Assembly (NCBI GenBank): GCA_020725805.1 | Contig: DYEF01000066.1 | Coordinates: 1-54,983 of the forward strand | Reading direction: 5' to 3' | Source of the DNA: Bdellovibrio sp. | Lineage (GTDB): Bacteria; Myxococcota; SpSt-1050 | Length of the DNA stretch: 54,983 nucleotides | In this document: one piece after another, positions 1 through 54,983 of the stretch | Position numbering within the stretch: position 1 is the stretch's first letter | How the letters are laid out: each line of letters opens with the position of its first letter | Notes under the pieces: model-generated | Database searches by the model: none | The model's input: only the letters and a program-made list of their open reading frames with translations | Told to the model about the DNA's origin: nothing | Translations under genes and position numbers: made by a program

Positions 1-30
1 CCAGCTAAGATTTAGTTTTGCGGAGGATTT

Positions 31-225
31 ATGAAAAATTTTGGGGTATTTCCAGTTTCCCACATAAGAAATATTGACAAATTTTCAAAGATACCTATTA
101 TAGTTATATCCTCGTCCTCCCAGCCATCGGATATTTCAAGGGCTCTGGAACTCGGAGCCGAGGAGTTTATTAATAAGCTGGCAGAGATGGACAAACTTGC
201 CGGCAGAGTCAAAGGATACATCTGA
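31..225 (+). CDS. Receiver-like fragment protein (64 aa)
   Basis: The protein resembles only the C-terminal half of a response-regulator receiver domain: a 'IPIIVISS' strand like beta-4, then 'ALELGAEEFINK', which fits the alpha-4/beta-5 region ending in the usual Lys. The phospho-acceptor Asp and the acidic pocket are absent. An in-frame stop lies at 13-15, and a GGAGG box at 22-26 sits 4 nt before the ATG, so as written the gene starts here and is not simply cut by the window edge. It is followed 2 nt later by a small membrane protein gene. It could be a remnant of a larger regulator broken upstream, or a small stand-alone protein. The receiver resemblance is a by-eye judgement. Confidence 0.5.
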   Translation: MKNFGVFPVSHIRNIDKFSKIPIIVISSSSQPSDISRALELGAEEFINKLAEMDKLAGRVKGYI

Positions 226-227
226 TT

Positions 228-425
228 ATGGAAATTCTTTCAAGCACAAACGGACTTATATTATTTCTGCTTGCTCTCTTTCACCTCATCTATATGTTCT
301 TTTCGGGAAGCAAATCCATAATGAGATATATAGACATTGTGGCTTTGCTTTTCGGGCTCGCATTATGGCAGTACCCGGAAAAGATACACGCAATTATCAA
401 GGTAATATTCCACACATCTCAATAA
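228..425 (+). CDS. Small membrane protein (65 aa)
   Basis: I do not recognise a family. The protein has two hydrophobic stretches, around residues 9-26 and 34-47, separated by a short basic loop (SGSKSIMRY), which suggests a two-helix inner-membrane protein. The ATG lies 2 nt after the stop of the receiver-like gene, so the two are probably cotranscribed. No Shine-Dalgarno box is obvious, and translational coupling to the upstream gene is likely. Its function is unknown. Confidence 0.5.
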   Translation: MEILSSTNGLILFLLALFHLIYMFFSGSKSIMRYIDIVALLFGLALWQYPEKIHAIIKVIFHTSQ

Positions 426-784
426 AACCGGAATAATATTCTTCCTGTCCAGTCGTCGTTATCTATCTAGCAAAACATACAGACCTGTAACCCCAGAAAA
501 GCTAAATCAAACACCAATGTTATATGCTCTACTATGTCTTTTATAGGATTTATAGGATTCTTCCTGTCTGACTATACCAAAATCATTACTTCCTAAAAAT
601 CAGTTTTCAAAATTCAGGTAAAATGCCTTATTGGTGCCGGTTATACCTCGTTATAACCAATTGATATTGTTAACATTTTTATAAGCCCACAATTTTTCAG
701 GAGGCACAGACAGATTGTCAGATTACCCTTTTCAATGAATAACCAAAAAGATATTCTGCAGCAAAATCATATCAATCAGAAAAA
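426..784. other. AT-rich intergenic region between convergent genes
   Basis: These ~360 bases hold no credible gene. They separate the 3' end of the small membrane protein gene from the 3' end of the RCC1 gene on the other strand. Two small structures are visible: a tandem 9-bp repeat (TTTATAGGA twice, about 540-557) and a 7-bp inverted repeat GGTTATA/TATAACC (639-645 and 652-658, 6-nt loop). The hairpin could help end transcription, but it is AT-rich and has no adjoining U-tract. Confidence 0.5.
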
Positions 785-2059
785 TCATTCACTGCATTTC
801 AGATATACCGGATATTCCCTGTCTTTGCTACTTGTATCACCAACCTGTTTATCTGAATTATCTCCCCAGCATACTACCCCGCCGCTCTTTAGCAGTGCAC
901 AGGTATGCTTTCCGCCTGCCTCAACCGCTATGAATCCGGAATCAGTCCACTCTACTCTAACGGGTTTTGGCCTGTTTGATGTGCTGTTATCCCCGATCTG
1001 ACCTCTGTCATTATCACCCCAGCAGTTTATATCTCCTGTCTCAAGGAGTGCGCAGGTGTGCGAACCACCTGCAGAGATTTTCTTAACGACGCTGCTTAAC
1101 CCTGTCACATCAGTGGGTTCCCGCCGCTCTGACATAGTCCCGTCCCCGACCTGTCCTGACGAATTTGCTCCCCAGCACTTCACCCCGCCGTTTTTCATCA
1201 GCGCGCAGGTGTGATTATGACCGGCAGAGACAGATAGAACCTCTGTATTCAGCCCGTTTACTTCAACAGGCAGCTTTTCTTTGTCTGCACCGCCCCCAAG
1301 TTGTCCGGCATAATTAAATCCCCAGCAGAAAAGACTGCCTGAAGACAAAACTGCACAGGTGTGAAAATATCCCGATGAGATATTCTTTACAGACCCGCTA
1401 AGATTCTGGACATTGACAGGTTCAATCCTGTCTTCGGTACTTCCGTCACCTATCTGTCCGAACGTATTATACCCCCAGCATTTTACTCCGCCGCTTTTCA
1501 GCAGTGCGCAGGTGTGAGAATCTCCGGCAGAAACAGAGACAGCATCCTCAATCCCCTTTACAGCAACGGGAGTCGGTCTTTCTTCCCTTGTTCCATCTCC
1601 TATCTGTCCGTGTTCATTATTCCCCCAGCAGTATATCTCACCTGTTTCAAGGAGCGCACAGGTGTGCATACCACCGGCAGTGACCTCCCTGACAGTATTC
1701 TTCAATCCCCTGACATAAACGGGATCAGACCCGGGGACTGCCGTCTTCCCGTCTCCAAGTTCCCCATATTCATTATCACCCCAGCATTTCACACTACCGT
1801 TTTCGAGCAGGCCACAGGTGTGAGAATTTCCGGCAGAAACAGAGAGAATCTTTTTGCCACCGCACAATCCTTTTTCTGCGTCACTTTCCGGATTCACACA
1901 ATACTTTTCAGTACTGCAGACCATGCCCTCTGGGCAGTTACTACTGCTGTTACACCTGATCTTTTCGAGCTCACAGGTGTACAGGCAGAAAGATAACAAC
2001 AGGGATATCAAATTCATTCTGCACTTTTGTATTCTGCAAAACATATTAAAACAGCTCAA
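785..2059 (-). CDS. RCC1-repeat beta-propeller lipoprotein A
   Basis: A probable surface or periplasmic lipoprotein. Seven RCC1-type repeats of ~48 residues are visible, each with an 'AG/SG--HTC' strand, a 'CWG' strand and 'GQ(I/L)GD' turns, so one complete seven-bladed propeller is expected. In every blade the HTC cysteine and the CWG cysteine are ten residues apart. A short Cys-rich segment (CNSSSNCPEGMVC) precedes the blades. The start is ambiguous. TTG at 2059 has an AAGGAAG box ~6 nt upstream and gives a charged n-region. ATG at 2017 gives a shorter signal peptide that aligns with the paralogue immediately upstream (shared C-x-L-x-K-I-R-C). The lipobox (LYTC) is non-canonical. It is the last gene of the minus-strand cluster; ligand unknown. 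Confidence 0.85.
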   Translation of the reverse strand: MSCFNMFCRIQKCRMNLISLLLSFCLYTCELEKIRCNSSSNCPEGMVCSTEKYCVNPESDAEKGLCGGKKILSVSAGNSHTCGLLENGSVKCWGDNEYGELGDGKTAVPGSDPVYVRGLKNTVREVTAGGMHTCALLETGEIYCWGNNEHGQIGDGTREERPTPVAVKGIEDAVSVSAGDSHTCALLKSGGVKCWGYNTFGQIGDGSTEDRIEPVNVQNLSGSVKNISSGYFHTCAVLSSGSLFCWGFNYAGQLGGGADKEKLPVEVNGLNTEVLSVSAGHNHTCALMKNGGVKCWGANSSGQVGDGTMSERREPTDVTGLSSVVKKISAGGSHTCALLETGDINCWGDNDRGQIGDNSTSNRPKPVRVEWTDSGFIAVEAGGKHTCALLKSGGVVCWGDNSDKQVGDTSSKDREYPVYLKCSE

Positions 2060-2088
2060 AAAAGACTTCCTTATCTTGCACCTGTGAT

Positions 2089-3330
2089 TTACTCATTGCA
2101 CAGGACATTCACAGGTTTTGTCCTCTGTAATCCTGTACCGTCCCCGATCTGTCCGTATGCATTCCAGCCCCAGCACATAATCCCGCCCTGTGAAAGCAAT
2201 GCGCAGTTATGTTTCTCGCCGGCACACACATTCTTTACACCTGATTCAAGGCCGAAAACATCATTAGGTTTCCTTGCCTCTTTCGTACTGCCTATTCCTA
2301 TCTGACCGTTCTCATTATCCCCCCAGCATTTAACACTACCCGCCAACATAAGTGCACAGGTGTGATATCCTCCTGCTATAACTGTCCCTACCCCGGCATT
2401 GAGACCAGACACATCAACCGGAAGAGGCTGATTAGTCGTACTTCCGTCCCCTATTTGCCCTGTATCATTTCTTCCCCAACACTTTACCCCGTTGTTTTCC
2501 GTCAGAACGCAGTTATGCGAACCACCGGATGAAATCTGCCTGACACCAAAGGTCAGATTACTTACAGAAACCGGCTCATTTCTGCTGATTGTTGTGTTAT
2601 CACCTAACTGACCGTAATAATTATCACCCCAGCACCTAACGCTGCCGTTTTTCAGCAGTGCACAGGTATGATAATATCCTGCAGAAATCATCTCAACTCC
2701 CTCTTTAAGACCTGAGACATCGACCGGAAGAGGCTGATGAATCGTACTCCCGTCTCCTATCTGCCCTACGTCATTTCTTCCCCAGCACTTCACCCCGCCG
2801 TTTTCCAGCAGAACACAATTATGTGAAGCACCGGATGAAATCTGTTTGACAGCGGCATTAAGATTACTTACAGAGACAGGTTCGATATGAGTGGTAGTGG
2901 TGTTATCCCCCAACTGACCGTATTCATTATCTCCCCAGCATTTAACCCCTCCGTTCTTCAGCAGTGCACAGGTATGACGAAGACCGGCCGAGACAGAGAG
3001 AACCTCTGACTCAAGACTGATTACATAAGCAGGTTCAGGCAGAAACTCACTAACCCCGCCGTTCCCTGTCTGACCCCTGTCACTATTCCCCCAGCACTTA
3101 ACCCTTCCGTTCTTCAGCACGGCACAGGTATGATACAAACCTGCCGTAACAGAAACTGTATCACCCGTCCAGCAGGTCTTTACTGATGTATCTTCCGGTT
3201 CGACACAATAACTCCCCTCCCCGCAAACCATACCCTGAGGGCAGTTATTGTCTGTTCTGCATCTTATTTTATCGAGCGTGCAACCCCCTACAACAACCAT
3301 TACTAAAAGAATAAAAGGCCTTTTATCCAT
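2089..3330 (-). CDS. RCC1-repeat beta-propeller lipoprotein B
   Basis: This is the paralogue of the gene just downstream, with the same layout: lipoprotein signal peptide (lipobox VGGC, Cys17), the Cys-rich 'NNCPQGMVC' motif, then seven RCC1 blades with a paired cysteine in each. Blades 2-3 and 4-5 are much more alike than the others (alternating 'GDN-YGQLGDNTT' and 'GRND-GQIGDGST'). This points to an internal duplication of a two-blade unit of about 300 bp. The ATG has only a weak ribosome site. It starts 27 bp after the amidohydrolase gene and is probably in its operon. RCC1 propellers usually bind proteins or ligands; nothing here identifies the partner. Confidence 0.88.
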   Translation of the reverse strand: MDKRPFILLVMVVVGGCTLDKIRCRTDNNCPQGMVCGEGSYCVEPEDTSVKTCWTGDTVSVTAGLYHTCAVLKNGRVKCWGNSDRGQTGNGGVSEFLPEPAYVISLESEVLSVSAGLRHTCALLKNGGVKCWGDNEYGQLGDNTTTTHIEPVSVSNLNAAVKQISSGASHNCVLLENGGVKCWGRNDVGQIGDGSTIHQPLPVDVSGLKEGVEMISAGYYHTCALLKNGSVRCWGDNYYGQLGDNTTISRNEPVSVSNLTFGVRQISSGGSHNCVLTENNGVKCWGRNDTGQIGDGSTTNQPLPVDVSGLNAGVGTVIAGGYHTCALMLAGSVKCWGDNENGQIGIGSTKEARKPNDVFGLESGVKNVCAGEKHNCALLSQGGIMCWGWNAYGQIGDGTGLQRTKPVNVLCNE

Positions 3331-3357
3331 AGCAATACCGGCAGAAATTATCGGATA

Positions 3358-5328
3358 TCATTTGTCCAGAAAGAGTTCTGTGTAATCATCTTTGAGAAGA
3401 TTCTGTTCTGACAGTCTGAAGAGCTGAATAAGTTCAGATATCAGTGCGGCTTTCTTAATGGCATCATTTTCGGACCAGGTACGGCTCTTTACCTCGATGA
3501 AATATCCGCCGTCTTTCGGATTAGTAATCTCATCCACATTTACGGCAAAATCTATACCCTTGTACAGAATTCTGAATCTCTTCCTCTTCTTGTTTATCTC
3601 GAATATTCTGTCCGGCTGAAAATATTCCCTGTAAAATCTGAGTGATTTATCGGCTATCGACGAGAAGCAGCTGCCGGAGAGAAGAACAAAATTGGGGAAC
3701 TCCTTCTCATATGCCCGGTCAACGAGCGTAAGGGTATATATAGTCTCTATCAGTTTGCCGTTTTCGGTAACTTCATCCTCCCTGTATCTTATCTTGGCAG
3801 TTGAATTATTAAAAAGCAGATAAGTATCGAACTGGTCTCTCGTAGATTTCCTTATAAGTTTTATATTTTCGTTCGAGATTATCTCATCGATATTGACCGG
3901 CCCGTCCACCCGGGTCTTCACCTGCACCTCAAAGGTCTCTTTCCACTCGATACCTCCGATGGCAAGCAGTTTATCGACCAGACTCGACTCCCGTTTGTGC
4001 ATAAATGCCGTGATTTCGCCCGAAAGTGACTCGATATGCTTGAGGATATAATCCTCGTCCATTGTCAGAATCTTCTTGTCAAGCATAATGACCTTACCGT
4101 CAATAATGACATCATTCACATCGGAGGATTTTGCTGCATAGACTATCCTCGAATATATGCTGTCAGAAAGAATATTATACTGGGGAATATTGTGCACGCC
4201 GCTCAGGTCAATTGTAATAAGGTCAGCCCGCTTACCCACCTCAACAGAACCTATGACCTGGTCGAGTCCAATAGCCCTTGCCCCTTCAATAGTTGCCATT
4301 TGAACGACCTTTTTGGCCGGCACGACGGTAGGATTATACAGAATCCCTTTAGGAAGCAGAGCGGTAAGCCTCATCTCCTCGATGATGTCGTGGTCATTAT
4401 TCGAGCCTGCCCCGTCTGTACCTATCGCTACATCTATTCCGTTCTCTATCATACGGGCAACCGGGGCAATCCCGCTCGCCAGCTTCAGATTGCTCGTGGG
4501 ATTGTGAGCCACACCTACACGATGTTCTGCAAGTATCTTCATATCCTTTTCATTAATATGGACACAGTGGGCAGCAATGGTTTTTGCCTCAAAAAGCCCC
4601 AGATTATCCAGATACTCCACAGGGGACATTCCCCACTCTTTCCTTGCATTCTCTACCTCGAAGGCAGTCTCCGAAACATGTATAAGTACGGGTATATTGT
4701 AATCCTCGGCAATCTTTCTGGCCTCTTTAAGAATGTCGGGCGTACAGGTATACGGCGCGTGAGGTGCTATCGCGGGAGTAATGAGTCTGTGTCCGTGCCA
4801 CTCCTCTATAAATGCCCTTGCATACTTGAATCCGATATCATAGGAAATGGCATCCGGCGACGGGAATTTCAGAACAGTCTCCCCGCATATACCTCTCATT
4901 CCAAGCTCCGATGCCGCTCCTGCGATCACATCCTCGTAGTAATACATATCCACGAAGCAGGTAGTACCGCTCTTGATCATTTCAAGTGCGGATAAGAGCG
5001 AACCCCATCTGCAGAACTCCTTGTTGACAAAATTCTTTTCGACCGGAAAGATGTATCCGTATAGCCAGACATCCAGCCTGAGGTCATCTGCGATTCCCCT
5101 GACCAGACTCATTGGGAGATGGGTATGTGCATTTATCAGACCCGGCATCACCACTCTTCCGGTGCAGTCAATAATAGTAGAGGCATTATAGAGGCTCAAT
5201 GCATTATCCCCTATATACCTTATCTCTCCGTCCAGAATAGCAATATCTGCCCTGCCAAGTATCCTCTCTTCCCTGTCCATCGTAAGAACTGTTCCGCCCT
5301 TAAGAATAATATCTGCCTTCTGCTGCAT
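3358..5328 (-). CDS. Amidohydrolase (MtaD/SsnA-type) fused to a CYTH-like domain
   Basis: Residues 1-~420 form a metal-dependent amidohydrolase of the 5'-methylthioadenosine/S-adenosylhomocysteine deaminase or chlorohydrolase type. Visible are 'NAHTH' (His68, His70), 'APHAPY', 'HVSET' (His217, Glu220), 'AHCVH' and 'TDGAGSN' (Asp305), the family's metal and base residues. The family normally ends near 430-450 residues. Here ~210 more residues follow that look like a CYTH (adenylate cyclase IV/thiamine-triphosphatase) fold: charged alternating strands such as 'EVQVKTRV', 'KIRYRED', 'FRILYKG' and 'YFIEVKSR'. CYTH enzymes bind triphosphates through such Lys/Arg/Glu residues. The likely role is deamination of a purine-derived nucleoside, coupled to an unknown polyphosphate or nucleotide activity. 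The first half is secure; the CYTH call is moderate. Confidence 0.85.
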   Translation of the reverse strand: MQQKADIILKGGTVLTMDREERILGRADIAILDGEIRYIGDNALSLYNASTIIDCTGRVVMPGLINAHTHLPMSLVRGIADDLRLDVWLYGYIFPVEKNFVNKEFCRWGSLLSALEMIKSGTTCFVDMYYYEDVIAGAASELGMRGICGETVLKFPSPDAISYDIGFKYARAFIEEWHGHRLITPAIAPHAPYTCTPDILKEARKIAEDYNIPVLIHVSETAFEVENARKEWGMSPVEYLDNLGLFEAKTIAAHCVHINEKDMKILAEHRVGVAHNPTSNLKLASGIAPVARMIENGIDVAIGTDGAGSNNDHDIIEEMRLTALLPKGILYNPTVVPAKKVVQMATIEGARAIGLDQVIGSVEVGKRADLITIDLSGVHNIPQYNILSDSIYSRIVYAAKSSDVNDVIIDGKVIMLDKKILTMDEDYILKHIESLSGEITAFMHKRESSLVDKLLAIGGIEWKETFEVQVKTRVDGPVNIDEIISNENIKLIRKSTRDQFDTYLLFNNSTAKIRYREDEVTENGKLIETIYTLTLVDRAYEKEFPNFVLLSGSCFSSIADKSLRFYREYFQPDRIFEINKKRKRFRILYKGIDFAVNVDEITNPKDGGYFIEVKSRTWSENDAIKKAALISELIQLFRLSEQNLLKDDYTELFLDK

Positions 5329-5370
5329 CTTTCACCTGCCTGATTACAAAATTTTTACAACATAAGAGAA

Positions 5371-6300
5371 TTATTTTGCAGGCTGCTGTGGAGTCTGCTC
5401 TTTCTTCCCTTCAATAAATTCATCGTTGAGTTTTACATTCCCGCTCTCTCTCAGACCTTTCAGGAAGTTCTGATACATCTCATTCCGCTTAATTGTGGCA
5501 AGTCTTGCCTTAAGGGACTCTTTGACCTCCTCGAATGTACGGGACTGCGGAGGTATCTTCTTGATAAACTTTATTACGTGATATCCCTGTGATGTCTTGA
5601 CCGGACCTATAATTTCGTTTGGCTTCTTGGCAGAGAATGCGGCCTGTGCAATATCCGGCCTTGCTTCACGTGTAAAGGGCGGCAGGTCACCGGAACGGCT
5701 CTTCGTAAACTGGTCAATGGAGAGATTTGCCGCGAGCGTCCCGAAATCCTCGCCCTTCTTTAATCTTGCAATTATATCCAGTGCATCCTTCTCCTGAGCC
5801 AGAACCATATCCAGAATCTTTACCTGCTCGGGGGTATTAAATTCCCTGTCGTGTTCCTTGTAATATTTCTCGGCATCTTCATCCGATATTTTGATATCTT
5901 CCTTGATGATATCCTTCTGAATGAACTCAGTCATAAGCTGTCTCTTGTAATTCTCTATCCTGTTGACATACTCCGGATTCTTGTCCAGTCCGCGTTTGGC
6001 AAACTCCTGTTCTATAAGCCTTGTATTGACAAGTGTGTCAATGATGTACTTCTTCCCCTGAGGTGAATTTGCCCACTCCCTCTGACCCTGCGGGAGAGTA
6101 TTGACATATTTTTCAAAATCGTCCTTCGTAATCTCCTCCGGACCCACCACGGCGACGACATTCTGACTTATGCCGGCCTTGCTTTTTGCCTGCTGTTTTA
6201 TCATTCCCGGCTCCTGAACCTTCTCTTCATCCTTCTCACTGCAGGCAAACAGCAGAAAAGAAAATGCTGCCAAGAAAAACAATGCAAATACTCTCTTCAT
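5371..6300 (-). CDS. Parvulin-type peptidyl-prolyl isomerase lipoprotein (SurA/PrsA-like)
   Basis: A signal peptide ends in a good lipobox (LFAC, Cys20), followed by a charged linker. A SurA-like N-terminal chaperone region spans ~45-150, and one rotamase (PpiC) domain ~155-260 carries the family signatures 'LKKGEDFGTLA', 'SGDLPPF' and 'GPVKTSQGYHVIKF'. It is expected to help fold secreted or outer-membrane proteins in the periplasm, tethered to a membrane. The ATG at 6300 has a strong GGAGG 7 nt upstream. It lies between the methyltransferase and amidohydrolase genes (gaps of 18 and 42 bp), so cotranscription is likely. The C-terminus is Gln/Pro/Lys-rich and probably disordered. Confidence 0.9.
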   Translation of the reverse strand: MKRVFALFFLAAFSFLLFACSEKDEEKVQEPGMIKQQAKSKAGISQNVVAVVGPEEITKDDFEKYVNTLPQGQREWANSPQGKKYIIDTLVNTRLIEQEFAKRGLDKNPEYVNRIENYKRQLMTEFIQKDIIKEDIKISDEDAEKYYKEHDREFNTPEQVKILDMVLAQEKDALDIIARLKKGEDFGTLAANLSIDQFTKSRSGDLPPFTREARPDIAQAAFSAKKPNEIIGPVKTSQGYHVIKFIKKIPPQSRTFEEVKESLKARLATIKRNEMYQNFLKGLRESGNVKLNDEFIEGKKEQTPQQPAK

Positions 6301-6318
6301 AAGTGAAACCTCCTGACT

Positions 6319-7134
6319 TTAAATCACAGGTTTTGACGAGATAACACAACTTATATCAGCCGTCAAGGTTATACTCTGATTCTCCAGTACCTCTATGAGA
6401 AGTTCCTTAATTCTGTTCGTAATCTCCTCCCAGTTAGGAAGAGAAGAGACAGAATATTTAAAGAGGGGCAATATGATAAAATAGAAATACGGCATTTCCA
6501 TAATTGTGGCACCGCTCTCGAATGTTATGGATACACTCCTCTTCTCCGACCTGATAACATCCAGTCCGAAAGAGGAGAAGACCTGCTGTATCTCGTCCTC
6601 TCCGATGAGGTTGTTTATTGCCTCCTCAACCGCAATCACATACGGATTTTCATCAAGTGTTCTGGCAATATCCAGAAAATGCCTGAAGAAATCCCCGAAG
6701 GCACCCTTGTTTGCAAAAGTGACCGCAAATGCCCCTCCGGCTACCAGATAATCCTTGATTTTATCAATATTCTTTCCGGAATGTTTGTTTATATTGGAGT
6801 TGGAAAGAAAGACATAGTCAAAGACACCCTTATCAAAGTTGGAGAGTTCGGAATCTTTCTTGAAATAGATAACGTTCTGAAAAGGTAGGGTTGCCTCCAT
6901 TGCAAAATTCAGCATATCCCTCGAAGGGTCAATTGCTATTATAGAACTCTTGTCCGGAACCCTCTTTGCAAGTTCATAGGTGAGATATCCGTTGCGGCAG
7001 TTTATCTCGAGGGCCTTGACCGGTACTCTGGGTTTGTCAAAGAGCTTCAATATCAGATTGGAATGCTTCTTCTGCCAGATAGGGAATATCAGCTGATTGT
7101 AGACCTCGATAATATTTCTGCCCTTTTGCTCCAT
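6319..7134 (-). CDS. Class I SAM-dependent methyltransferase-like protein
   Basis: The N-terminal half fits a Rossmann-fold methyltransferase. 'ALEINCRNGYLTYELA' corresponds to motif I, although it lacks the usual GxGxG. 'IIAIDPSRDML' supplies the acidic residue for the SAM ribose, and 'FDYVFLSNS' fits motif IV. The C-terminal 150 residues are less typical. The substrate is unknown. I chose ATG 7134 (271 aa). A TTG at 7173 would add 13 residues, including a run encoded by seven Gs, and neither start has a convincing ribosome site. It is the first gene of the minus-strand cluster and is divergent from pyrE. Confidence 0.7.
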   Translation of the reverse strand: MEQKGRNIIEVYNQLIFPIWQKKHSNLILKLFDKPRVPVKALEINCRNGYLTYELAKRVPDKSSIIAIDPSRDMLNFAMEATLPFQNVIYFKKDSELSNFDKGVFDYVFLSNSNINKHSGKNIDKIKDYLVAGGAFAVTFANKGAFGDFFRHFLDIARTLDENPYVIAVEEAINNLIGEDEIQQVFSSFGLDVIRSEKRSVSITFESGATIMEMPYFYFIILPLFKYSVSSLPNWEEITNRIKELLIEVLENQSITLTADISCVISSKPVI

Positions 7135-7183
7135 ATCGTAGGGAATAATAATAATTTTCCCCCCCAAAAGCAAGAGATTTCAT

Positions 7184-7211
7184 TTGACATTTTATGATAT
7201 CAAAGTAGAAT
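7184..7211 (+). promoter_or_regulatory. Sigma70-type promoter of the pyrE operon
   Basis: TTGACA at 7184-7189 is a perfect -35 box. A 16-bp spacer leads to TAGAAT at 7206-7211, five of six -10 matches. Transcription would start near 7218, giving a short leader of ~22 nt before the pyrE ATG at 7240. There is no room for an attenuator, so regulation through a leader RNA is unlikely. Confidence 0.75.
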
Positions 7212-7239
7212 CACCTCTGCCATTTTTAAGGGAATTTTT

Positions 7240-7806
7240 ATGAATATCGAAGAGAACAAAAAAAGATTACTCGAATTACTCAAAACCCTCTCTTTTCAGA
7301 GACGGGAGATAATTCTTGCCTCCGGCAGGAGGAGCAATTTTTACATTGACTGCAAACAGACGGCCCTGACACCGGAAGGCCTCTTTCTAATCGGGAATAT
7401 CTTCCTCAAAATGATAGGAGACATAGGCGAAAAGGTCGACGGAATAGCCGGTGTCACGCTCGGAGGTGACCCGCTCGTATGTGCAACCTCGTATGCGAGT
7501 TTTCTCGAAAAAAAGGACCTGCCGGCCCTTATCATAAGAAAGGAACTCAAGGGACACGGGACCGAGGTTTATGTCGAAGGCAAGAAGAATGTCCCCGAAA
7601 AGGCAAAGGTCGTAATACTTGAAGACGTAGTTACCACCGGCGGCTCAACACTCAAGGCCTGCGAAAGGGTAAAACAGGAAGGTCTCGAGGTAGCTTATAT
7701 TATCTGTCTTGTAGAGCGTGAGGAAGGCGGCAGGGAGAATGTCGAGGCAGCCGGTTACAGATTATATCCGGTTTTTCAAAAGAGAGACTTTATCAGCGAT
7801 GAATAA
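7240..7806 (+). CDS. pyrE: Orotate phosphoribosyltransferase
   Basis: Converts orotate and PRPP to orotidine 5'-monophosphate in de novo pyrimidine synthesis, in the cytoplasm. The PRPP-binding loop 'EDVVTTGGS' (about residues 128-136), the N-terminal 'ASGRRSNFYIDCK' motif and the mobile 'KGHGTEV' loop are all present. Its length (188 aa) is normal. ATG 7240 follows an AAGGGA box and a good promoter at 7184. It heads the plus-strand housekeeping operon, and its last 8 bp overlap the next start codon. Confidence 0.95.
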   Translation: MNIEENKKRLLELLKTLSFQRREIILASGRRSNFYIDCKQTALTPEGLFLIGNIFLKMIGDIGEKVDGIAGVTLGGDPLVCATSYASFLEKKDLPALIIRKELKGHGTEVYVEGKKNVPEKAKVVILEDVVTTGGSTLKACERVKQEGLEVAYIICLVEREEGGRENVEAAGYRLYPVFQKRDFISDE

Positions 7807-8368
7807 GACTGCGGTTTTACTCCTGTCAATAATACTTTTTCTCTCCTGTGCGGGTGTGGGGTATGATTCCGGAAAGCTGAAGAATCTCCACAGCGCACTT
7901 GCAACTGAGACCCGCAAGGCCTCGATTTACGACGGTTTTCAGAGCCGCGCCTTTTTCAAGGTCATCTACCGCTCATCGGAAATCAGGAAGAAATATGTAG
8001 ATTCAGTAGCCGAAGTAGACAGCCTTACGGAGGCAGAAAAAGAGACCCTCCTCTCAAAAGAGATGGATGAAGAGAAAAAGTACTTTGAGTTCTGTGTAGT
8101 ATTGTCGACTACAGAGTTCAAGGCAAACGACCTGAGTATGAAAAATTCCCTATGGAGAATATTTATGGAAGATTCATCCGGCTTCAGAATCTATCCGTCA
8201 GAGATAAAGGAGATTAAGCCCGACCAGAAAATCAAACTGCTCTATCCGGGAGTATCCCGTTTCGGAAAATTCTACCATATAAAGTTCGAAAAGAAAGACA
8301 GGACAGATATCAAAGGGATGAACCTTGTATTCTCGAGCATCCTCGGAAAGGCAGTATTCAGCTACTGA
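7799..8368 (+). CDS. Hypothetical lipoprotein (189 aa)
   Basis: I do not recognise a family. I start the gene at ATG 7799, inside the pyrE 3' end. From there a lipoprotein signal peptide is evident (MNKTAVLLLSIILFLSC, Cys17), whereas longer versions put the hydrophobic core inside the protein. The mature part is charged, with a helical, Glu/Lys-rich middle around residues 60-105 and a beta-rich C-terminal half. It overlaps pyrE by 8 bp and ends 10 bp before the M50 protease gene, so it is part of this operon. Its role is unknown. Confidence 0.75.
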   Translation: MNKTAVLLLSIILFLSCAGVGYDSGKLKNLHSALATETRKASIYDGFQSRAFFKVIYRSSEIRKKYVDSVAEVDSLTEAEKETLLSKEMDEEKKYFEFCVVLSTTEFKANDLSMKNSLWRIFMEDSSGFRIYPSEIKEIKPDQKIKLLYPGVSRFGKFYHIKFEKKDRTDIKGMNLVFSSILGKAVFSY

Positions 8369-8378
8369 ATCTATTCTT

Positions 8379-9035
8379 ATGGAAACACTCTTTAAGGTAA
8401 TATCATACTACATACCTCTTCTGCTTTCGATAACAATACACGAATATGCACACGCACTTGTTTCAAACAGACTCGGAGACGATACAGCAGAGAGATTCGG
8501 CAGACTTACCTTAAATCCCCTTGCCCATATTGATATACTCGGCACTGTTATTATGCCCATAATGGGAATCCTCTCAGGTCTCCCGTTTTTCGGCTGGGCA
8601 AAACCAGTCCCGTTTAATCCGCTCTTCTTCAGCCGCAATATCAGTATGAGAAAAGGAATTATGTATACTGCGCTTGCGGGTCCTGTAAGCAATCTCATAT
8701 TTGCCGTTTTAATGATTGTTCTGGGAAGGATGATTCTCTTTCTGATTCCCAATACCAGTTCACATATTTTCAGGGCACTCTTTCTGCTGGTTGTTAATAC
8801 AATGCAGGTAAACATCGGCCTTTTTCTCTTCAACCTTCTGCCGGTTCCTCCCCTCGACGGAAGCAAGATTCTCTACGGGATACTCCCCGAAAACAGAATG
8901 TATATCATCGAGTTTCTCGAAAAATATTCATTTGTCCTGTTTATAGCTATAATAATCTTTGCCGGCGATATAATCGGTCCGGCCTTTGTTGCATTAACAC
9001 GGTTTTTCTTTCATCTGATGGGTATTTCAATCTGA
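8379..9035 (+). CDS. Site-2 protease (M50) family membrane metalloprotease
   Basis: A polytopic membrane protein with the zinc motif HEYAH (His21, Glu22, His25) in the first helix and the third ligand in 'PVPPLDGSKIL'. 'NPLAHID' and 'GWAKPVPFNP' are typical of the short, PDZ-less group of site-2-protease-like enzymes found next to trpS and scpA in many bacteria. It should cleave substrates within the membrane; none is known from context. Five to six hydrophobic segments are visible. I chose ATG 8379 because the upstream in-frame residues overlap the lipoprotein gene and are hydrophilic. Confidence 0.9.
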   Translation: METLFKVISYYIPLLLSITIHEYAHALVSNRLGDDTAERFGRLTLNPLAHIDILGTVIMPIMGILSGLPFFGWAKPVPFNPLFFSRNISMRKGIMYTALAGPVSNLIFAVLMIVLGRMILFLIPNTSSHIFRALFLLVVNTMQVNIGLFLFNLLPVPPLDGSKILYGILPENRMYIIEFLEKYSFVLFIAIIIFAGDIIGPAFVALTRFFFHLMGISI

Positions 9036-9045
9036 CGGAGGAGAT

Positions 9046-10029
9046 ATGAAAAAGAGAGTTCTCTCAGGAATGCAGTCAACCGGCAAACTCCACATCGGGA
9101 ATTACCACGGAGCGCTTGAGCACTGGGTCAGGCTTCAGGATGATTACACCTGTTATTTCTTTGTTGCAAACTACCACTCACTCACAACACTCTATCAGAA
9201 CTCAAAAGAGGTCTACGAAAACTCGTTTCAGGTTGCAATAGACTTTCTGGCCGCAGGTATCGACCCCGGGAAATCTGTTCTTTTCATCCAGTCACTGGTG
9301 CCCGAGCATACAGAACTCCATCTGCTCCTCTCGATGTTCACCCCCATATCATGGCTCGAGAGAGTTCCGAGTTACAAGGAGAAGATAAGTAACATAGAAT
9401 TCGCGGACCTTACAACATACGGCTTTCTGGGCTATCCTGTGCTTCAGACAGCGGACATAATTCTCTACGACGCCCATTTTGTACCGGTAGGAGAAGACCA
9501 GCTGCCTCATCTCGAACTTGCAAGGGAAATTGCAAGAAGGGTCAACCACTACTACGGTGATATATTCATTGAACCTGCTCCGCTTCTGACCCCGTTTTCA
9601 AGGATACCGGGTATCGACGGGAGAAAGATGAGCAAATCATATGACAATGCGATTTTTCTGGGAGACAGTGACGAACAGATAAAGTCGAGGATTATGAATG
9701 CAATAACCGACCCGGCACGAATCAAAAAATCCGACCCGGGACACCCGGAGGTATGCAACATATTCGCCTACCACAGAATTTACAGCAGCGACATTCTCTC
9801 TCAGATAGAGAGCGAGTGCCGCACCGGCAAGAGGGGCTGCGTGGACTGTAAAAAGGAGTGTTTCCGGAATCTCACAACCGCACTCTCCCCTGTCAGGGAA
9901 AGAAGATTCAGAATCGAAAACCAGAAGGATTATATAAAAGACATTCTCAGAGAGGGCAGTAAAAAGGCGTCTTATTATGCCTCAGGTGTGCTGAACAGGC
10001 TCAGAGAAAAGATGGGAATAATGTTTTAG
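9046..10029 (+). CDS. trpS: Tryptophan-tRNA ligase
   Basis: Charges tRNA-Trp with tryptophan using ATP in the cytoplasm. This is a class I synthetase with the HIGH-type motif 'HIGN' (residues 16-19) and 'KMSKS' (194-198). The tryptophan-pocket region 'QTADIILYDAHFVPVGEDQ' is also clear. The length of 327 aa is usual for bacterial TrpS. GGAGGAG lies just before the ATG. It starts 10 bp after the protease gene and is followed by scpA, an order common in Deltaproteobacteria and Firmicutes. Confidence 0.96.
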   Translation: MKKRVLSGMQSTGKLHIGNYHGALEHWVRLQDDYTCYFFVANYHSLTTLYQNSKEVYENSFQVAIDFLAAGIDPGKSVLFIQSLVPEHTELHLLLSMFTPISWLERVPSYKEKISNIEFADLTTYGFLGYPVLQTADIILYDAHFVPVGEDQLPHLELAREIARRVNHYYGDIFIEPAPLLTPFSRIPGIDGRKMSKSYDNAIFLGDSDEQIKSRIMNAITDPARIKKSDPGHPEVCNIFAYHRIYSSDILSQIESECRTGKRGCVDCKKECFRNLTTALSPVRERRFRIENQKDYIKDILREGSKKASYYASGVLNRLREKMGIMF

Positions 10030-10038
10030 GGGCTTAAA

Positions 10039-10863
10039 ATGTCAGACAGAAAAGAGAAGGACAACGAAAGAATAACGGACTCCGAGGAGTTATTATCCCT
10101 TCAGCCCTGCATAATCAAGTTCGAGGAATTTGAAGGCCCCCTTGACCTGCTGCTGCACCTTGTAAAGGAGAAAAAGAGAGACATACTCAGCATATCCGTT
10201 GCCTCGATAGTCGATGACTATATCCGGTATCTCGACCTGATGCGCAGCCTGAATATCGATATCGCCAGCGAATATTTAAAAATGGCCGCCACACTAATCC
10301 ACCTGAAATCCAAGGCACTTGTCTATGAATCGCTTACCGAAGAAGAGGAACAGCTGCCGGAGGAAAAAAATATCATCGAGAGGATTCTGATATACAGACG
10401 GTTCAGGGATGCGGGGGCCGAACTTGCTCGAAGAAAGATGCTGATGCGTGATATCTTCATAAGAAGGGATATCAGGGAACTCAGCGAACTCGTGCCCGAC
10501 GAAGTACCGGTTGAAAACGTAGATATAATAACCCTTATCAGACTTTACCGAGAGATATGTGACAGGAGCAACAGGGACTATTCCTACGAACTGACTCCCG
10601 AGAGAGTCTCCGTCTTATCGAGAATCTACGAACTGATCGAAATCTTCAAGGAGAAGGAGAATATCAGATTTCTGGATATGTTCTCAAGGCACGAGACAAA
10701 GATAGACATTATAGTGACGTTCCTTGCAATCCTAGAGATGGCAAGGCTCAGATTCATCAAACTTGTTCAGATGCAGAATGACGAGCTGTATATAAGTGCC
10801 AATCTGGGAGAGGGGATTATGGACGAGACCATTTTCAGACCTGATAACATAGATTACAAATGA
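10039..10863 (+). CDS. scpA: Segregation and condensation protein A
   Basis: ScpA is the kleisin subunit that bridges the SMC dimer in the SMC-ScpA-ScpB condensin. The N-terminal signature 'FEGPLDLLLHLVKEKK' (about residues 29-44) and the next helix, with 'ASEYLKMAATLIHLKSK', are clear. The C-terminal winged-helix region contains 'FLAILEMARLRFIKLVQ'. A ~25-residue charged N-terminal extension precedes the kleisin core. scpB follows after 10 bp, as expected for partners. No smc gene lies in the window. Confidence 0.95.
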   Translation: MSDRKEKDNERITDSEELLSLQPCIIKFEEFEGPLDLLLHLVKEKKRDILSISVASIVDDYIRYLDLMRSLNIDIASEYLKMAATLIHLKSKALVYESLTEEEEQLPEEKNIIERILIYRRFRDAGAELARRKMLMRDIFIRRDIRELSELVPDEVPVENVDIITLIRLYREICDRSNRDYSYELTPERVSVLSRIYELIEIFKEKENIRFLDMFSRHETKIDIIVTFLAILEMARLRFIKLVQMQNDELYISANLGEGIMDETIFRPDNIDYK

Positions 10864-10873
10864 GGTATACATT

Positions 10874-11737
10874 ATGGACGAACAGAGAATAAAATCCGTA
10901 ATCGAGAGCATACTCTTCGTTTCAGACCGTCCGGTTACCCCAAGGGATATAGCAGATGTATTAGGGGACGGCTTTGATGCAAAGGGTGTCAGAAAATATC
11001 TGGAAGAGATGATGGTCTCCTATGAAAACCAGAAAGGCGGAATATTTTTGAGGGAAGTCGCCGGGGGATTCCAGCTATACACAAATCCGGAGAACGCCGA
11101 ATATCTTAAAAAACTGATTGATGTAAAGCCGTTCAAACTCTCCCGGGCTGCACTCGAGACCCTCGCAATCGTAGCCTACAGACAACCGGTAACGAAATCC
11201 GAGGTCGAGGAAATAAGAGGTGTCGATTCAACCGGCGCTATGCGTGTCCTTATCGAAAAGAAACTTGTAAAGATAGTCGGCAAAAAGGATGAACCGGGCC
11301 GTCCGTTCCTCTACGGAACGACAAAGGAATTTCTGGAATTCTTTGACCTGAAATCACTTGCCGAACTCCCGACATTAAAGGACCTCGAACAGATTGCAAA
11401 GGAGATCAATGAAGAGAGCGGCGCATCCGCAGTTCAGACGACACAGGCAGCACAGGAGATATTACAGAATCAGACAATCAGCAAAGAGGCTGTTCTGAAA
11501 GATGAAGATACAGGCAGCGAAGAGCAGGAGCAGATTCAGGAAGAGATGGCAGCATCCCAGTTCGAAGAGGCGCTCACAAGAATCGAACAGAGCAACAAAT
11601 CTGTAAAGGAGAATCTCGGGCTCTCGGAATCAGAGAAAAGCGACACAACTGTAGAAACACATCAGGAAGATGGGTCAGAACCCGCAGGAGTGGAGAACCC
11701 GGTAAAGGATACCGGAGAGAAAGAGAATGAGGAATAG
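10874..11737 (+). CDS. scpB: Segregation and condensation protein B with acidic tail
   Basis: The partner of ScpA in bacterial condensin. The paired winged-helix core covers about residues 1-175, with 'ESILFVSDRPVT', 'ALETLAIVAYRQPVTKSEVEEIRGV' in two stretches and 'GRPFLYGTTKEFLEFFDL'. After the core come ~110 residues rich in Glu, Gln, Ser and Thr that look disordered. Such tails vary between lineages, and this one is long. The last 11 bp overlap acpS, so the two genes are translationally coupled. Confidence 0.94.
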   Translation: MDEQRIKSVIESILFVSDRPVTPRDIADVLGDGFDAKGVRKYLEEMMVSYENQKGGIFLREVAGGFQLYTNPENAEYLKKLIDVKPFKLSRAALETLAIVAYRQPVTKSEVEEIRGVDSTGAMRVLIEKKLVKIVGKKDEPGRPFLYGTTKEFLEFFDLKSLAELPTLKDLEQIAKEINEESGASAVQTTQAAQEILQNQTISKEAVLKDEDTGSEEQEQIQEEMAASQFEEALTRIEQSNKSVKENLGLSESEKSDTTVETHQEDGSEPAGVENPVKDTGEKENEE

Positions 11738-12104
11738 TTTTGTTATAGGCGTTGATATCGTATATGTCCCGAGAATAAATGAAATCATCTGTTCAAAGGA
11801 GAAAAACTCATTCTTAAAACGGTGTTTTTCACAAAAGGAGATAGACGAATTCCTTAAAAAAAGAGGAAGGGGGGCCGAATATCTGGCCGGTAGATTCGCC
11901 CTCAAAGAGGCACTCGTAAAGATTGCAGGAAACAGAAAGGGTATAAAATTTTCCGAGATATGCTGTCTCTCTTCGGGCAAAAGACCGTCACTCTCATTTT
12001 ACGGAGAGACAAAAGGCGTATTCAGAAAATACGAAATATCCTTTTCAATATCTCACGACAACGAATATGCATTTGCTGTCGCAATCGGGAGGAGGAAGAG
12101 ATGA
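11727..12104 (+). CDS. acpS: Holo-[acyl-carrier-protein] synthase
   Basis: Transfers phosphopantetheine from CoA to acyl carrier protein, activating it for fatty-acid synthesis. 'GVDIVYVPRI' (Asp10) and 'AGRFALKEALVK' (Glu61) are the Mg/CoA-binding signatures. The C-terminal 'SISHDNEYAFAVAI' completes the fold. The length of 125 aa is typical. It overlaps scpB by 11 bp and nnrDE by 4 bp (ATGA). Confidence 0.95.
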   Translation: MRNSFVIGVDIVYVPRINEIICSKEKNSFLKRCFSQKEIDEFLKKRGRGAEYLAGRFALKEALVKIAGNRKGIKFSEICCLSSGKRPSLSFYGETKGVFRKYEISFSISHDNEYAFAVAIGRRKR

Positions 12105-13630
12105 GAGTATATACAACAAACCAGATAAGGGAATCTGACAAAACGACAATCGAAAAATATGGCGTCCCCTCTCACTCACTTATGGAGATTGCAGGACACA
12201 AACTCTTCGACGAAATATGTAAAGTAAGACCTGAGCCGGAAAAAGTACTCGTTCTGCTCGGCCGCGGCAACAACGGGGGCGACGGACTGGTGATTGCAAG
12301 ATTATTTATCCTGAAAAAGATCAATACAAGTATCCTGCTGACAGAAGATGTCGAAAAATGCACTCCCGATTTCAGGAAGAATTTTGAGATACTTAAAAAT
12401 GTCTCATCGGAGTTCCCCTTTCTCGAGATACTGAAATATGACCCGTCCGACACGGAATTACTGAGACTCGAAGCCAATGAATCGGACCTGATTATCGATG
12501 CCCTGCTTGGCACGGGGATGAAATCAGACCTCAAACCTCCTTACAGCACACTGATACCATTTATAAATTCTCTCAACCTGAAAGAGAAGATAGTCGCCGT
12601 AGATATCCCGTCGGGTCTGAATGCAGATACAGGTTCTCCTCTTCCTGATGCAGTAAAATCATCTCTTACACTTACAATCGGAGGAGGAAAGGCAGGTCTC
12701 TACTCATATCCCGCACCTGATTTTACAGGAGAAATAAGAATTGTTGACATAGGACTCCCGGTTGCGAATCTCTCAGACCCATATATCGAAATTACAGACG
12801 AGAAAATATTCAGGTCAAGACTCAGAAGAAATGATATAAATTTCCACAAAGGCAGCGGGGGCCACATAGGAATTATAGCAGGTTCAGGAGACCGTCCCGG
12901 TGCTGCCTACCTCTCTTCTCTTGGTGCATTAAGGGGAGGAGCCGGACTTGTCACACTCTTTTCGGAAAGAGAAGTTATTAATGGAGTGACCAGACTCTTT
13001 CCCGAGGTAATGACAGAGGAGACTGACTTTGATAATGACTCGGAGGAATATCTTAGTGAACTGCTCAGCGGGATAGATTCACTTATCATTGGTCCGGGAT
13101 TATCAAATGAAAATACAGTCTTGAACTGGACAAAAAAGGTAATATCCTTCTGGGATAAGTATCTCGTTCTCGACGCAGAGGCACTGAGACTGATATCGGA
13201 GATGAAGTTCGACGAATCAAGGGTTGTGATTACCCCCCACCCTATGGAACTGTCCCGGATTATCAATACCCCGAAAGAGGAGATTCAAAAGGACAGAATC
13301 GGACACAGTATCAGATGTGCACAGCTTCTGAACACAGTTGTGGTCCTGAAAGGCGCAAGAAGTATTACCGCAAAACCGTCCGGGGACTTTACAATCAACA
13401 CCAGCGGGAATCAGTTTATGGCATCCGGCGGAATGGGAGACCTCCTCTCGGGGCTTGCGGGCACGTTGGTATACCAGACGGGGTCGGCCTATGAAGGGGC
13501 AAGGATGGCGGTATATATTCACGGACTTGCGGCAGATATTGCCACAAAGAGCATAAAAGCCCCTCTTACTGCAACCGATGTAGCTCATTTTCTGCGAGAA
13601 GCGATGGAGAAGGCACAGATATATGAATGA
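12101..13630 (+). CDS. nnrDE: Bifunctional NAD(P)H-hydrate epimerase/dehydratase
   Basis: Repairs damaged NAD(P)H hydrates. The N-terminal epimerase (YjeF_N) part has 'GRGNNGGDGLVIARL' (residues ~54-68), 'DALLGTG' and 'DIPSGLNADTG'. The C-terminal ribokinase-like dehydratase part has 'GGHIGIIAGSGDRPGAAYL', 'PHPMEL' and the nucleotide motif 'GGMGDLLSG'. At 509 aa it is the usual length of the fused enzyme. I start it at ATG 12101, preceded by GGAGGAAGAG and overlapping the acpS stop. Longer in-frame versions only add acpS antiframe residues. Confidence 0.95.
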   Translation: MRVYTTNQIRESDKTTIEKYGVPSHSLMEIAGHKLFDEICKVRPEPEKVLVLLGRGNNGGDGLVIARLFILKKINTSILLTEDVEKCTPDFRKNFEILKNVSSEFPFLEILKYDPSDTELLRLEANESDLIIDALLGTGMKSDLKPPYSTLIPFINSLNLKEKIVAVDIPSGLNADTGSPLPDAVKSSLTLTIGGGKAGLYSYPAPDFTGEIRIVDIGLPVANLSDPYIEITDEKIFRSRLRRNDINFHKGSGGHIGIIAGSGDRPGAAYLSSLGALRGGAGLVTLFSEREVINGVTRLFPEVMTEETDFDNDSEEYLSELLSGIDSLIIGPGLSNENTVLNWTKKVISFWDKYLVLDAEALRLISEMKFDESRVVITPHPMELSRIINTPKEEIQKDRIGHSIRCAQLLNTVVVLKGARSITAKPSGDFTINTSGNQFMASGGMGDLLSGLAGTLVYQTGSAYEGARMAVYIHGLAADIATKSIKAPLTATDVAHFLREAMEKAQIYE

Positions 13631-14066
13631 GTTTTTATGCAAAACATACGAAGAGACTGTATCCCTCGGAGAAGAAGTCAGCAAAACTCTCAGAGGACGG
13701 GAGATATTCGGACTCTGCGGTGAACTCGGCTCCGGCAAGACTGCGTTCGTAAAGGGCGTTGCAAAAGGTCTAGGATATAACGGATATGTAAAATCACCAA
13801 CCTTCACAATCATCAATCAGTATAATGCCGAAAGACTGAAACTGATTCATCTGGATATATACCGTCTCTCATCCTTTGAAGAACTTCTGCTCACCGGGTT
13901 CGAGTCATACATAAAAGACGACACAGTAATTATCATCGAATGGTTTGATAAATTTCCTGAACTCTCAGGAATCCCCCACATCAGAGTCGATTTCGAATAC
14001 ATAGACGAAACCACAAGAAGAATCAGATTCAGGGAAAATATTGCCGTTCTGACGAATAAACCCTAA
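13623..14066 (+). CDS. tsaE: tRNA t6A biosynthesis ATPase TsaE
   Basis: The ATPase partner in threonylcarbamoyladenosine formation on tRNAs that read ANN codons. The Walker A motif 'GELGSGKT' is at residues 33-40. 'SPTFTIINQY', 'HLDIYRLSS' and 'IIEWFDKF' are family signatures, with Trp in the last. The length of 147 aa is normal. It overlaps nnrDE by 8 bp and is the last gene of the pyrE operon. Its last 4 bp overlap the end of the convergent peptidase gene, so no terminator separates the two convergent genes. Confidence 0.95.
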   Translation: MNEFLCKTYEETVSLGEEVSKTLRGREIFGLCGELGSGKTAFVKGVAKGLGYNGYVKSPTFTIINQYNAERLKLIHLDIYRLSSFEELLLTGFESYIKDDTVIIIEWFDKFPELSGIPHIRVDFEYIDETTRRIRFRENIAVLTNKP

Positions 14067-15559
14067 TTCTTCCGGCCAAGAATTTCGAGCTTCCTCTTGA
14101 CCTTATCCGCCTCGTACTGATTACCCTGCTCTGTAAATATACTGAGAAACATCAGGTGAACTTCCCTGTCGAAGGGATTTATCCTCACCGCCCTTTCGAG
14201 CGTATCTATCGCCTTCTGGTAATCTTTAAGAGCCAGATACGCCCTCGAGAGGTTGACAAATGTGGAATAATAATCGGGATAAACATCCTTTATCCTCTCG
14301 AGAATCTCTGATGCCTCCTTAAACCGCTTTGCGTTTATAAGTGCAAAGGCCTTTCTGTTTTCGATATGCGGATTGACAGGACCTGATTTGGACGCCTTGT
14401 CGTACTCTATATATGCCGCCTCATACAGATTCTCTAAAAAGAGCAGATCTCCCAGCTTTACATATTTCATTGCGACGGCATCACCCAGATACTCCTTCTT
14501 CTTCCCATTCTTCGGTGCGGTCTCGTAATACAGATGCTCACCAGCCTGAGACTTCTGAATCCTCTTTGCAAGATATCTGAAGAACTCGTTCTCGAATCCC
14601 TTAAACGAATCAAAACCCAGCTTTTCAAAGATATAATCAATATCCTTTTTATCTCTCAGCATAGAGAGCAGGGACTTTACAAATCCTGCCCCGTTTTTTT
14701 TGTAAAGATATTCCGAGACCAAAAAGACCTCGGCAAAAGCCACTGCCGTATCCTCCTGCGAAGGCAGAAGTGCCATAGAGGGGTGTATCTGCTCGAATGT
14801 AACAAGATTCTTCTTTTCATATCTGTTTTTGAGAAGTGATAGCGTATCCGGTCTCAGGTCAGGCAATCTTCCGGGCGCATAGTGGTCGAAGTACCTCGCC
14901 AGTGCCTCGTGTATCCAGACCGGTGTCCGCTCGTATGTCACTGCGGAAATCATAAAGTGAATCAATTCGTGAACAGCGGTATTGACATAGTCGTAACCCT
15001 CAATCTGTGTTCTGGGAGAAGACATCATAATCTTGTTGAATTTTGTAACCGCAATAGTATTGGTCTTCTCTATCGCCTCGAGAGGGAGTGTGGTAAGCTT
15101 CTCGAGGTCACTCTGCTGACTGAGCAGTTCGATTCTTATCTTCTCCTTGGACTCATAACCGAAAACCGGAGCAAGAATCTTAAGGCCCGTTTCAAGTCCC
15201 TCTGCCAGATATTCAAGATAGACCTCTTCCTTTTCATCAGGATACAGAAAGACAAAATGAGCGGTCTCATATCTTTTGAATTTGGATGTAAGATTATATG
15301 CGTTGATTGCGCAGTTTGCCACATAATCCCTGTCTTTTAGTAATGAAAAGTTTTCAAAAGCCTCCTTATATCTTCCTCTGTAAAAATCAAGTTTTCCCCT
15401 CAGATACGCCTTTTCCGGCGGCTGTACACTGGTTTTATCAATGAGCCTTTCGGCCTCACCGAGTCTCAGTTCGTCGATCAGATTATCTACTTCCTGAAAA
15501 GTAATATATTCCGACGCATAGGCAGAAAAAGAAAACACCATCAGGAATAAGACTCTCAC
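14063..15559 (-). CDS. Secreted peptidase-MA-like metallopeptidase with TPR repeats
   Basis: A signal peptide (about residues 1-16, ending SAYAS) is followed by a TPR-like region. A gluzincin zinc-peptidase domain then has HELIH (His197, Glu198, His201) and a downstream 'WIHEALARYF' with Glu218 as probable third ligand. From ~370 to the end come more TPR repeats ('AYIEYDKASK', 'AIDTLERAVRINPFDREV'). This layout matches 'peptidase MA family' proteins of delta-lineage bacteria, in which a protease sits between helical repeats. It overlaps the DUF4175-like gene upstream by 4 bp, so the two are coupled and may act together at the cell envelope. The substrate is unknown. Confidence 0.85.
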   Translation of the reverse strand: MRVLFLMVFSFSAYASEYITFQEVDNLIDELRLGEAERLIDKTSVQPPEKAYLRGKLDFYRGRYKEAFENFSLLKDRDYVANCAINAYNLTSKFKRYETAHFVFLYPDEKEEVYLEYLAEGLETGLKILAPVFGYESKEKIRIELLSQQSDLEKLTTLPLEAIEKTNTIAVTKFNKIMMSSPRTQIEGYDYVNTAVHELIHFMISAVTYERTPVWIHEALARYFDHYAPGRLPDLRPDTLSLLKNRYEKKNLVTFEQIHPSMALLPSQEDTAVAFAEVFLVSEYLYKKNGAGFVKSLLSMLRDKKDIDYIFEKLGFDSFKGFENEFFRYLAKRIQKSQAGEHLYYETAPKNGKKKEYLGDAVAMKYVKLGDLLFLENLYEAAYIEYDKASKSGPVNPHIENRKAFALINAKRFKEASEILERIKDVYPDYYSTFVNLSRAYLALKDYQKAIDTLERAVRINPFDREVHLMFLSIFTEQGNQYEADKVKRKLEILGRKN

Positions 15560-18500
15560 TTGATTATCTCCTCATAATACCTTCTTATAAACTCCTCATA
15601 CCCCTTTACCTCATCCTCCTGTAGGGCCTTGAGTATCTCCTCCCTCAGTCTCTCCTTTGGCCTGAAATCCTCTTTTCTGGGCATCTTGACCTCAGCCGTC
15701 CTGAATTTCTTCTTCTCTCCCTCTCCCTCCTCTTCTTCACCCTGAGCCATCATCTTCGAACGTCTCGACTTCATTTTCGAAATCTCCCTCTTGGCATCAT
15801 CCAGTTTCGAAATACTGTCATCTGCATTCGAACGTGCAACCGGCACATCACCGTTCTTCATTGACGAAGAAGAGAGCCCCATACTGTTTTTTGCCGCATT
15901 TATATCATTATTGAATTTCTCGAAACTATTACCGAACTCCGAAAAGAGTTTCTGGGATTTCGATACAAGTTCCTCCATTGCTTTCTGGTTCTTCTCCTGT
16001 CTTGACAGGGTTTTATCAAGTCTCTTTTTCTCCTCCGCACTCAACGTCTGCTTCGAACCGTCCACAATCTCCTTTATCTTATCCCTGATATCGGACGAAC
16101 TCCTGTAAAATTCCGTAGCCTTCTTCTTATAAACCGCATCATCTGTAAACATAGTTGCAATATTCTTTATCCATTCCATCTTCGAGACCACCTGTCTGCT
16201 GATAGAAAACGCCTCGAATATCTGATAGTTTTTCAGCATATCCGGCAGCTTTCTAAGTAGTGACTGTCCCTCAACCGCCGCCTCGTATTCTCCCATATCC
16301 TTTGACTTCTTCTTGATGATATGGGCATCTCTTGTAATATCGGAGTCAAGTCTTTCTATCATCTCAATTATCTCTTTAATCCTTTTATCGAGCAGATTCT
16401 TTAATGCCTCATAATACCTCTTCCTTATATCTGCTTCCAGCTTTGCAAGTTCTGAAGATATTCCCCTCTCCTCATCGGTTATCTTGTCAATATCCGATGA
16501 CATCGATTCAAGAGAATCCATAAGTTCCTTATATTTCTCCGACGACAGATTGGAGAGCATACCTGAAAAGTCGTTCTGTATCTCTGATATCATACTGTCC
16601 AGCTCGTCAAGTCTCTTTCTGAACTTACCCATCTCGTCCTGTGCCAGATTCTCTTTCAGTTCTCCGAGACTCTTATAAAGGTCATCCGCATTCTGTGAGA
16701 GATTTTTTAGGGCCTCTTTGTTGATATTCACATCGGAGAAACTCTTTGTAAGTTCAGACTGTATATCCCTGTATTCCTTCAGACTCTTCTCGAGCAGGTC
16801 GAGTACTGCCATAATCCTGACCCTCAGTTCATCATCCTTTGTCTCATCGTATTTTTTCAGAAGTGATTTGAGTTCGTTTCTGAGTTCGGCAATCGCAGAC
16901 GAGAGCGCTGAGAGCATAGAATAAACCACTTCATCGATTATATCCTGAAGTACGAGGATATTCTTCTCGAGCATTTTTGTCTCGTCTGAAATAATCTGCA
17001 TAAACTGCCGGGGCGGTTTTTCATTCTCCTTGCCTGTAATTCGTTTCAGTGTGGGTCTGATTAAACTGCTGTGGTATTTATACTCATTGATTATCCTCTG
17101 CAATTCCATACTTACCGTATCCTTTTTATTCCTTCTCTCGACAAATTCCCCTACCTTTGCAAAAACCTCCTTTTTGAGTTCCGTCTCCGGCCTTCTTTGG
17201 GCATATTTCAGGATATCCGTATATGTAAGATTAAGTGCAAGGTGATGCAGCATACCCGTCCTCAGCTCCTTTAGAGCAGTAATATCCTTCACAAAGTGCT
17301 GACTGTTTGAGGGAATAATTATCTTGTAAAATCTGGTTCTGTTCTTCTTCGGACCCGATACCGTATCATTGTCTTCCGCCTCTAAAGCAAACATCAGTTC
17401 ACCCTGAACATATTTCGAAAGTTCGGCATAGTCCCAGAGATATTCCCCGTTCAGCTCCTTCTGCGGAGGAACGACCTCCTGTATCCTGAACGATTTCTCC
17501 TTACCGTCTGTCAGCGCTACCACAATATTAATCCGGCTCACCCCGAAATCATCGGATGCCGAATAGGAGAGACTGATTCTCTTATCCGCTTTTGAATCGG
17601 CAGAACCCCTGAGGATATTCTCGGGACCTGAGAGGTATATTTCCGGATTTTCGTCTGACAATATCCTTATCTTATATTCAGGGCTTGAATACCTGAGTCC
17701 GCTCTTAAAAAAATCAATCCTCAGAAAACTGCTCTCGTTAAGACCCACCTCACCGTCGAAATACAATCCGTCCTTCTTCATATCCAGCCGGTTGCTGCCG
17801 TATATTATACGCGCATAATCCGCATTGATTTTATTATCGACCCTCAGCCTGACGACAGTCCCCTTCAACCCCTCCAGAACCCTTTTATCGTCGTACTTTA
17901 TTATTCTTTCAAGCCCCGTATATGAGGGATAATAATATTCCTTCCTTATCTTACCGATGTCTATCAGTATACCTGCCTTCTCCGTCATTTGAGGTCTTGA
18001 GAAAACAATCATATTCCTTATCTCACGGTAATTAAAGGCAGATACGGTAATGAGTATAAAATTAAAGATAAGAAAACCATATAAAATACTCCTGACCCGT
18101 TTCGAAAAGACAAGACCCGTTTTGCCGAAAATCAGGAGTGATTCTTCAGTCTTTTTGGCATAATCAGAAATAAGTTCAGCAGAATAGGCCCTGTTCTTTT
18201 CGAGAAAAAGCTCATATGCACTCAGAAGATGTGAATACATAACTTCATTGTATGGCTTCACAATCCTGAAGAGTCTTCTGCCGGAATAATAAAACATCAT
18301 AAAGACCGTATAAAGTAATACAGCAAGCAGAGAAAAAACGGCAAAGTATCCGGGATATCTGATAAAATATGTTGCTGAGACTTCGGAAAATACGGCTGTC
18401 AGTACAGAGAGAAAGAAGACCGAAAGAACAAAAAGCCCTATAAAAAGCAGATTCCTGAGTATCAGGATATTTCTGAAAGCATTCAGTCTGTCAGTTATCC

Positions 18501-18606
18501 TGATAAGGGATTGCCTGAGTCTGTCAGAGTAAGCGGAAATCATAACCCGTAGAATATAATTCATCGCAACCCAATAATCAAGCAAAGCATTTTTTATTTT
18601 TGACAA
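15556..18606 (-). CDS. DUF4175-like membrane-anchored coiled-coil protein
   Basis: A large protein of 1016 residues. Three hydrophobic helices lie near residues 50-70, 84-106 and 172-190. They are followed by an Ig-like beta region (~230-440) with 'SYSASDDFGVSRI' and 'ALEAEDNDTVSGPK', sequences typical of the DUF4175 family. From ~480 to the end it is almost wholly coiled-coil, with heptad Leu/Ile and dense Lys/Glu. The arrangement suggests an inner-membrane protein with a periplasmic beta domain and a long helical part. Function is unknown in the family. It is cotranscribed with the peptidase gene (4-bp overlap). Its start codon lies inside the promoter of the divergent tRNA-Thr. Confidence 0.82.
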   Translation of the reverse strand: MSKIKNALLDYWVAMNYILRVMISAYSDRLRQSLIRITDRLNAFRNILILRNLLFIGLFVLSVFFLSVLTAVFSEVSATYFIRYPGYFAVFSLLAVLLYTVFMMFYYSGRRLFRIVKPYNEVMYSHLLSAYELFLEKNRAYSAELISDYAKKTEESLLIFGKTGLVFSKRVRSILYGFLIFNFILITVSAFNYREIRNMIVFSRPQMTEKAGILIDIGKIRKEYYYPSYTGLERIIKYDDKRVLEGLKGTVVRLRVDNKINADYARIIYGSNRLDMKKDGLYFDGEVGLNESSFLRIDFFKSGLRYSSPEYKIRILSDENPEIYLSGPENILRGSADSKADKRISLSYSASDDFGVSRINIVVALTDGKEKSFRIQEVVPPQKELNGEYLWDYAELSKYVQGELMFALEAEDNDTVSGPKKNRTRFYKIIIPSNSQHFVKDITALKELRTGMLHHLALNLTYTDILKYAQRRPETELKKEVFAKVGEFVERRNKKDTVSMELQRIINEYKYHSSLIRPTLKRITGKENEKPPRQFMQIISDETKMLEKNILVLQDIIDEVVYSMLSALSSAIAELRNELKSLLKKYDETKDDELRVRIMAVLDLLEKSLKEYRDIQSELTKSFSDVNINKEALKNLSQNADDLYKSLGELKENLAQDEMGKFRKRLDELDSMISEIQNDFSGMLSNLSSEKYKELMDSLESMSSDIDKITDEERGISSELAKLEADIRKRYYEALKNLLDKRIKEIIEMIERLDSDITRDAHIIKKKSKDMGEYEAAVEGQSLLRKLPDMLKNYQIFEAFSISRQVVSKMEWIKNIATMFTDDAVYKKKATEFYRSSSDIRDKIKEIVDGSKQTLSAEEKKRLDKTLSRQEKNQKAMEELVSKSQKLFSEFGNSFEKFNNDINAAKNSMGLSSSSMKNGDVPVARSNADDSISKLDDAKREISKMKSRRSKMMAQGEEEEGEGEKKKFRTAEVKMPRKEDFRPKERLREEILKALQEDEVKGYEEFIRRYYEEIIK

Positions 18607-18628
18607 TGAAAATAAAATACTCTATTAA
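18600..18628 (+). promoter_or_regulatory. Promoter of tRNA-Thr
   Basis: TTGACA at 18600-18605, a 17-bp spacer and TATTAA at 18623-18628 (four of six). The tRNA begins at 18640, about 11 nt beyond the -10 box, as expected for a short tRNA leader. The -35 box overlaps the first codons of the divergent DUF4175-like gene. Confidence 0.65.
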
Positions 18629-18639
18629 ATAGAGCCCGT

Positions 18640-20026
<1,387 letters not shown>

Positions 20027-20030
<4 letters not shown>

Positions 20031-20737
20031 ATAAACTGAAGACTCTTAAAGGTTACGTTAAGTCTGAATCTCAGATATCTCTCAAGGAGAAAAATACCCT
20101 GTCTTATGACATTATCCGGAAAAGTACCGGTTTCAGGTTCGTCAGAAAGCATAAATCTGTAAAGATTATGCGAGATACTCTCCCCCCTGCCATCCTTTTT
20201 CATACATTCATTGCACAATACCCCGCCCTTGAAATAATTGAAGAGTATCCTTCTGCCCCCGATATTCCCCTGACAGACCGCACAATTTATGAACTCAGGA
20301 AATTCTCCTGTATCTATCATCGAAGATTTCAAAAAGCTGTACACAAGGCTTATATTTCCCTGTTCGAAAAGATGCTCAAGACTGAATCTGAGCCTGTAAA
20401 ATGCCGTCTCGTCCGGATTGTTCAGGGTATAGAGCCTCGAGGCAATCTCGGTAAAAGAGGAAGCCGCAATAAAAGGATTCAGACCCGAAAAGGCGGTTTC
20501 ATTCTCGTTCAGGAGAGTACTCTCGTTCAGGATATACGAATCTCCCTTTCTGTCAGCCGAAAACTCGAGGAGCGAAAATATATTTAGACCCCCTGTAAAT
20601 CTCCTCTTACTCTTCTTTGCATTTGGCCCTATGGCATATATATGGCCGAACCTGTCGGTCGAGAGAAGCACTTTTATATCTGCCTCCTTGTAATCTCTTT
20701 TGTCGATAACTATTGCCTGACCAATAATAGTTCTCAT
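20027..20737 (-). CDS. recO: DNA repair protein RecO
   Basis: RecO loads RecA onto gapped DNA with RecF/RecR. The N-terminal OB-fold begins 'AIVIDKRDYKEADIKVLL', and the middle is helical. A zinc-finger-like group has 'CAVCQG' and, later, 'CNECMK', four cysteines as in many RecO proteins. ATG 20737 gives 236 aa, a normal length; the in-frame residues upstream do not match the family. It is followed directly by the radical SAM gene. Confidence 0.9.
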
Positions 20738-20890
20738 AAAGACTAATCTTAAATCAATATTTACTTCAAGCAAGAAAATAGTTTATGTATAATACTAAGA
20801 GAAAATATTCAATGGAAGGTCAATATTTTGTTATTGAATATGATTATCGTACGAAATTCATAGAAGTATTTTGGGAAAAGAACCTGAGCT

Positions 20891-22582
20891 TTACTCTATC
20901 GTACTGCACGAACAACCTTCCCCTTCCTTTTTCTCCTTTATTCTGGTTTCATTACCGGAATTTGTATCCTCTGCTGCTATATCATATCCCGTATCAGCAA
21001 TAGAGGTATCCTTTACGGATACATCTGACTCTGCATCGGCAAATGCATCATCTGGGATATCCGTTGTATCTCTGCCTGTATCTGCCACAACATCTTCATA
21101 AATATCATCTGATATATCCTCCGCTATGTCCGGTATATCTTCTGTTGTGTCATTGAAGATTTCGTATCCTGTATCTTCTATCTGCTTTTTGTTAAATATG
21201 GCTTCACAGCTTTTATGCCCGTCCATTGTAATCTGGCAGCTCTGGTTACTCACGCAAGCCGCACAATCGCCGCCCCAACCTCCAAATACAGAGTCATTAT
21301 CTGCTGTTGCAATAATATTTACCTGAGATAATACAGAAAATGAATCAGAGCAATCTGAGCCGCATTCAATTCCGGCCGGGATGCTGCTTACAACCCCAGT
21401 CCCCGAACCTGTCTTTGATACAGCAATAATTCTAAATCTTCCTGCACGGATTGGCAGAAGACCATTTTCAGCGGGATAATCCTTACCACTATCATGAATT
21501 ACGCCACTTTTTAAATGAACTACCAACCCATAGTTACTCCGTTCTACATTAGTAGTAGATGAGCTGTAAGATAAATTGTTGTCAATCCCGTAGAAAAAAT
21601 GACCTGACGATAGTGCAGGATTGGTTTTACTGATATCCATCAGACTTCTGAATTCATTGATGTTCGGGAGTCGCCAGTCCCCCGCCTTCGAACCATCAGT
21701 GAGATCACACTGGCCGCTCGAAAGATTACTAACCAGAGCAAATGAATTATCCCACAAATGTGCACCAAAGCAATTGGCATTTTTCAGCCAGACAATCCCC
21801 GTCAGCTTGTCTATCAAAGTTCCGTTACCATTATCTTCAAAACGGGGAACCGGCCAGGATACACCCATCTGTAAATCTCCGTCATCACCCTTGGCATATG
21901 ATGTGGTTTGCCCTGTTTTGGGAATATTTATAGGATATTTTGGGTCATAAGTTCCGTTCTGCCCCGAACGAACAGCCCATACAAAATAACTCATACCTTT
22001 ATTATAAAAATAATCTGTGCCATTCCACGGAGCAAACGTCCATGCTGTGTTTGTATCATGGGCACTGGTATTTGATGTCCAGTAACGTTGATAGGGATTC
22101 ACATTTTGAAAACCCTGCGAATTCAACCAGTCTGCCAGACTGGCACAGGAAGTATTTCCGCAAAGCTCCTGATTATAACCCCAGTGAACAATACTCTCAT
22201 ATTCATTAACATTCGGAAGCCGCCAGTCCCCTGCCTTTGAGCCATCCGTTAATCCACACTGACCATCCTGAAGATTATTGACCAGATCTAAAGCGTTGGA
22301 CCAGTTCTGCATGCTAAAGCAGTTTGCATTCTTAAGCCATATCAGACCGGTAAGACTATCCAATACAGTGCCGTCATTATTATCCACAAAACGTGAACCG
22401 GACCAGTCGAAACCTGTCTGAAATTCACCGTCCTGCCCTGTACCTGTACATATAATCTCACTACCCGATTTATCATAGCATCTGGTCTGTCCCGTCTTCG
22501 GGAGTTCAATAACATCTGACCAGCCGGCAGTAAAAAGATTCAGAATCACAATTGCAAATACCAGAATGTTTCTTTTGTTCAT
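20891..22582 (-). CDS. Secreted DUF1566 (Lcl C-terminal) repeat protein with Asp-rich tail
   Basis: A signal peptide (~1-22) is followed by two DUF1566-type domains. Both share 'LTGLIWLKNANCF'-like text, 'QCGLTDGSKAGDWRLPN-NE' and a framing 'PKTGQT'. Next comes a short InlB-type bacterial repeat ('GTGVVSSIPAGIECGSDC', 'ADNDSVFGGWGGDCA'). A ~75-residue low-complexity tail of Asp/Thr/Glu then ends in 'EGCSCSTIE'. This is a surface or secreted adhesin-like design common in delta-lineage bacteria. GGAGG lies 6 nt before the ATG. A promoter candidate at 22833-22861 implies a ~240-nt leader. The end lacks the hydrophobic helix expected of a MYXO-CTERM signal. Confidence 0.85.
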   Translation of the reverse strand: MNKRNILVFAIVILNLFTAGWSDVIELPKTGQTRCYDKSGSEIICTGTGQDGEFQTGFDWSGSRFVDNNDGTVLDSLTGLIWLKNANCFSMQNWSNALDLVNNLQDGQCGLTDGSKAGDWRLPNVNEYESIVHWGYNQELCGNTSCASLADWLNSQGFQNVNPYQRYWTSNTSAHDTNTAWTFAPWNGTDYFYNKGMSYFVWAVRSGQNGTYDPKYPINIPKTGQTTSYAKGDDGDLQMGVSWPVPRFEDNGNGTLIDKLTGIVWLKNANCFGAHLWDNSFALVSNLSSGQCDLTDGSKAGDWRLPNINEFRSLMDISKTNPALSSGHFFYGIDNNLSYSSSTTNVERSNYGLVVHLKSGVIHDSGKDYPAENGLLPIRAGRFRIIAVSKTGSGTGVVSSIPAGIECGSDCSDSFSVLSQVNIIATADNDSVFGGWGGDCAACVSNQSCQITMDGHKSCEAIFNKKQIEDTGYEIFNDTTEDIPDIAEDISDDIYEDVVADTGRDTTDIPDDAFADAESDVSVKDTSIADTGYDIAAEDTNSGNETRIKEKKEGEGCSCSTIE

Positions 22583-22975
22583 AATATCCTCCTTATGTTA
22601 CTAACAAACCCAGAAACATACACCATCTGTGAAATTCCCACTTTCTACATATTGTTTTCCCTTCTCATTACTACCCGATGAAAATTGCAGACCAGAGAAG
22701 ACTAATCCGAACACCTTAATGAAATTCGGACATATAGCATTTTTAAAATACGTGAATATCAAAACATAGAACCTGCAAAAACATATGTTGCTTTCCTGCT
22801 TATCATTAGGAATCTTTATTTATAATGAGAACATTTTATATAATTTGTGATGTTTTGTCAAACAGCGTTACGATTTTTCAAATAACACATCAGAAATAAA
22901 GGCAAAAATTAATGTTATTTTATTTACTTATTCTCCTCTTTTATATAGATTTGATAAAGCATTCCGGAGGCAAGT
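22583..22975. other. Intergenic region between divergent secreted-protein genes
   Basis: These 393 bases, strongly AT-rich, separate the DUF1566 gene (minus) from the ceramidase-like gene (plus). They contain a minus-strand promoter candidate (22833-22861) and a 6-bp inverted repeat TCCGAA/TTCGGA (22706-22711, 22725-22730) that would lie in the long leader. A TGTTT/AAACA hairpin also overlaps the -35 box. No clear plus-strand promoter and no ORF with coding character is seen. Confidence 0.5.
22833..22861 (-). promoter_or_regulatory. Sigma70-type promoter candidate for the DUF1566 gene
   Basis: On the minus strand, TTGACA (22861-22856), a 17-bp spacer and TAAAAT (22838-22833, five of six). 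It would start transcription ~245 nt before the ATG at 22582, leaving an unusually long leader for this compact genome. Confidence 0.6.
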
Positions 22976-24337
22976 ATGAAAAGGTCGTTTATCATAATTA
23001 TTCTTCTCCCGCTTCTGCTCTCGTTCTGTGTACCCTGGGATTTCAGGCTCGAACCGAAGTGGCAGACGGATATATATCAGGGGAGTACGGCATTCGACAG
23101 AGCCATTAAGAGAATCAAGGCACAGAATAAAAATATTCTCTACGCCGGCGCATCAAAGGTTGACATAACTCCCCCGAAACGCAAGTGGGTCTATATGGCG
23201 GGCTATAATATTGGCAGAAGAAGCACCGGTGTTCTGGATCCAATCTATGCCAGATGTGCATTTGTAAGCAACGGCAACGAGTCTGTTCTGTTTATATCGC
23301 TGGACCTGATAGGTTACTTCTACGACGACATAAAAGAAGTAAGGGAGATGATTTCAAAGGATGAGAATCTTTCGAAGAAGATTATAATATCGAGCATTCA
23401 CAATCACGAAGGTCCGGATACTATGGGGCTCTGGGGACCCGGCCCGTTTTCAATATTTCCTGTCAGAAACGGCAGAGACCCCGTATACGACAGATGGCTC
23501 AAGGAGAAGATTGCTGTCTGTGCATCCGAAGCTGCCGGCAATGCAAGACCTGCTGGTCTGAAATTTGCAAAGACCGATGTGCCGGAAGGGTATCAGGAGA
23601 ACATAAGAAAGGAAGGATACAAAGAGAATACAATGTACCTTATGAGGGCGGATGACATAACAGGGAAGAGTATATTTACACTTGCAAATTATCCCATACA
23701 TATTGAGGCTCTCGATGAGGAGAACCATCTGATATCAGCAGACATAGCAGGTGCAATGTATAAATATTATGAGCAGAATCAGGACGGTGTTCTGCTCTTT
23801 ACGCAGGGTTCTCTCGGCGGTATGGTGGTCCCGAGAATTTCCAAATGGGCGAAACAAAGCGAAAAGAGAAAATTCAAGGATATAGTAGGCACTCAGCTTG
23901 CCATATCGGCACTAAAAGGTCTTGAAACAAATTCCGTATCTGCAAAGGAGATAGTAATAATCGAACACAGATTCAGACAACTCAGTCTGCCTGTGGAGAA
24001 TCCCGATTTCGAACTCGCCCACAAACTCGGCATACTCAGAAGAGAGATAGTAAACAAATCGCTTCCCACCGAGATTCATTACATCAGAATAGGCGAGGCC
24101 GTATTCGTAACTATCCCGGGCGAATCGCTGCCGGAACTTGGATTCGAAATAAACAAGATTATCCCGTCAGACTACAAGTTCAAGATCAATTTAGGAATGG
24201 ATGAGATCGGGTATATCCTCCCGGCGTCTTACTGGACAGACCCTCTTTATGACTATGAAAAATCGATGTCACTCGGGCCAAAGACCGCCGGAATCATTTA
24301 TGACACAATCAAAGAACTGATCGAGAATAAAAAATAA
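22976..24337 (+). CDS. Neutral/alkaline ceramidase-like exported protein
   Basis: A hydrophobic N-terminus (residues 1-18, Cys18 in LSFC, a weak lipobox) indicates export. The body matches the N-terminal domain of neutral ceramidase-like proteins: 'AGASKVDITPP' at the start of the fold, 'CAFVSNGNESVLFISLDL', 'ISSIHNHEGPD' with the His-x-His zinc pair, 'NYPIH' and 'TQGSLGG'. Ceramidases hydrolyse amide-linked lipids. Proteins of this shorter class (453 aa) in Proteobacteria are mostly uncharacterised, so the substrate is open. GGAGG precedes the ATG. A Nudix gene follows 10 bp later and probably shares the transcript. Confidence 0.85.
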   Translation: MKRSFIIIILLPLLLSFCVPWDFRLEPKWQTDIYQGSTAFDRAIKRIKAQNKNILYAGASKVDITPPKRKWVYMAGYNIGRRSTGVLDPIYARCAFVSNGNESVLFISLDLIGYFYDDIKEVREMISKDENLSKKIIISSIHNHEGPDTMGLWGPGPFSIFPVRNGRDPVYDRWLKEKIAVCASEAAGNARPAGLKFAKTDVPEGYQENIRKEGYKENTMYLMRADDITGKSIFTLANYPIHIEALDEENHLISADIAGAMYKYYEQNQDGVLLFTQGSLGGMVVPRISKWAKQSEKRKFKDIVGTQLAISALKGLETNSVSAKEIVIIEHRFRQLSLPVENPDFELAHKLGILRREIVNKSLPTEIHYIRIGEAVFVTIPGESLPELGFEINKIIPSDYKFKINLGMDEIGYILPASYWTDPLYDYEKSMSLGPKTAGIIYDTIKELIENKK

Positions 24338-24347
24338 AACCGGCAAA

Positions 24348-24926
24348 ATGATTCTCACAGAGAAGACATTTCTGAGATTAAAGGAGAAGCTCGGGAGAAG
24401 AGACAGAAGGGTAATATACCGCAAGGGATTCAGAAGTTCTGCCGTTGCGCTCATAAACAATTACTCGGACGGTGAATATCACCTCCTATTTACCCTGCGC
24501 TCAGACAAGGTAAAACACCATCAGGGGCAGATATCTTTTCCGGGCGGCGGAAGAGACAGAAACGAAAGACTTATTCAGTGTGCAATCCGTGAGACAAAGG
24601 AAGAACTTGGGATAGAATTATCAGCTGCTGAATCTCTGGGGAAGACAGATGATATCCTTACTATCTCAAAATTCCGTGTTACACCATTTGTCTTCTTTAC
24701 CGGCAGACGGGAGATACTGAAGGATATCTGCCCGAACGACGAAATCGCAGAGGTACTCAATATCCCTCTGAACTTCCTGCTGAACTGCAAACCACGGACA
24801 GAAGATATTCAGTACGGAAGACTAAAAATCAGACAATATTTCTACGATTACAAAGGTTACATTATCTGGGGCGCGACAGGTAGAATATTAAAGCAGTATC
24901 TGGACATATTATTCTTGTCACTCTGA
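24348..24926 (+). CDS. Nudix hydrolase, CoA-pyrophosphatase type
   Basis: The Nudix box is complete (G-x5-E-x7-RE-x2-EE-x-G) within residues ~67-88, ending in 'RETKEELGIEL'. Just before it, 'HHQGQISFPGG' is the hallmark of the UPF0035/CoA diphosphatase subgroup, which cleaves CoA to 4'-phosphopantetheine and 3',5'-ADP. The length of 192 aa fits. It is probably cotranscribed with the ceramidase-like gene. The exact substrate needs a biochemical test, but the subgroup call is good. Confidence 0.88.
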   Translation: MILTEKTFLRLKEKLGRRDRRVIYRKGFRSSAVALINNYSDGEYHLLFTLRSDKVKHHQGQISFPGGGRDRNERLIQCAIRETKEELGIELSAAESLGKTDDILTISKFRVTPFVFFTGRREILKDICPNDEIAEVLNIPLNFLLNCKPRTEDIQYGRLKIRQYFYDYKGYIIWGATGRILKQYLDILFLSL

Positions 24927-24933
24927 TTATATT

Positions 24934-25006
24934 GGTCCACAGTCCACAGTCGACAGTCCACAGATAGCATAGTTCTTTTGGTCCACGGGCCATAGTCGAC
25001 AGTCCA
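24934..25006. repeat. 27-bp direct repeats rich in AGTCCAC
   Basis: Two copies (24934-24960 and 24980-25006) start GGTCCAC and end AGTCGACAGTCCA, with three mismatches. Each is itself built of short 'AGTCCAC/AGTCGAC' units, and a further 'AAGTCCAA' follows the second. They lie between the Nudix gene stop and the manC promoter region. This may be a decayed simple repeat; no function is evident. Confidence 0.7.
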
Positions 25007-25158
25007 AAGTCCAAGGAAAGATTAGTGCTGAAGAACCAAAGTGATGATAATCATTTTTAACATATTTCCGGATATCTCCCGACTCTAATTTTACTTGATT
25101 TTATACAAGAATAAATTTAAATATGCACTGGTTGTAAATACTTTCAGGAGATACCTCA

Positions 25159-26232
25159 ATGAATAATTATTATGCGCTCGTAATGGCCGGCGGCTCCGGT
25201 ACACGTTTCTGGCCGCTGAGCAGAAAGAGACTTCCAAAGCAGTTTCTGAGTATCGACGGCAGGTCTGAATCTCTCATCAAAATGACACACAACAGACTGA
25301 AAAAGACCTTTGATACAAAAAATATCTTTTTTGTGGCAAATCCGGAGTACTCCTCTCTTATAAGCAGAGAAATAACCGATATCCCAGCTGCAAACATCAT
25401 TCTCGAACCGGTACCAAAGAATACCGCACCCGCAATCGGTCTCTCTGCCGCCATTATCTCCGGGAAGGACGAAGAGGCTGTTATTGCCGTTCTTCCCTCA
25501 GACCACTATATAAAAGATGAAGCCCTGTTCAGCAATGTCCTGAAGGCCGCCTATCAGGCCGCCAGAGAAGGAGATATAATTACCATCGGTATTACACCCG
25601 ACAGACCCGAAACCGGTTTCGGATATATACGCAAAGGCGCACTCATATCCAATATAGACGGTATAGATATCCACGGGGTCGAGGCATTTATAGAAAAACC
25701 CAACAGACAAAAGGCAATAGAATATCTTTCGACCGGCAGATATCTCTGGAACGCGGGTATATTTGTGTTCACCGCAAAGAAGATTCTCGAAGAGATGGGA
25801 AGACTTATGCCGCAGACACTCGACGCTATTCTCAGGGTGAGAGATATCATCGGCAAAGAACCCGGTAAGGCGAAAGAGATATTCTCTTCGATAGAGTCCA
25901 TTTCGATTGATTACGGAATAATGGAGAAGGTTTCGGGTATAAGGGTCATTCCGGCAGACCTCAAATGGAGTGACGTGGGTTCGTGGGGCGCCGTAAGGGA
26001 TATTCTGCAAAAGGACAATTACGGGAATGTAAATATCGGAGGTAACATCCTGATTGACTGTCAGGACTGTGTAGTCAGGTCAGAGAACAGGACAGTCGCT
26101 GTAATCGGTATGAATTCGGTTGCAGTGATTGCAACGGATGACGCCATCCTCGTAACCCCACTGGAGAAGTGTCAGGATGTCAAGAAGGTCGTCGACGAAC
26201 TGGACAGAACCGGCAAAAAAGGACTTGTCTGA
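25159..26232 (+). CDS. manC: Mannose-1-phosphate guanylyltransferase
   Basis: Makes GDP-mannose from mannose 1-phosphate and GTP for surface polysaccharides. The nucleotidyltransferase signature 'MAGGSGTRFWPLSRKRLPKQF' begins at residue 9. 'PKNTAPAIGLSA', 'PSDHYI', 'ETGFGYI', 'FIEKPN' and 'WNAGIFVF' are all family motifs. It is the short form (357 aa), without the phosphomannose isomerase domain found in longer AlgA/ManC proteins. A CAGGAGA box lies 9 nt before the ATG. A phosphohexomutase gene follows 14 bp later, giving the preceding step of the pathway. Confidence 0.93.
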   Translation: MNNYYALVMAGGSGTRFWPLSRKRLPKQFLSIDGRSESLIKMTHNRLKKTFDTKNIFFVANPEYSSLISREITDIPAANIILEPVPKNTAPAIGLSAAIISGKDEEAVIAVLPSDHYIKDEALFSNVLKAAYQAAREGDIITIGITPDRPETGFGYIRKGALISNIDGIDIHGVEAFIEKPNRQKAIEYLSTGRYLWNAGIFVFTAKKILEEMGRLMPQTLDAILRVRDIIGKEPGKAKEIFSSIESISIDYGIMEKVSGIRVIPADLKWSDVGSWGAVRDILQKDNYGNVNIGGNILIDCQDCVVRSENRTVAVIGMNSVAVIATDDAILVTPLEKCQDVKKVVDELDRTGKKGLV

Positions 26233-26246
26233 AGAAAGGAGATTAT

Positions 26247-27605
26247 ATGAATAAAGGTATTTTCAGGGAGTATGACATAAGGGGAATAGTCGAAAAGGAC
26301 CTGAAAGACGGTGATGTCTATACACTTTCGAGGGCTATCGGCACATATCTTGCCAATAACGGGGCAAAAAGACTGACTGTCGGAAGAGATTGCAGACCGT
26401 CATCCGACCACATATCTGAGATAATTATCAGGGGGTTATGTGAGTGTGGTCTTGATATAACGGATATAGGTATCGTACCAACCCCCGTTTTTTACTTCTC
26501 GCTCTTCGAACTGAATGCGGAAGGCGGTGTAATGATAACTGCAAGTCACAATCCCTCTGAATACAACGGATTCAAGGTGGCTTTAGGCAAGAGTACTATC
26601 TACGGGCAGGAGATACAGAAACTTTACGAGATTGCAGTATCAGGAAGATTTGTATCCGGAAACGGCAGTTCAAGAAAAGAGAGCGTAACAGAAAAGTATA
26701 TCAATTATGTCACAAACAACATAAAACTGGGGAACAGAAGATTCAGGGTTGCCGTCGACGGTGGAAACGGGACAGGGGGACCAGTTGCCATTGAGATACT
26801 CAAAAAAATGGGTATCGAATTCGAGTCTCTATACTGCGATATGGACGGCAGATTCCCGAACCACCATCCCGACCCCACACTCGTCGAGGCAATGCAGGAC
26901 CTTATTAAGGTCGTCAGGGAGAAGAACTGCGAGATCGGTGTCGGTTATGACGGAGATTCTGACAGAATCGGTGTTGTCGACAGAAACGGGAATATCGTCT
27001 GGGGAGACCAGCTGATGATAATCTTTGCCAAGGAGATACTGAAGGAGAAGCCAAAAGCCACATTTATTGCAGAGGTAAAGTGTTCCAAGATTCTCTACGA
27101 CGAAATAAGGAAGGCGGGAGGGAATCCCGTAATGTGGCGAACCGGTCACTCGCTGATAAAGGCAAAGATGAAAGAGGTCGGAGCGGAACTGGCCGGAGAG
27201 ATGAGCGGCCATATGTTCTTTGCAAACAGATATTTCGGTTATGACGATGCAATCTACTCCTCGATGAGGCTGATAGAACTGCTCTCAAAATCGGAAAAGA
27301 CCTTCGACCAGCTTATAGATGAAATTCCCAAAATGAAGTCCACGCCGGAAATAAGATTCGATATGCCGGATGAGAAGAAGTTTAAAATTGTCGATGTCCT
27401 GAAGGATTATTTCAGGTCTCAGAACTACTCTGTAATCGACATAGATGGTGTGAGAGTAACATTTCCCGACGGCTGGGGGCTGGTCAGGGCTTCTAACACA
27501 CAGCCGGCCCTCGTACTGCGGTTCGAGGCAGAGAACGAGAAGAGATTAAATGAAATAAAAGATATGTTTATGGACAAACTGAACGAATTCAAGAATAAGA
27601 TATAA
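26247..27605 (+). CDS. manB: Phosphomannomutase/phosphoglucomutase
   Basis: Interconverts hexose 6- and 1-phosphates, supplying mannose 1-phosphate to the enzyme encoded just upstream. The phosphoserine loop 'TASHNPSEYNGFK', the Mg-binding 'DGDSDR' and the sugar-specificity loop 'EMSGHMFF' are present. The phosphate-binding 'RASNTQPALVLRFE' is also seen. ATG 26247, preceded by AAAGGAG, gives 452 aa, usual for the AlgC group. Longer in-frame versions overlap manC in another frame. Confidence 0.94.
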   Translation: MNKGIFREYDIRGIVEKDLKDGDVYTLSRAIGTYLANNGAKRLTVGRDCRPSSDHISEIIIRGLCECGLDITDIGIVPTPVFYFSLFELNAEGGVMITASHNPSEYNGFKVALGKSTIYGQEIQKLYEIAVSGRFVSGNGSSRKESVTEKYINYVTNNIKLGNRRFRVAVDGGNGTGGPVAIEILKKMGIEFESLYCDMDGRFPNHHPDPTLVEAMQDLIKVVREKNCEIGVGYDGDSDRIGVVDRNGNIVWGDQLMIIFAKEILKEKPKATFIAEVKCSKILYDEIRKAGGNPVMWRTGHSLIKAKMKEVGAELAGEMSGHMFFANRYFGYDDAIYSSMRLIELLSKSEKTFDQLIDEIPKMKSTPEIRFDMPDEKKFKIVDVLKDYFRSQNYSVIDIDGVRVTFPDGWGLVRASNTQPALVLRFEAENEKRLNEIKDMFMDKLNEFKNKI

Positions 27606-27617
27606 CAGGGGTTTTCT

Positions 27618-28580
27618 ATGAAATACTATATCGGGATTGACCTCGGCGGGACAAATACAAGAGTAGCACTTATAGATGCCAACAATAAAATCATAAAAAC
27701 CGCAAAGGAGAAGACAGACCCGTCCAAAAAACCGGACAGGGTATCCTATCAGACCGCAAAACTCATAAAAAAGATGCAGTCGGGCATTGAAATCAGAAAG
27801 GGGCTGTCAGGCGTCTGCATCGGACTTGCAGGTCTCCTGTCGCCGGACGGACTGAGTGTAAAGATAGGTCCCAACTTCGGATGGAGAGATGTACCGTTTG
27901 CCAAACTTCTGAAAAGGCATATTGATATCCCCCTTATGATAGTAAACGACCTTACAGCCGTCTCCTACGGCGAATTTGCAATGGGGGCCGGAAAGAACAG
28001 CCGTAATATGTTCTGTGTATATGTCGGCTCAGGAATAGGGAGTGCTCTCATAATAGATAAAAAGCCGTATGACGGCTCCTCAAATGTGGCAGGCGAACTT
28101 GGTCATATAAAAATCAGGGAAGGCGGGAGGCTCTGCGGCTGCGGCGCAAAGGGGTGCCTCGAGGCATATACAGGCGGCAACTCAGTACGTGAGAGGCTGA
28201 TAGAACTCGCGAATCAGGATAAGGAAGGATTTTTGTACAAATCGGTAAACGGCAGTACGGAGAGACTCAATTTTTCGCATATGGAAAAGGGATTTGCAGC
28301 AAGGGATGCTGTCTGTACATCAATCTGGACAGAGGTCAGAGACCTGCTGTCAATGGCCATCGCAAATGTAGTAACGGTATTCAACCCTGATTGCGTGGTA
28401 ATAGGCGGCGGGGCTATCTCAAACACGCCTTTGCTCCTGAATGCAGTAATGAAGGATGTCAGGAAATACGCTACACCACCGTCCTGTTCAGTCCTCAGAA
28501 TACGCAAAGCAGTGCTGGGAGATGATGCAGGGATGGTCGGTGCAGCATTGCTGATTAAGGAAAAATTAGATTTGACATAA
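27618..28580 (+). CDS. ROK-family sugar kinase (glucokinase-like)
   Basis: Phosphorylates glucose or an N-acetylhexosamine with ATP. The nucleotide-binding 'GIDLGGTNTRVALID' opens the protein, 'VNDLTAVSYGE' holds the catalytic Asp, and the ROK zinc signature 'CGCGAKGCLEAY' is intact. 'VVIGGGAIS' is the adenosine motif. It is the third gene of the manC-manB-ROK operon (12-bp gap), so it may feed hexose phosphate to the mutase. The exact sugar cannot be read from the sequence. Confidence 0.9.
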   Translation: MKYYIGIDLGGTNTRVALIDANNKIIKTAKEKTDPSKKPDRVSYQTAKLIKKMQSGIEIRKGLSGVCIGLAGLLSPDGLSVKIGPNFGWRDVPFAKLLKRHIDIPLMIVNDLTAVSYGEFAMGAGKNSRNMFCVYVGSGIGSALIIDKKPYDGSSNVAGELGHIKIREGGRLCGCGAKGCLEAYTGGNSVRERLIELANQDKEGFLYKSVNGSTERLNFSHMEKGFAARDAVCTSIWTEVRDLLSMAIANVVTVFNPDCVVIGGGAISNTPLLLNAVMKDVRKYATPPSCSVLRIRKAVLGDDAGMVGAALLIKEKLDLT

Positions 28581-28600
28581 GCAAAAATTTATTTTAACTA
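28572..28600 (+). promoter_or_regulatory. Possible promoter of tRNA-Met
   Basis: A perfect TTGACA at 28572-28577, inside the ROK gene's last codons, followed 17 bp later by TAACTA, a poor -10 box. The position, 16 nt before the tRNA, is right. The -35 box is the main support. Confidence 0.35.
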
Positions 28601-28615
28601 ATCTCTCCCTACTAT

Positions 28616-28688
28616 GGCGGCGTAGCTCAGTCGGTAGAGCAGCGGTCTCATAATCCGCGCGTCCCCAGTTCGATTCTGGGCGTCGCCA
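28616..28688 (+). tRNA. tRNA-Met (CAT anticodon)
   Basis: Acceptor arms GGCGGCG/CGTCGCC, D arm GCTC/GAGC and anticodon stem GCGGT/TCCGC with a T-T mismatch next to the loop CTCATAA (anticodon CAT). The T arm is CCCAG/CTGGG around TTCGATT. It lacks the three G-C pairs of an initiator and has a paired first base, so it is an elongator Met tRNA, or less likely the Ile tRNA modified to read ATA. No CCA is encoded. The large activase gene ends 5 bp away on the other strand. Confidence 0.95.
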
Positions 28689-28693
28689 TTCTC

Positions 28694-31600
28694 CTACTTT
28701 TCAGCCTTCATTCTGAATCTGGTCTTTGCCTGATGGAGAAAAGCATCCAGAATCGTATCCCTCAGAGGGTCATCTGTATTGGAGTATACGGTTGTAATGA
28801 CAGGTATATTGCTGTAGTCCTTCCTTATCCTGTCGATAATTGCATTTGAGGCATTCCCTACCATACAGTTGAAACAGGTGGCATTGATGATTCCGTCCGC
28901 CCCCTTCTCGGCAAAATCAACAATCTTTGCAATGTTGAGAAAGAGGAGTTCGCTCGCCTCGTTCCATACATATCTCGAGGCCAGCCGCTTCATCTCATTG
29001 TAGGTCGGCTCTGATGCCTTCTTGATACGGCCGTCGATTACCCTCGAAATCTTAAACTCCTCAATAGCCTTCTTCATAATGAGGGCACCGTGTTTGAGGG
29101 ACTCCTGAAGGTTAAACTCCGAAAGGCTGTTATAGAATTTTCTGTAGATACCGAAATCCACGAGGTCTATCTGAAAAGGAGACGGCCACACCTCACATCC
29201 GGCCTCTTCGATCTTTTTATAAAGGTCGAAATTTGCCGCCGGATTGACCCTTGTGTATACATCTCCGGCTACACCTATGAGCGGTCTCTTTTCAGTTCTG
29301 TCCGTCCTTATCTGAGAGAGATTCTTCAGTGCCGCATCAAGTGCATCATAAATATCCCCGTAGGCGATAGCCTGCTCGATAAGGGAGAGATTCGTCCGGT
29401 GAATCATATCAGTGAGTCCCTTCTCTGTCTCATACGGTCTTATCTCACAGACAGCCTTTTCAAGCAGTTCTATCGCCCAGAGACCCTTATAATACCGCTC
29501 CATTGCATCGAGTCCCATAGCGGAGATCAGCTGCCCGCCGTCCGGGAAGAGAACCGTCACATTGTCCACACCAAGGTCGGAGAGCAAAACCGCCATCCCT
29601 TCACCATACTGATGCATCAGACACGGAATCTGTGTCCCGGGCAGATAGAAGAGGACCTCTTTCAAAAGTCCCTTTACCCCGAGCGCCACATTTATAAGGT
29701 CTCCCAGAAGGACAGAATAGGCGTGACACTCCTTACCTAAAGAGTACTTTTCACCAAGTGCCTGAATCTTCTCATCCGGCAGATTAAGAACCTTTACTTT
29801 ATATCCCTTGTACTTGAACAGTCCTGAAAAGGCAAATACCTGATCTGCAAAATACGGTATTACTATCTCAACATTTTCAGGAGAAGGAAAATCCTTCCGT
29901 ATCTTCTTCTCTCTGAAACGGGGAGCGGCATCCGATGAGATCCTGCTTTTCGAATGTTCTATCTGGTCACAGAAGGCCTCGAGCCTCGTAATCAGTCCGG
30001 CCTCCCCTCTCTGCTCATCAAACTCAAGTATGAGATGGGTCCGGTTTTTGAGGACATCCTCAAGCTGCTTGAAAGTAAAGGCGTCAGGTCCGCAGCCGAA
30101 GTTCGATACAATTACAGGATAGATCTCCCGCTTCTCCTGACTCAGGGCGACTGCATATTTGTAGATATCAGATGAGAATTTCCAGGGCAGATTCGTCTCT
30201 GTCCCTTCTGTATTAAGACCCATATACGCCGCCGGTACTCCCAGAATTCCCATTCTTCTCAGTCTTTCAAAGAGGCTGAGATTAATGTAGGGGTCGAAGG
30301 TATTATATGGCTTCCCGAGTATTGCGAATATATATCTATACCCTCCCTTCTCTGTAAAACGGGAGATATGCTTTTTGTATCTGTTCTCAAAATCCCTCTG
30401 TGCCTCACAGGCTGCATCATATGCCCTTTCGATACTCTTTTCATCCGTTGCGAGCAGTTTTCTGAACTGCAGAAACTCGCTTACAAACTTCTTTTTATCA
30501 GAAAGAGATATTACCGGACTCAGCACCTTTATCTTTTCAGCCTCGGTATTGATCATAAAGGGTATCGCCTGAGTATACGGACAGGCGTAGAGATTCTTTC
30601 CCTCTTCACCCGACAGGATAAACATCGCAGGAAGAAAGATAAAATCGGGTTTCTTCTCAATGAGCTCCGAGAGGTGTCCCGCCGCAAGCTTTACGGGCAG
30701 ACAGGCTCCGATCGTCAGCCTTTTTAGTCCGTCAGAAAGGGTCTTCTCCCCGGAGGGCTCCGACAGAACTGGCCGCAAACCGAGAGAACCAAAAAATGTA
30801 GAGAAGAAAGGCAGATATGAATACATAACAGATGCAAGAGGAATCCCTATACTCTTCTCACGCATCTCGTATCCCCTGAAATACTCCTTTGCCATTTCGA
30901 CATAGTCTGCGGCAAGATTCGGAAGGTTCGGCTCCGATTTTCCCCTTATCTCTCCGCTCGTATACTTCTCACAGGTATCACCGAAATAGGCCTTAAGTCC
31001 CTTCGTCTCTAAAATATTGACCTCACAGTTGTTCGAACACTGACGGCACTCAAAGGACCTGAGTCTCGGTATCTCAGCTGTATCAGGCCAGCAAAAGAGA
31101 GATTTGCCCTTGGTCTCTATCTTTGCAGCATAAGCCGCACCTATTGCACCGGATATTCTGTTGTAGGGATTGACCCTGATTTTCTTGCCGAGTATATTTT
31201 CGAATGCCGCAATTACAGCCCTGTTGGATGCAACCCCGCCCTGAAAAAGTATATTATTACCGATTCTCTTCTGATGGGCAACCTTGTCCAGATAGTTCCT
31301 TGCAATAGAATAAGCCAGTCCTGCCGTTATATCCGAAAGGGGGAGATTCTGTTTTACGGAATTTACAACCTCCGTCTCCATAAAGACTGTACAGCGCGAA
31401 CCAAGGTCGAGAGGAGACTTCGACCTGAAGGCATAATCTGAAAATTCGCCCCTGATGTTTATCCCGAGTTCGGACGCCTGCTCCTCCAGAAATGAACCCG
31501 TCCCTGCGGAACAAATCTTGTTCATCTGAAAATCCACAACATTCCCGTCCTTTACGGAGATAAATTTGGAATCCTGACCGCCGATTTCGAATATTGTATC

Positions 31601-32839
31601 AACCTCTGGGAAAAAGAGTAGAGCCCCCAGAGTCTGGCAGGTTATTTCGTTCTTTATTACATCGGCATTTAAGAGTCTTGCCGCCAGATATCTTCCGCTA
31701 CCTGTAGTCCCGCACCCAAGCACATCGAGTCCGCCCTTAAATCTCGACCTGATTATCCCGATACCTTCGTATACAGCCTCGGCGGGTCTGCTCCGGGTCG
31801 GAAGATAGACCGCCGAAATTACCTTCAGGTTCTTATCCAGTACAACGAGGTCGGTACTGACCGAACCCACATCAACCCCGAGATACCCCTCCATCTTTTC
31901 TGTAAAGACATCCTCCGGTTCACTCAACTTCTCTTCTTTCGTATGAGGAGTCAGTATACTGAACCTTCCCTCACTCCTCTTATTCCTGTTTTCAGAAAAG
32001 ACAGAGGAGAAATATTCGACAATCCCGGAAGAATCCACCGGTTCTGTCTCTTCTCCCTGCATATTCAGGGCAGAACCAAGCGCCGCCTCGAGCCCGGCCG
32101 CAGATGACCTTATGATATCCGCCCCTCTTTTCTCAAATATCAGTTCGTTAAATGCCCTTACAATTCCGTCATTTCTTGCACAACCCCCTGCTATTACGGA
32201 GGGAAGAGGCACATCACTCCCCTTCAGAAGAGTCGACATTGCATTTCGGACAATTGCCACGCATAATCCGTATGCTATCTCATCGAGCGGTGTTCCCTTC
32301 TGCTGCAGATGAATCATATCCGACTTTGCAAAGACAGAACACCTCCCTGCAATCCTTGCATACTTTTTTGCCGAGGCACTGATCCGGGAAAGTTCCTCGA
32401 TGGTAAGATCCAGTCTCTTTGCCTGCTGCTCAATAAAAGAGCCGGTCCCGGCAGCACAGGATTCATTTGTAAAGAAAGAGAGGATCTCCCGCTTCTTTCC
32501 TTCGACCTTACTCAGAATAATATATTTGAGCGAATGACCGCCTACTTCTATGACAGATACCGCATCGGGGTGCAGAAATGATGTACCCTTTGCAACCGCA
32601 ACAATCTCACCGCAGCAGAACTTATTGAAAGGATGGTCGATTCCGGATTTTACCCCTGTAAAACCGAAAATAAAGCTTCTGGACCCACTCTTCTCTATCG
32701 AGGAGGTTATCACTCTGTTGACAAATACCATAGTATCGTCGCTGGACCTTTCATAAAAACTCAGAAGTAATTTCCCCGACTCATCTGTCAGAACTGCCTT
32801 GTTAAAGACCGAACCGAAATCAAAACCGAGATAGTACAT
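28694..32839 (-). CDS. Double CoA-activase / 2-hydroxyacyl-CoA dehydratase-like protein
   Basis: Two BadF/HgdC-type ATPase modules sit in tandem (about residues 1-265 and 318-590). Each has the 'D(F/V)GS' phosphate loop and the paired cluster cysteines (Cys128/Cys167 and Cys443/Cys483, in '(C)(A/S)AGTGSF' and 'RC-VF'). In HgdC these bind one 4Fe-4S cluster between two subunits. The rest (~600-1381) is DUF2229/HgdB-like, with 'CRQCSNNC', 'GACLPVKL', 'GPDAF' and 'FNCMVGNAS'. Such long proteins are widespread in anaerobes but without a proven reaction. They are expected to use ATP-driven low-potential electron transfer in the cytoplasm. ATG 32839 follows AAGGAG. It is divergent from proline dehydrogenase. 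Confidence 0.9.
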   Translation of the reverse strand: MYYLGFDFGSVFNKAVLTDESGKLLLSFYERSSDDTMVFVNRVITSSIEKSGSRSFIFGFTGVKSGIDHPFNKFCCGEIVAVAKGTSFLHPDAVSVIEVGGHSLKYIILSKVEGKKREILSFFTNESCAAGTGSFIEQQAKRLDLTIEELSRISASAKKYARIAGRCSVFAKSDMIHLQQKGTPLDEIAYGLCVAIVRNAMSTLLKGSDVPLPSVIAGGCARNDGIVRAFNELIFEKRGADIIRSSAAGLEAALGSALNMQGEETEPVDSSGIVEYFSSVFSENRNKRSEGRFSILTPHTKEEKLSEPEDVFTEKMEGYLGVDVGSVSTDLVVLDKNLKVISAVYLPTRSRPAEAVYEGIGIIRSRFKGGLDVLGCGTTGSGRYLAARLLNADVIKNEITCQTLGALLFFPEVDTIFEIGGQDSKFISVKDGNVVDFQMNKICSAGTGSFLEEQASELGINIRGEFSDYAFRSKSPLDLGSRCTVFMETEVVNSVKQNLPLSDITAGLAYSIARNYLDKVAHQKRIGNNILFQGGVASNRAVIAAFENILGKKIRVNPYNRISGAIGAAYAAKIETKGKSLFCWPDTAEIPRLRSFECRQCSNNCEVNILETKGLKAYFGDTCEKYTSGEIRGKSEPNLPNLAADYVEMAKEYFRGYEMREKSIGIPLASVMYSYLPFFSTFFGSLGLRPVLSEPSGEKTLSDGLKRLTIGACLPVKLAAGHLSELIEKKPDFIFLPAMFILSGEEGKNLYACPYTQAIPFMINTEAEKIKVLSPVISLSDKKKFVSEFLQFRKLLATDEKSIERAYDAACEAQRDFENRYKKHISRFTEKGGYRYIFAILGKPYNTFDPYINLSLFERLRRMGILGVPAAYMGLNTEGTETNLPWKFSSDIYKYAVALSQEKREIYPVIVSNFGCGPDAFTFKQLEDVLKNRTHLILEFDEQRGEAGLITRLEAFCDQIEHSKSRISSDAAPRFREKKIRKDFPSPENVEIVIPYFADQVFAFSGLFKYKGYKVKVLNLPDEKIQALGEKYSLGKECHAYSVLLGDLINVALGVKGLLKEVLFYLPGTQIPCLMHQYGEGMAVLLSDLGVDNVTVLFPDGGQLISAMGLDAMERYYKGLWAIELLEKAVCEIRPYETEKGLTDMIHRTNLSLIEQAIAYGDIYDALDAALKNLSQIRTDRTEKRPLIGVAGDVYTRVNPAANFDLYKKIEEAGCEVWPSPFQIDLVDFGIYRKFYNSLSEFNLQESLKHGALIMKKAIEEFKISRVIDGRIKKASEPTYNEMKRLASRYVWNEASELLFLNIAKIVDFAEKGADGIINATCFNCMVGNASNAIIDRIRKDYSNIPVITTVYSNTDDPLRDTILDAFLHQAKTRFRMKAEK

Positions 32840-33009
32840 ATTTATCTCCTTAAGAGTTAACTGAATATTTAACATACAATATTAAAAAAAATTCCATAAA
32901 AAAAAACAGGTCTATATCCGATAATTCCAAACTCCCTTTGTTTTCTTGACAAGAGAGAAGAATTGAGCAAGTGATAAGCCTGTTGATTTGACCTTTAAGG
33001 AGGCTTTTT

Positions 33010-33858
33010 ATGTCCTTTCTTATTATCTTTGCAAGACGTTTCGTGGCAGGTGAGGAACTCATTGAGGCAGTACCTGCAATAAAGACATTAAACGAAAAGG
33101 GAATTATGGTCACATTCGACCATCTGGGCGAGAATGTCAGTTCGGAAGAGATGGCAAAGGCGGCGGCAGACTCCTACCTTGAGATACTCGATGTAATTCA
33201 GAAAGAGAAACTCAACTCCAATGTCTCTCTGAAACTCACCCAGATGGGGCTCGATCTGGGAGATGATTTCTGCCTTCAGAATGTCGAAAGGATTGTCAGT
33301 AAAGCAAAAGAGAACAACAACTTTGTAAGAATCGATATGGAGGGCTCTGCATACACACAGAGGACCCTCGATATCACATATAAACTGTTCGAGAAATACG
33401 GCAATGTAGGGGTGGTCATTCAGGCAATGCTTTTAAGAAGCGAAGACGACATAAAGGAACTCAACAGAAGGGGAATAAGAGTAAGACTCTGCAAGGGCGC
33501 ATACAAAGAGCCTGAATCCGTTGCATTCCAGAAGAAGGAACAGGTCAACGAAAACTATATCAAACTTATGAAGATGCTCCTTCTGGAAGGGAACTACCCC
33601 GGCATCGCAACACATGACGAGAAAATAATCGGGGAGTGTAAGAGATTTTCGCAGGAGAACAAGATCGAAAATTCCCGCTTTGAATTCCAGATGCTCTACG
33701 GGATAAGGAGAGACCTGCAGGTATCACTCGTAAAAGAAGGATACAATATGAGGGTTTATGTGCCTTACGGCAAAGAGTGGTTCCCGTATTTCTACAGAAG
33801 ACTCAGAGAGAGAAAAGAGAATGTCTTCTTCGTACTGAAAAACTTCTTTAAGGGCTAA
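33010..33858 (+). CDS. Proline dehydrogenase
   Basis: Oxidises proline to pyrroline-5-carboxylate with FAD. This is the stand-alone TIM-barrel form: 'FDHLGENV' near the start, 'VSLKLTQMGLD', 'RIDMEGSAY', 'VRLCKGAYKEP', 'ATHDE', 'FEFQMLYG' and 'RVYVPYG-EWFPYF'. Its 282 residues are slightly short because the N-terminal helices are reduced. No P5C dehydrogenase gene lies in the window. AAGGAGG precedes the ATG. An M20 peptidase gene follows after 12 bp, so peptide and proline breakdown may be linked. Confidence 0.92.
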   Translation: MSFLIIFARRFVAGEELIEAVPAIKTLNEKGIMVTFDHLGENVSSEEMAKAAADSYLEILDVIQKEKLNSNVSLKLTQMGLDLGDDFCLQNVERIVSKAKENNNFVRIDMEGSAYTQRTLDITYKLFEKYGNVGVVIQAMLLRSEDDIKELNRRGIRVRLCKGAYKEPESVAFQKKEQVNENYIKLMKMLLLEGNYPGIATHDEKIIGECKRFSQENKIENSRFEFQMLYGIRRDLQVSLVKEGYNMRVYVPYGKEWFPYFYRRLRERKENVFFVLKNFFKG

Positions 33859-33870
33859 GGAGGGAAAATT

Positions 33871-35112
33871 ATGTCAGTAAAGATTGCTCACGCCATTTCG
33901 CCGATTGTGGACAAATACAGAGACGAGATGATCAATATGCAGAAGGAGCTCACCAGAAGGGTTGCACTCGACCTTCAATACGGTGGGAAAGGCGAGAAGA
34001 AAAAGGCGGATTATATACTGTCTGTCCTGAAAGATATGCCGTTTACGGAGATAAAAGTATGTTCGGCAAAGGACGAGAGGGACCAGAGTGTGGAAAGACC
34101 AAACATAATTGCAAGGCTTAAAGGCAGGGATTCCTCAAAGACAATATGGATAATGTCCCATATGGATGTCGTACCGGCCGGTGAACCCGGCAGATGGAGT
34201 TCCGACCCGTTCGAGGTCAGAATCGAGGGAGAGAAGCTATTCGGCAGAGGTGTGGAAGACAACCAGCAGGGAATCGTTACATCAATCTTTGCAGTAAAGG
34301 CAATCCTTGAACTCGGTATGCCTCCGATATATGATGTGGGGCTGTTATTCGTCTCCGATGAAGAGACCGGCAACAAATACGGCATAGACTATGTCCTGAA
34401 AAACAATCCCGGATTATTCAGAAAAGACGACCTCATAATCGTCCCTGATGCAGGCTCGCCCGACAGCACTATGATAGAGGTTGCGGAGAAGTCGATACTA
34501 TGGACAAAGTTCACCGTAAAGGGGAAACAGACTCACGCAAGCACACCGAATCTGGGTATAAATCCCCACAGGGCAGGGGCGAATCTGATTGTCAGACTGG
34601 ATAAGGCATTACACAGGAAATTTAATCAGAGGAATAAGGTCTTCGACCCGCCTGTCTCGACATTCGAACCGACCATGAAGGAATCGAATATCCCGAATGT
34701 CAACACGATTCCGGAGACCGATATCTTCTGCTTCGACGCAAGGGTCCTTCCAGAAACGAGTCTTGCTGACGTAAAGTCCGTAATTTCGGAAACCATCGGA
34801 GAAATACAGAAAGAGTTTAATGTAACAGTGGAGACGGAATTTTTGCAGGAAGTACAGGCGGCACCTGCAACACCGGAGGATGCAGAGGCGGTGGAGAGAC
34901 TCAGAAAGGCCATCAAGAAAGTTTATAACCGCACAGCCAGACCGATGGGAATAGGCGGGGGGACAGTGGCAGCTGCATTCAGAAGAATGGGTTTCAATGC
35001 CGTTGTCTGGTCAACGCTCGAGGAGACCGCCCATCAGCCCGACGAATACTGCCTGATTCCCAATCTTATAGGAGACACCAAAGTATTTGCCAATCTGTTT
35101 GCATCGGATTAA
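33871..35112 (+). CDS. M20-family metallopeptidase/deacylase (ArgE/DapE-like)
   Basis: A di-zinc hydrolase related to acetylornithine deacetylase and succinyl-diaminopimelate desuccinylase. 'SHMDVVPAG' holds the first His and Asp, 'GRGVEDNQQG' the bridging Asp, 'SDEETGNKYG' the catalytic and bridging Glu pair, and 'PDAG' another ligand. The dimerisation (lid) domain lies around residues 205-320, and 'IGGGT' and 'TAHQPDE' end the catalytic core. Its substrate may be a dipeptide or an acyl-amino acid; the neighbouring proline dehydrogenase suggests a link to amino-acid use. AAGGAGG lies 8 nt before the ATG. Confidence 0.9.
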   Translation: MSVKIAHAISPIVDKYRDEMINMQKELTRRVALDLQYGGKGEKKKADYILSVLKDMPFTEIKVCSAKDERDQSVERPNIIARLKGRDSSKTIWIMSHMDVVPAGEPGRWSSDPFEVRIEGEKLFGRGVEDNQQGIVTSIFAVKAILELGMPPIYDVGLLFVSDEETGNKYGIDYVLKNNPGLFRKDDLIIVPDAGSPDSTMIEVAEKSILWTKFTVKGKQTHASTPNLGINPHRAGANLIVRLDKALHRKFNQRNKVFDPPVSTFEPTMKESNIPNVNTIPETDIFCFDARVLPETSLADVKSVISETIGEIQKEFNVTVETEFLQEVQAAPATPEDAEAVERLRKAIKKVYNRTARPMGIGGGTVAAAFRRMGFNAVVWSTLEETAHQPDEYCLIPNLIGDTKVFANLFASD

Positions 35113-35133
35113 AAAAAATAGTATGTATTAGTA

Positions 35134-37221
35134 ATGAACGAACCACTGAGGGTTGACCTTGTAATATCAATAATTGCCTTTTCGCTGGCCCTCTCTGTCT
35201 CTTTCAGAAGCACAAGGGACAAACAGCAGACACTTCTGTCCGTATTTTCATTTTTCATTGCGCTAATATTTCTTTTCAAATACATATTTCTGGAAACATC
35301 CACACATATATGGCTGAGACTCTCCATTGGTCTTCTTATACCACTCCCGATTGTAGCACTCTTCCTGATATCCACATTTCTAAAGGAAGAAAACAATCTG
35401 AGCATAGAACTTTATACAATTCAGTATATTTTTGCCCCGATTCTGATAGTCGGACTCTCGACCCCCATATTCAACAACAAAGAGTTTGTCTGGTTCAGTA
35501 TATCGTATGTGTTCGGTATGCTTTTATTTACGTTTATGAATCTTGTCTATATCAGCAGCAGGGAGGAGAACAGATCACAGAAGAAAAGGATTATCCTCCT
35601 GTCCGTTCTCGGGACATTGTCGATATTCTTTTCTATCCTTGCCCTGAAGATAAAAAGTACTCTCCTCTTTTCGGGTACCGATGCCCTGCTTATAATACTT
35701 TTTCTGTACTACATCAGTGAATCGGTACTGAACGGCAAACTGCTGGATCTACAGGAATTTGTCTCAAGGATTCTGATTCTTCTGGTCATCTCGGTAATTA
35801 TATCGGTTATATACTGGATATTCGTAATTCTCATCTCATACAAACCCTCGGATATGCTCCTCAACTCGCTTGCCGTCTCCATATCAATAACACTCGTCTT
35901 CGACCGACTGAGACAATATGTGGCCGGCTTCATCAGCAGTTATATAACCGCCAGAAAAAGGGATTTTACCGCAAGAATAAAACGACTCCGTAAAGAGATA
36001 TCCTCCATAATAGATGCAGAGATACTGCTTAAAAGGGTTGTAGACGAGATATTTGCATCGCAGAAGGTCAACTACTGTGCCTTTTTTATACTGTCAGAGG
36101 AAAGGACATATTACAGGATTCATTATGCACTTGGCCAGCAGATACCCGAGCGGATAGACAACATAATGGACCACTCTCTCATTGAGATGCTGAGTGAACA
36201 GAGACAGATTATCGTAAGGGAGATAATGGAAAAAAGATATTCTCAGGAGCCATCTCTCCCCGAAGAAAGCTCCCAGCAGTTAAAGACCCGTGATGCCCTC
36301 AATTCACTTGTAAGGCTCGATATCTCATTAATTTTTCCGGTATTCATAGAAAACGAGATGTACTATCTTCTGGCAATCAATGATTCGGGAGTCCCAGAGC
36401 CTCTTAACGCAGAGGAACTCGGAGAACTCATCGAACTTCTGGAGCAGGTATCCGTATCCCTTCAGAATCTCAGAATATTCGAAGGGATAAAGGAGAAGGA
36501 CAGGCTTGCGGCACTCGGCGAGATGGCTGCCGGACTTGCACACGAAATCCGTAATCCTCTCGGTGCAATAAAGGGTGCCGCACAGTATCTGAATCCGGCC
36601 AACCTCCCTCAGGAGGAGGCAGAATTTCTGAAAATCATAATCGAGGAGACAGACCGGCTCAACAGGGTTCTGACACAGTTTCTGGATTACTCCCGTCCGT
36701 ATCAGGGTGAATCTTCATCTGTCAGCCTCGACAATCTGCTCAGGCAGATAATCAGACTCTTTTCATCGGACAAGGAACAGAAATATTCCATCAGATATTC
36801 GAACTCATCAGAGGATTCGATTGTAAAAATCGATACCGAACAGTTCAGACAGGTAATGATAAACATTCTGAAGAATGCTCAGGAGGCTATGCCCGACGGA
36901 GGTGAAATAGAGATAAAGGTATATAAGGAGAATCCGATAGGCAGGAAGATTCTCTCGACGGTCCTTATGAGAGAAAGAGAGGGTTCGGACAAAATATTTA
37001 TTGATATTACCGACAAAGGTATCGGGATTGACGAAAAAGATATAAAGAAGGTATTTATTCCTTTCTTTACGACAAAGAAGAGCGGAACGGGTCTTGGTCT
37101 TGCAATCTCCAGAAAGATTATCGAGTCCCAGAACGGGAAACTCGAGATTTTCAGTAAAAAAGGGGAAGGTACAACAGTCAGAATTACACTGCTCTCCTTC
37201 AGTCCGGAGTCACTGAAATGA
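35134..37221 (+). CDS. Membrane sensor histidine kinase with GAF domain
   Basis: About eight hydrophobic helices fill residues 1-265, an unclassified integral-membrane sensor. A GAF-like domain follows (~285-450), then a HisKA box with 'LAHEIRNPLGAIKG' (His470) and a HATPase domain with 'NILKNAQEAMPDGG' (N box), 'DKGIGI' and 'TGLGLAISRKI' (G boxes). The NtrB-like H box suggests pairing with an NtrC-type regulator, but no response regulator gene is near. No clear ribosome site precedes ATG 35134. The last 4 bp overlap the CNNM gene. Confidence 0.92.
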   Translation: MNEPLRVDLVISIIAFSLALSVSFRSTRDKQQTLLSVFSFFIALIFLFKYIFLETSTHIWLRLSIGLLIPLPIVALFLISTFLKEENNLSIELYTIQYIFAPILIVGLSTPIFNNKEFVWFSISYVFGMLLFTFMNLVYISSREENRSQKKRIILLSVLGTLSIFFSILALKIKSTLLFSGTDALLIILFLYYISESVLNGKLLDLQEFVSRILILLVISVIISVIYWIFVILISYKPSDMLLNSLAVSISITLVFDRLRQYVAGFISSYITARKRDFTARIKRLRKEISSIIDAEILLKRVVDEIFASQKVNYCAFFILSEERTYYRIHYALGQQIPERIDNIMDHSLIEMLSEQRQIIVREIMEKRYSQEPSLPEESSQQLKTRDALNSLVRLDISLIFPVFIENEMYYLLAINDSGVPEPLNAEELGELIELLEQVSVSLQNLRIFEGIKEKDRLAALGEMAAGLAHEIRNPLGAIKGAAQYLNPANLPQEEAEFLKIIIEETDRLNRVLTQFLDYSRPYQGESSSVSLDNLLRQIIRLFSSDKEQKYSIRYSNSSEDSIVKIDTEQFRQVMINILKNAQEAMPDGGEIEIKVYKENPIGRKILSTVLMREREGSDKIFIDITDKGIGIDEKDIKKVFIPFFTTKKSGTGLGLAISRKIIESQNGKLEIFSKKGEGTTVRITLLSFSPESLK

Positions 37222-38261
37222 TATTTATACTCGAACTTGTAATAATAACTGTTCTCGTCTTTGTAAACGGGTTCTTCTCGGCGGCTGAAATTGCCGTTGT
37301 CACCGTCAGAAAGACACGGGTCAGGGAACTCGTAAACAAGAAGGTACCCTTCGCAAAGATACTCGAAAAACTCAAGAGCGATATAGAAAAATTCTTTGTG
37401 ACCATCCAGATAGGTATTACAATAGTCGGTACACTTGCATCCGTCATCGCCGGGACCATCTCGGTTAAATATCTCACTCCACTGTTATCGGGGTTTTTAG
37501 GGGAATATCCCGAATATGCTGAGGCAATAAGCGTGGCAGCAACCACAATAGCCGTAACTTTTATATTTCTTCTGTTCGGTGAACTGCTGCCCAAAAGCCT
37601 CGCTGCAAGGAGTCCGGAGGGGATTGCGCTTCTCTCCTCGTCATTCATCGATGTCTTCTCGAAAATTATGAAACCGTTCATCTTCCTCATAAATATCCCT
37701 CATCAGTGGATTGTAAGGCTGCTGATAAAGCAGAAGATTTATTCAGACAACAAAATCTCCGAAGACGAAATCAGGCTCATTATAGAAGAGGGGGTCTCCT
37801 CGGGCGTCCTCGAAAAGCAGGAACAGGAACTCATCGAAAAGATATTCGGATTTACAGACCGGAAGGCAAAAGATATTATGATAGGTATCGAGAGCGTAGA
37901 TATGATTTCCGCAGGAAGTCCGAAAGAGGAGATTATTGATAAGATTATTTCGACCGGACATAGCAGATTTCCTGTATATGAAGGACACAAAGATAACATT
38001 ATAGGTATTATGACTGCACGGGATTTCTATTATGTATATTTTGAGTCAGAGGCATTTATTCTGAAGGATATTCTTAGAAGACCGATATTCGTCAGCAGCG
38101 AAGAGAAGATCAGCAATCTGTTGCGTGAGATGCAGAAGAAAAAGATACATATGGCACTTGTAAAAGACGCAAAGGGTGTTGCCGGCATTATAACCCTTGA
38201 AGATATAATAGAAGAAATAGTCGGCGAAATCGAAGATGAGAGATTTTCAAAGATAAAGTGA
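37218..38261 (+). CDS. CNNM/DUF21 membrane protein with CBS pair
   Basis: Residues 1-~190 are a DUF21 (CNNM) transmembrane domain with 'FFSAAEIAVV', 'GITIVGTLASVIAGTI' and 'LLFGELLPKSLA'. Two CBS domains follow (~205-345), with 'GHSRFPVYEG' and 'GIITLEDIIEEIVGEI'. The family includes Mg/Co efflux proteins of the CorC/TlyC/PaeA kind. The chain ends right after the second CBS, so the usual C-terminal CorC_HlyC domain is missing. Translation is coupled to the histidine kinase through an ATGA overlap. Ion specificity is unknown. Confidence 0.9.
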   Translation: MIFILELVIITVLVFVNGFFSAAEIAVVTVRKTRVRELVNKKVPFAKILEKLKSDIEKFFVTIQIGITIVGTLASVIAGTISVKYLTPLLSGFLGEYPEYAEAISVAATTIAVTFIFLLFGELLPKSLAARSPEGIALLSSSFIDVFSKIMKPFIFLINIPHQWIVRLLIKQKIYSDNKISEDEIRLIIEEGVSSGVLEKQEQELIEKIFGFTDRKAKDIMIGIESVDMISAGSPKEEIIDKIISTGHSRFPVYEGHKDNIIGIMTARDFYYVYFESEAFILKDILRRPIFVSSEEKISNLLREMQKKKIHMALVKDAKGVAGIITLEDIIEEIVGEIEDERFSKIK

Positions 38262-38262
38262 T

Positions 38263-38547
38263 ATGAAAAAGATTATCAAAACAGCCATCTATCTTGTGAT
38301 AAGTATTCTCGACATTCTCCTCGTAACATATTTCATCAGGTTTACAGTCAGAGCCTATGACGAAGGACTTCTGATAGGTATCCAGTTCTACTCGCGGATA
38401 ATAAGCGGGGTTCTTATATACATATTCCTTTTTGTTTTCATTCTGATGCTGATATACGAATATACAAGAGGTATCAATCATTCGATCTGGTGGGAGACAA
38501 TAAGTCTTATAATACTTTTTGCCGCCCTTATGGCAAATATCCTGTAG
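38263..38547 (+). CDS. Small membrane protein, three helices
   Basis: 94 residues with three hydrophobic stretches (about 5-28, 43-64 and 76-94) and short charged loops. I do not recognise a family. The ATG is 1 bp after the CNNM stop and the end is 10 bp before queF, so it belongs to the same transcript and could be an accessory subunit of the CNNM protein. Confidence 0.7.
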
Positions 38548-38557
38548 GAGGTGCAAA

Positions 38558-38929
38558 ATGAAATACGGAGAAGAACTGATAAAGAAAGCACAGCTCGAAT
38601 TCTGGCCGAACCCGGAGAAGAAGAATCAGTATCTGATAGAGATATCCTATCCCGAGTTTACCTGTCTCTGCCCGAGGTCCGGTTATCCTGATTTTGCAAC
38701 CATAACCATAAGATACATACCAAACAGACTGATTGTGGAACTCAGGTCAATAAAACTATATCTGAACAGATTCAGGGACGAATATATCTCCCACGAGGCG
38801 GTCATCAACAGAATCTACAATGACCTCAGAAAAGGCCTGAAACCAAAATATATCGAAGTAATCGGAGACTTCAATGTCAGGGGGAATGTAAAGACAATAG
38901 TCTCTGTCAAAAGCAAAAAATCCGCCTGA
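38558..38929 (+). CDS. queF: NADPH-dependent 7-cyano-7-deazaguanine reductase
   Basis: Reduces preQ0 to preQ1 on the way to queuosine in tRNA. It is the short, unimodal form. Cys38 within '[11 protein letters not shown]' is the expected nucleophile, with Asp45 as the acid. '[20 protein letters not shown]' holds the substrate-binding and NADPH-side residues typical of the family. ATG 38558 is preceded by TAGGAGG and gives 123 aa; the longer in-frame version overlaps the membrane protein gene. No other queuosine genes are in the window. Confidence 0.93.
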
Positions 38930-38999
38930 TTTTCTGACAGGTCATATATTTTCCTGCGCCCCAAATGCCATTATTACTCTGCCCGTAAATTAATTTTTG

Positions 39000-39027
39000 T
39001 TGAAATAATAAATTTTTGGTTTATATT
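39000..39027 (+). promoter_or_regulatory. Promoter candidate for the secreted-protein/tdk pair
   Basis: TTGAAA (39000-39005), a 16-bp spacer and TATATT (39022-39027, five of six), ending 10 bp before the ATG of the next gene. The transcript would be nearly leaderless at that gene, so the true start may lie slightly upstream. Confidence 0.4.
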
Positions 39028-39037
39028 TTTCGGAGCT

Positions 39038-39856
39038 ATGAAAAAGGTATTTTATTCGATATTAATATTTCTGTTTTTCCTTCAGGCCGGAGAATCTGCC
39101 CAACTATACTATATGTATTCGACTGACTACAAAAAAGACGAAAGTGATAATTATAAGTTCCATTACTCAAATGTCTTCGACAATGATGAAAAGACCCTGT
39201 GGTGCTTCGAGCACTCCCCGGGCGGCCGTGAAGAGATAATCCTCTATTTTCCCAAAGCAGTCGAGATAAAAAAGATGACCATCAAAAACGGTATCAATCC
39301 CAAAATCAACAAGGATATAACTGCCGGCGGCATTAAAGAGATGGAGATAGTGGGTGAATTTTCTAGAAACACGGTATATATCGACGAAGGACTTCTCTCA
39401 AAGACCGTTGCACTCTCTCCTCCCGTTGCAACCAACAGACTCGTCATCTCGGTATCCGATGTATACAACAAGGACTCCGACCTGATATGTATAAGGGATA
39501 TCCAGCTTTCCGGCTCACCCGACAATCTGATATCTGCATCATCAAACAAACTTTACAGACAGAAGGAAAAGGAGTCTGGTCTGTGGGGGAAGTGGCAGGG
39601 AGGGACCAGCGAGGGAGCCTACGAAAAATTCATATTTCTGGGTATGGAGGGAAATTATCTCTTCATCTATTCCCCTTTCGACCCTGACCTGAAGGGTATC
39701 AAATACAACGGCACCTATAAGGTTACCGATTCGGAACTCATACTGAACTACAAGAATGAACAGATAAAAGGCAGACTAGAAGTGACAGAATCAGCAAAAC
39801 CCAGACTGATTATCGAAGATGACAGATTCAAGGGGACATATTACTTTGAACCGTAG
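39038..39856 (+). CDS. Secreted protein with NADase-type glycan-binding-like domain
   Basis: A Sec signal peptide (~1-20, ending ESAQ) is followed by a discoidin-like domain. The pattern 'VFDNDEKTLWCFEHSPGGREEIILYF', seen in short pieces, fits the 'DGD--TAWC-G--G--EWI' signature of NADase-type glycan-binding domains. The last ~80 residues are beta-rich ('GKWQGGTSEGAYEKF', 'YNGTYKV') and may form a lipocalin-like barrel. It would bind sugars at the cell surface; this is inferred from the pattern only. It is followed 8 bp later by tdk. Confidence 0.65.
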   Translation: MKKVFYSILIFLFFLQAGESAQLYYMYSTDYKKDESDNYKFHYSNVFDNDEKTLWCFEHSPGGREEIILYFPKAVEIKKMTIKNGINPKINKDITAGGIKEMEIVGEFSRNTVYIDEGLLSKTVALSPPVATNRLVISVSDVYNKDSDLICIRDIQLSGSPDNLISASSNKLYRQKEKESGLWGKWQGGTSEGAYEKFIFLGMEGNYLFIYSPFDPDLKGIKYNGTYKVTDSELILNYKNEQIKGRLEVTESAKPRLIIEDDRFKGTYYFEP

Positions 39857-39864
39857 GAGAATAT

Positions 39865-40431
39865 ATGCACCTTCAGCCAAAAGATGTAGGATGGATCGAA
39901 CTGATATGCGGACCGATGTTCTCAGGTAAGACTGAGGAACTCATCAGAAGACTAAAGCGGGCAAAGATAGCAAAACAGAAGGTAATTATATTCAAGCCAT
40001 CGATAGACAAGCGGTATCACAGCAAGAAGATAGTCTCTCACTCTGCACAGGAGCTTGATTCCATTGCAGTAAGAAGCTCAAGGGAGATTATGAGGCTCGT
40101 TCCGCTCGGTACCGATGTGGTCGGCATCGACGAGGCACAGTTTTTCGACAGAGGTATTGTCAGAGTCGCCGAACAGCTTGCTGACAGCGGAATAAGGGTA
40201 ATAATAGCCGGACTCGATTTGGATTATAAGGCAGACCCGTTTGGTCCGATGCCCCAGCTTATGTGCAAGGCAGAGTATATCACAAAGAATCTGGCAATAT
40301 GTATGAAATGCGGAAATCCTGCTTCCTTCACCCAGAGAGTAAGCGGCGGTCAGAAGCAGATACTCGTCGGCGCAACAGACAGTTACGAGGCGAGATGCCG
40401 CAAATGTTTCAAACCGTTTGTCGATAAATAA
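39865..40431 (+). CDS. tdk: Thymidine kinase
   Basis: Phosphorylates thymidine in the nucleoside salvage pathway. Type II kinase: P-loop 'GPMFSGKTEEL' (residues 16-26), 'GIDEAQFF' with the Walker B Asp and catalytic Glu, and 'AGLDLDYKADPFGPMPQL', the thymidine lasso region. Two zinc-ribbon cysteine pairs (CMKC and CRKC) are intact. At 188 aa it is of normal length. It ends 1 bp before the convergent DUF1571 gene, with no terminator between. Confidence 0.95.
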   Translation: MHLQPKDVGWIELICGPMFSGKTEELIRRLKRAKIAKQKVIIFKPSIDKRYHSKKIVSHSAQELDSIAVRSSREIMRLVPLGTDVVGIDEAQFFDRGIVRVAEQLADSGIRVIIAGLDLDYKADPFGPMPQLMCKAEYITKNLAICMKCGNPASFTQRVSGGQKQILVGATDSYEARCRKCFKPFVDK

Positions 40432-40432
40432 A

Positions 40433-41161
40433 TCAGAAATTATACTCTTTGTTGGACGGGTCGAAGTCCTTATCCGTAAGTCCCACATTGAATTTCAGAT
40501 TTTCGTATGAATAATCTTCCACAAGCTGGTCGTCCCAGTCATAGACCATTATCTTGTTCGGGAGTTTCCTTTCTTTATCCACCCAGAAGACTGCCCTGTA
40601 GCAATAATAACCCTTCTCCTTCTCCTTCGGGAACGTGGCTTCGAGTTTTATCGAATCGACTCCGAAGACCTTCTCTTCACCGACCTTTATGACACTTATG
40701 GAATCGCCGTTCTTCTTTGCCCTGTTTACATTTGTCTGAACAACCTTAAGAAGATTACCTATCCCCATATCCGTGACAGGATGACGGTTGCCTTTCATCG
40801 CCATGGAACCCTTAGGGTCGAGATTTACCGAGACGACGCCCATCAGACCGCCCTCGTGTGCTCTTATCTTATTATCATTCCAGCCTTCTACGTATATCAT
40901 CTCCCTGTTTTTATAGGGGTCCTTTATCCATTTCATATAGACCTTAAAGGGCTTTGCAAACTTGAAGAATATGGTCTCTTTCGGATACATCTTCTTGCCG
41001 ATTCTCTCCTGTTTGTACATTATTCCGGTATAGTCGTTGATCTGCTTGTAGGAGGCCTGTGCCTCATTAAGAAGGGATTCGATGTCTATCTCCTCGGAAT
41101 AAACATCGGAGAAGTAAGAGGCTACGCCAAAGGTCAGAATACAGAAAAAGGCAAATCTCAT
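40433..41161 (-). CDS. DUF1571/LolA-like exported protein
   Basis: A signal peptide (~1-22) precedes a domain that resembles DUF1571, a LolA/LolB-like half-barrel: 'INDYTGIMYKQERIGKK', 'FKFAKPFKVYMKW', 'GREMIYVEG'-like text and 'LPNKIMVYDWDDQLVEDYSYENL'. LolA-type folds bind lipid or lipoprotein acyl chains in the periplasm; whether this one does is unknown. AAAGGAG precedes the ATG. It is the last gene of the operon that starts with the giant TPR protein, 15 bp after the small lipoprotein gene. Confidence 0.7.
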   Translation of the reverse strand: MRFAFFCILTFGVASYFSDVYSEEIDIESLLNEAQASYKQINDYTGIMYKQERIGKKMYPKETIFFKFAKPFKVYMKWIKDPYKNREMIYVEGWNDNKIRAHEGGLMGVVSVNLDPKGSMAMKGNRHPVTDMGIGNLLKVVQTNVNRAKKNGDSISVIKVGEEKVFGVDSIKLEATFPKEKEKGYYCYRAVFWVDKERKLPNKIMVYDWDDQLVEDYSYENLKFNVGLTDKDFDPSNKEYNF

Positions 41162-41176
41162 AAATCTCTCCTTTAA

Positions 41177-41485
41177 TTACAATGAATCCAGTATATCCCC
41201 GCAGGCATTCTTGTCCCCGCTCTTCATTGCGTCACAGTTACAGGTGTCGATATACTTCTGGCACTTGCTGTCCTCGTCTGCGCTGAATGGACTCTTTGCC
41301 ACCTCGTCATCGATCTTGCTGTGACACTCCTCTCTCTGCGTTGCATTATCGGGGTAGAGACAATCGCAGGCGCGGTGCAGAAGGTCCTCACATGCCGAGC
41401 CGCTGCCTCCGCAGGAAGACATATAAAACACAAGGACAACTACCGATAGGAGCAGGACCAGAAAAATCAGTATCCTTCTTTTCAT
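41177..41485 (-). CDS. Small Cys-rich lipoprotein
   Basis: A basic n-region, hydrophobic core and lipobox MSSC (Cys25) are followed by a mature part of ~77 residues with eight further cysteines ('ACEDLLHRACDCLY', 'CHSK', 'CQKY', 'CNC', 'ACGD'). Such spacing suggests a disulphide-knotted periplasmic or surface protein. No family is recognised. The ATG directly follows the PilZ stop codon (TAGATG), with GGAGAAA as ribosome site, so the pair is translationally coupled. Confidence 0.75.
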   Translation of the reverse strand: MKRRILIFLVLLLSVVVLVFYMSSCGGSGSACEDLLHRACDCLYPDNATQREECHSKIDDEVAKSPFSADEDSKCQKYIDTCNCDAMKSGDKNACGDILDSL

Positions 41486-41866
41486 CTATTTCTCCTTTGA
41501 AGAATCCGAATTTACAAACTGCCTTATTGATTCGGCATCCTCGTCAGATATCTCGACAAATCTGATTCCCATACCGGGCTCAAACTCGTCCGAATCTGAA
41601 TATGACCTGTTCCAGACCACCTCGGCAAGGACGATAATCTCCCTTTCGGAGCCGGGCAGCCTGAACTTGAGCCTGAATCTCTCACCCACATTCTTGGGAT
41701 TTACTGTCGGTACGAACAGACCGCTTGCGCTGATATTCTTTGCGTATCCGAAAAAAACATCTTTGGAGGTTTCAACCTTCATCTTAAAGACCCTCAGATA
41801 TACTCTGAGTTCCTTTCTCCTTTCCTTCTGAACCTTTGAAAGGTCTCTGTCTTTCTGATATACCAT
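41486..41866 (-). CDS. PilZ-domain protein
   Basis: A single-domain c-di-GMP receptor. The N-terminal 'ERRKELRV' gives the RxxxR-like arginines, and 'AKNISASGLFV' the second (D/N)xSxxG motif of PilZ. The rest is the PilZ barrel ('FRLKFRLP', 'AEVVWNR', 'GMGIRFVEIS'). It therefore probably binds cyclic-di-GMP and changes a partner's activity. It lies 19 bp after the giant TPR gene and directly before the Cys-rich lipoprotein gene. In Myxococcota such proteins are often linked to motility or surface export. Confidence 0.9.
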   Translation of the reverse strand: MVYQKDRDLSKVQKERRKELRVYLRVFKMKVETSKDVFFGYAKNISASGLFVPTVNPKNVGERFRLKFRLPGSEREIIVLAEVVWNRSYSDSDEFEPGMGIRFVEISDEDAESIRQFVNSDSSKEK

Positions 41867-41885
41867 AAAAATCAGTATTTATCCA

Positions 41886-44800
41886 TCATTTAATACAGAG
41901 TCCGGTCTTCTCCCTGAGTCTCAGGAACTCATCAGAGACGGAGTACGAAATAATATCCCTGATTTCTTCATTCCTTCCGCACTCATCGACAATCCCGTCG
42001 AAATTCTGAGGAAGCTGCTTCCCGCCGGACGAAATACGGTAGATATAGGATATCGCGGCCGAAGGTGAAGATGTAACAAAGAGTCCCAGCCTGTCAGCAC
42101 TCATAAATGAAGCCTTCCTGAACATCTTCATATCCAGTTGCAAAAGGTCGGAAATTCTGTCCTGCATACTCATCAGAATTCCGCGGCTCTTCCTTGAGAG
42201 TCCCTTGGAGAGCCGTTTTGCCATAGTAAGTGATGGTTCATCCTTGATTTCCCTGCTGTATCTGTCGGGTAATACGAGCAGGAGAATCCCGTTTGCAAGA
42301 ATCCTGAGCTCGTCCGGGCTGAGAAATGCCGCAGCAATCTGTCTGTCTGCTATAAAATAGAGCATCCTGCCGAATCCGAATTTCTGTTCGTCTACCGGAA
42401 GTTTTACATAATCACCACCTATGATAACAGACGGAGGGTCCGTAGGCTCCACAAACTGCTGAATACCCTGTTTGTCGGCAATATACATATTGTACTCACC
42501 GATACTCAGCATCCTTGCGACATCATCGCATCTGCCCCTGATTCTGTCATTTGATTTTTTCGTCATCTTGGTCTTCTTGACCTCGGGCCCGTACTTTTCG
42601 ACAGACGGACTGAAAATATCGTGCAGGTCTTCATTAATCACGCTCAGAATCTCCCTGAAGAGTCCCCTTGAGCGGTGATGGACAATATAGAGGTCTATAT
42701 CGTCATTTTTCAGCATAATTCCCTGAATTGCCTCTATACGGTGTCTGGATTCTCCGTAGGCAAATTCCTCATCATTGGTCGCGCCCTTAAGACCAATCAG
42801 GGTTCCTATGGCATTGAAGACCCCGTCACGGTTCTGCATCTGGTTGAATATCCTTGAAAGTGCCCTGATATTTTCGGCATTGAACGGGTCTATCTGAATC
42901 AGTGTCCTGTACTCGACTATGGCCTGCGGATACAGCGACGCATCGGAGGAACAGAGTCTGGCAAGCATAGTATGTGCCAGAATATTATTAGGGGCAATCT
43001 GAATCACTCTCTTTAATTCCCGCTCGGCATCGGAGAGGCTTTTTTTGATTCCCGAATATATCTCTGCCTTCTTGATCATAAGCGGAATGGCATTTATCCT
43101 TTCGTGTTCAGGGAACGATGAAATGACGCTTTCATAGATCTGCAGAAGCTCCTCTATCTTGTTTGCCCTCTCACAGAGGTTGACCAGTCTGCCGAGCAGC
43201 TGTTCGTTCGTCGGGTCGATTCTGAGCCCGCTCTTTAATATCTCGACCGCACCATCGATATTGGAGAGATTGTTTTCATATATACCGGCGATCGTATAGA
43301 TATATTCGAGGCTTTTTGCACTCCCCTGACTTATCGAGAGCAGATACTGATATGTCCTGAGAGCATAATCATAATTGTTCTGTGAGTAATATATAAGTCC
43401 GGTATATTCGAGTGCGGGAATATTGTTCTGCTCAATCGAGATGACCTTCTGGAAACTCGTGAGTGCACCGTTATAGTCCTGCCTGTGGGTATAAAGAAGC
43501 GTTCCCAGATTGAGATATGCATTCTTGAGCACTTCCTGATTTTTAGAACAGGAGACAAGGACACCAAGGCAATTGATTGCATCATCAAACATCTTCAGAT
43601 TTATCAGATGAGACGAGAGCGGAACAAGGGCATCCTCATTATACGGGTCCAGTGCGACGGCATTCTTGTATGCAGATACTGCATCACCGATTCTGGTGCT
43701 GTCTTTCTCAAGAAGCCGTGCCAGTCTGACATATAATGCAGACTTTTCCGAATTATCGGAAAGAGCCGAAATCCTCTTAAGATACAAAGAGGCAAGCTCC
43801 TCGTTTCTGTTCTGGGATGAGAGCAGCAATTCAAGTCTTGCAAAGACAGAGCCATCAGAGGGGGCAAGGTCGAACGCCGCCAGATAGAGTGAGGTAGCCT
43901 GACCAATGTCCTTCTCTTTCTCCTCGAGAATTACTGCTGCCTCCGTCAGCACCTTTCTTCTGACCACCGAATTCTTCAGTTTATCGGCAAGTGTGCGTGA
44001 GCAGGAGACAAACTCCGCAAATCTCGAATTTCTCAGCAGATATTCCCTGAGGAGAATGTAGGCAGGTATATAATCCGGATTCTTCTCGATTATTGCCGAA
44101 AGTAGTGAATACCCCTTTTCAGAGGTCTTAGGATTACTTATAAGGAGGACAGCAAGACGGAAATTCTCAACAGTCATCTCGTCCGTCTCCAGATTCAGAC
44201 GGCTCAGATAATTCTTGTAAAGGAGATTCAGTCCGTCGGTATCCATCACCCTGCTGTATGCCCTTTCAAGCGCATCTATTGCCAGCCGGTTCTTTGGTTC
44301 CAGTTCAAGTACCTTTATATAATGTATATAACTCTCGCCGGGCATCTTCATAACAGTCTCCTTGAGTGCGGCGAGTTCCAGATGTGCAGGTACCAGAACG
44401 TCAGGGGTGAGGCTAAGTGTGGTCATCTTCTCGAGAACCGTAATGAGTTTGATATACTCCTTTTCCTCGCGGTATATGGAGGCCAGCATCATAAGCGCCC
44501 TTATGAATCCGGGTTCTATAGCCGTTATCTTTTCGAGATACATCACGGCACGGTTTACTTCCTTGAGCTTAAAATAGAATATTTGGGCGAGCTCCCAGTA
44601 TATCTCCGCCTTCGATAAATCCGCAGGCATCTGTGATGCAAGTTCTATAAGCATATCAGCAAGCTCATTGTATCTGCCGTTCTGCCTGAGCGAATCCACT
44701 AAAAGGAGTCTGGCATTGCTATTATCCCTGTTCAGCGCAAGGGATTTCTTCAGATACTCGATACCCTTGTTGAAATTCTTAAGACGGTTTATATAGATAT

Positions 44801-47081
44801 CACCCACCTGATAGAAGATATAGGCCTTCTGCATAACGTCTGTAACAAGTTCGACCTCCCTCAGAAGAATCTCGATATACCTGTCGTATGTCTTCAGTTT
44901 CAGATAGATGCTCTTCAGTGCATTGATGGCAGGGAGATTATATGCGTCGATAAGGAGAACCTCCTCATATACGGAAATAGCCCTCTCCGGCATATTGAGC
45001 TTGTCCTCATAGATCTGGGCTATCTTGTGATAGAGGGAAATATTATGCGGCTGATTTCTCGTTACCTCGATCTCCCTCTTGTACATATCAATGAGCTCCT
45101 CGTACCGCTCCTGATACAGATAGATATTCCCGAGTGATTTCAGTACTGGCAGATAGTTCGGCGATATCATAAGCGCCTTCTTGTAATATCTCACAGCCTC
45201 GTCGATATTCTTGAGATGCTCCTCATAGGTCTCACCAATTTTGTGGAGAAGCGAGACAATCTGAATCTGGTCCTTGATGAGTTCTGCCTCAATTTCGCAC
45301 ATCCTTATGAGGTCTTCCCACCTGCCGAGTCTCGCATAGAGTCTCGCAAGCGTCCTGATTGTAGGCAAATGGTCGGGTATAATATCCAGAATCCTTCTGT
45401 AGGTCTCGGCCGCCTTCTCCTTGTCGTTGAGCTTCTCTTCGTATGTAATACCGATTTTGTCGAGGAGAAATGCCACCTGTTCCTTGTCCTCAGTAATCTT
45501 TATCTCCTCCTCGAACATATTTATCAGCTCCTGATGCATCCCGAGCCTTCCGTAGAGGGTCCCGAGTGCCTTCAGCGCCGGCAGATACGAGGAACGTATC
45601 TGAAGAATTCTTCTGTAAACACCGATTGCCCGGTTCAGGTCCTGAATCCTGACCTCTATAATCTCAGCCATCTTGTAATAACGTGCCACCTTCTGCAGGG
45701 TATCCTCTGTCTGCGCAATCTCCATCTCCATAAGCCTTACGAGGTCCTCCCACTTCCCGTGTTTTGCAAGCAGTCTTCCGAGAGCCGCATAGGCAGGCTG
45801 ATAAGAGGAGGATATCTCGACAATCTTCTTGTAATATTCTATTGCCTCGACCTCATTTAAGAGATTCTCCTCATATATGGTTCCGAGCCTGAAATAGAGA
45901 TTGGCTAGCACATTCTTGTCGGTCGTAAGTTCTGATATCTTCTTCAGAATAGCGGCTATCTTCTCGTATTCGTTCTTCTGGTAATACTGTGAGAGCAGTT
46001 CATCAAGTGCAGCAAGGTCGGAGGACCTGATTTTGAGAATCTCCGAGAGATAACTTATTACCGCATCAGGGTCATTTATGTAATTCTTGTAAAGGACTAT
46101 CAGTTTATTGAAGATATCCGTCCTCTTTTCGGGCGGCAGTGCATTCGAGTGCTGTTTTAGTACCGAGGCAAGTTCCGCATACTGCTTCTTTGTCATCAGA
46201 ATATTCTCTATAGACAAAACCGCATCCCTGTCGGACGGGTCCATCATAAATATCCGCTCATATGACCTGAGCGCCATATCCACATCATTGAGCCTCTCTT
46301 CAAAGATCTTCCCCTCGAAGAAGAGCAGCGTCTTCAGGTAGTGCTCAGGAAGCTTCTGATGAGTAAGCTGGTCGATAATATTTACAAGGTCGGTGGTACT
46401 CCTGTTGCGGTAATAAATGTTATTCAGAAATGTCAGCAGCTCTACATTACTGCCGGAAGAAGACAGTGCCTGCATCAGTGCATCCCTTGCACCGTTGATA
46501 TCGCCAAGATAGTAGAATTTTATAAAGGCTATCTCGAAGTATATTGCAGAGCTCTCCTTACACTGGGGATTCTGTGCCATCAGTTGCAGAAGCTGAACAG
46601 CCATCTGATAGTTCCCCAGATAGTAAAAGAGTCTGATTGCGGATTTTACGTTCGGAAAGTATGAAAAATCGATATTAAATGCGTTCTGAAAATCGATAGC
46701 CGCATTTCTGGGCTGCTTGAGTTTCTCGCCGAGAATGATACCGGCGGAATTAAACAGAACTGAGGCCTCTCTTACCTGTCCCCGGGTCTTTGCCTCATCC
46801 TCCAGAAAAGAGACGACTTCCTGCCAGTTTATAATATCCTGAATCTCCTCATAAGGAGTCTCCTGCGGAATTTTCAGTCTCTCTGACTCTGCAGGCGGAA
46901 TCTCTCTGGCAGCCACCGGAGCAGGCGCAGTTTCAGGTGTCCTGATATTCTGATTTGAGATGCTCTCTGTACTCTCTATCAGCTCCGCATCCAGAAGAGG
47001 CATATCCTCTTCGTTTGTTTTGGGTTGCGAAGAGAACCATTCCTCAATTATATTTTTATCCTTCTTTTCGTCTGAGGGCAT
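41886..47081 (-). CDS. Giant cytoplasmic TPR-repeat protein (1731 aa)
   Basis: No signal peptide or membrane helix is visible. After ~130 Glu/Pro-rich residues, TPR-like helical hairpins run to about residue 1450. Between residues ~400 and 900 they form a super-repeat of ~73 residues (two TPRs): 'KIGETYEEHLKNIDEAV-YYKKAL-ISP-YLP-LK-LG-IY' with variants. The last ~260 residues are not TPR and look like a globular domain with no family I recognise. TPR arrays scaffold protein complexes. It is the first gene of the operon with PilZ, a Cys-rich lipoprotein and a DUF1571 protein. A promoter (47118-47146) and a GGAGG ribosome site precede the ATG. Confidence 0.9.
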   Translation of the reverse strand: MPSDEKKDKNIIEEWFSSQPKTNEEDMPLLDAELIESTESISNQNIRTPETAPAPVAAREIPPAESERLKIPQETPYEEIQDIINWQEVVSFLEDEAKTRGQVREASVLFNSAGIILGEKLKQPRNAAIDFQNAFNIDFSYFPNVKSAIRLFYYLGNYQMAVQLLQLMAQNPQCKESSAIYFEIAFIKFYYLGDINGARDALMQALSSSGSNVELLTFLNNIYYRNRSTTDLVNIIDQLTHQKLPEHYLKTLLFFEGKIFEERLNDVDMALRSYERIFMMDPSDRDAVLSIENILMTKKQYAELASVLKQHSNALPPEKRTDIFNKLIVLYKNYINDPDAVISYLSEILKIRSSDLAALDELLSQYYQKNEYEKIAAILKKISELTTDKNVLANLYFRLGTIYEENLLNEVEAIEYYKKIVEISSSYQPAYAALGRLLAKHGKWEDLVRLMEMEIAQTEDTLQKVARYYKMAEIIEVRIQDLNRAIGVYRRILQIRSSYLPALKALGTLYGRLGMHQELINMFEEEIKITEDKEQVAFLLDKIGITYEEKLNDKEKAAETYRRILDIIPDHLPTIRTLARLYARLGRWEDLIRMCEIEAELIKDQIQIVSLLHKIGETYEEHLKNIDEAVRYYKKALMISPNYLPVLKSLGNIYLYQERYEELIDMYKREIEVTRNQPHNISLYHKIAQIYEDKLNMPERAISVYEEVLLIDAYNLPAINALKSIYLKLKTYDRYIEILLREVELVTDVMQKAYIFYQVGDIYINRLKNFNKGIEYLKKSLALNRDNSNARLLLVDSLRQNGRYNELADMLIELASQMPADLSKAEIYWELAQIFYFKLKEVNRAVMYLEKITAIEPGFIRALMMLASIYREEKEYIKLITVLEKMTTLSLTPDVLVPAHLELAALKETVMKMPGESYIHYIKVLELEPKNRLAIDALERAYSRVMDTDGLNLLYKNYLSRLNLETDEMTVENFRLAVLLISNPKTSEKGYSLLSAIIEKNPDYIPAYILLREYLLRNSRFAEFVSCSRTLADKLKNSVVRRKVLTEAAVILEEKEKDIGQATSLYLAAFDLAPSDGSVFARLELLLSSQNRNEELASLYLKRISALSDNSEKSALYVRLARLLEKDSTRIGDAVSAYKNAVALDPYNEDALVPLSSHLINLKMFDDAINCLGVLVSCSKNQEVLKNAYLNLGTLLYTHRQDYNGALTSFQKVISIEQNNIPALEYTGLIYYSQNNYDYALRTYQYLLSISQGSAKSLEYIYTIAGIYENNLSNIDGAVEILKSGLRIDPTNEQLLGRLVNLCERANKIEELLQIYESVISSFPEHERINAIPLMIKKAEIYSGIKKSLSDAERELKRVIQIAPNNILAHTMLARLCSSDASLYPQAIVEYRTLIQIDPFNAENIRALSRIFNQMQNRDGVFNAIGTLIGLKGATNDEEFAYGESRHRIEAIQGIMLKNDDIDLYIVHHRSRGLFREILSVINEDLHDIFSPSVEKYGPEVKKTKMTKKSNDRIRGRCDDVARMLSIGEYNMYIADKQGIQQFVEPTDPPSVIIGGDYVKLPVDEQKFGFGRMLYFIADRQIAAAFLSPDELRILANGILLLVLPDRYSREIKDEPSLTMAKRLSKGLSRKSRGILMSMQDRISDLLQLDMKMFRKASFMSADRLGLFVTSSPSAAISYIYRISSGGKQLPQNFDGIVDECGRNEEIRDIISYSVSDEFLRLREKTGLCIK

Positions 47082-47117
47082 ATCTTATCCTCCTGCTCTG
47101 TACCCGGTTGCAAAACC

Positions 47118-47146
47118 AAAATAGTAAATTATGACAAATAAGTCAA
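47118..47146 (-). promoter_or_regulatory. Promoter of the giant-TPR/PilZ operon
   Basis: On the minus strand, TTGACT (47146-47141), a 17-bp spacer and TATTTT (47123-47118). It gives a leader of ~30 nt ending in AGGAGG before the ATG at 47081. It stands back-to-back with the promoter at 47187. Confidence 0.6.
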
Positions 47147-47186
47147 ATTTATAAAGGGACTGAGCGAAAAGCAAAACCGATAACTA

Positions 47187-47215
47187 TTGACAAATCCGGA
47201 CTTTGATAATAAAAG
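47187..47215 (+). promoter_or_regulatory. Promoter of the Cys-rich lipoprotein gene
   Basis: TTGACA (47187-47192), a 17-bp spacer and TAAAAG (47210-47215, four of six). The ATG follows at 47250. Its -35 is 40 bp from the -35 of the divergent operon, so a single regulator could act on both. Confidence 0.55.
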
Positions 47216-47249
47216 AAAAGCGGACTTACTTTACTGACGGAGGTCATTT

Positions 47250-50200
47250 ATGAAAAAGTTTCTTGTGTTGTTAATTGTATTGGTTCTTGTTTATTCGTGC
47301 ACAAGCGATGAGAGCACGACACAGACATGTGATGCCTCAAACTGTCTGTCTGACACATCCCTTGAGGACGTATTTACGAAGGATACAGGGACAAATGATG
47401 CCGGTGAGAGAACACTCTGCTCGGTCTCGGAGACACTCTCTCTTGCAAGTTCAGAGATTGTGCAGAACGCAGAAATCGATTACGAATTCGGCACAGTCAC
47501 CCTGACGGGGTCAGGTGAATCAGGACCGGCTGAAAAGACCCAGTTCGATGTTATACTCAGAAACGGAGGAATAAATAAGATTCTATCCGACCAAAACGGT
47601 GAGTTCACTATAGAAATTACCCCGGAAGAACTGAAAAAGCTCCCTGAGAACTTCGAGATACTCCTTACAGTCACACCACCGGACGGATTCGGCAAGACAG
47701 TCATAAGCAATAAAAACATAACCTCTTTTTACAGGTATGAGGTTACGAAATTCAGATTTGTCCTGACATACAGCGAAGGCTACTTTACCGTAACACCCAA
47801 AGACCAGCTCTACAAACTTCAGACCAAAAAAGCCGATTCAAAGAAGGCACTGGATGCATTTATCAGCGCCACAACAAAAGCGGTAATAAGTGAAAGGTCC
47901 GAGCCTGTTCCCGGGGCTGAAATTATTATAGACAAACCACCTGCCCCTCCGAAGAAGGACAAGAAGAAGAGTATGCTCTTCTCTGACTCGGGAAAAACCG
48001 AGGAAGTAATCGTCAGCTGTATCGAGTTTGATATAGCATCCGAGCTTACAGCAAGTTCCAATAATGAGGGATATTTCTCATTCAGATCTGACTCCTCATC
48101 AAAACCGAATTTTATTCTCTTTACGGTAGTTCCGGATAAAAACTCGGATTACAAATACGATGCTGCGAGTATGCTGATTGATATGCCGGAAGCAGAAGAC
48201 GGGATATATGACCTGATGCTCACCTTCGAGAAAGGTGAAAACGACAAAGGAAGATTCATAATAGTCGGTCCTATTCCCTATCAGCCCTGCTCCCAGCTGA
48301 GCAATCCTGTCTGCAAACCTACCAAATGCAAAATGATAGGCGGCCAGACCGGAAAATGCCAGTACCTATATGACAGCGCAAACGGAGATTATAAATGCGG
48401 CTGTTTCCCCGAGGTCTGCAATGCCGACTGCACAGGGAACTGCAAAATGCCGGACGGGAATCAGGGGATATGCCACATCGAAGAAATCACAACGACATAC
48501 AACGGCGCCGAGATTGCAAATAAGAGCTGTGTCTGTGGTCCGCTCAGCTTTGAATGCAAAATGAACTGCCAGACCGATCAGGATTGCGTATTGCAGACTG
48601 CAAACCAGTTACCAATGTGCGCCACAGATATGTTCGGAAACAAATTCTGCACAAAAGGATGCGGTGCCGCATCAGATTGCCCCAGTCCGTTCTCGATGTG
48701 TGCAAAGATGGGTCCGGAAAACATAGGTATATGTATATGCCCCTGCCAGAATGCCGACAATGCTCAGGCACAGTGCAGTCCGACAGGACTCTACAATCAG
48801 CACTGCAACAACGTAACATTCGGTTCGCTGACAGACTGTGCTGACATCGACAGCGACGGTTCAGGCGAATGCACACTCTGCTGCAATGAAGATAAGGAAT
48901 GCCCGAAGGGTATGCACTGCTACGATCTGCCTGTGCCACTGAACGACAAATGTACCAGAGCCTGTATGTGCGATAAACCTCCTGTTCAGAACAATCTCTG
49001 TATGGAGTGTTCTGACGACAGCGACTGCGGACCAAACCAGACCTGCTATGACGAGGATAATAATCCCAACACCCCGAAGGTCTGCACCGTCCCGTGCGGT
49101 CCTCTCGGCGCCTGTCCGACAAACCCTGTATACACATACTGCGACTTCAACATAAGCAAATTCTGTATATGCAGACATCCGGCAGTAAATGTAGACTGCA
49201 AGTACGAATGTAAGGACGACCAGGACTGCATACTGAACTCCGGTGGTCAGTTCGACCTCTGCATGCCCGACATAAACGGTATCAAGAGATGCACAAAGAG
49301 CTGCGGAGACGCCAAGGAATGCCCCTCACCGTATTCGATGTGCATAAAATACGGTGAAAAGAGCTATTGTGCCTGCCCCTGTATCCATTTCGATACGGAC
49401 AATGTCAGCTGCAATCAGTACGGGTTAAATATCACCGAATGTATTACCAAGACAAACAGCTCTCTGCCTGACTGCTTTGACGTCGACAACGACGGAACAG
49501 GCGAGTGCACCCACTGCTGCAATGACGATAAGGAGTGCCCGGGCGATATGATATGCACACCCGTCACCAATGCAAAATGTGACAAGGTCTGTACCTGCAA
49601 AGAGCATCCCACCGCCGATGTCTGTCAGAAGTGTTCACAGAATTCGGACTGCCCGTCAGGTTTCGTCTGTGCAGATGACGACAACAATAATCTTACTCCG
49701 AATGTCTGCACAAGGGTATGCCCGTCCATCTATCCGTGTCCCACAAGTCCGGTTTATACATATTGCGACAACAACGTAAGTAAATACTGTATATGCAACC
49801 AGAGCGGAACCAACCTCTGTGAGACCAAATGTGAGTCAAACAATGACTGCCCGCAGGGACTTATCTGTGCGGACGACGACACAAACCCGTTAACACCAAA
49901 AATATGCACAAAGACCTGCGGAGACTGCCCGGCACCTATGCTCTGCAACAATGACGCCAATCTGCCGGTTGCCGTATGTATGTGCCCGCGCGACTACTGC
50001 AAGACCTGCAAGGAAGATAATGACTGCGGTTACGGATTTAAATGTATCGATTCGGACAACGACCCGCTCACACCGAAGGTCTGCACAATCAACTGCACGT
50101 CCGATTTCGACTGTCCGCTCAATCTCAGCTGTAATCCCGAGACCAAGAGCTGTGACTGCAACAGGTGTTCAAAATGGTCCAATCCGAAGTGTGAACCGCT

Positions 50201-50456
50201 TACCTGTTATAACGACGGCCAGTTCGGTAAATGCAAATTCATAAATGAGAGATGCGACTGTGCGACCGGCGACGGGACACTGGGAATATGCAAGGAGTGC
50301 AAATATGACTCCGAGTGTCAGTCACCGCTTAAGTGTGTCGATGCAGACAATAATCCGAATACCCCGAATATATGTTCAGAACCCTGTCCATCAAATGGCT
50401 GCCAGGCACCGGCGGTATGCGATTATAACATAAGCAAGTACTGCTTCTGTAAATAA
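47250..50456 (+). CDS. Very large Cys-rich lipoprotein with duplicated 214-residue unit
   Basis: Lipoprotein signal peptide (LVYSC, Cys17), then an Asp/Thr-rich linker and a region with carboxypeptidase-regulatory-like beta stretches (~60-330, e.g. 'DQNGEFTIEITPEEL', 'NNEGYFSFRSD'). From ~345 to the end it is packed with cysteines in EGF/thrombospondin-like clusters ('CTHCCNDDKECP', 'DDD-N--TPKVCT'). Residues 436-649 and 650-~860 are two copies of one long unit; the second has 32 cysteines in about 205 residues by my count. It is expected to be a disulphide-rich surface protein. It is followed by a strong terminator (50476). Confidence 0.85.
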   Translation: MKKFLVLLIVLVLVYSCTSDESTTQTCDASNCLSDTSLEDVFTKDTGTNDAGERTLCSVSETLSLASSEIVQNAEIDYEFGTVTLTGSGESGPAEKTQFDVILRNGGINKILSDQNGEFTIEITPEELKKLPENFEILLTVTPPDGFGKTVISNKNITSFYRYEVTKFRFVLTYSEGYFTVTPKDQLYKLQTKKADSKKALDAFISATTKAVISERSEPVPGAEIIIDKPPAPPKKDKKKSMLFSDSGKTEEVIVSCIEFDIASELTASSNNEGYFSFRSDSSSKPNFILFTVVPDKNSDYKYDAASMLIDMPEAEDGIYDLMLTFEKGENDKGRFIIVGPIPYQPCSQLSNPVCKPTKCKMIGGQTGKCQYLYDSANGDYKCGCFPEVCNADCTGNCKMPDGNQGICHIEEITTTYNGAEIANKSCVCGPLSFECKMNCQTDQDCVLQTANQLPMCATDMFGNKFCTKGCGAASDCPSPFSMCAKMGPENIGICICPCQNADNAQAQCSPTGLYNQHCNNVTFGSLTDCADIDSDGSGECTLCCNEDKECPKGMHCYDLPVPLNDKCTRACMCDKPPVQNNLCMECSDDSDCGPNQTCYDEDNNPNTPKVCTVPCGPLGACPTNPVYTYCDFNISKFCICRHPAVNVDCKYECKDDQDCILNSGGQFDLCMPDINGIKRCTKSCGDAKECPSPYSMCIKYGEKSYCACPCIHFDTDNVSCNQYGLNITECITKTNSSLPDCFDVDNDGTGECTHCCNDDKECPGDMICTPVTNAKCDKVCTCKEHPTADVCQKCSQNSDCPSGFVCADDDNNNLTPNVCTRVCPSIYPCPTSPVYTYCDNNVSKYCICNQSGTNLCETKCESNNDCPQGLICADDDTNPLTPKICTKTCGDCPAPMLCNNDANLPVAVCMCPRDYCKTCKEDNDCGYGFKCIDSDNDPLTPKVCTINCTSDFDCPLNLSCNPETKSCDCNRCSKWSNPKCEPLTCYNDGQFGKCKFINERCDCATGDGTLGICKECKYDSECQSPLKCVDADNNPNTPNICSEPCPSNGCQAPAVCDYNISKYCFCK

Positions 50457-50475
50457 CATACTAAAACCATCTACC

Positions 50476-50515
50476 AAATTCCCTCTCTCTTTAACGGGAG
50501 AGGGAATTTTATTTT
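50476..50515 (+). terminator. Rho-independent terminator after the Cys-rich lipoprotein
   Basis: A perfect 12-bp stem AAATTCCCTCTC (50476-50487) / GAGAGGGAATTT (50498-50509) with a 10-nt loop is followed by TTATTTT. It starts 19 bp after the stop codon. The next gene therefore needs its own promoter; a weak TTGCAA/TAAATG pair (50571-50598) is the best candidate. Confidence 0.9.
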
Positions 50516-50544
50516 AAAAAATTTTTATGGGACATTCTATTTAG

Positions 50545-50568
50545 GAAATCTGGTAGAAGTCAGATTTC
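50545..50568. other. Hairpin between lipoprotein genes
   Basis: GAAATCT (50545-50551) and AGATTTC (50562-50568) form a perfect 7-bp inverted repeat with a 10-nt loop, immediately upstream of the possible promoter of the next gene. It could be an operator or a chance palindrome. Confidence 0.3.
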
Positions 50569-50622
50569 TGTTGCAAAAATAATAATAAATGTTAAATGAG
50601 CTTCCTATATAAGGAGGAAGTG

Positions 50623-53193
50623 ATGAAGAAGGCAGAGGCATTTTTCATTATTGCTTTTCTTTTATCTGTTTTTGCCTGTACAGATGAGAATATTGCTCAG
50701 GATGATACAAACATATATTCAGATACGATACACGATATTAAAACTACAGATGTTAACAATGATACCGGGACGAATTCAGATACATATTTTCCCGATGTTC
50801 TGACTGATACCGAAATCTGTTTTATCAAGTGTCCTGAGAATATGCACTGTGAAAATAATCAGTGTGTCTGCGATAAGAATTATGGAGATTGCAACAATGA
50901 CGAGAGCGACGGATGTGAATCCGACCTCACAAGTCTTAAGACCTGCGGAGACTGCAATACCGATTGCAGCGTACCTATGCTCGGTGTCGAGGAATTTGCC
51001 TGTGTCAGCGGTTTATGTGAAGTTGCAAAATGCAAGGCCGGACGGGCAAACTGCAACGGAAAACACAACGATGGTTGCGAGGTATATCTAAACGATGACC
51101 CAAAGAATTGCTCAATGTGTAATTTCGATTGTGGGGAGAATTCTATTTGTGAAAACGGAAAATGCGGATGTCAGACAGGTTTTGCCAACTGCAATCTTCT
51201 CCTCGACGACGGGTGCGAACAGAATATTTCGATTGACAATGATAATTGCGGAGCCTGTAATCACAAATGCGGGCTGAATGCCTACTGTAGCAATCAAAAC
51301 TGTCTCTGTACAGATGGATTTGGAGATTGTAACAACTCCAATTCTGACGGGTGTGAGACGAGAATTAACGAGGATAAATTCAACTGCGGAAAATGCAAAA
51401 ATGACTGTACCAGGCTTGCGAATGTTAGTTCGGTAAAATGTGATACAGGCAGTTGCGTAATAATTGAATGCCAGTATGGATTTGGCAACTGCGACAACTA
51501 TAATTCAAATGGATGCGAAGCAAATTTTTCCACTGACCCGCAGCACTGTGGCAACTGCTCAACAGACTGCGGTAATAATTCAATTTGCAACAACAAAATC
51601 TGTGACTGCAAGGTCGATTATGCAAACTGCGACAAGTTATGGAGTAACGGTTGCGAGATAAATCTAAGTGACCCCAAAACCTGCGGTACAACCTGCGAAA
51701 ATTATATAAGCTGTAACGCAAATGCGATCTGCAACAAACATCAGTGTGAATGTCAGGCGCCTTTTGCAAACTGTGATACTTTCTGGAGTACCGGATGCGA
51801 GATCGACACAAGCAGCGACAGATTAAATTGCGGAATCTGTGGCAAACAGTGTAAAGATATTAACTACAGCGGGAGTTGTGTCAATAGCAAATGTGCCGGC
51901 AAATACAGCTTTGCCTTCTCCTATGGCTCCACAGGAGACGACAGCGGAGTACTCCTCGCAACAGACCCGAGCGGAAATATCATAATGGCCGGAAATTTCT
52001 CAGGACAGCTAAATATCAGCGGTAAGATACTAACTCCGGCAGGAAATACGGATATTTTCATTGCCAAATTCAATAGTTCAGGACTTCTGCTCGATGCAAA
52101 ATCATTTGGCTCAATAAAGGACGACCATGTACAGGGACTCACCTTAAATAAAAACGGAGACGTAATTATCACCGGTTATTATGAAGATACTATCAATTTT
52201 GGCGGGGGAATCCTGAATAATTTTGGAGAGAATGACATATTCCTTTCAAAATTTAGCAATAATCTCGAATATATCTGGGCAAAGGGGTTTGGCTCGGCAG
52301 AAGACGATGACGGAATAGCTGTAACGGTCGATAAAGATCAGGACATAATTCTGGGGGCACGGTTTTCAGGATTAATAGATATAGAAGGTAATACATTTTC
52401 GAGCAAGGGATGCACTGATATATTGCTGATAAAAATAACCAATAACGGAGCATTACTTTGGGCAAAGGCATTCGGGGCCGCCCCTGCAATGAACGGCTGC
52501 GATACGATAAGCAGTATAGTTACCGACATCCAGCAGAACATATATATAACCGGCGCTTTCCAGCTAAAGGAGAACTTCGGAGGTAGCGACATCGATTCAA
52601 AGGGGAGCAATGATATATTCCTTGCATCATTCGATAAAGACGGCAAGCATATAAGGAGTGTGGGCATCGGTTCACCAAAAATTGATGTAGGTCTTGGTCT
52701 CCGTATAAACTCAAAAAACGAGCTCGTGCTGGGTGCGGTATATTCGGATGCTCTCAAGATAAATTATCAGGAACTCGGCATCAGAGGAGGTATGGATATA
52801 CTTATTTCAAAATTCGACACCGGACTGAATTTTGTCAAGGCAGTAAGTTTCGGCTCTTCAGGCGATGATATACCTGTACTAACCCTCGATAAGGATGACA
52901 ACGTAATTTTTACCGGTTATTCGAAAGGGCTTATCAGGTTCGGTGAAGAGGAACTCGCAAATAAAGGCGATGCTGATATCATACTTGTAAAACTAAATTC
53001 TGACCTCAATCACATATTCAGCTATACCTTTGGTTCGGCAAAATATGACTCGGGTCTGGGCATTACAACGGATAATTCAGGTAATATTTATATAACAGGC
53101 GAGATATCGGGAGCCGTAGATTTTGGCGGCGGAGATGTTCCGTATCCCGAATTCCACCTGACAGACTTCTTTATTGCAAAATTTCTGCCGTAA
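50623..53193 (+). CDS. Cys-repeat plus SBBP beta-propeller lipoprotein
   Basis: ATG 50623 follows AAGGAGG and gives 856 residues with a lipobox VFAC (Cys18). After an Asp/Thr-rich linker come about seven repeats (~75-430) of the delta-lineage type 'G-CNN--SDGCE' and 'NCG-C---C'. Residues ~435 to the end hold seven copies of a ~60-residue SBBP repeat ('FGS--DD', 'DGNIIMAG'-like, 'DIFIAKF'). The last strand (FFIAKFLP) ends exactly at the repeat boundary, so the seven repeats should close one propeller. This is a surface-anchored binding protein; ligand unknown. It shares the linker and Cys style, but not the fold, of the gene upstream. Confidence 0.9.
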   Translation: MKKAEAFFIIAFLLSVFACTDENIAQDDTNIYSDTIHDIKTTDVNNDTGTNSDTYFPDVLTDTEICFIKCPENMHCENNQCVCDKNYGDCNNDESDGCESDLTSLKTCGDCNTDCSVPMLGVEEFACVSGLCEVAKCKAGRANCNGKHNDGCEVYLNDDPKNCSMCNFDCGENSICENGKCGCQTGFANCNLLLDDGCEQNISIDNDNCGACNHKCGLNAYCSNQNCLCTDGFGDCNNSNSDGCETRINEDKFNCGKCKNDCTRLANVSSVKCDTGSCVIIECQYGFGNCDNYNSNGCEANFSTDPQHCGNCSTDCGNNSICNNKICDCKVDYANCDKLWSNGCEINLSDPKTCGTTCENYISCNANAICNKHQCECQAPFANCDTFWSTGCEIDTSSDRLNCGICGKQCKDINYSGSCVNSKCAGKYSFAFSYGSTGDDSGVLLATDPSGNIIMAGNFSGQLNISGKILTPAGNTDIFIAKFNSSGLLLDAKSFGSIKDDHVQGLTLNKNGDVIITGYYEDTINFGGGILNNFGENDIFLSKFSNNLEYIWAKGFGSAEDDDGIAVTVDKDQDIILGARFSGLIDIEGNTFSSKGCTDILLIKITNNGALLWAKAFGAAPAMNGCDTISSIVTDIQQNIYITGAFQLKENFGGSDIDSKGSNDIFLASFDKDGKHIRSVGIGSPKIDVGLGLRINSKNELVLGAVYSDALKINYQELGIRGGMDILISKFDTGLNFVKAVSFGSSGDDIPVLTLDKDDNVIFTGYSKGLIRFGEEELANKGDADIILVKLNSDLNHIFSYTFGSAKYDSGLGITTDNSGNIYITGEISGAVDFGGGDVPYPEFHLTDFFIAKFLP

Positions 53194-53198
53194 ACAGA

Positions 53199-53277
53199 CA
53201 ATTCCACAAATTTGTCAGATTTTATGGACTACCACTCCACAAAATAGCCTTATTTTATGGATTTAATCGGTGTCAGG
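53199..53277. repeat. 79-bp direct repeat, copy 1
   Basis: Identical to copy 2 (54637-54715) except at three positions, with no gaps. It contains two tandem 24-bp imperfect palindromes that begin CCACAAA and end TTTTATGG (53204-53227 and 53237-53260), separated by 9 bp. The repeat ends in GGTGTCAGG. The structure recalls REP/BIME units spread by Y1 (TnpA-REP) transposases, but no such gene is in the window. Confidence 0.85.
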
Positions 53278-53300
53278 CAGATTTCATAAAATGACATTGA

Positions 53301-53473
53301 GTAGGCAAAGCCGTACCGAAATCTCCGACTCAGACGGTCGTCTCAATACATTTCCTTACTCAACAACCGGTTTTGCTCATCCAAGCTGTTATCGCAAGGA
53401 CATTGATTAGTGAGTAGAATGAGCATACTGAGATTCCCAATTCAGGTGGTGGTTTCGGTAAATTTCACTACTT
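53301..53473. repeat. ~170-bp imperfect inverted repeat
   Basis: Matching blocks are in order and spacing on both arms: TACCGAAA (53314-53321) with TTTCGGTA (53453-53460), TCTCA (53341-53345) with TGAGA (53429-53433), and TACTCA (53357-53362) with TGAGTA (53411-53416). Offsets from the first block are 27 and 43 on one arm, 27 and 44 on the other. The ~50-base centre is unpaired. It may be a structured RNA, a MITE-like element or an inverted duplication. Confidence 0.55.
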
Positions 53474-53492
53474 AATTACACCTTTAGAGAGC

Positions 53493-54620
53493 CTATCCCA
53501 CAAAGTCGATAAAATTAGATTTGTTTATCAGTTTTATCTCAGAACTATAGATCTGTTTCCACTGTTCTATCTGTCTGATACTTTCTTCTCCAAACTTAAA
53601 TTCATAGGCAGAGAGTCTCCCGTCCTTCTCCTCCACAAGGTCAATCTCATATTTATCCCATGTCCGCCAGAAGTAAAGATTTGAATAATCCTGTAAATAA
53701 CTCACTTTTTTCAGTCTTTCCATAAATACAAAGTTTTCCCACAATCTGCCAATATCATCTCTCAAATCGAGAGTATTAAAATTAGAGATGAGCGAATTGA
53801 TAATTCCATTGTCATAAAAATAATATTTCTTCTTTTTACTCATCTCCTTCCTGAGATTACGACTAAACGCCGAAAGAGAATAAATTATATAACTCTTCTC
53901 AAGCAGATCGATATATCTTTTGACTGTCTTGACATCGACTCCACAGGTATTTGCAAGCTCATTTAAGGAGACCTCAGAACCAATCTGAAAGGCAAGAGCC
54001 CGGAGTAGCTGCAGAATAACATTTGATTTCTTAATACCCTCAAACTTCAGAATGTCTTTTAATAAATACGAATTTGTAATCTCATTTATATATTCGATCT
54101 TATCCTTTTTGTTTTCAGCAATAAGTACCCGTGGATACATTCCAAATACCATAAAATCTGAAAGTCTCTCCTTTATTTCCAAATCATTCAAATCTGATTT
54201 CAACTCAAGAACCGAGACACAGAAGAGATTTAATGAAATCTTTCTCCCTGTCAGAGGCTCCCCGACCTTATTTGAGAGTTCAAAGGAAGAAGAACCCGTA
54301 AGTATAAATCTTACACTACTTATGTTATCTACAGCAAGTTTAACAGACTCACCAATATTTCTTATCTTCTGGGCCTCGTCGATAATCACAAGCTCATACC
54401 CGGCAACAAATTCCCTGATAAGCTTAAGATTTCTCGATGATAATATCTCTTCTGCCCTGATATCATCGCCGGTAACATAGAGATATCTGAGCCCTGATTC
54501 TTCAGCATATAATCTGACCAGAGTAGTCTTCCCGGCCTGCCTTGGTCCAGTAATAATAATTACCCTATGTTTACCTAAAAACTCATTCAGAAGATTTTTA
54601 TCATAATATCTCTTTAACAT
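53493..54620 (-). CDS. AAA-type ATPase of the DUF4143 group
   Basis: Walker A 'GPRQAGKTTLV' near residue 25, Walker B 'ELVIIDEAQ' and sensor-like 'FILTGSSSFEL' lie in the N-terminal half. The C-terminal half has a winged-helix segment and the DUF4143 nuclease-like end ('FWRTWDKYEIDLVEE', 'AYEFKFGEE', with the D-E-K pattern of restriction-like folds). These ATPases are frequent, patchily distributed accessory genes of unclear role. ATG 54620 gives 375 aa, close to the usual length, but has no clear ribosome site. The gene sits between the two 79-bp repeats, on the strand opposite to the preceding lipoprotein genes, and is more AT-rich by eye than its neighbours. Confidence 0.85.
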   Translation of the reverse strand: MLKRYYDKNLLNEFLGKHRVIIITGPRQAGKTTLVRLYAEESGLRYLYVTGDDIRAEEILSSRNLKLIREFVAGYELVIIDEAQKIRNIGESVKLAVDNISSVRFILTGSSSFELSNKVGEPLTGRKISLNLFCVSVLELKSDLNDLEIKERLSDFMVFGMYPRVLIAENKKDKIEYINEITNSYLLKDILKFEGIKKSNVILQLLRALAFQIGSEVSLNELANTCGVDVKTVKRYIDLLEKSYIIYSLSAFSRNLRKEMSKKKKYYFYDNGIINSLISNFNTLDLRDDIGRLWENFVFMERLKKVSYLQDYSNLYFWRTWDKYEIDLVEEKDGRLSAYEFKFGEESIRQIEQWKQIYSSEIKLINKSNFIDFVG

Positions 54621-54636
54621 ATAGTGATATTTTAAC

Positions 54637-54715
54637 CAATTCCACAAATTTGTCAAATTTTATGGACTACTACTCCACAAAATAACCTTATTTTATGGAT
54701 TTAATCGGTGTCAGG
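54637..54715. repeat. 79-bp direct repeat, copy 2
   Basis: The second copy, 76 of 79 bases identical to copy 1, begins 16 bp upstream of the ATPase start codon and therefore contributes the promoter region of that gene. The bases beyond the GGTGTCAGG end differ from those after copy 1. Confidence 0.85.
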
Positions 54716-54784
54716 TACAAATTACATTTCAAATTACATTTTTAAACTGAGGCCTCGCACCTACTATTGAAACAACTCTATATC

Positions 54785-54983
54785 TCATATCTCTCTCATT
54801 ATCCTCTTAAGCTCAGTTGCTATTCGTATTGTTGTCTCTTTGTCCTGCGTTGGTCCTACAGGCAGGCTTATTACCTCCTTCGCAAACTGTTCGGCATTTT
54901 TAAGTTCCAAGCACCTCATTCGCCCCTTAAATACTGCCATACTACTAAGCAAAACAGGATAATAGACCATACTGCTTATACCG
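54785..54983 (-). CDS. DegT/DnrJ/EryC1-type sugar aminotransferase, C-terminal part
   Basis: The reading frame is open to the window edge, so the gene is partial; only the C-terminal ~65 residues are seen. 'GISSMVYYPVLLSS' and 'NAEQFAKEVISLPVGPTQ' match the end of PLP-dependent sugar aminotransferases of the DegT family ('VYYPxPLH', 'AE----V-SLP--P'). They make amino sugars for surface polysaccharides. The family's usual 'P-LH' is changed to 'V-LLSS' here, so either the enzyme has diverged or the copy is decayed. It has no gene partner visible inside the window. Confidence 0.7.
   Translation of the reverse strand, partial: GISSMVYYPVLLSSMAVFKGRMRCLELKNAEQFAKEVISLPVGPTQDKETTIRIATELKRIMREI

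Follow-up and report, generated by a model that had tools for sequence, protein, structure and literature searches.

How does a single gene come to lie between two long direct copies of the same sequence? The question is raised by a contig from a Bdellovibrio sp. genome, which was analysed over its entire 54,983 nt (hereafter, the window) and which belongs to a 3.29-Mb assembly of 115 contigs. Toward one end of the window, two gap-free copies of a 79-bp sequence (53199-53277 and 54637-54715) enclose one gene, which codes for an ATPase with DUF4143 and AAA_14 domains (Pfam). The copies are identical at 76 of 79 positions and are separated by 1438 bp from start to start. This arrangement had been described in an earlier note on the same DNA and was confirmed by our analysis, and a chance origin of the pair is excluded. 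The features of the locus are as follows; the hairpins, identified by pattern scan and folding, are listed without strand.

50596..53193, plus strand: host gene for an 865-aa cysteine-rich protein, upstream of copy 1
53199..53277, plus strand: repeat copy 1, which lies 3' of the ATPase gene and starts 6 bp past the upstream gene's stop codon
53203..53228: hairpin 1 of copy 1 (CCACAAA...TTTTATGG pattern at 53204-53227)
53236..53261: hairpin 2 of copy 1 (pattern at 53237-53260)
53278..53298, plus strand: possible extension of copy 1, gapped and weak, partner of 54716-54740
53493..54620, minus strand: ATPase gene, 375 aa, with AAA_14, winged helix and DUF4143 (Pfam, PADLOC, invariant columns and structure model)
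54629..54656, minus strand: promoter-like site of the ATPase gene, matching at 11 of 12 positions in a consensus scan (a consensus match only)
54637..54715, plus strand: repeat copy 2, 96% identical to copy 1, which lies 5' of the ATPase gene
54641..54666: hairpin 1 of copy 2 (pattern at 54642-54665)
54674..54699: hairpin 2 of copy 2 (pattern at 54675-54698)
54716..54740, plus strand: possible extension of copy 2, gapped and weak
54785..54982, minus strand: DegT/DnrJ/EryC1 aminotransferase gene, its C-terminal end, truncated where the contig stops

We read copy 1 as the native copy of the target and copy 2 as the duplicated one. When gaps are permitted, the alignment lengthens to 104 bp at 89% identity (53199-53298 with 54637-54740), and the stretch gained beyond 79 bp is a tentative addition with a shuffle fraction of 0.0125. 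A repeat search of the window found no inverted repeats bracketing the ATPase gene. The start of the window (845-3153) holds a tandem array of repeats of about 150 bp, in which 12 copies of an 84-nt unit were detected.

The internal structure of the repeat likewise agrees with its first description. Two CCACAAA...TTTTATGG palindromes, spaced 9 bp apart, lie within each copy, and both copies end in GGTGTCAGG. The window has four occurrences of the palindrome pattern and 100 shuffles have none, and folding of the copies as DNA gives a mild gain over shuffles (z -1.4 to -2.7). A further palindrome had been claimed on the 3' side of the gene and was not recovered, in that the segment from copy 1 to the gene (53278-53492) folds no better than shuffles (z -0.01). 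A search of the repeat region for known RNA families found none.

The protein encoded between the copies matches the PADLOC model PDC-S01 (PDLC04789) along its full length (E 3.6e-138; residues 1-374 against positions 1-373 of 375). Its Walker A, Walker B and D-x(n)-ExK motifs are nearly or fully invariant across 16 family sequences. The last of these, formed in the window protein by D327, E340 and K342, is typical of PD-(D/E)XK nucleases, and a domain of this type is assigned on the basis of the motif and a weak match to a Cas4 profile. A structure model of the protein has a mean pLDDT of 86.9, and the nearest solved structures in a fold search with this model are two archaeal AAA+ ATPases (2fna and 2qen). 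We therefore treat the window ATPase as a PDC-S01 protein, a putative single-gene defence system combining an AAA ATPase and a winged helix with a PD-(D/E)XK-type motif. PDC-S01 is reported to rank as the fourth commonest defence system in prokaryotes, and validation of activity is pending for most such defence candidates, PDC-S01 among them (PMC12988326).

The repeat also bears on the region upstream of the ATPase gene, much as had been supposed. A candidate -35 element, TTGACA (54656-54651), lies inside copy 2, and after a spacing of 16 bp a candidate -10 element, TAAAAT (54634-54629), falls just outside the repeat. The counterpart of the TTGACA hexamer in copy 1 is CTGACA.

Whether the bracketing is particular to the window was addressed by a scan conducted in stages, beginning with 31 loci with 1500-bp flanks, continuing with 121 ATPases and 426 controls with 600-bp flanks, and ending with an enlarged set. 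The scan took ORFs of 250-600 aa and looked, for each, for the strongest match on the same strand between the 600 bp upstream and the 600 bp downstream. Loci were deduplicated, the cut-off for a bracket was at least 60 bits, and six control ORFs that overlapped Fic frames were moved to the Fic class. Direct repeats at this cut-off flank 16 of 186 DUF4143 ATPases (a tandem array, L090, is included in this count) and 2 of 516 other ORFs (p = 3e-8). Fic genes are bracketed in 5 of 56 cases, a rate indistinguishable from that of the ATPases (p = 1). The pattern holds at thresholds of 40 and 50 bits. As an internal control, these flanks were also searched for inverted repeats, which would be expected of transposon ends; such repeats were found at 2 of 186 ATPases, both of them palindromes in one locus (L140).

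An early comparison had made this footprint appear specific to DUF4143, and the Fic result weakened that reading. Because Fic had been picked as an accessory-gene control and came out positive, the footprint cannot be claimed as a property of DUF4143 alone. About 91% of the DUF4143 ATPases have no detectable bracket, and the 8.6% that do (16/186) should not be taken as a family-wide frequency because the sample is enriched for closer relatives of the window protein: brackets occur at 13 of 85 named loci picked for similarity to that protein, compared with 3 of 90 loci from phylum genomes. Among 22 DUF4143 ATPases in plasmid or phage records there is no convincing bracket and no clean empty allele; the one weak bracket in this group (L359) is 51 bp long at 82% identity.

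Several loci met in the course of the scan deserve separate mention. The brackets at L158 and L159, which fall below 60 bits, were set aside when a third copy of the repeat turned up in front of another gene; this repeat may be a promoter element. At L158 (Colicola), a promoter-like unit stands before successive genes at 7913, 9165 and 11233, the DUF4143 gene included. In Anaerophaga (L120:6474-9296), a short PIN-domain-like ORF bracketed by a 78-bp repeat lies beside a DUF4143 gene that is bracketed by related copies. On a Treponema saccharophilum plasmid (L170:851-2467), a GxxExxY and Fic pair lies within a 36-bp direct repeat and adjoins a DUF4143 gene. Four Fic genes (L210, L338, L312 and L335) have direct repeats of 42-207 bp, some of which overlap the 3' end of a neighbouring gene.

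The identity of the repeats is informative about their origin. Apart from the window, 15 DUF4143 genes are bracketed at 60 bits or more, most of them by host sequence. The repeat differs at every bracketed DUF4143 locus and is usually a piece of a neighbouring host gene, whether its 3' end, its promoter or a tRNA. In Pedobacter (L118) it is the 3' end of rsmG; at L065, the final 46 bp of an ABC permease gene, stop codon included; at L139, the 3' 40 bp of a tRNA-Leu gene; at L145, the next gene's promoter and initial codons; at L302, the final 25 bp of a gene; and at L163, part of a neighbouring gene. Terminator-like palindromes form the repeats at L140 and L126. These assignments of gene ends, promoters and terminators were made by reading the sequence, apart from those that rest on Pfam or ARAGORN. 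Across 17 genes bracketed at 50 bits or more, with the tandem array omitted, the downstream copy starts a median of 27 bp from the ATPase stop codon and the upstream copy ends a median of 79 bp before the start of the ATPase ORF. Because the repeat is specific to each locus and is usually a piece of a local host gene, it reads as a duplicated target and not as part of a carrier.

If the repeats are duplicated targets, relatives might retain the site as it was before insertion. For L065, the two flanks were joined into one query, which was searched against 96 genomes of the family. Empty sites were found at 16 loci, all in other genera, where some 25-50 bp separate the permease gene from the same next gene and no ATPase lies between them. 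Two of these (in G069 and G181) align across the junction as one piece. In L188 the bases past the permease stop codon agree with the bases that follow the downstream copy in G087, the genome that carries L065, as they should if the ancestral junction is preserved in that copy. As read from these gene orders, the ancestral state of L065 is one with no ATPase between the permease and the next gene. DNA identity in this comparison is 65-75%, so that it is from the gene ends, and not base by base, that we deduce a single copy of the 46 bp in the ancestor. A like search for L248 found its flanks not conserved in the family.

For the site in the window, the comparison is with the only congener, G001, in which the ortholog of the 865-aa gene (63% identity) has a penicillin-binding protein gene after it, and no ATPase. 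Gene order departs from that of the window on either side of this ortholog, and the intergenic DNA does not align. With synteny thus broken, no exact empty site for the window is present in the data. No DUF4143 match was found in G001 at E <= 1e-20, and the distribution of the window ATPase is patchy, with its nearest relatives in Spirochaetes, Bacteroidales and other groups.

It is very likely that the window ATPase gene arrived as a single-gene insertion, and we think it probable that this was an insertion with long target duplication. To this extent the earlier proposal that the gene moved as a cargo stands, whereas carriage between dedicated repeats does not, given that the repeat differs at each locus and is usually host-derived. 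Under the explanation that we prefer, the DUF4143 ATPase gene, a candidate defence gene of the PDC-S01 type, would enter the site as a one-gene DNA segment, and some 80-100 bp of host DNA just past the stop codon of the 865-aa gene would be duplicated. The host gene would keep its own 3' region in the form of copy 1, and the incoming gene would gain copy 2 upstream, with a promoter -35 element. The repeats could result if host repair captured the incoming fragment and filled in a target that was staggered or nicked at distant positions. Long direct repeats of host sequence do surround the gene at the window (79-104 bp, beginning 6 bp past the host stop codon).

We infer that the window pair arose in the same way as the pairs of other family members. 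With less certainty, the duplication would have come from fill-in during capture by host repair, with the ATPase itself not acting as a transposase. Since Fic genes show an equal footprint, we favour a process driven by the host over self-transposition, and for the same reason the insertion machinery need not be encoded by the ATPase. Recombination between the two copies could plausibly delete the ATPase gene, as had also been suggested, and no such deletion was seen.

The alternative that survives best is one in which tandem duplication of a block consisting of the ATPase gene and its flank was followed by loss of one ATPase, so that the survivor lies between flank copies with no target duplication at all. 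The second DUF4143 gene of the same genome (L016, also L087; G000:C42, about 33436-35526) has its own, unrelated 87-bp direct pair, and in its upstream copy the relic of an ATPase 3' end is fused to an ATPase-like 5' flank; judged by this junction, the copy is an internally deleted ATPase relic. An ATPase C-terminal relic is also present in the upstream copy at L136. These two relics and the tandem ATPase array at L090 show that some brackets in the family arise by duplication and deletion, and simpler routes of this kind have been argued for in a study of Arabidopsis (PMC2869330). The window copies, however, are free of sequence coding for the ATPase, and an unrelated gene has its stop codon right beside copy 1. 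Moreover, the repeats at L118, L065, L139, L145, L163 and L302 belong to neighbouring genes, and at L065 the ancestral arrangement has the same two genes with no ATPase between them. For the window, we therefore regard this route as unlikely, if the most serious of the competitors.

Less probable again is the view that PDC-S01 is an autonomous mobile element of one gene, whose own nuclease-type domain and ATPase nick the target with a wide stagger and so generate duplications of 25-125 bp. In its favour, nothing but the ATPase gene occupies the interval between the copies, its product unites a nuclease-type motif with an AAA motor, and its distribution is patchy. Against this, Fic genes do not encode nucleases and yet are bracketed at an equal rate, and no conserved terminal sequence or target motif is discernible by eye among the elements. 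We accordingly give this view little weight.

The earlier note had instead likened the repeat to REP/BIME sequences, which would make it a mobile unit of the RAYT type that brackets and mobilizes the ATPase gene. Like REP/BIME sequences with RAYT, the window repeat is made of short intergenic palindromes and is directly oriented. Its last 9-16 bp also resemble a dispersed motif, GGTGYCAGGTACAATT (GGTGYCAGGTA(C/G)AATT), which has 31 sites in the genome compared with 2 in a reversed control when up to 2 mismatches are permitted; its window site is at 54707-54722, and it is the terminal GGTGTCAGG that provides the resemblance. Unlike REP/BIME sequences, the repeat is neither numerous nor dispersed. 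The 79-bp unit has two copies in the whole 3.29-Mb genome, both at the window locus, and the hairpin motif has four sites, all within those copies. The unit was found in 0 of 38 relatives searched, and the repeat was found in none of the viral contigs, GTDB genome contigs (exact pattern) or plasmids searched. A search for a Y1/TnpA-REP transposase yielded one Y1 (Y1_Tnp) gene in the genome, on another contig that lacks the 79-bp unit, and no transposase gene adjoins the repeat. On copy number, a REP/BIME-RAYT identity is out, and this reading is by far the least credible of those considered.

The dispersed motif GGTGYCAGGTACAATT occurs at many sites without ATPases. It is a separate feature, and the target lay in or beside it. 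It is often followed by TTCTAACC..TTGATATTATTG and sometimes forms direct pairs 60-70 bp apart, and it is possibly a repeat linked to the Y1 transposase.

The recurrence of the bracketing footprint in many relatives, together with a pre-insertion site recovered for one of them, suggests how lone genes enter genomes and makes their route of entry testable. Such a footprint would also serve as a simple signature in genome scans for recently acquired single genes. If PDC-S01 were after all an autonomous element, it would represent a mode of transposition without transposase, integrase or terminal repeats.

Among known systems, the window ATPase conforms to PDC-S01 of PADLOC in its full-length match and in its architecture of ATPase plus PD-(D/E)XK (PMC12988326), and the literature that we found on PDC-S01 describes neither an insertion route nor flanking repeats. 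Integrative elements that use tRNA genes or gene 3' ends as att sites recall L139, at the 3' end of tRNA-Leu, and L118, L065 and L302, at the 3' ends of other genes. The DUF4143 loci differ from these elements in having no integrase, an insert of one gene, and a locus-specific duplication that can include promoters and terminators. The closest counterpart is insertion with long target duplication as reported for R-M genes of Helicobacter pylori (Nobusato et al. 2000, as related in PMC3031569 and PMC1643837). As far as those accounts go, the H. pylori insertions differ in their cargo, which at the DUF4143 loci is a single ATPase gene (with Fic genes as a parallel case) spread over many phyla. 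They share with the DUF4143 loci the lack of a transposase and long, variable direct repeats of host sequence, and with L065 in particular an empty allele in relatives, and the footprint suggests that R-M, PDC-S01 and Fic genes have one insertion route in common.
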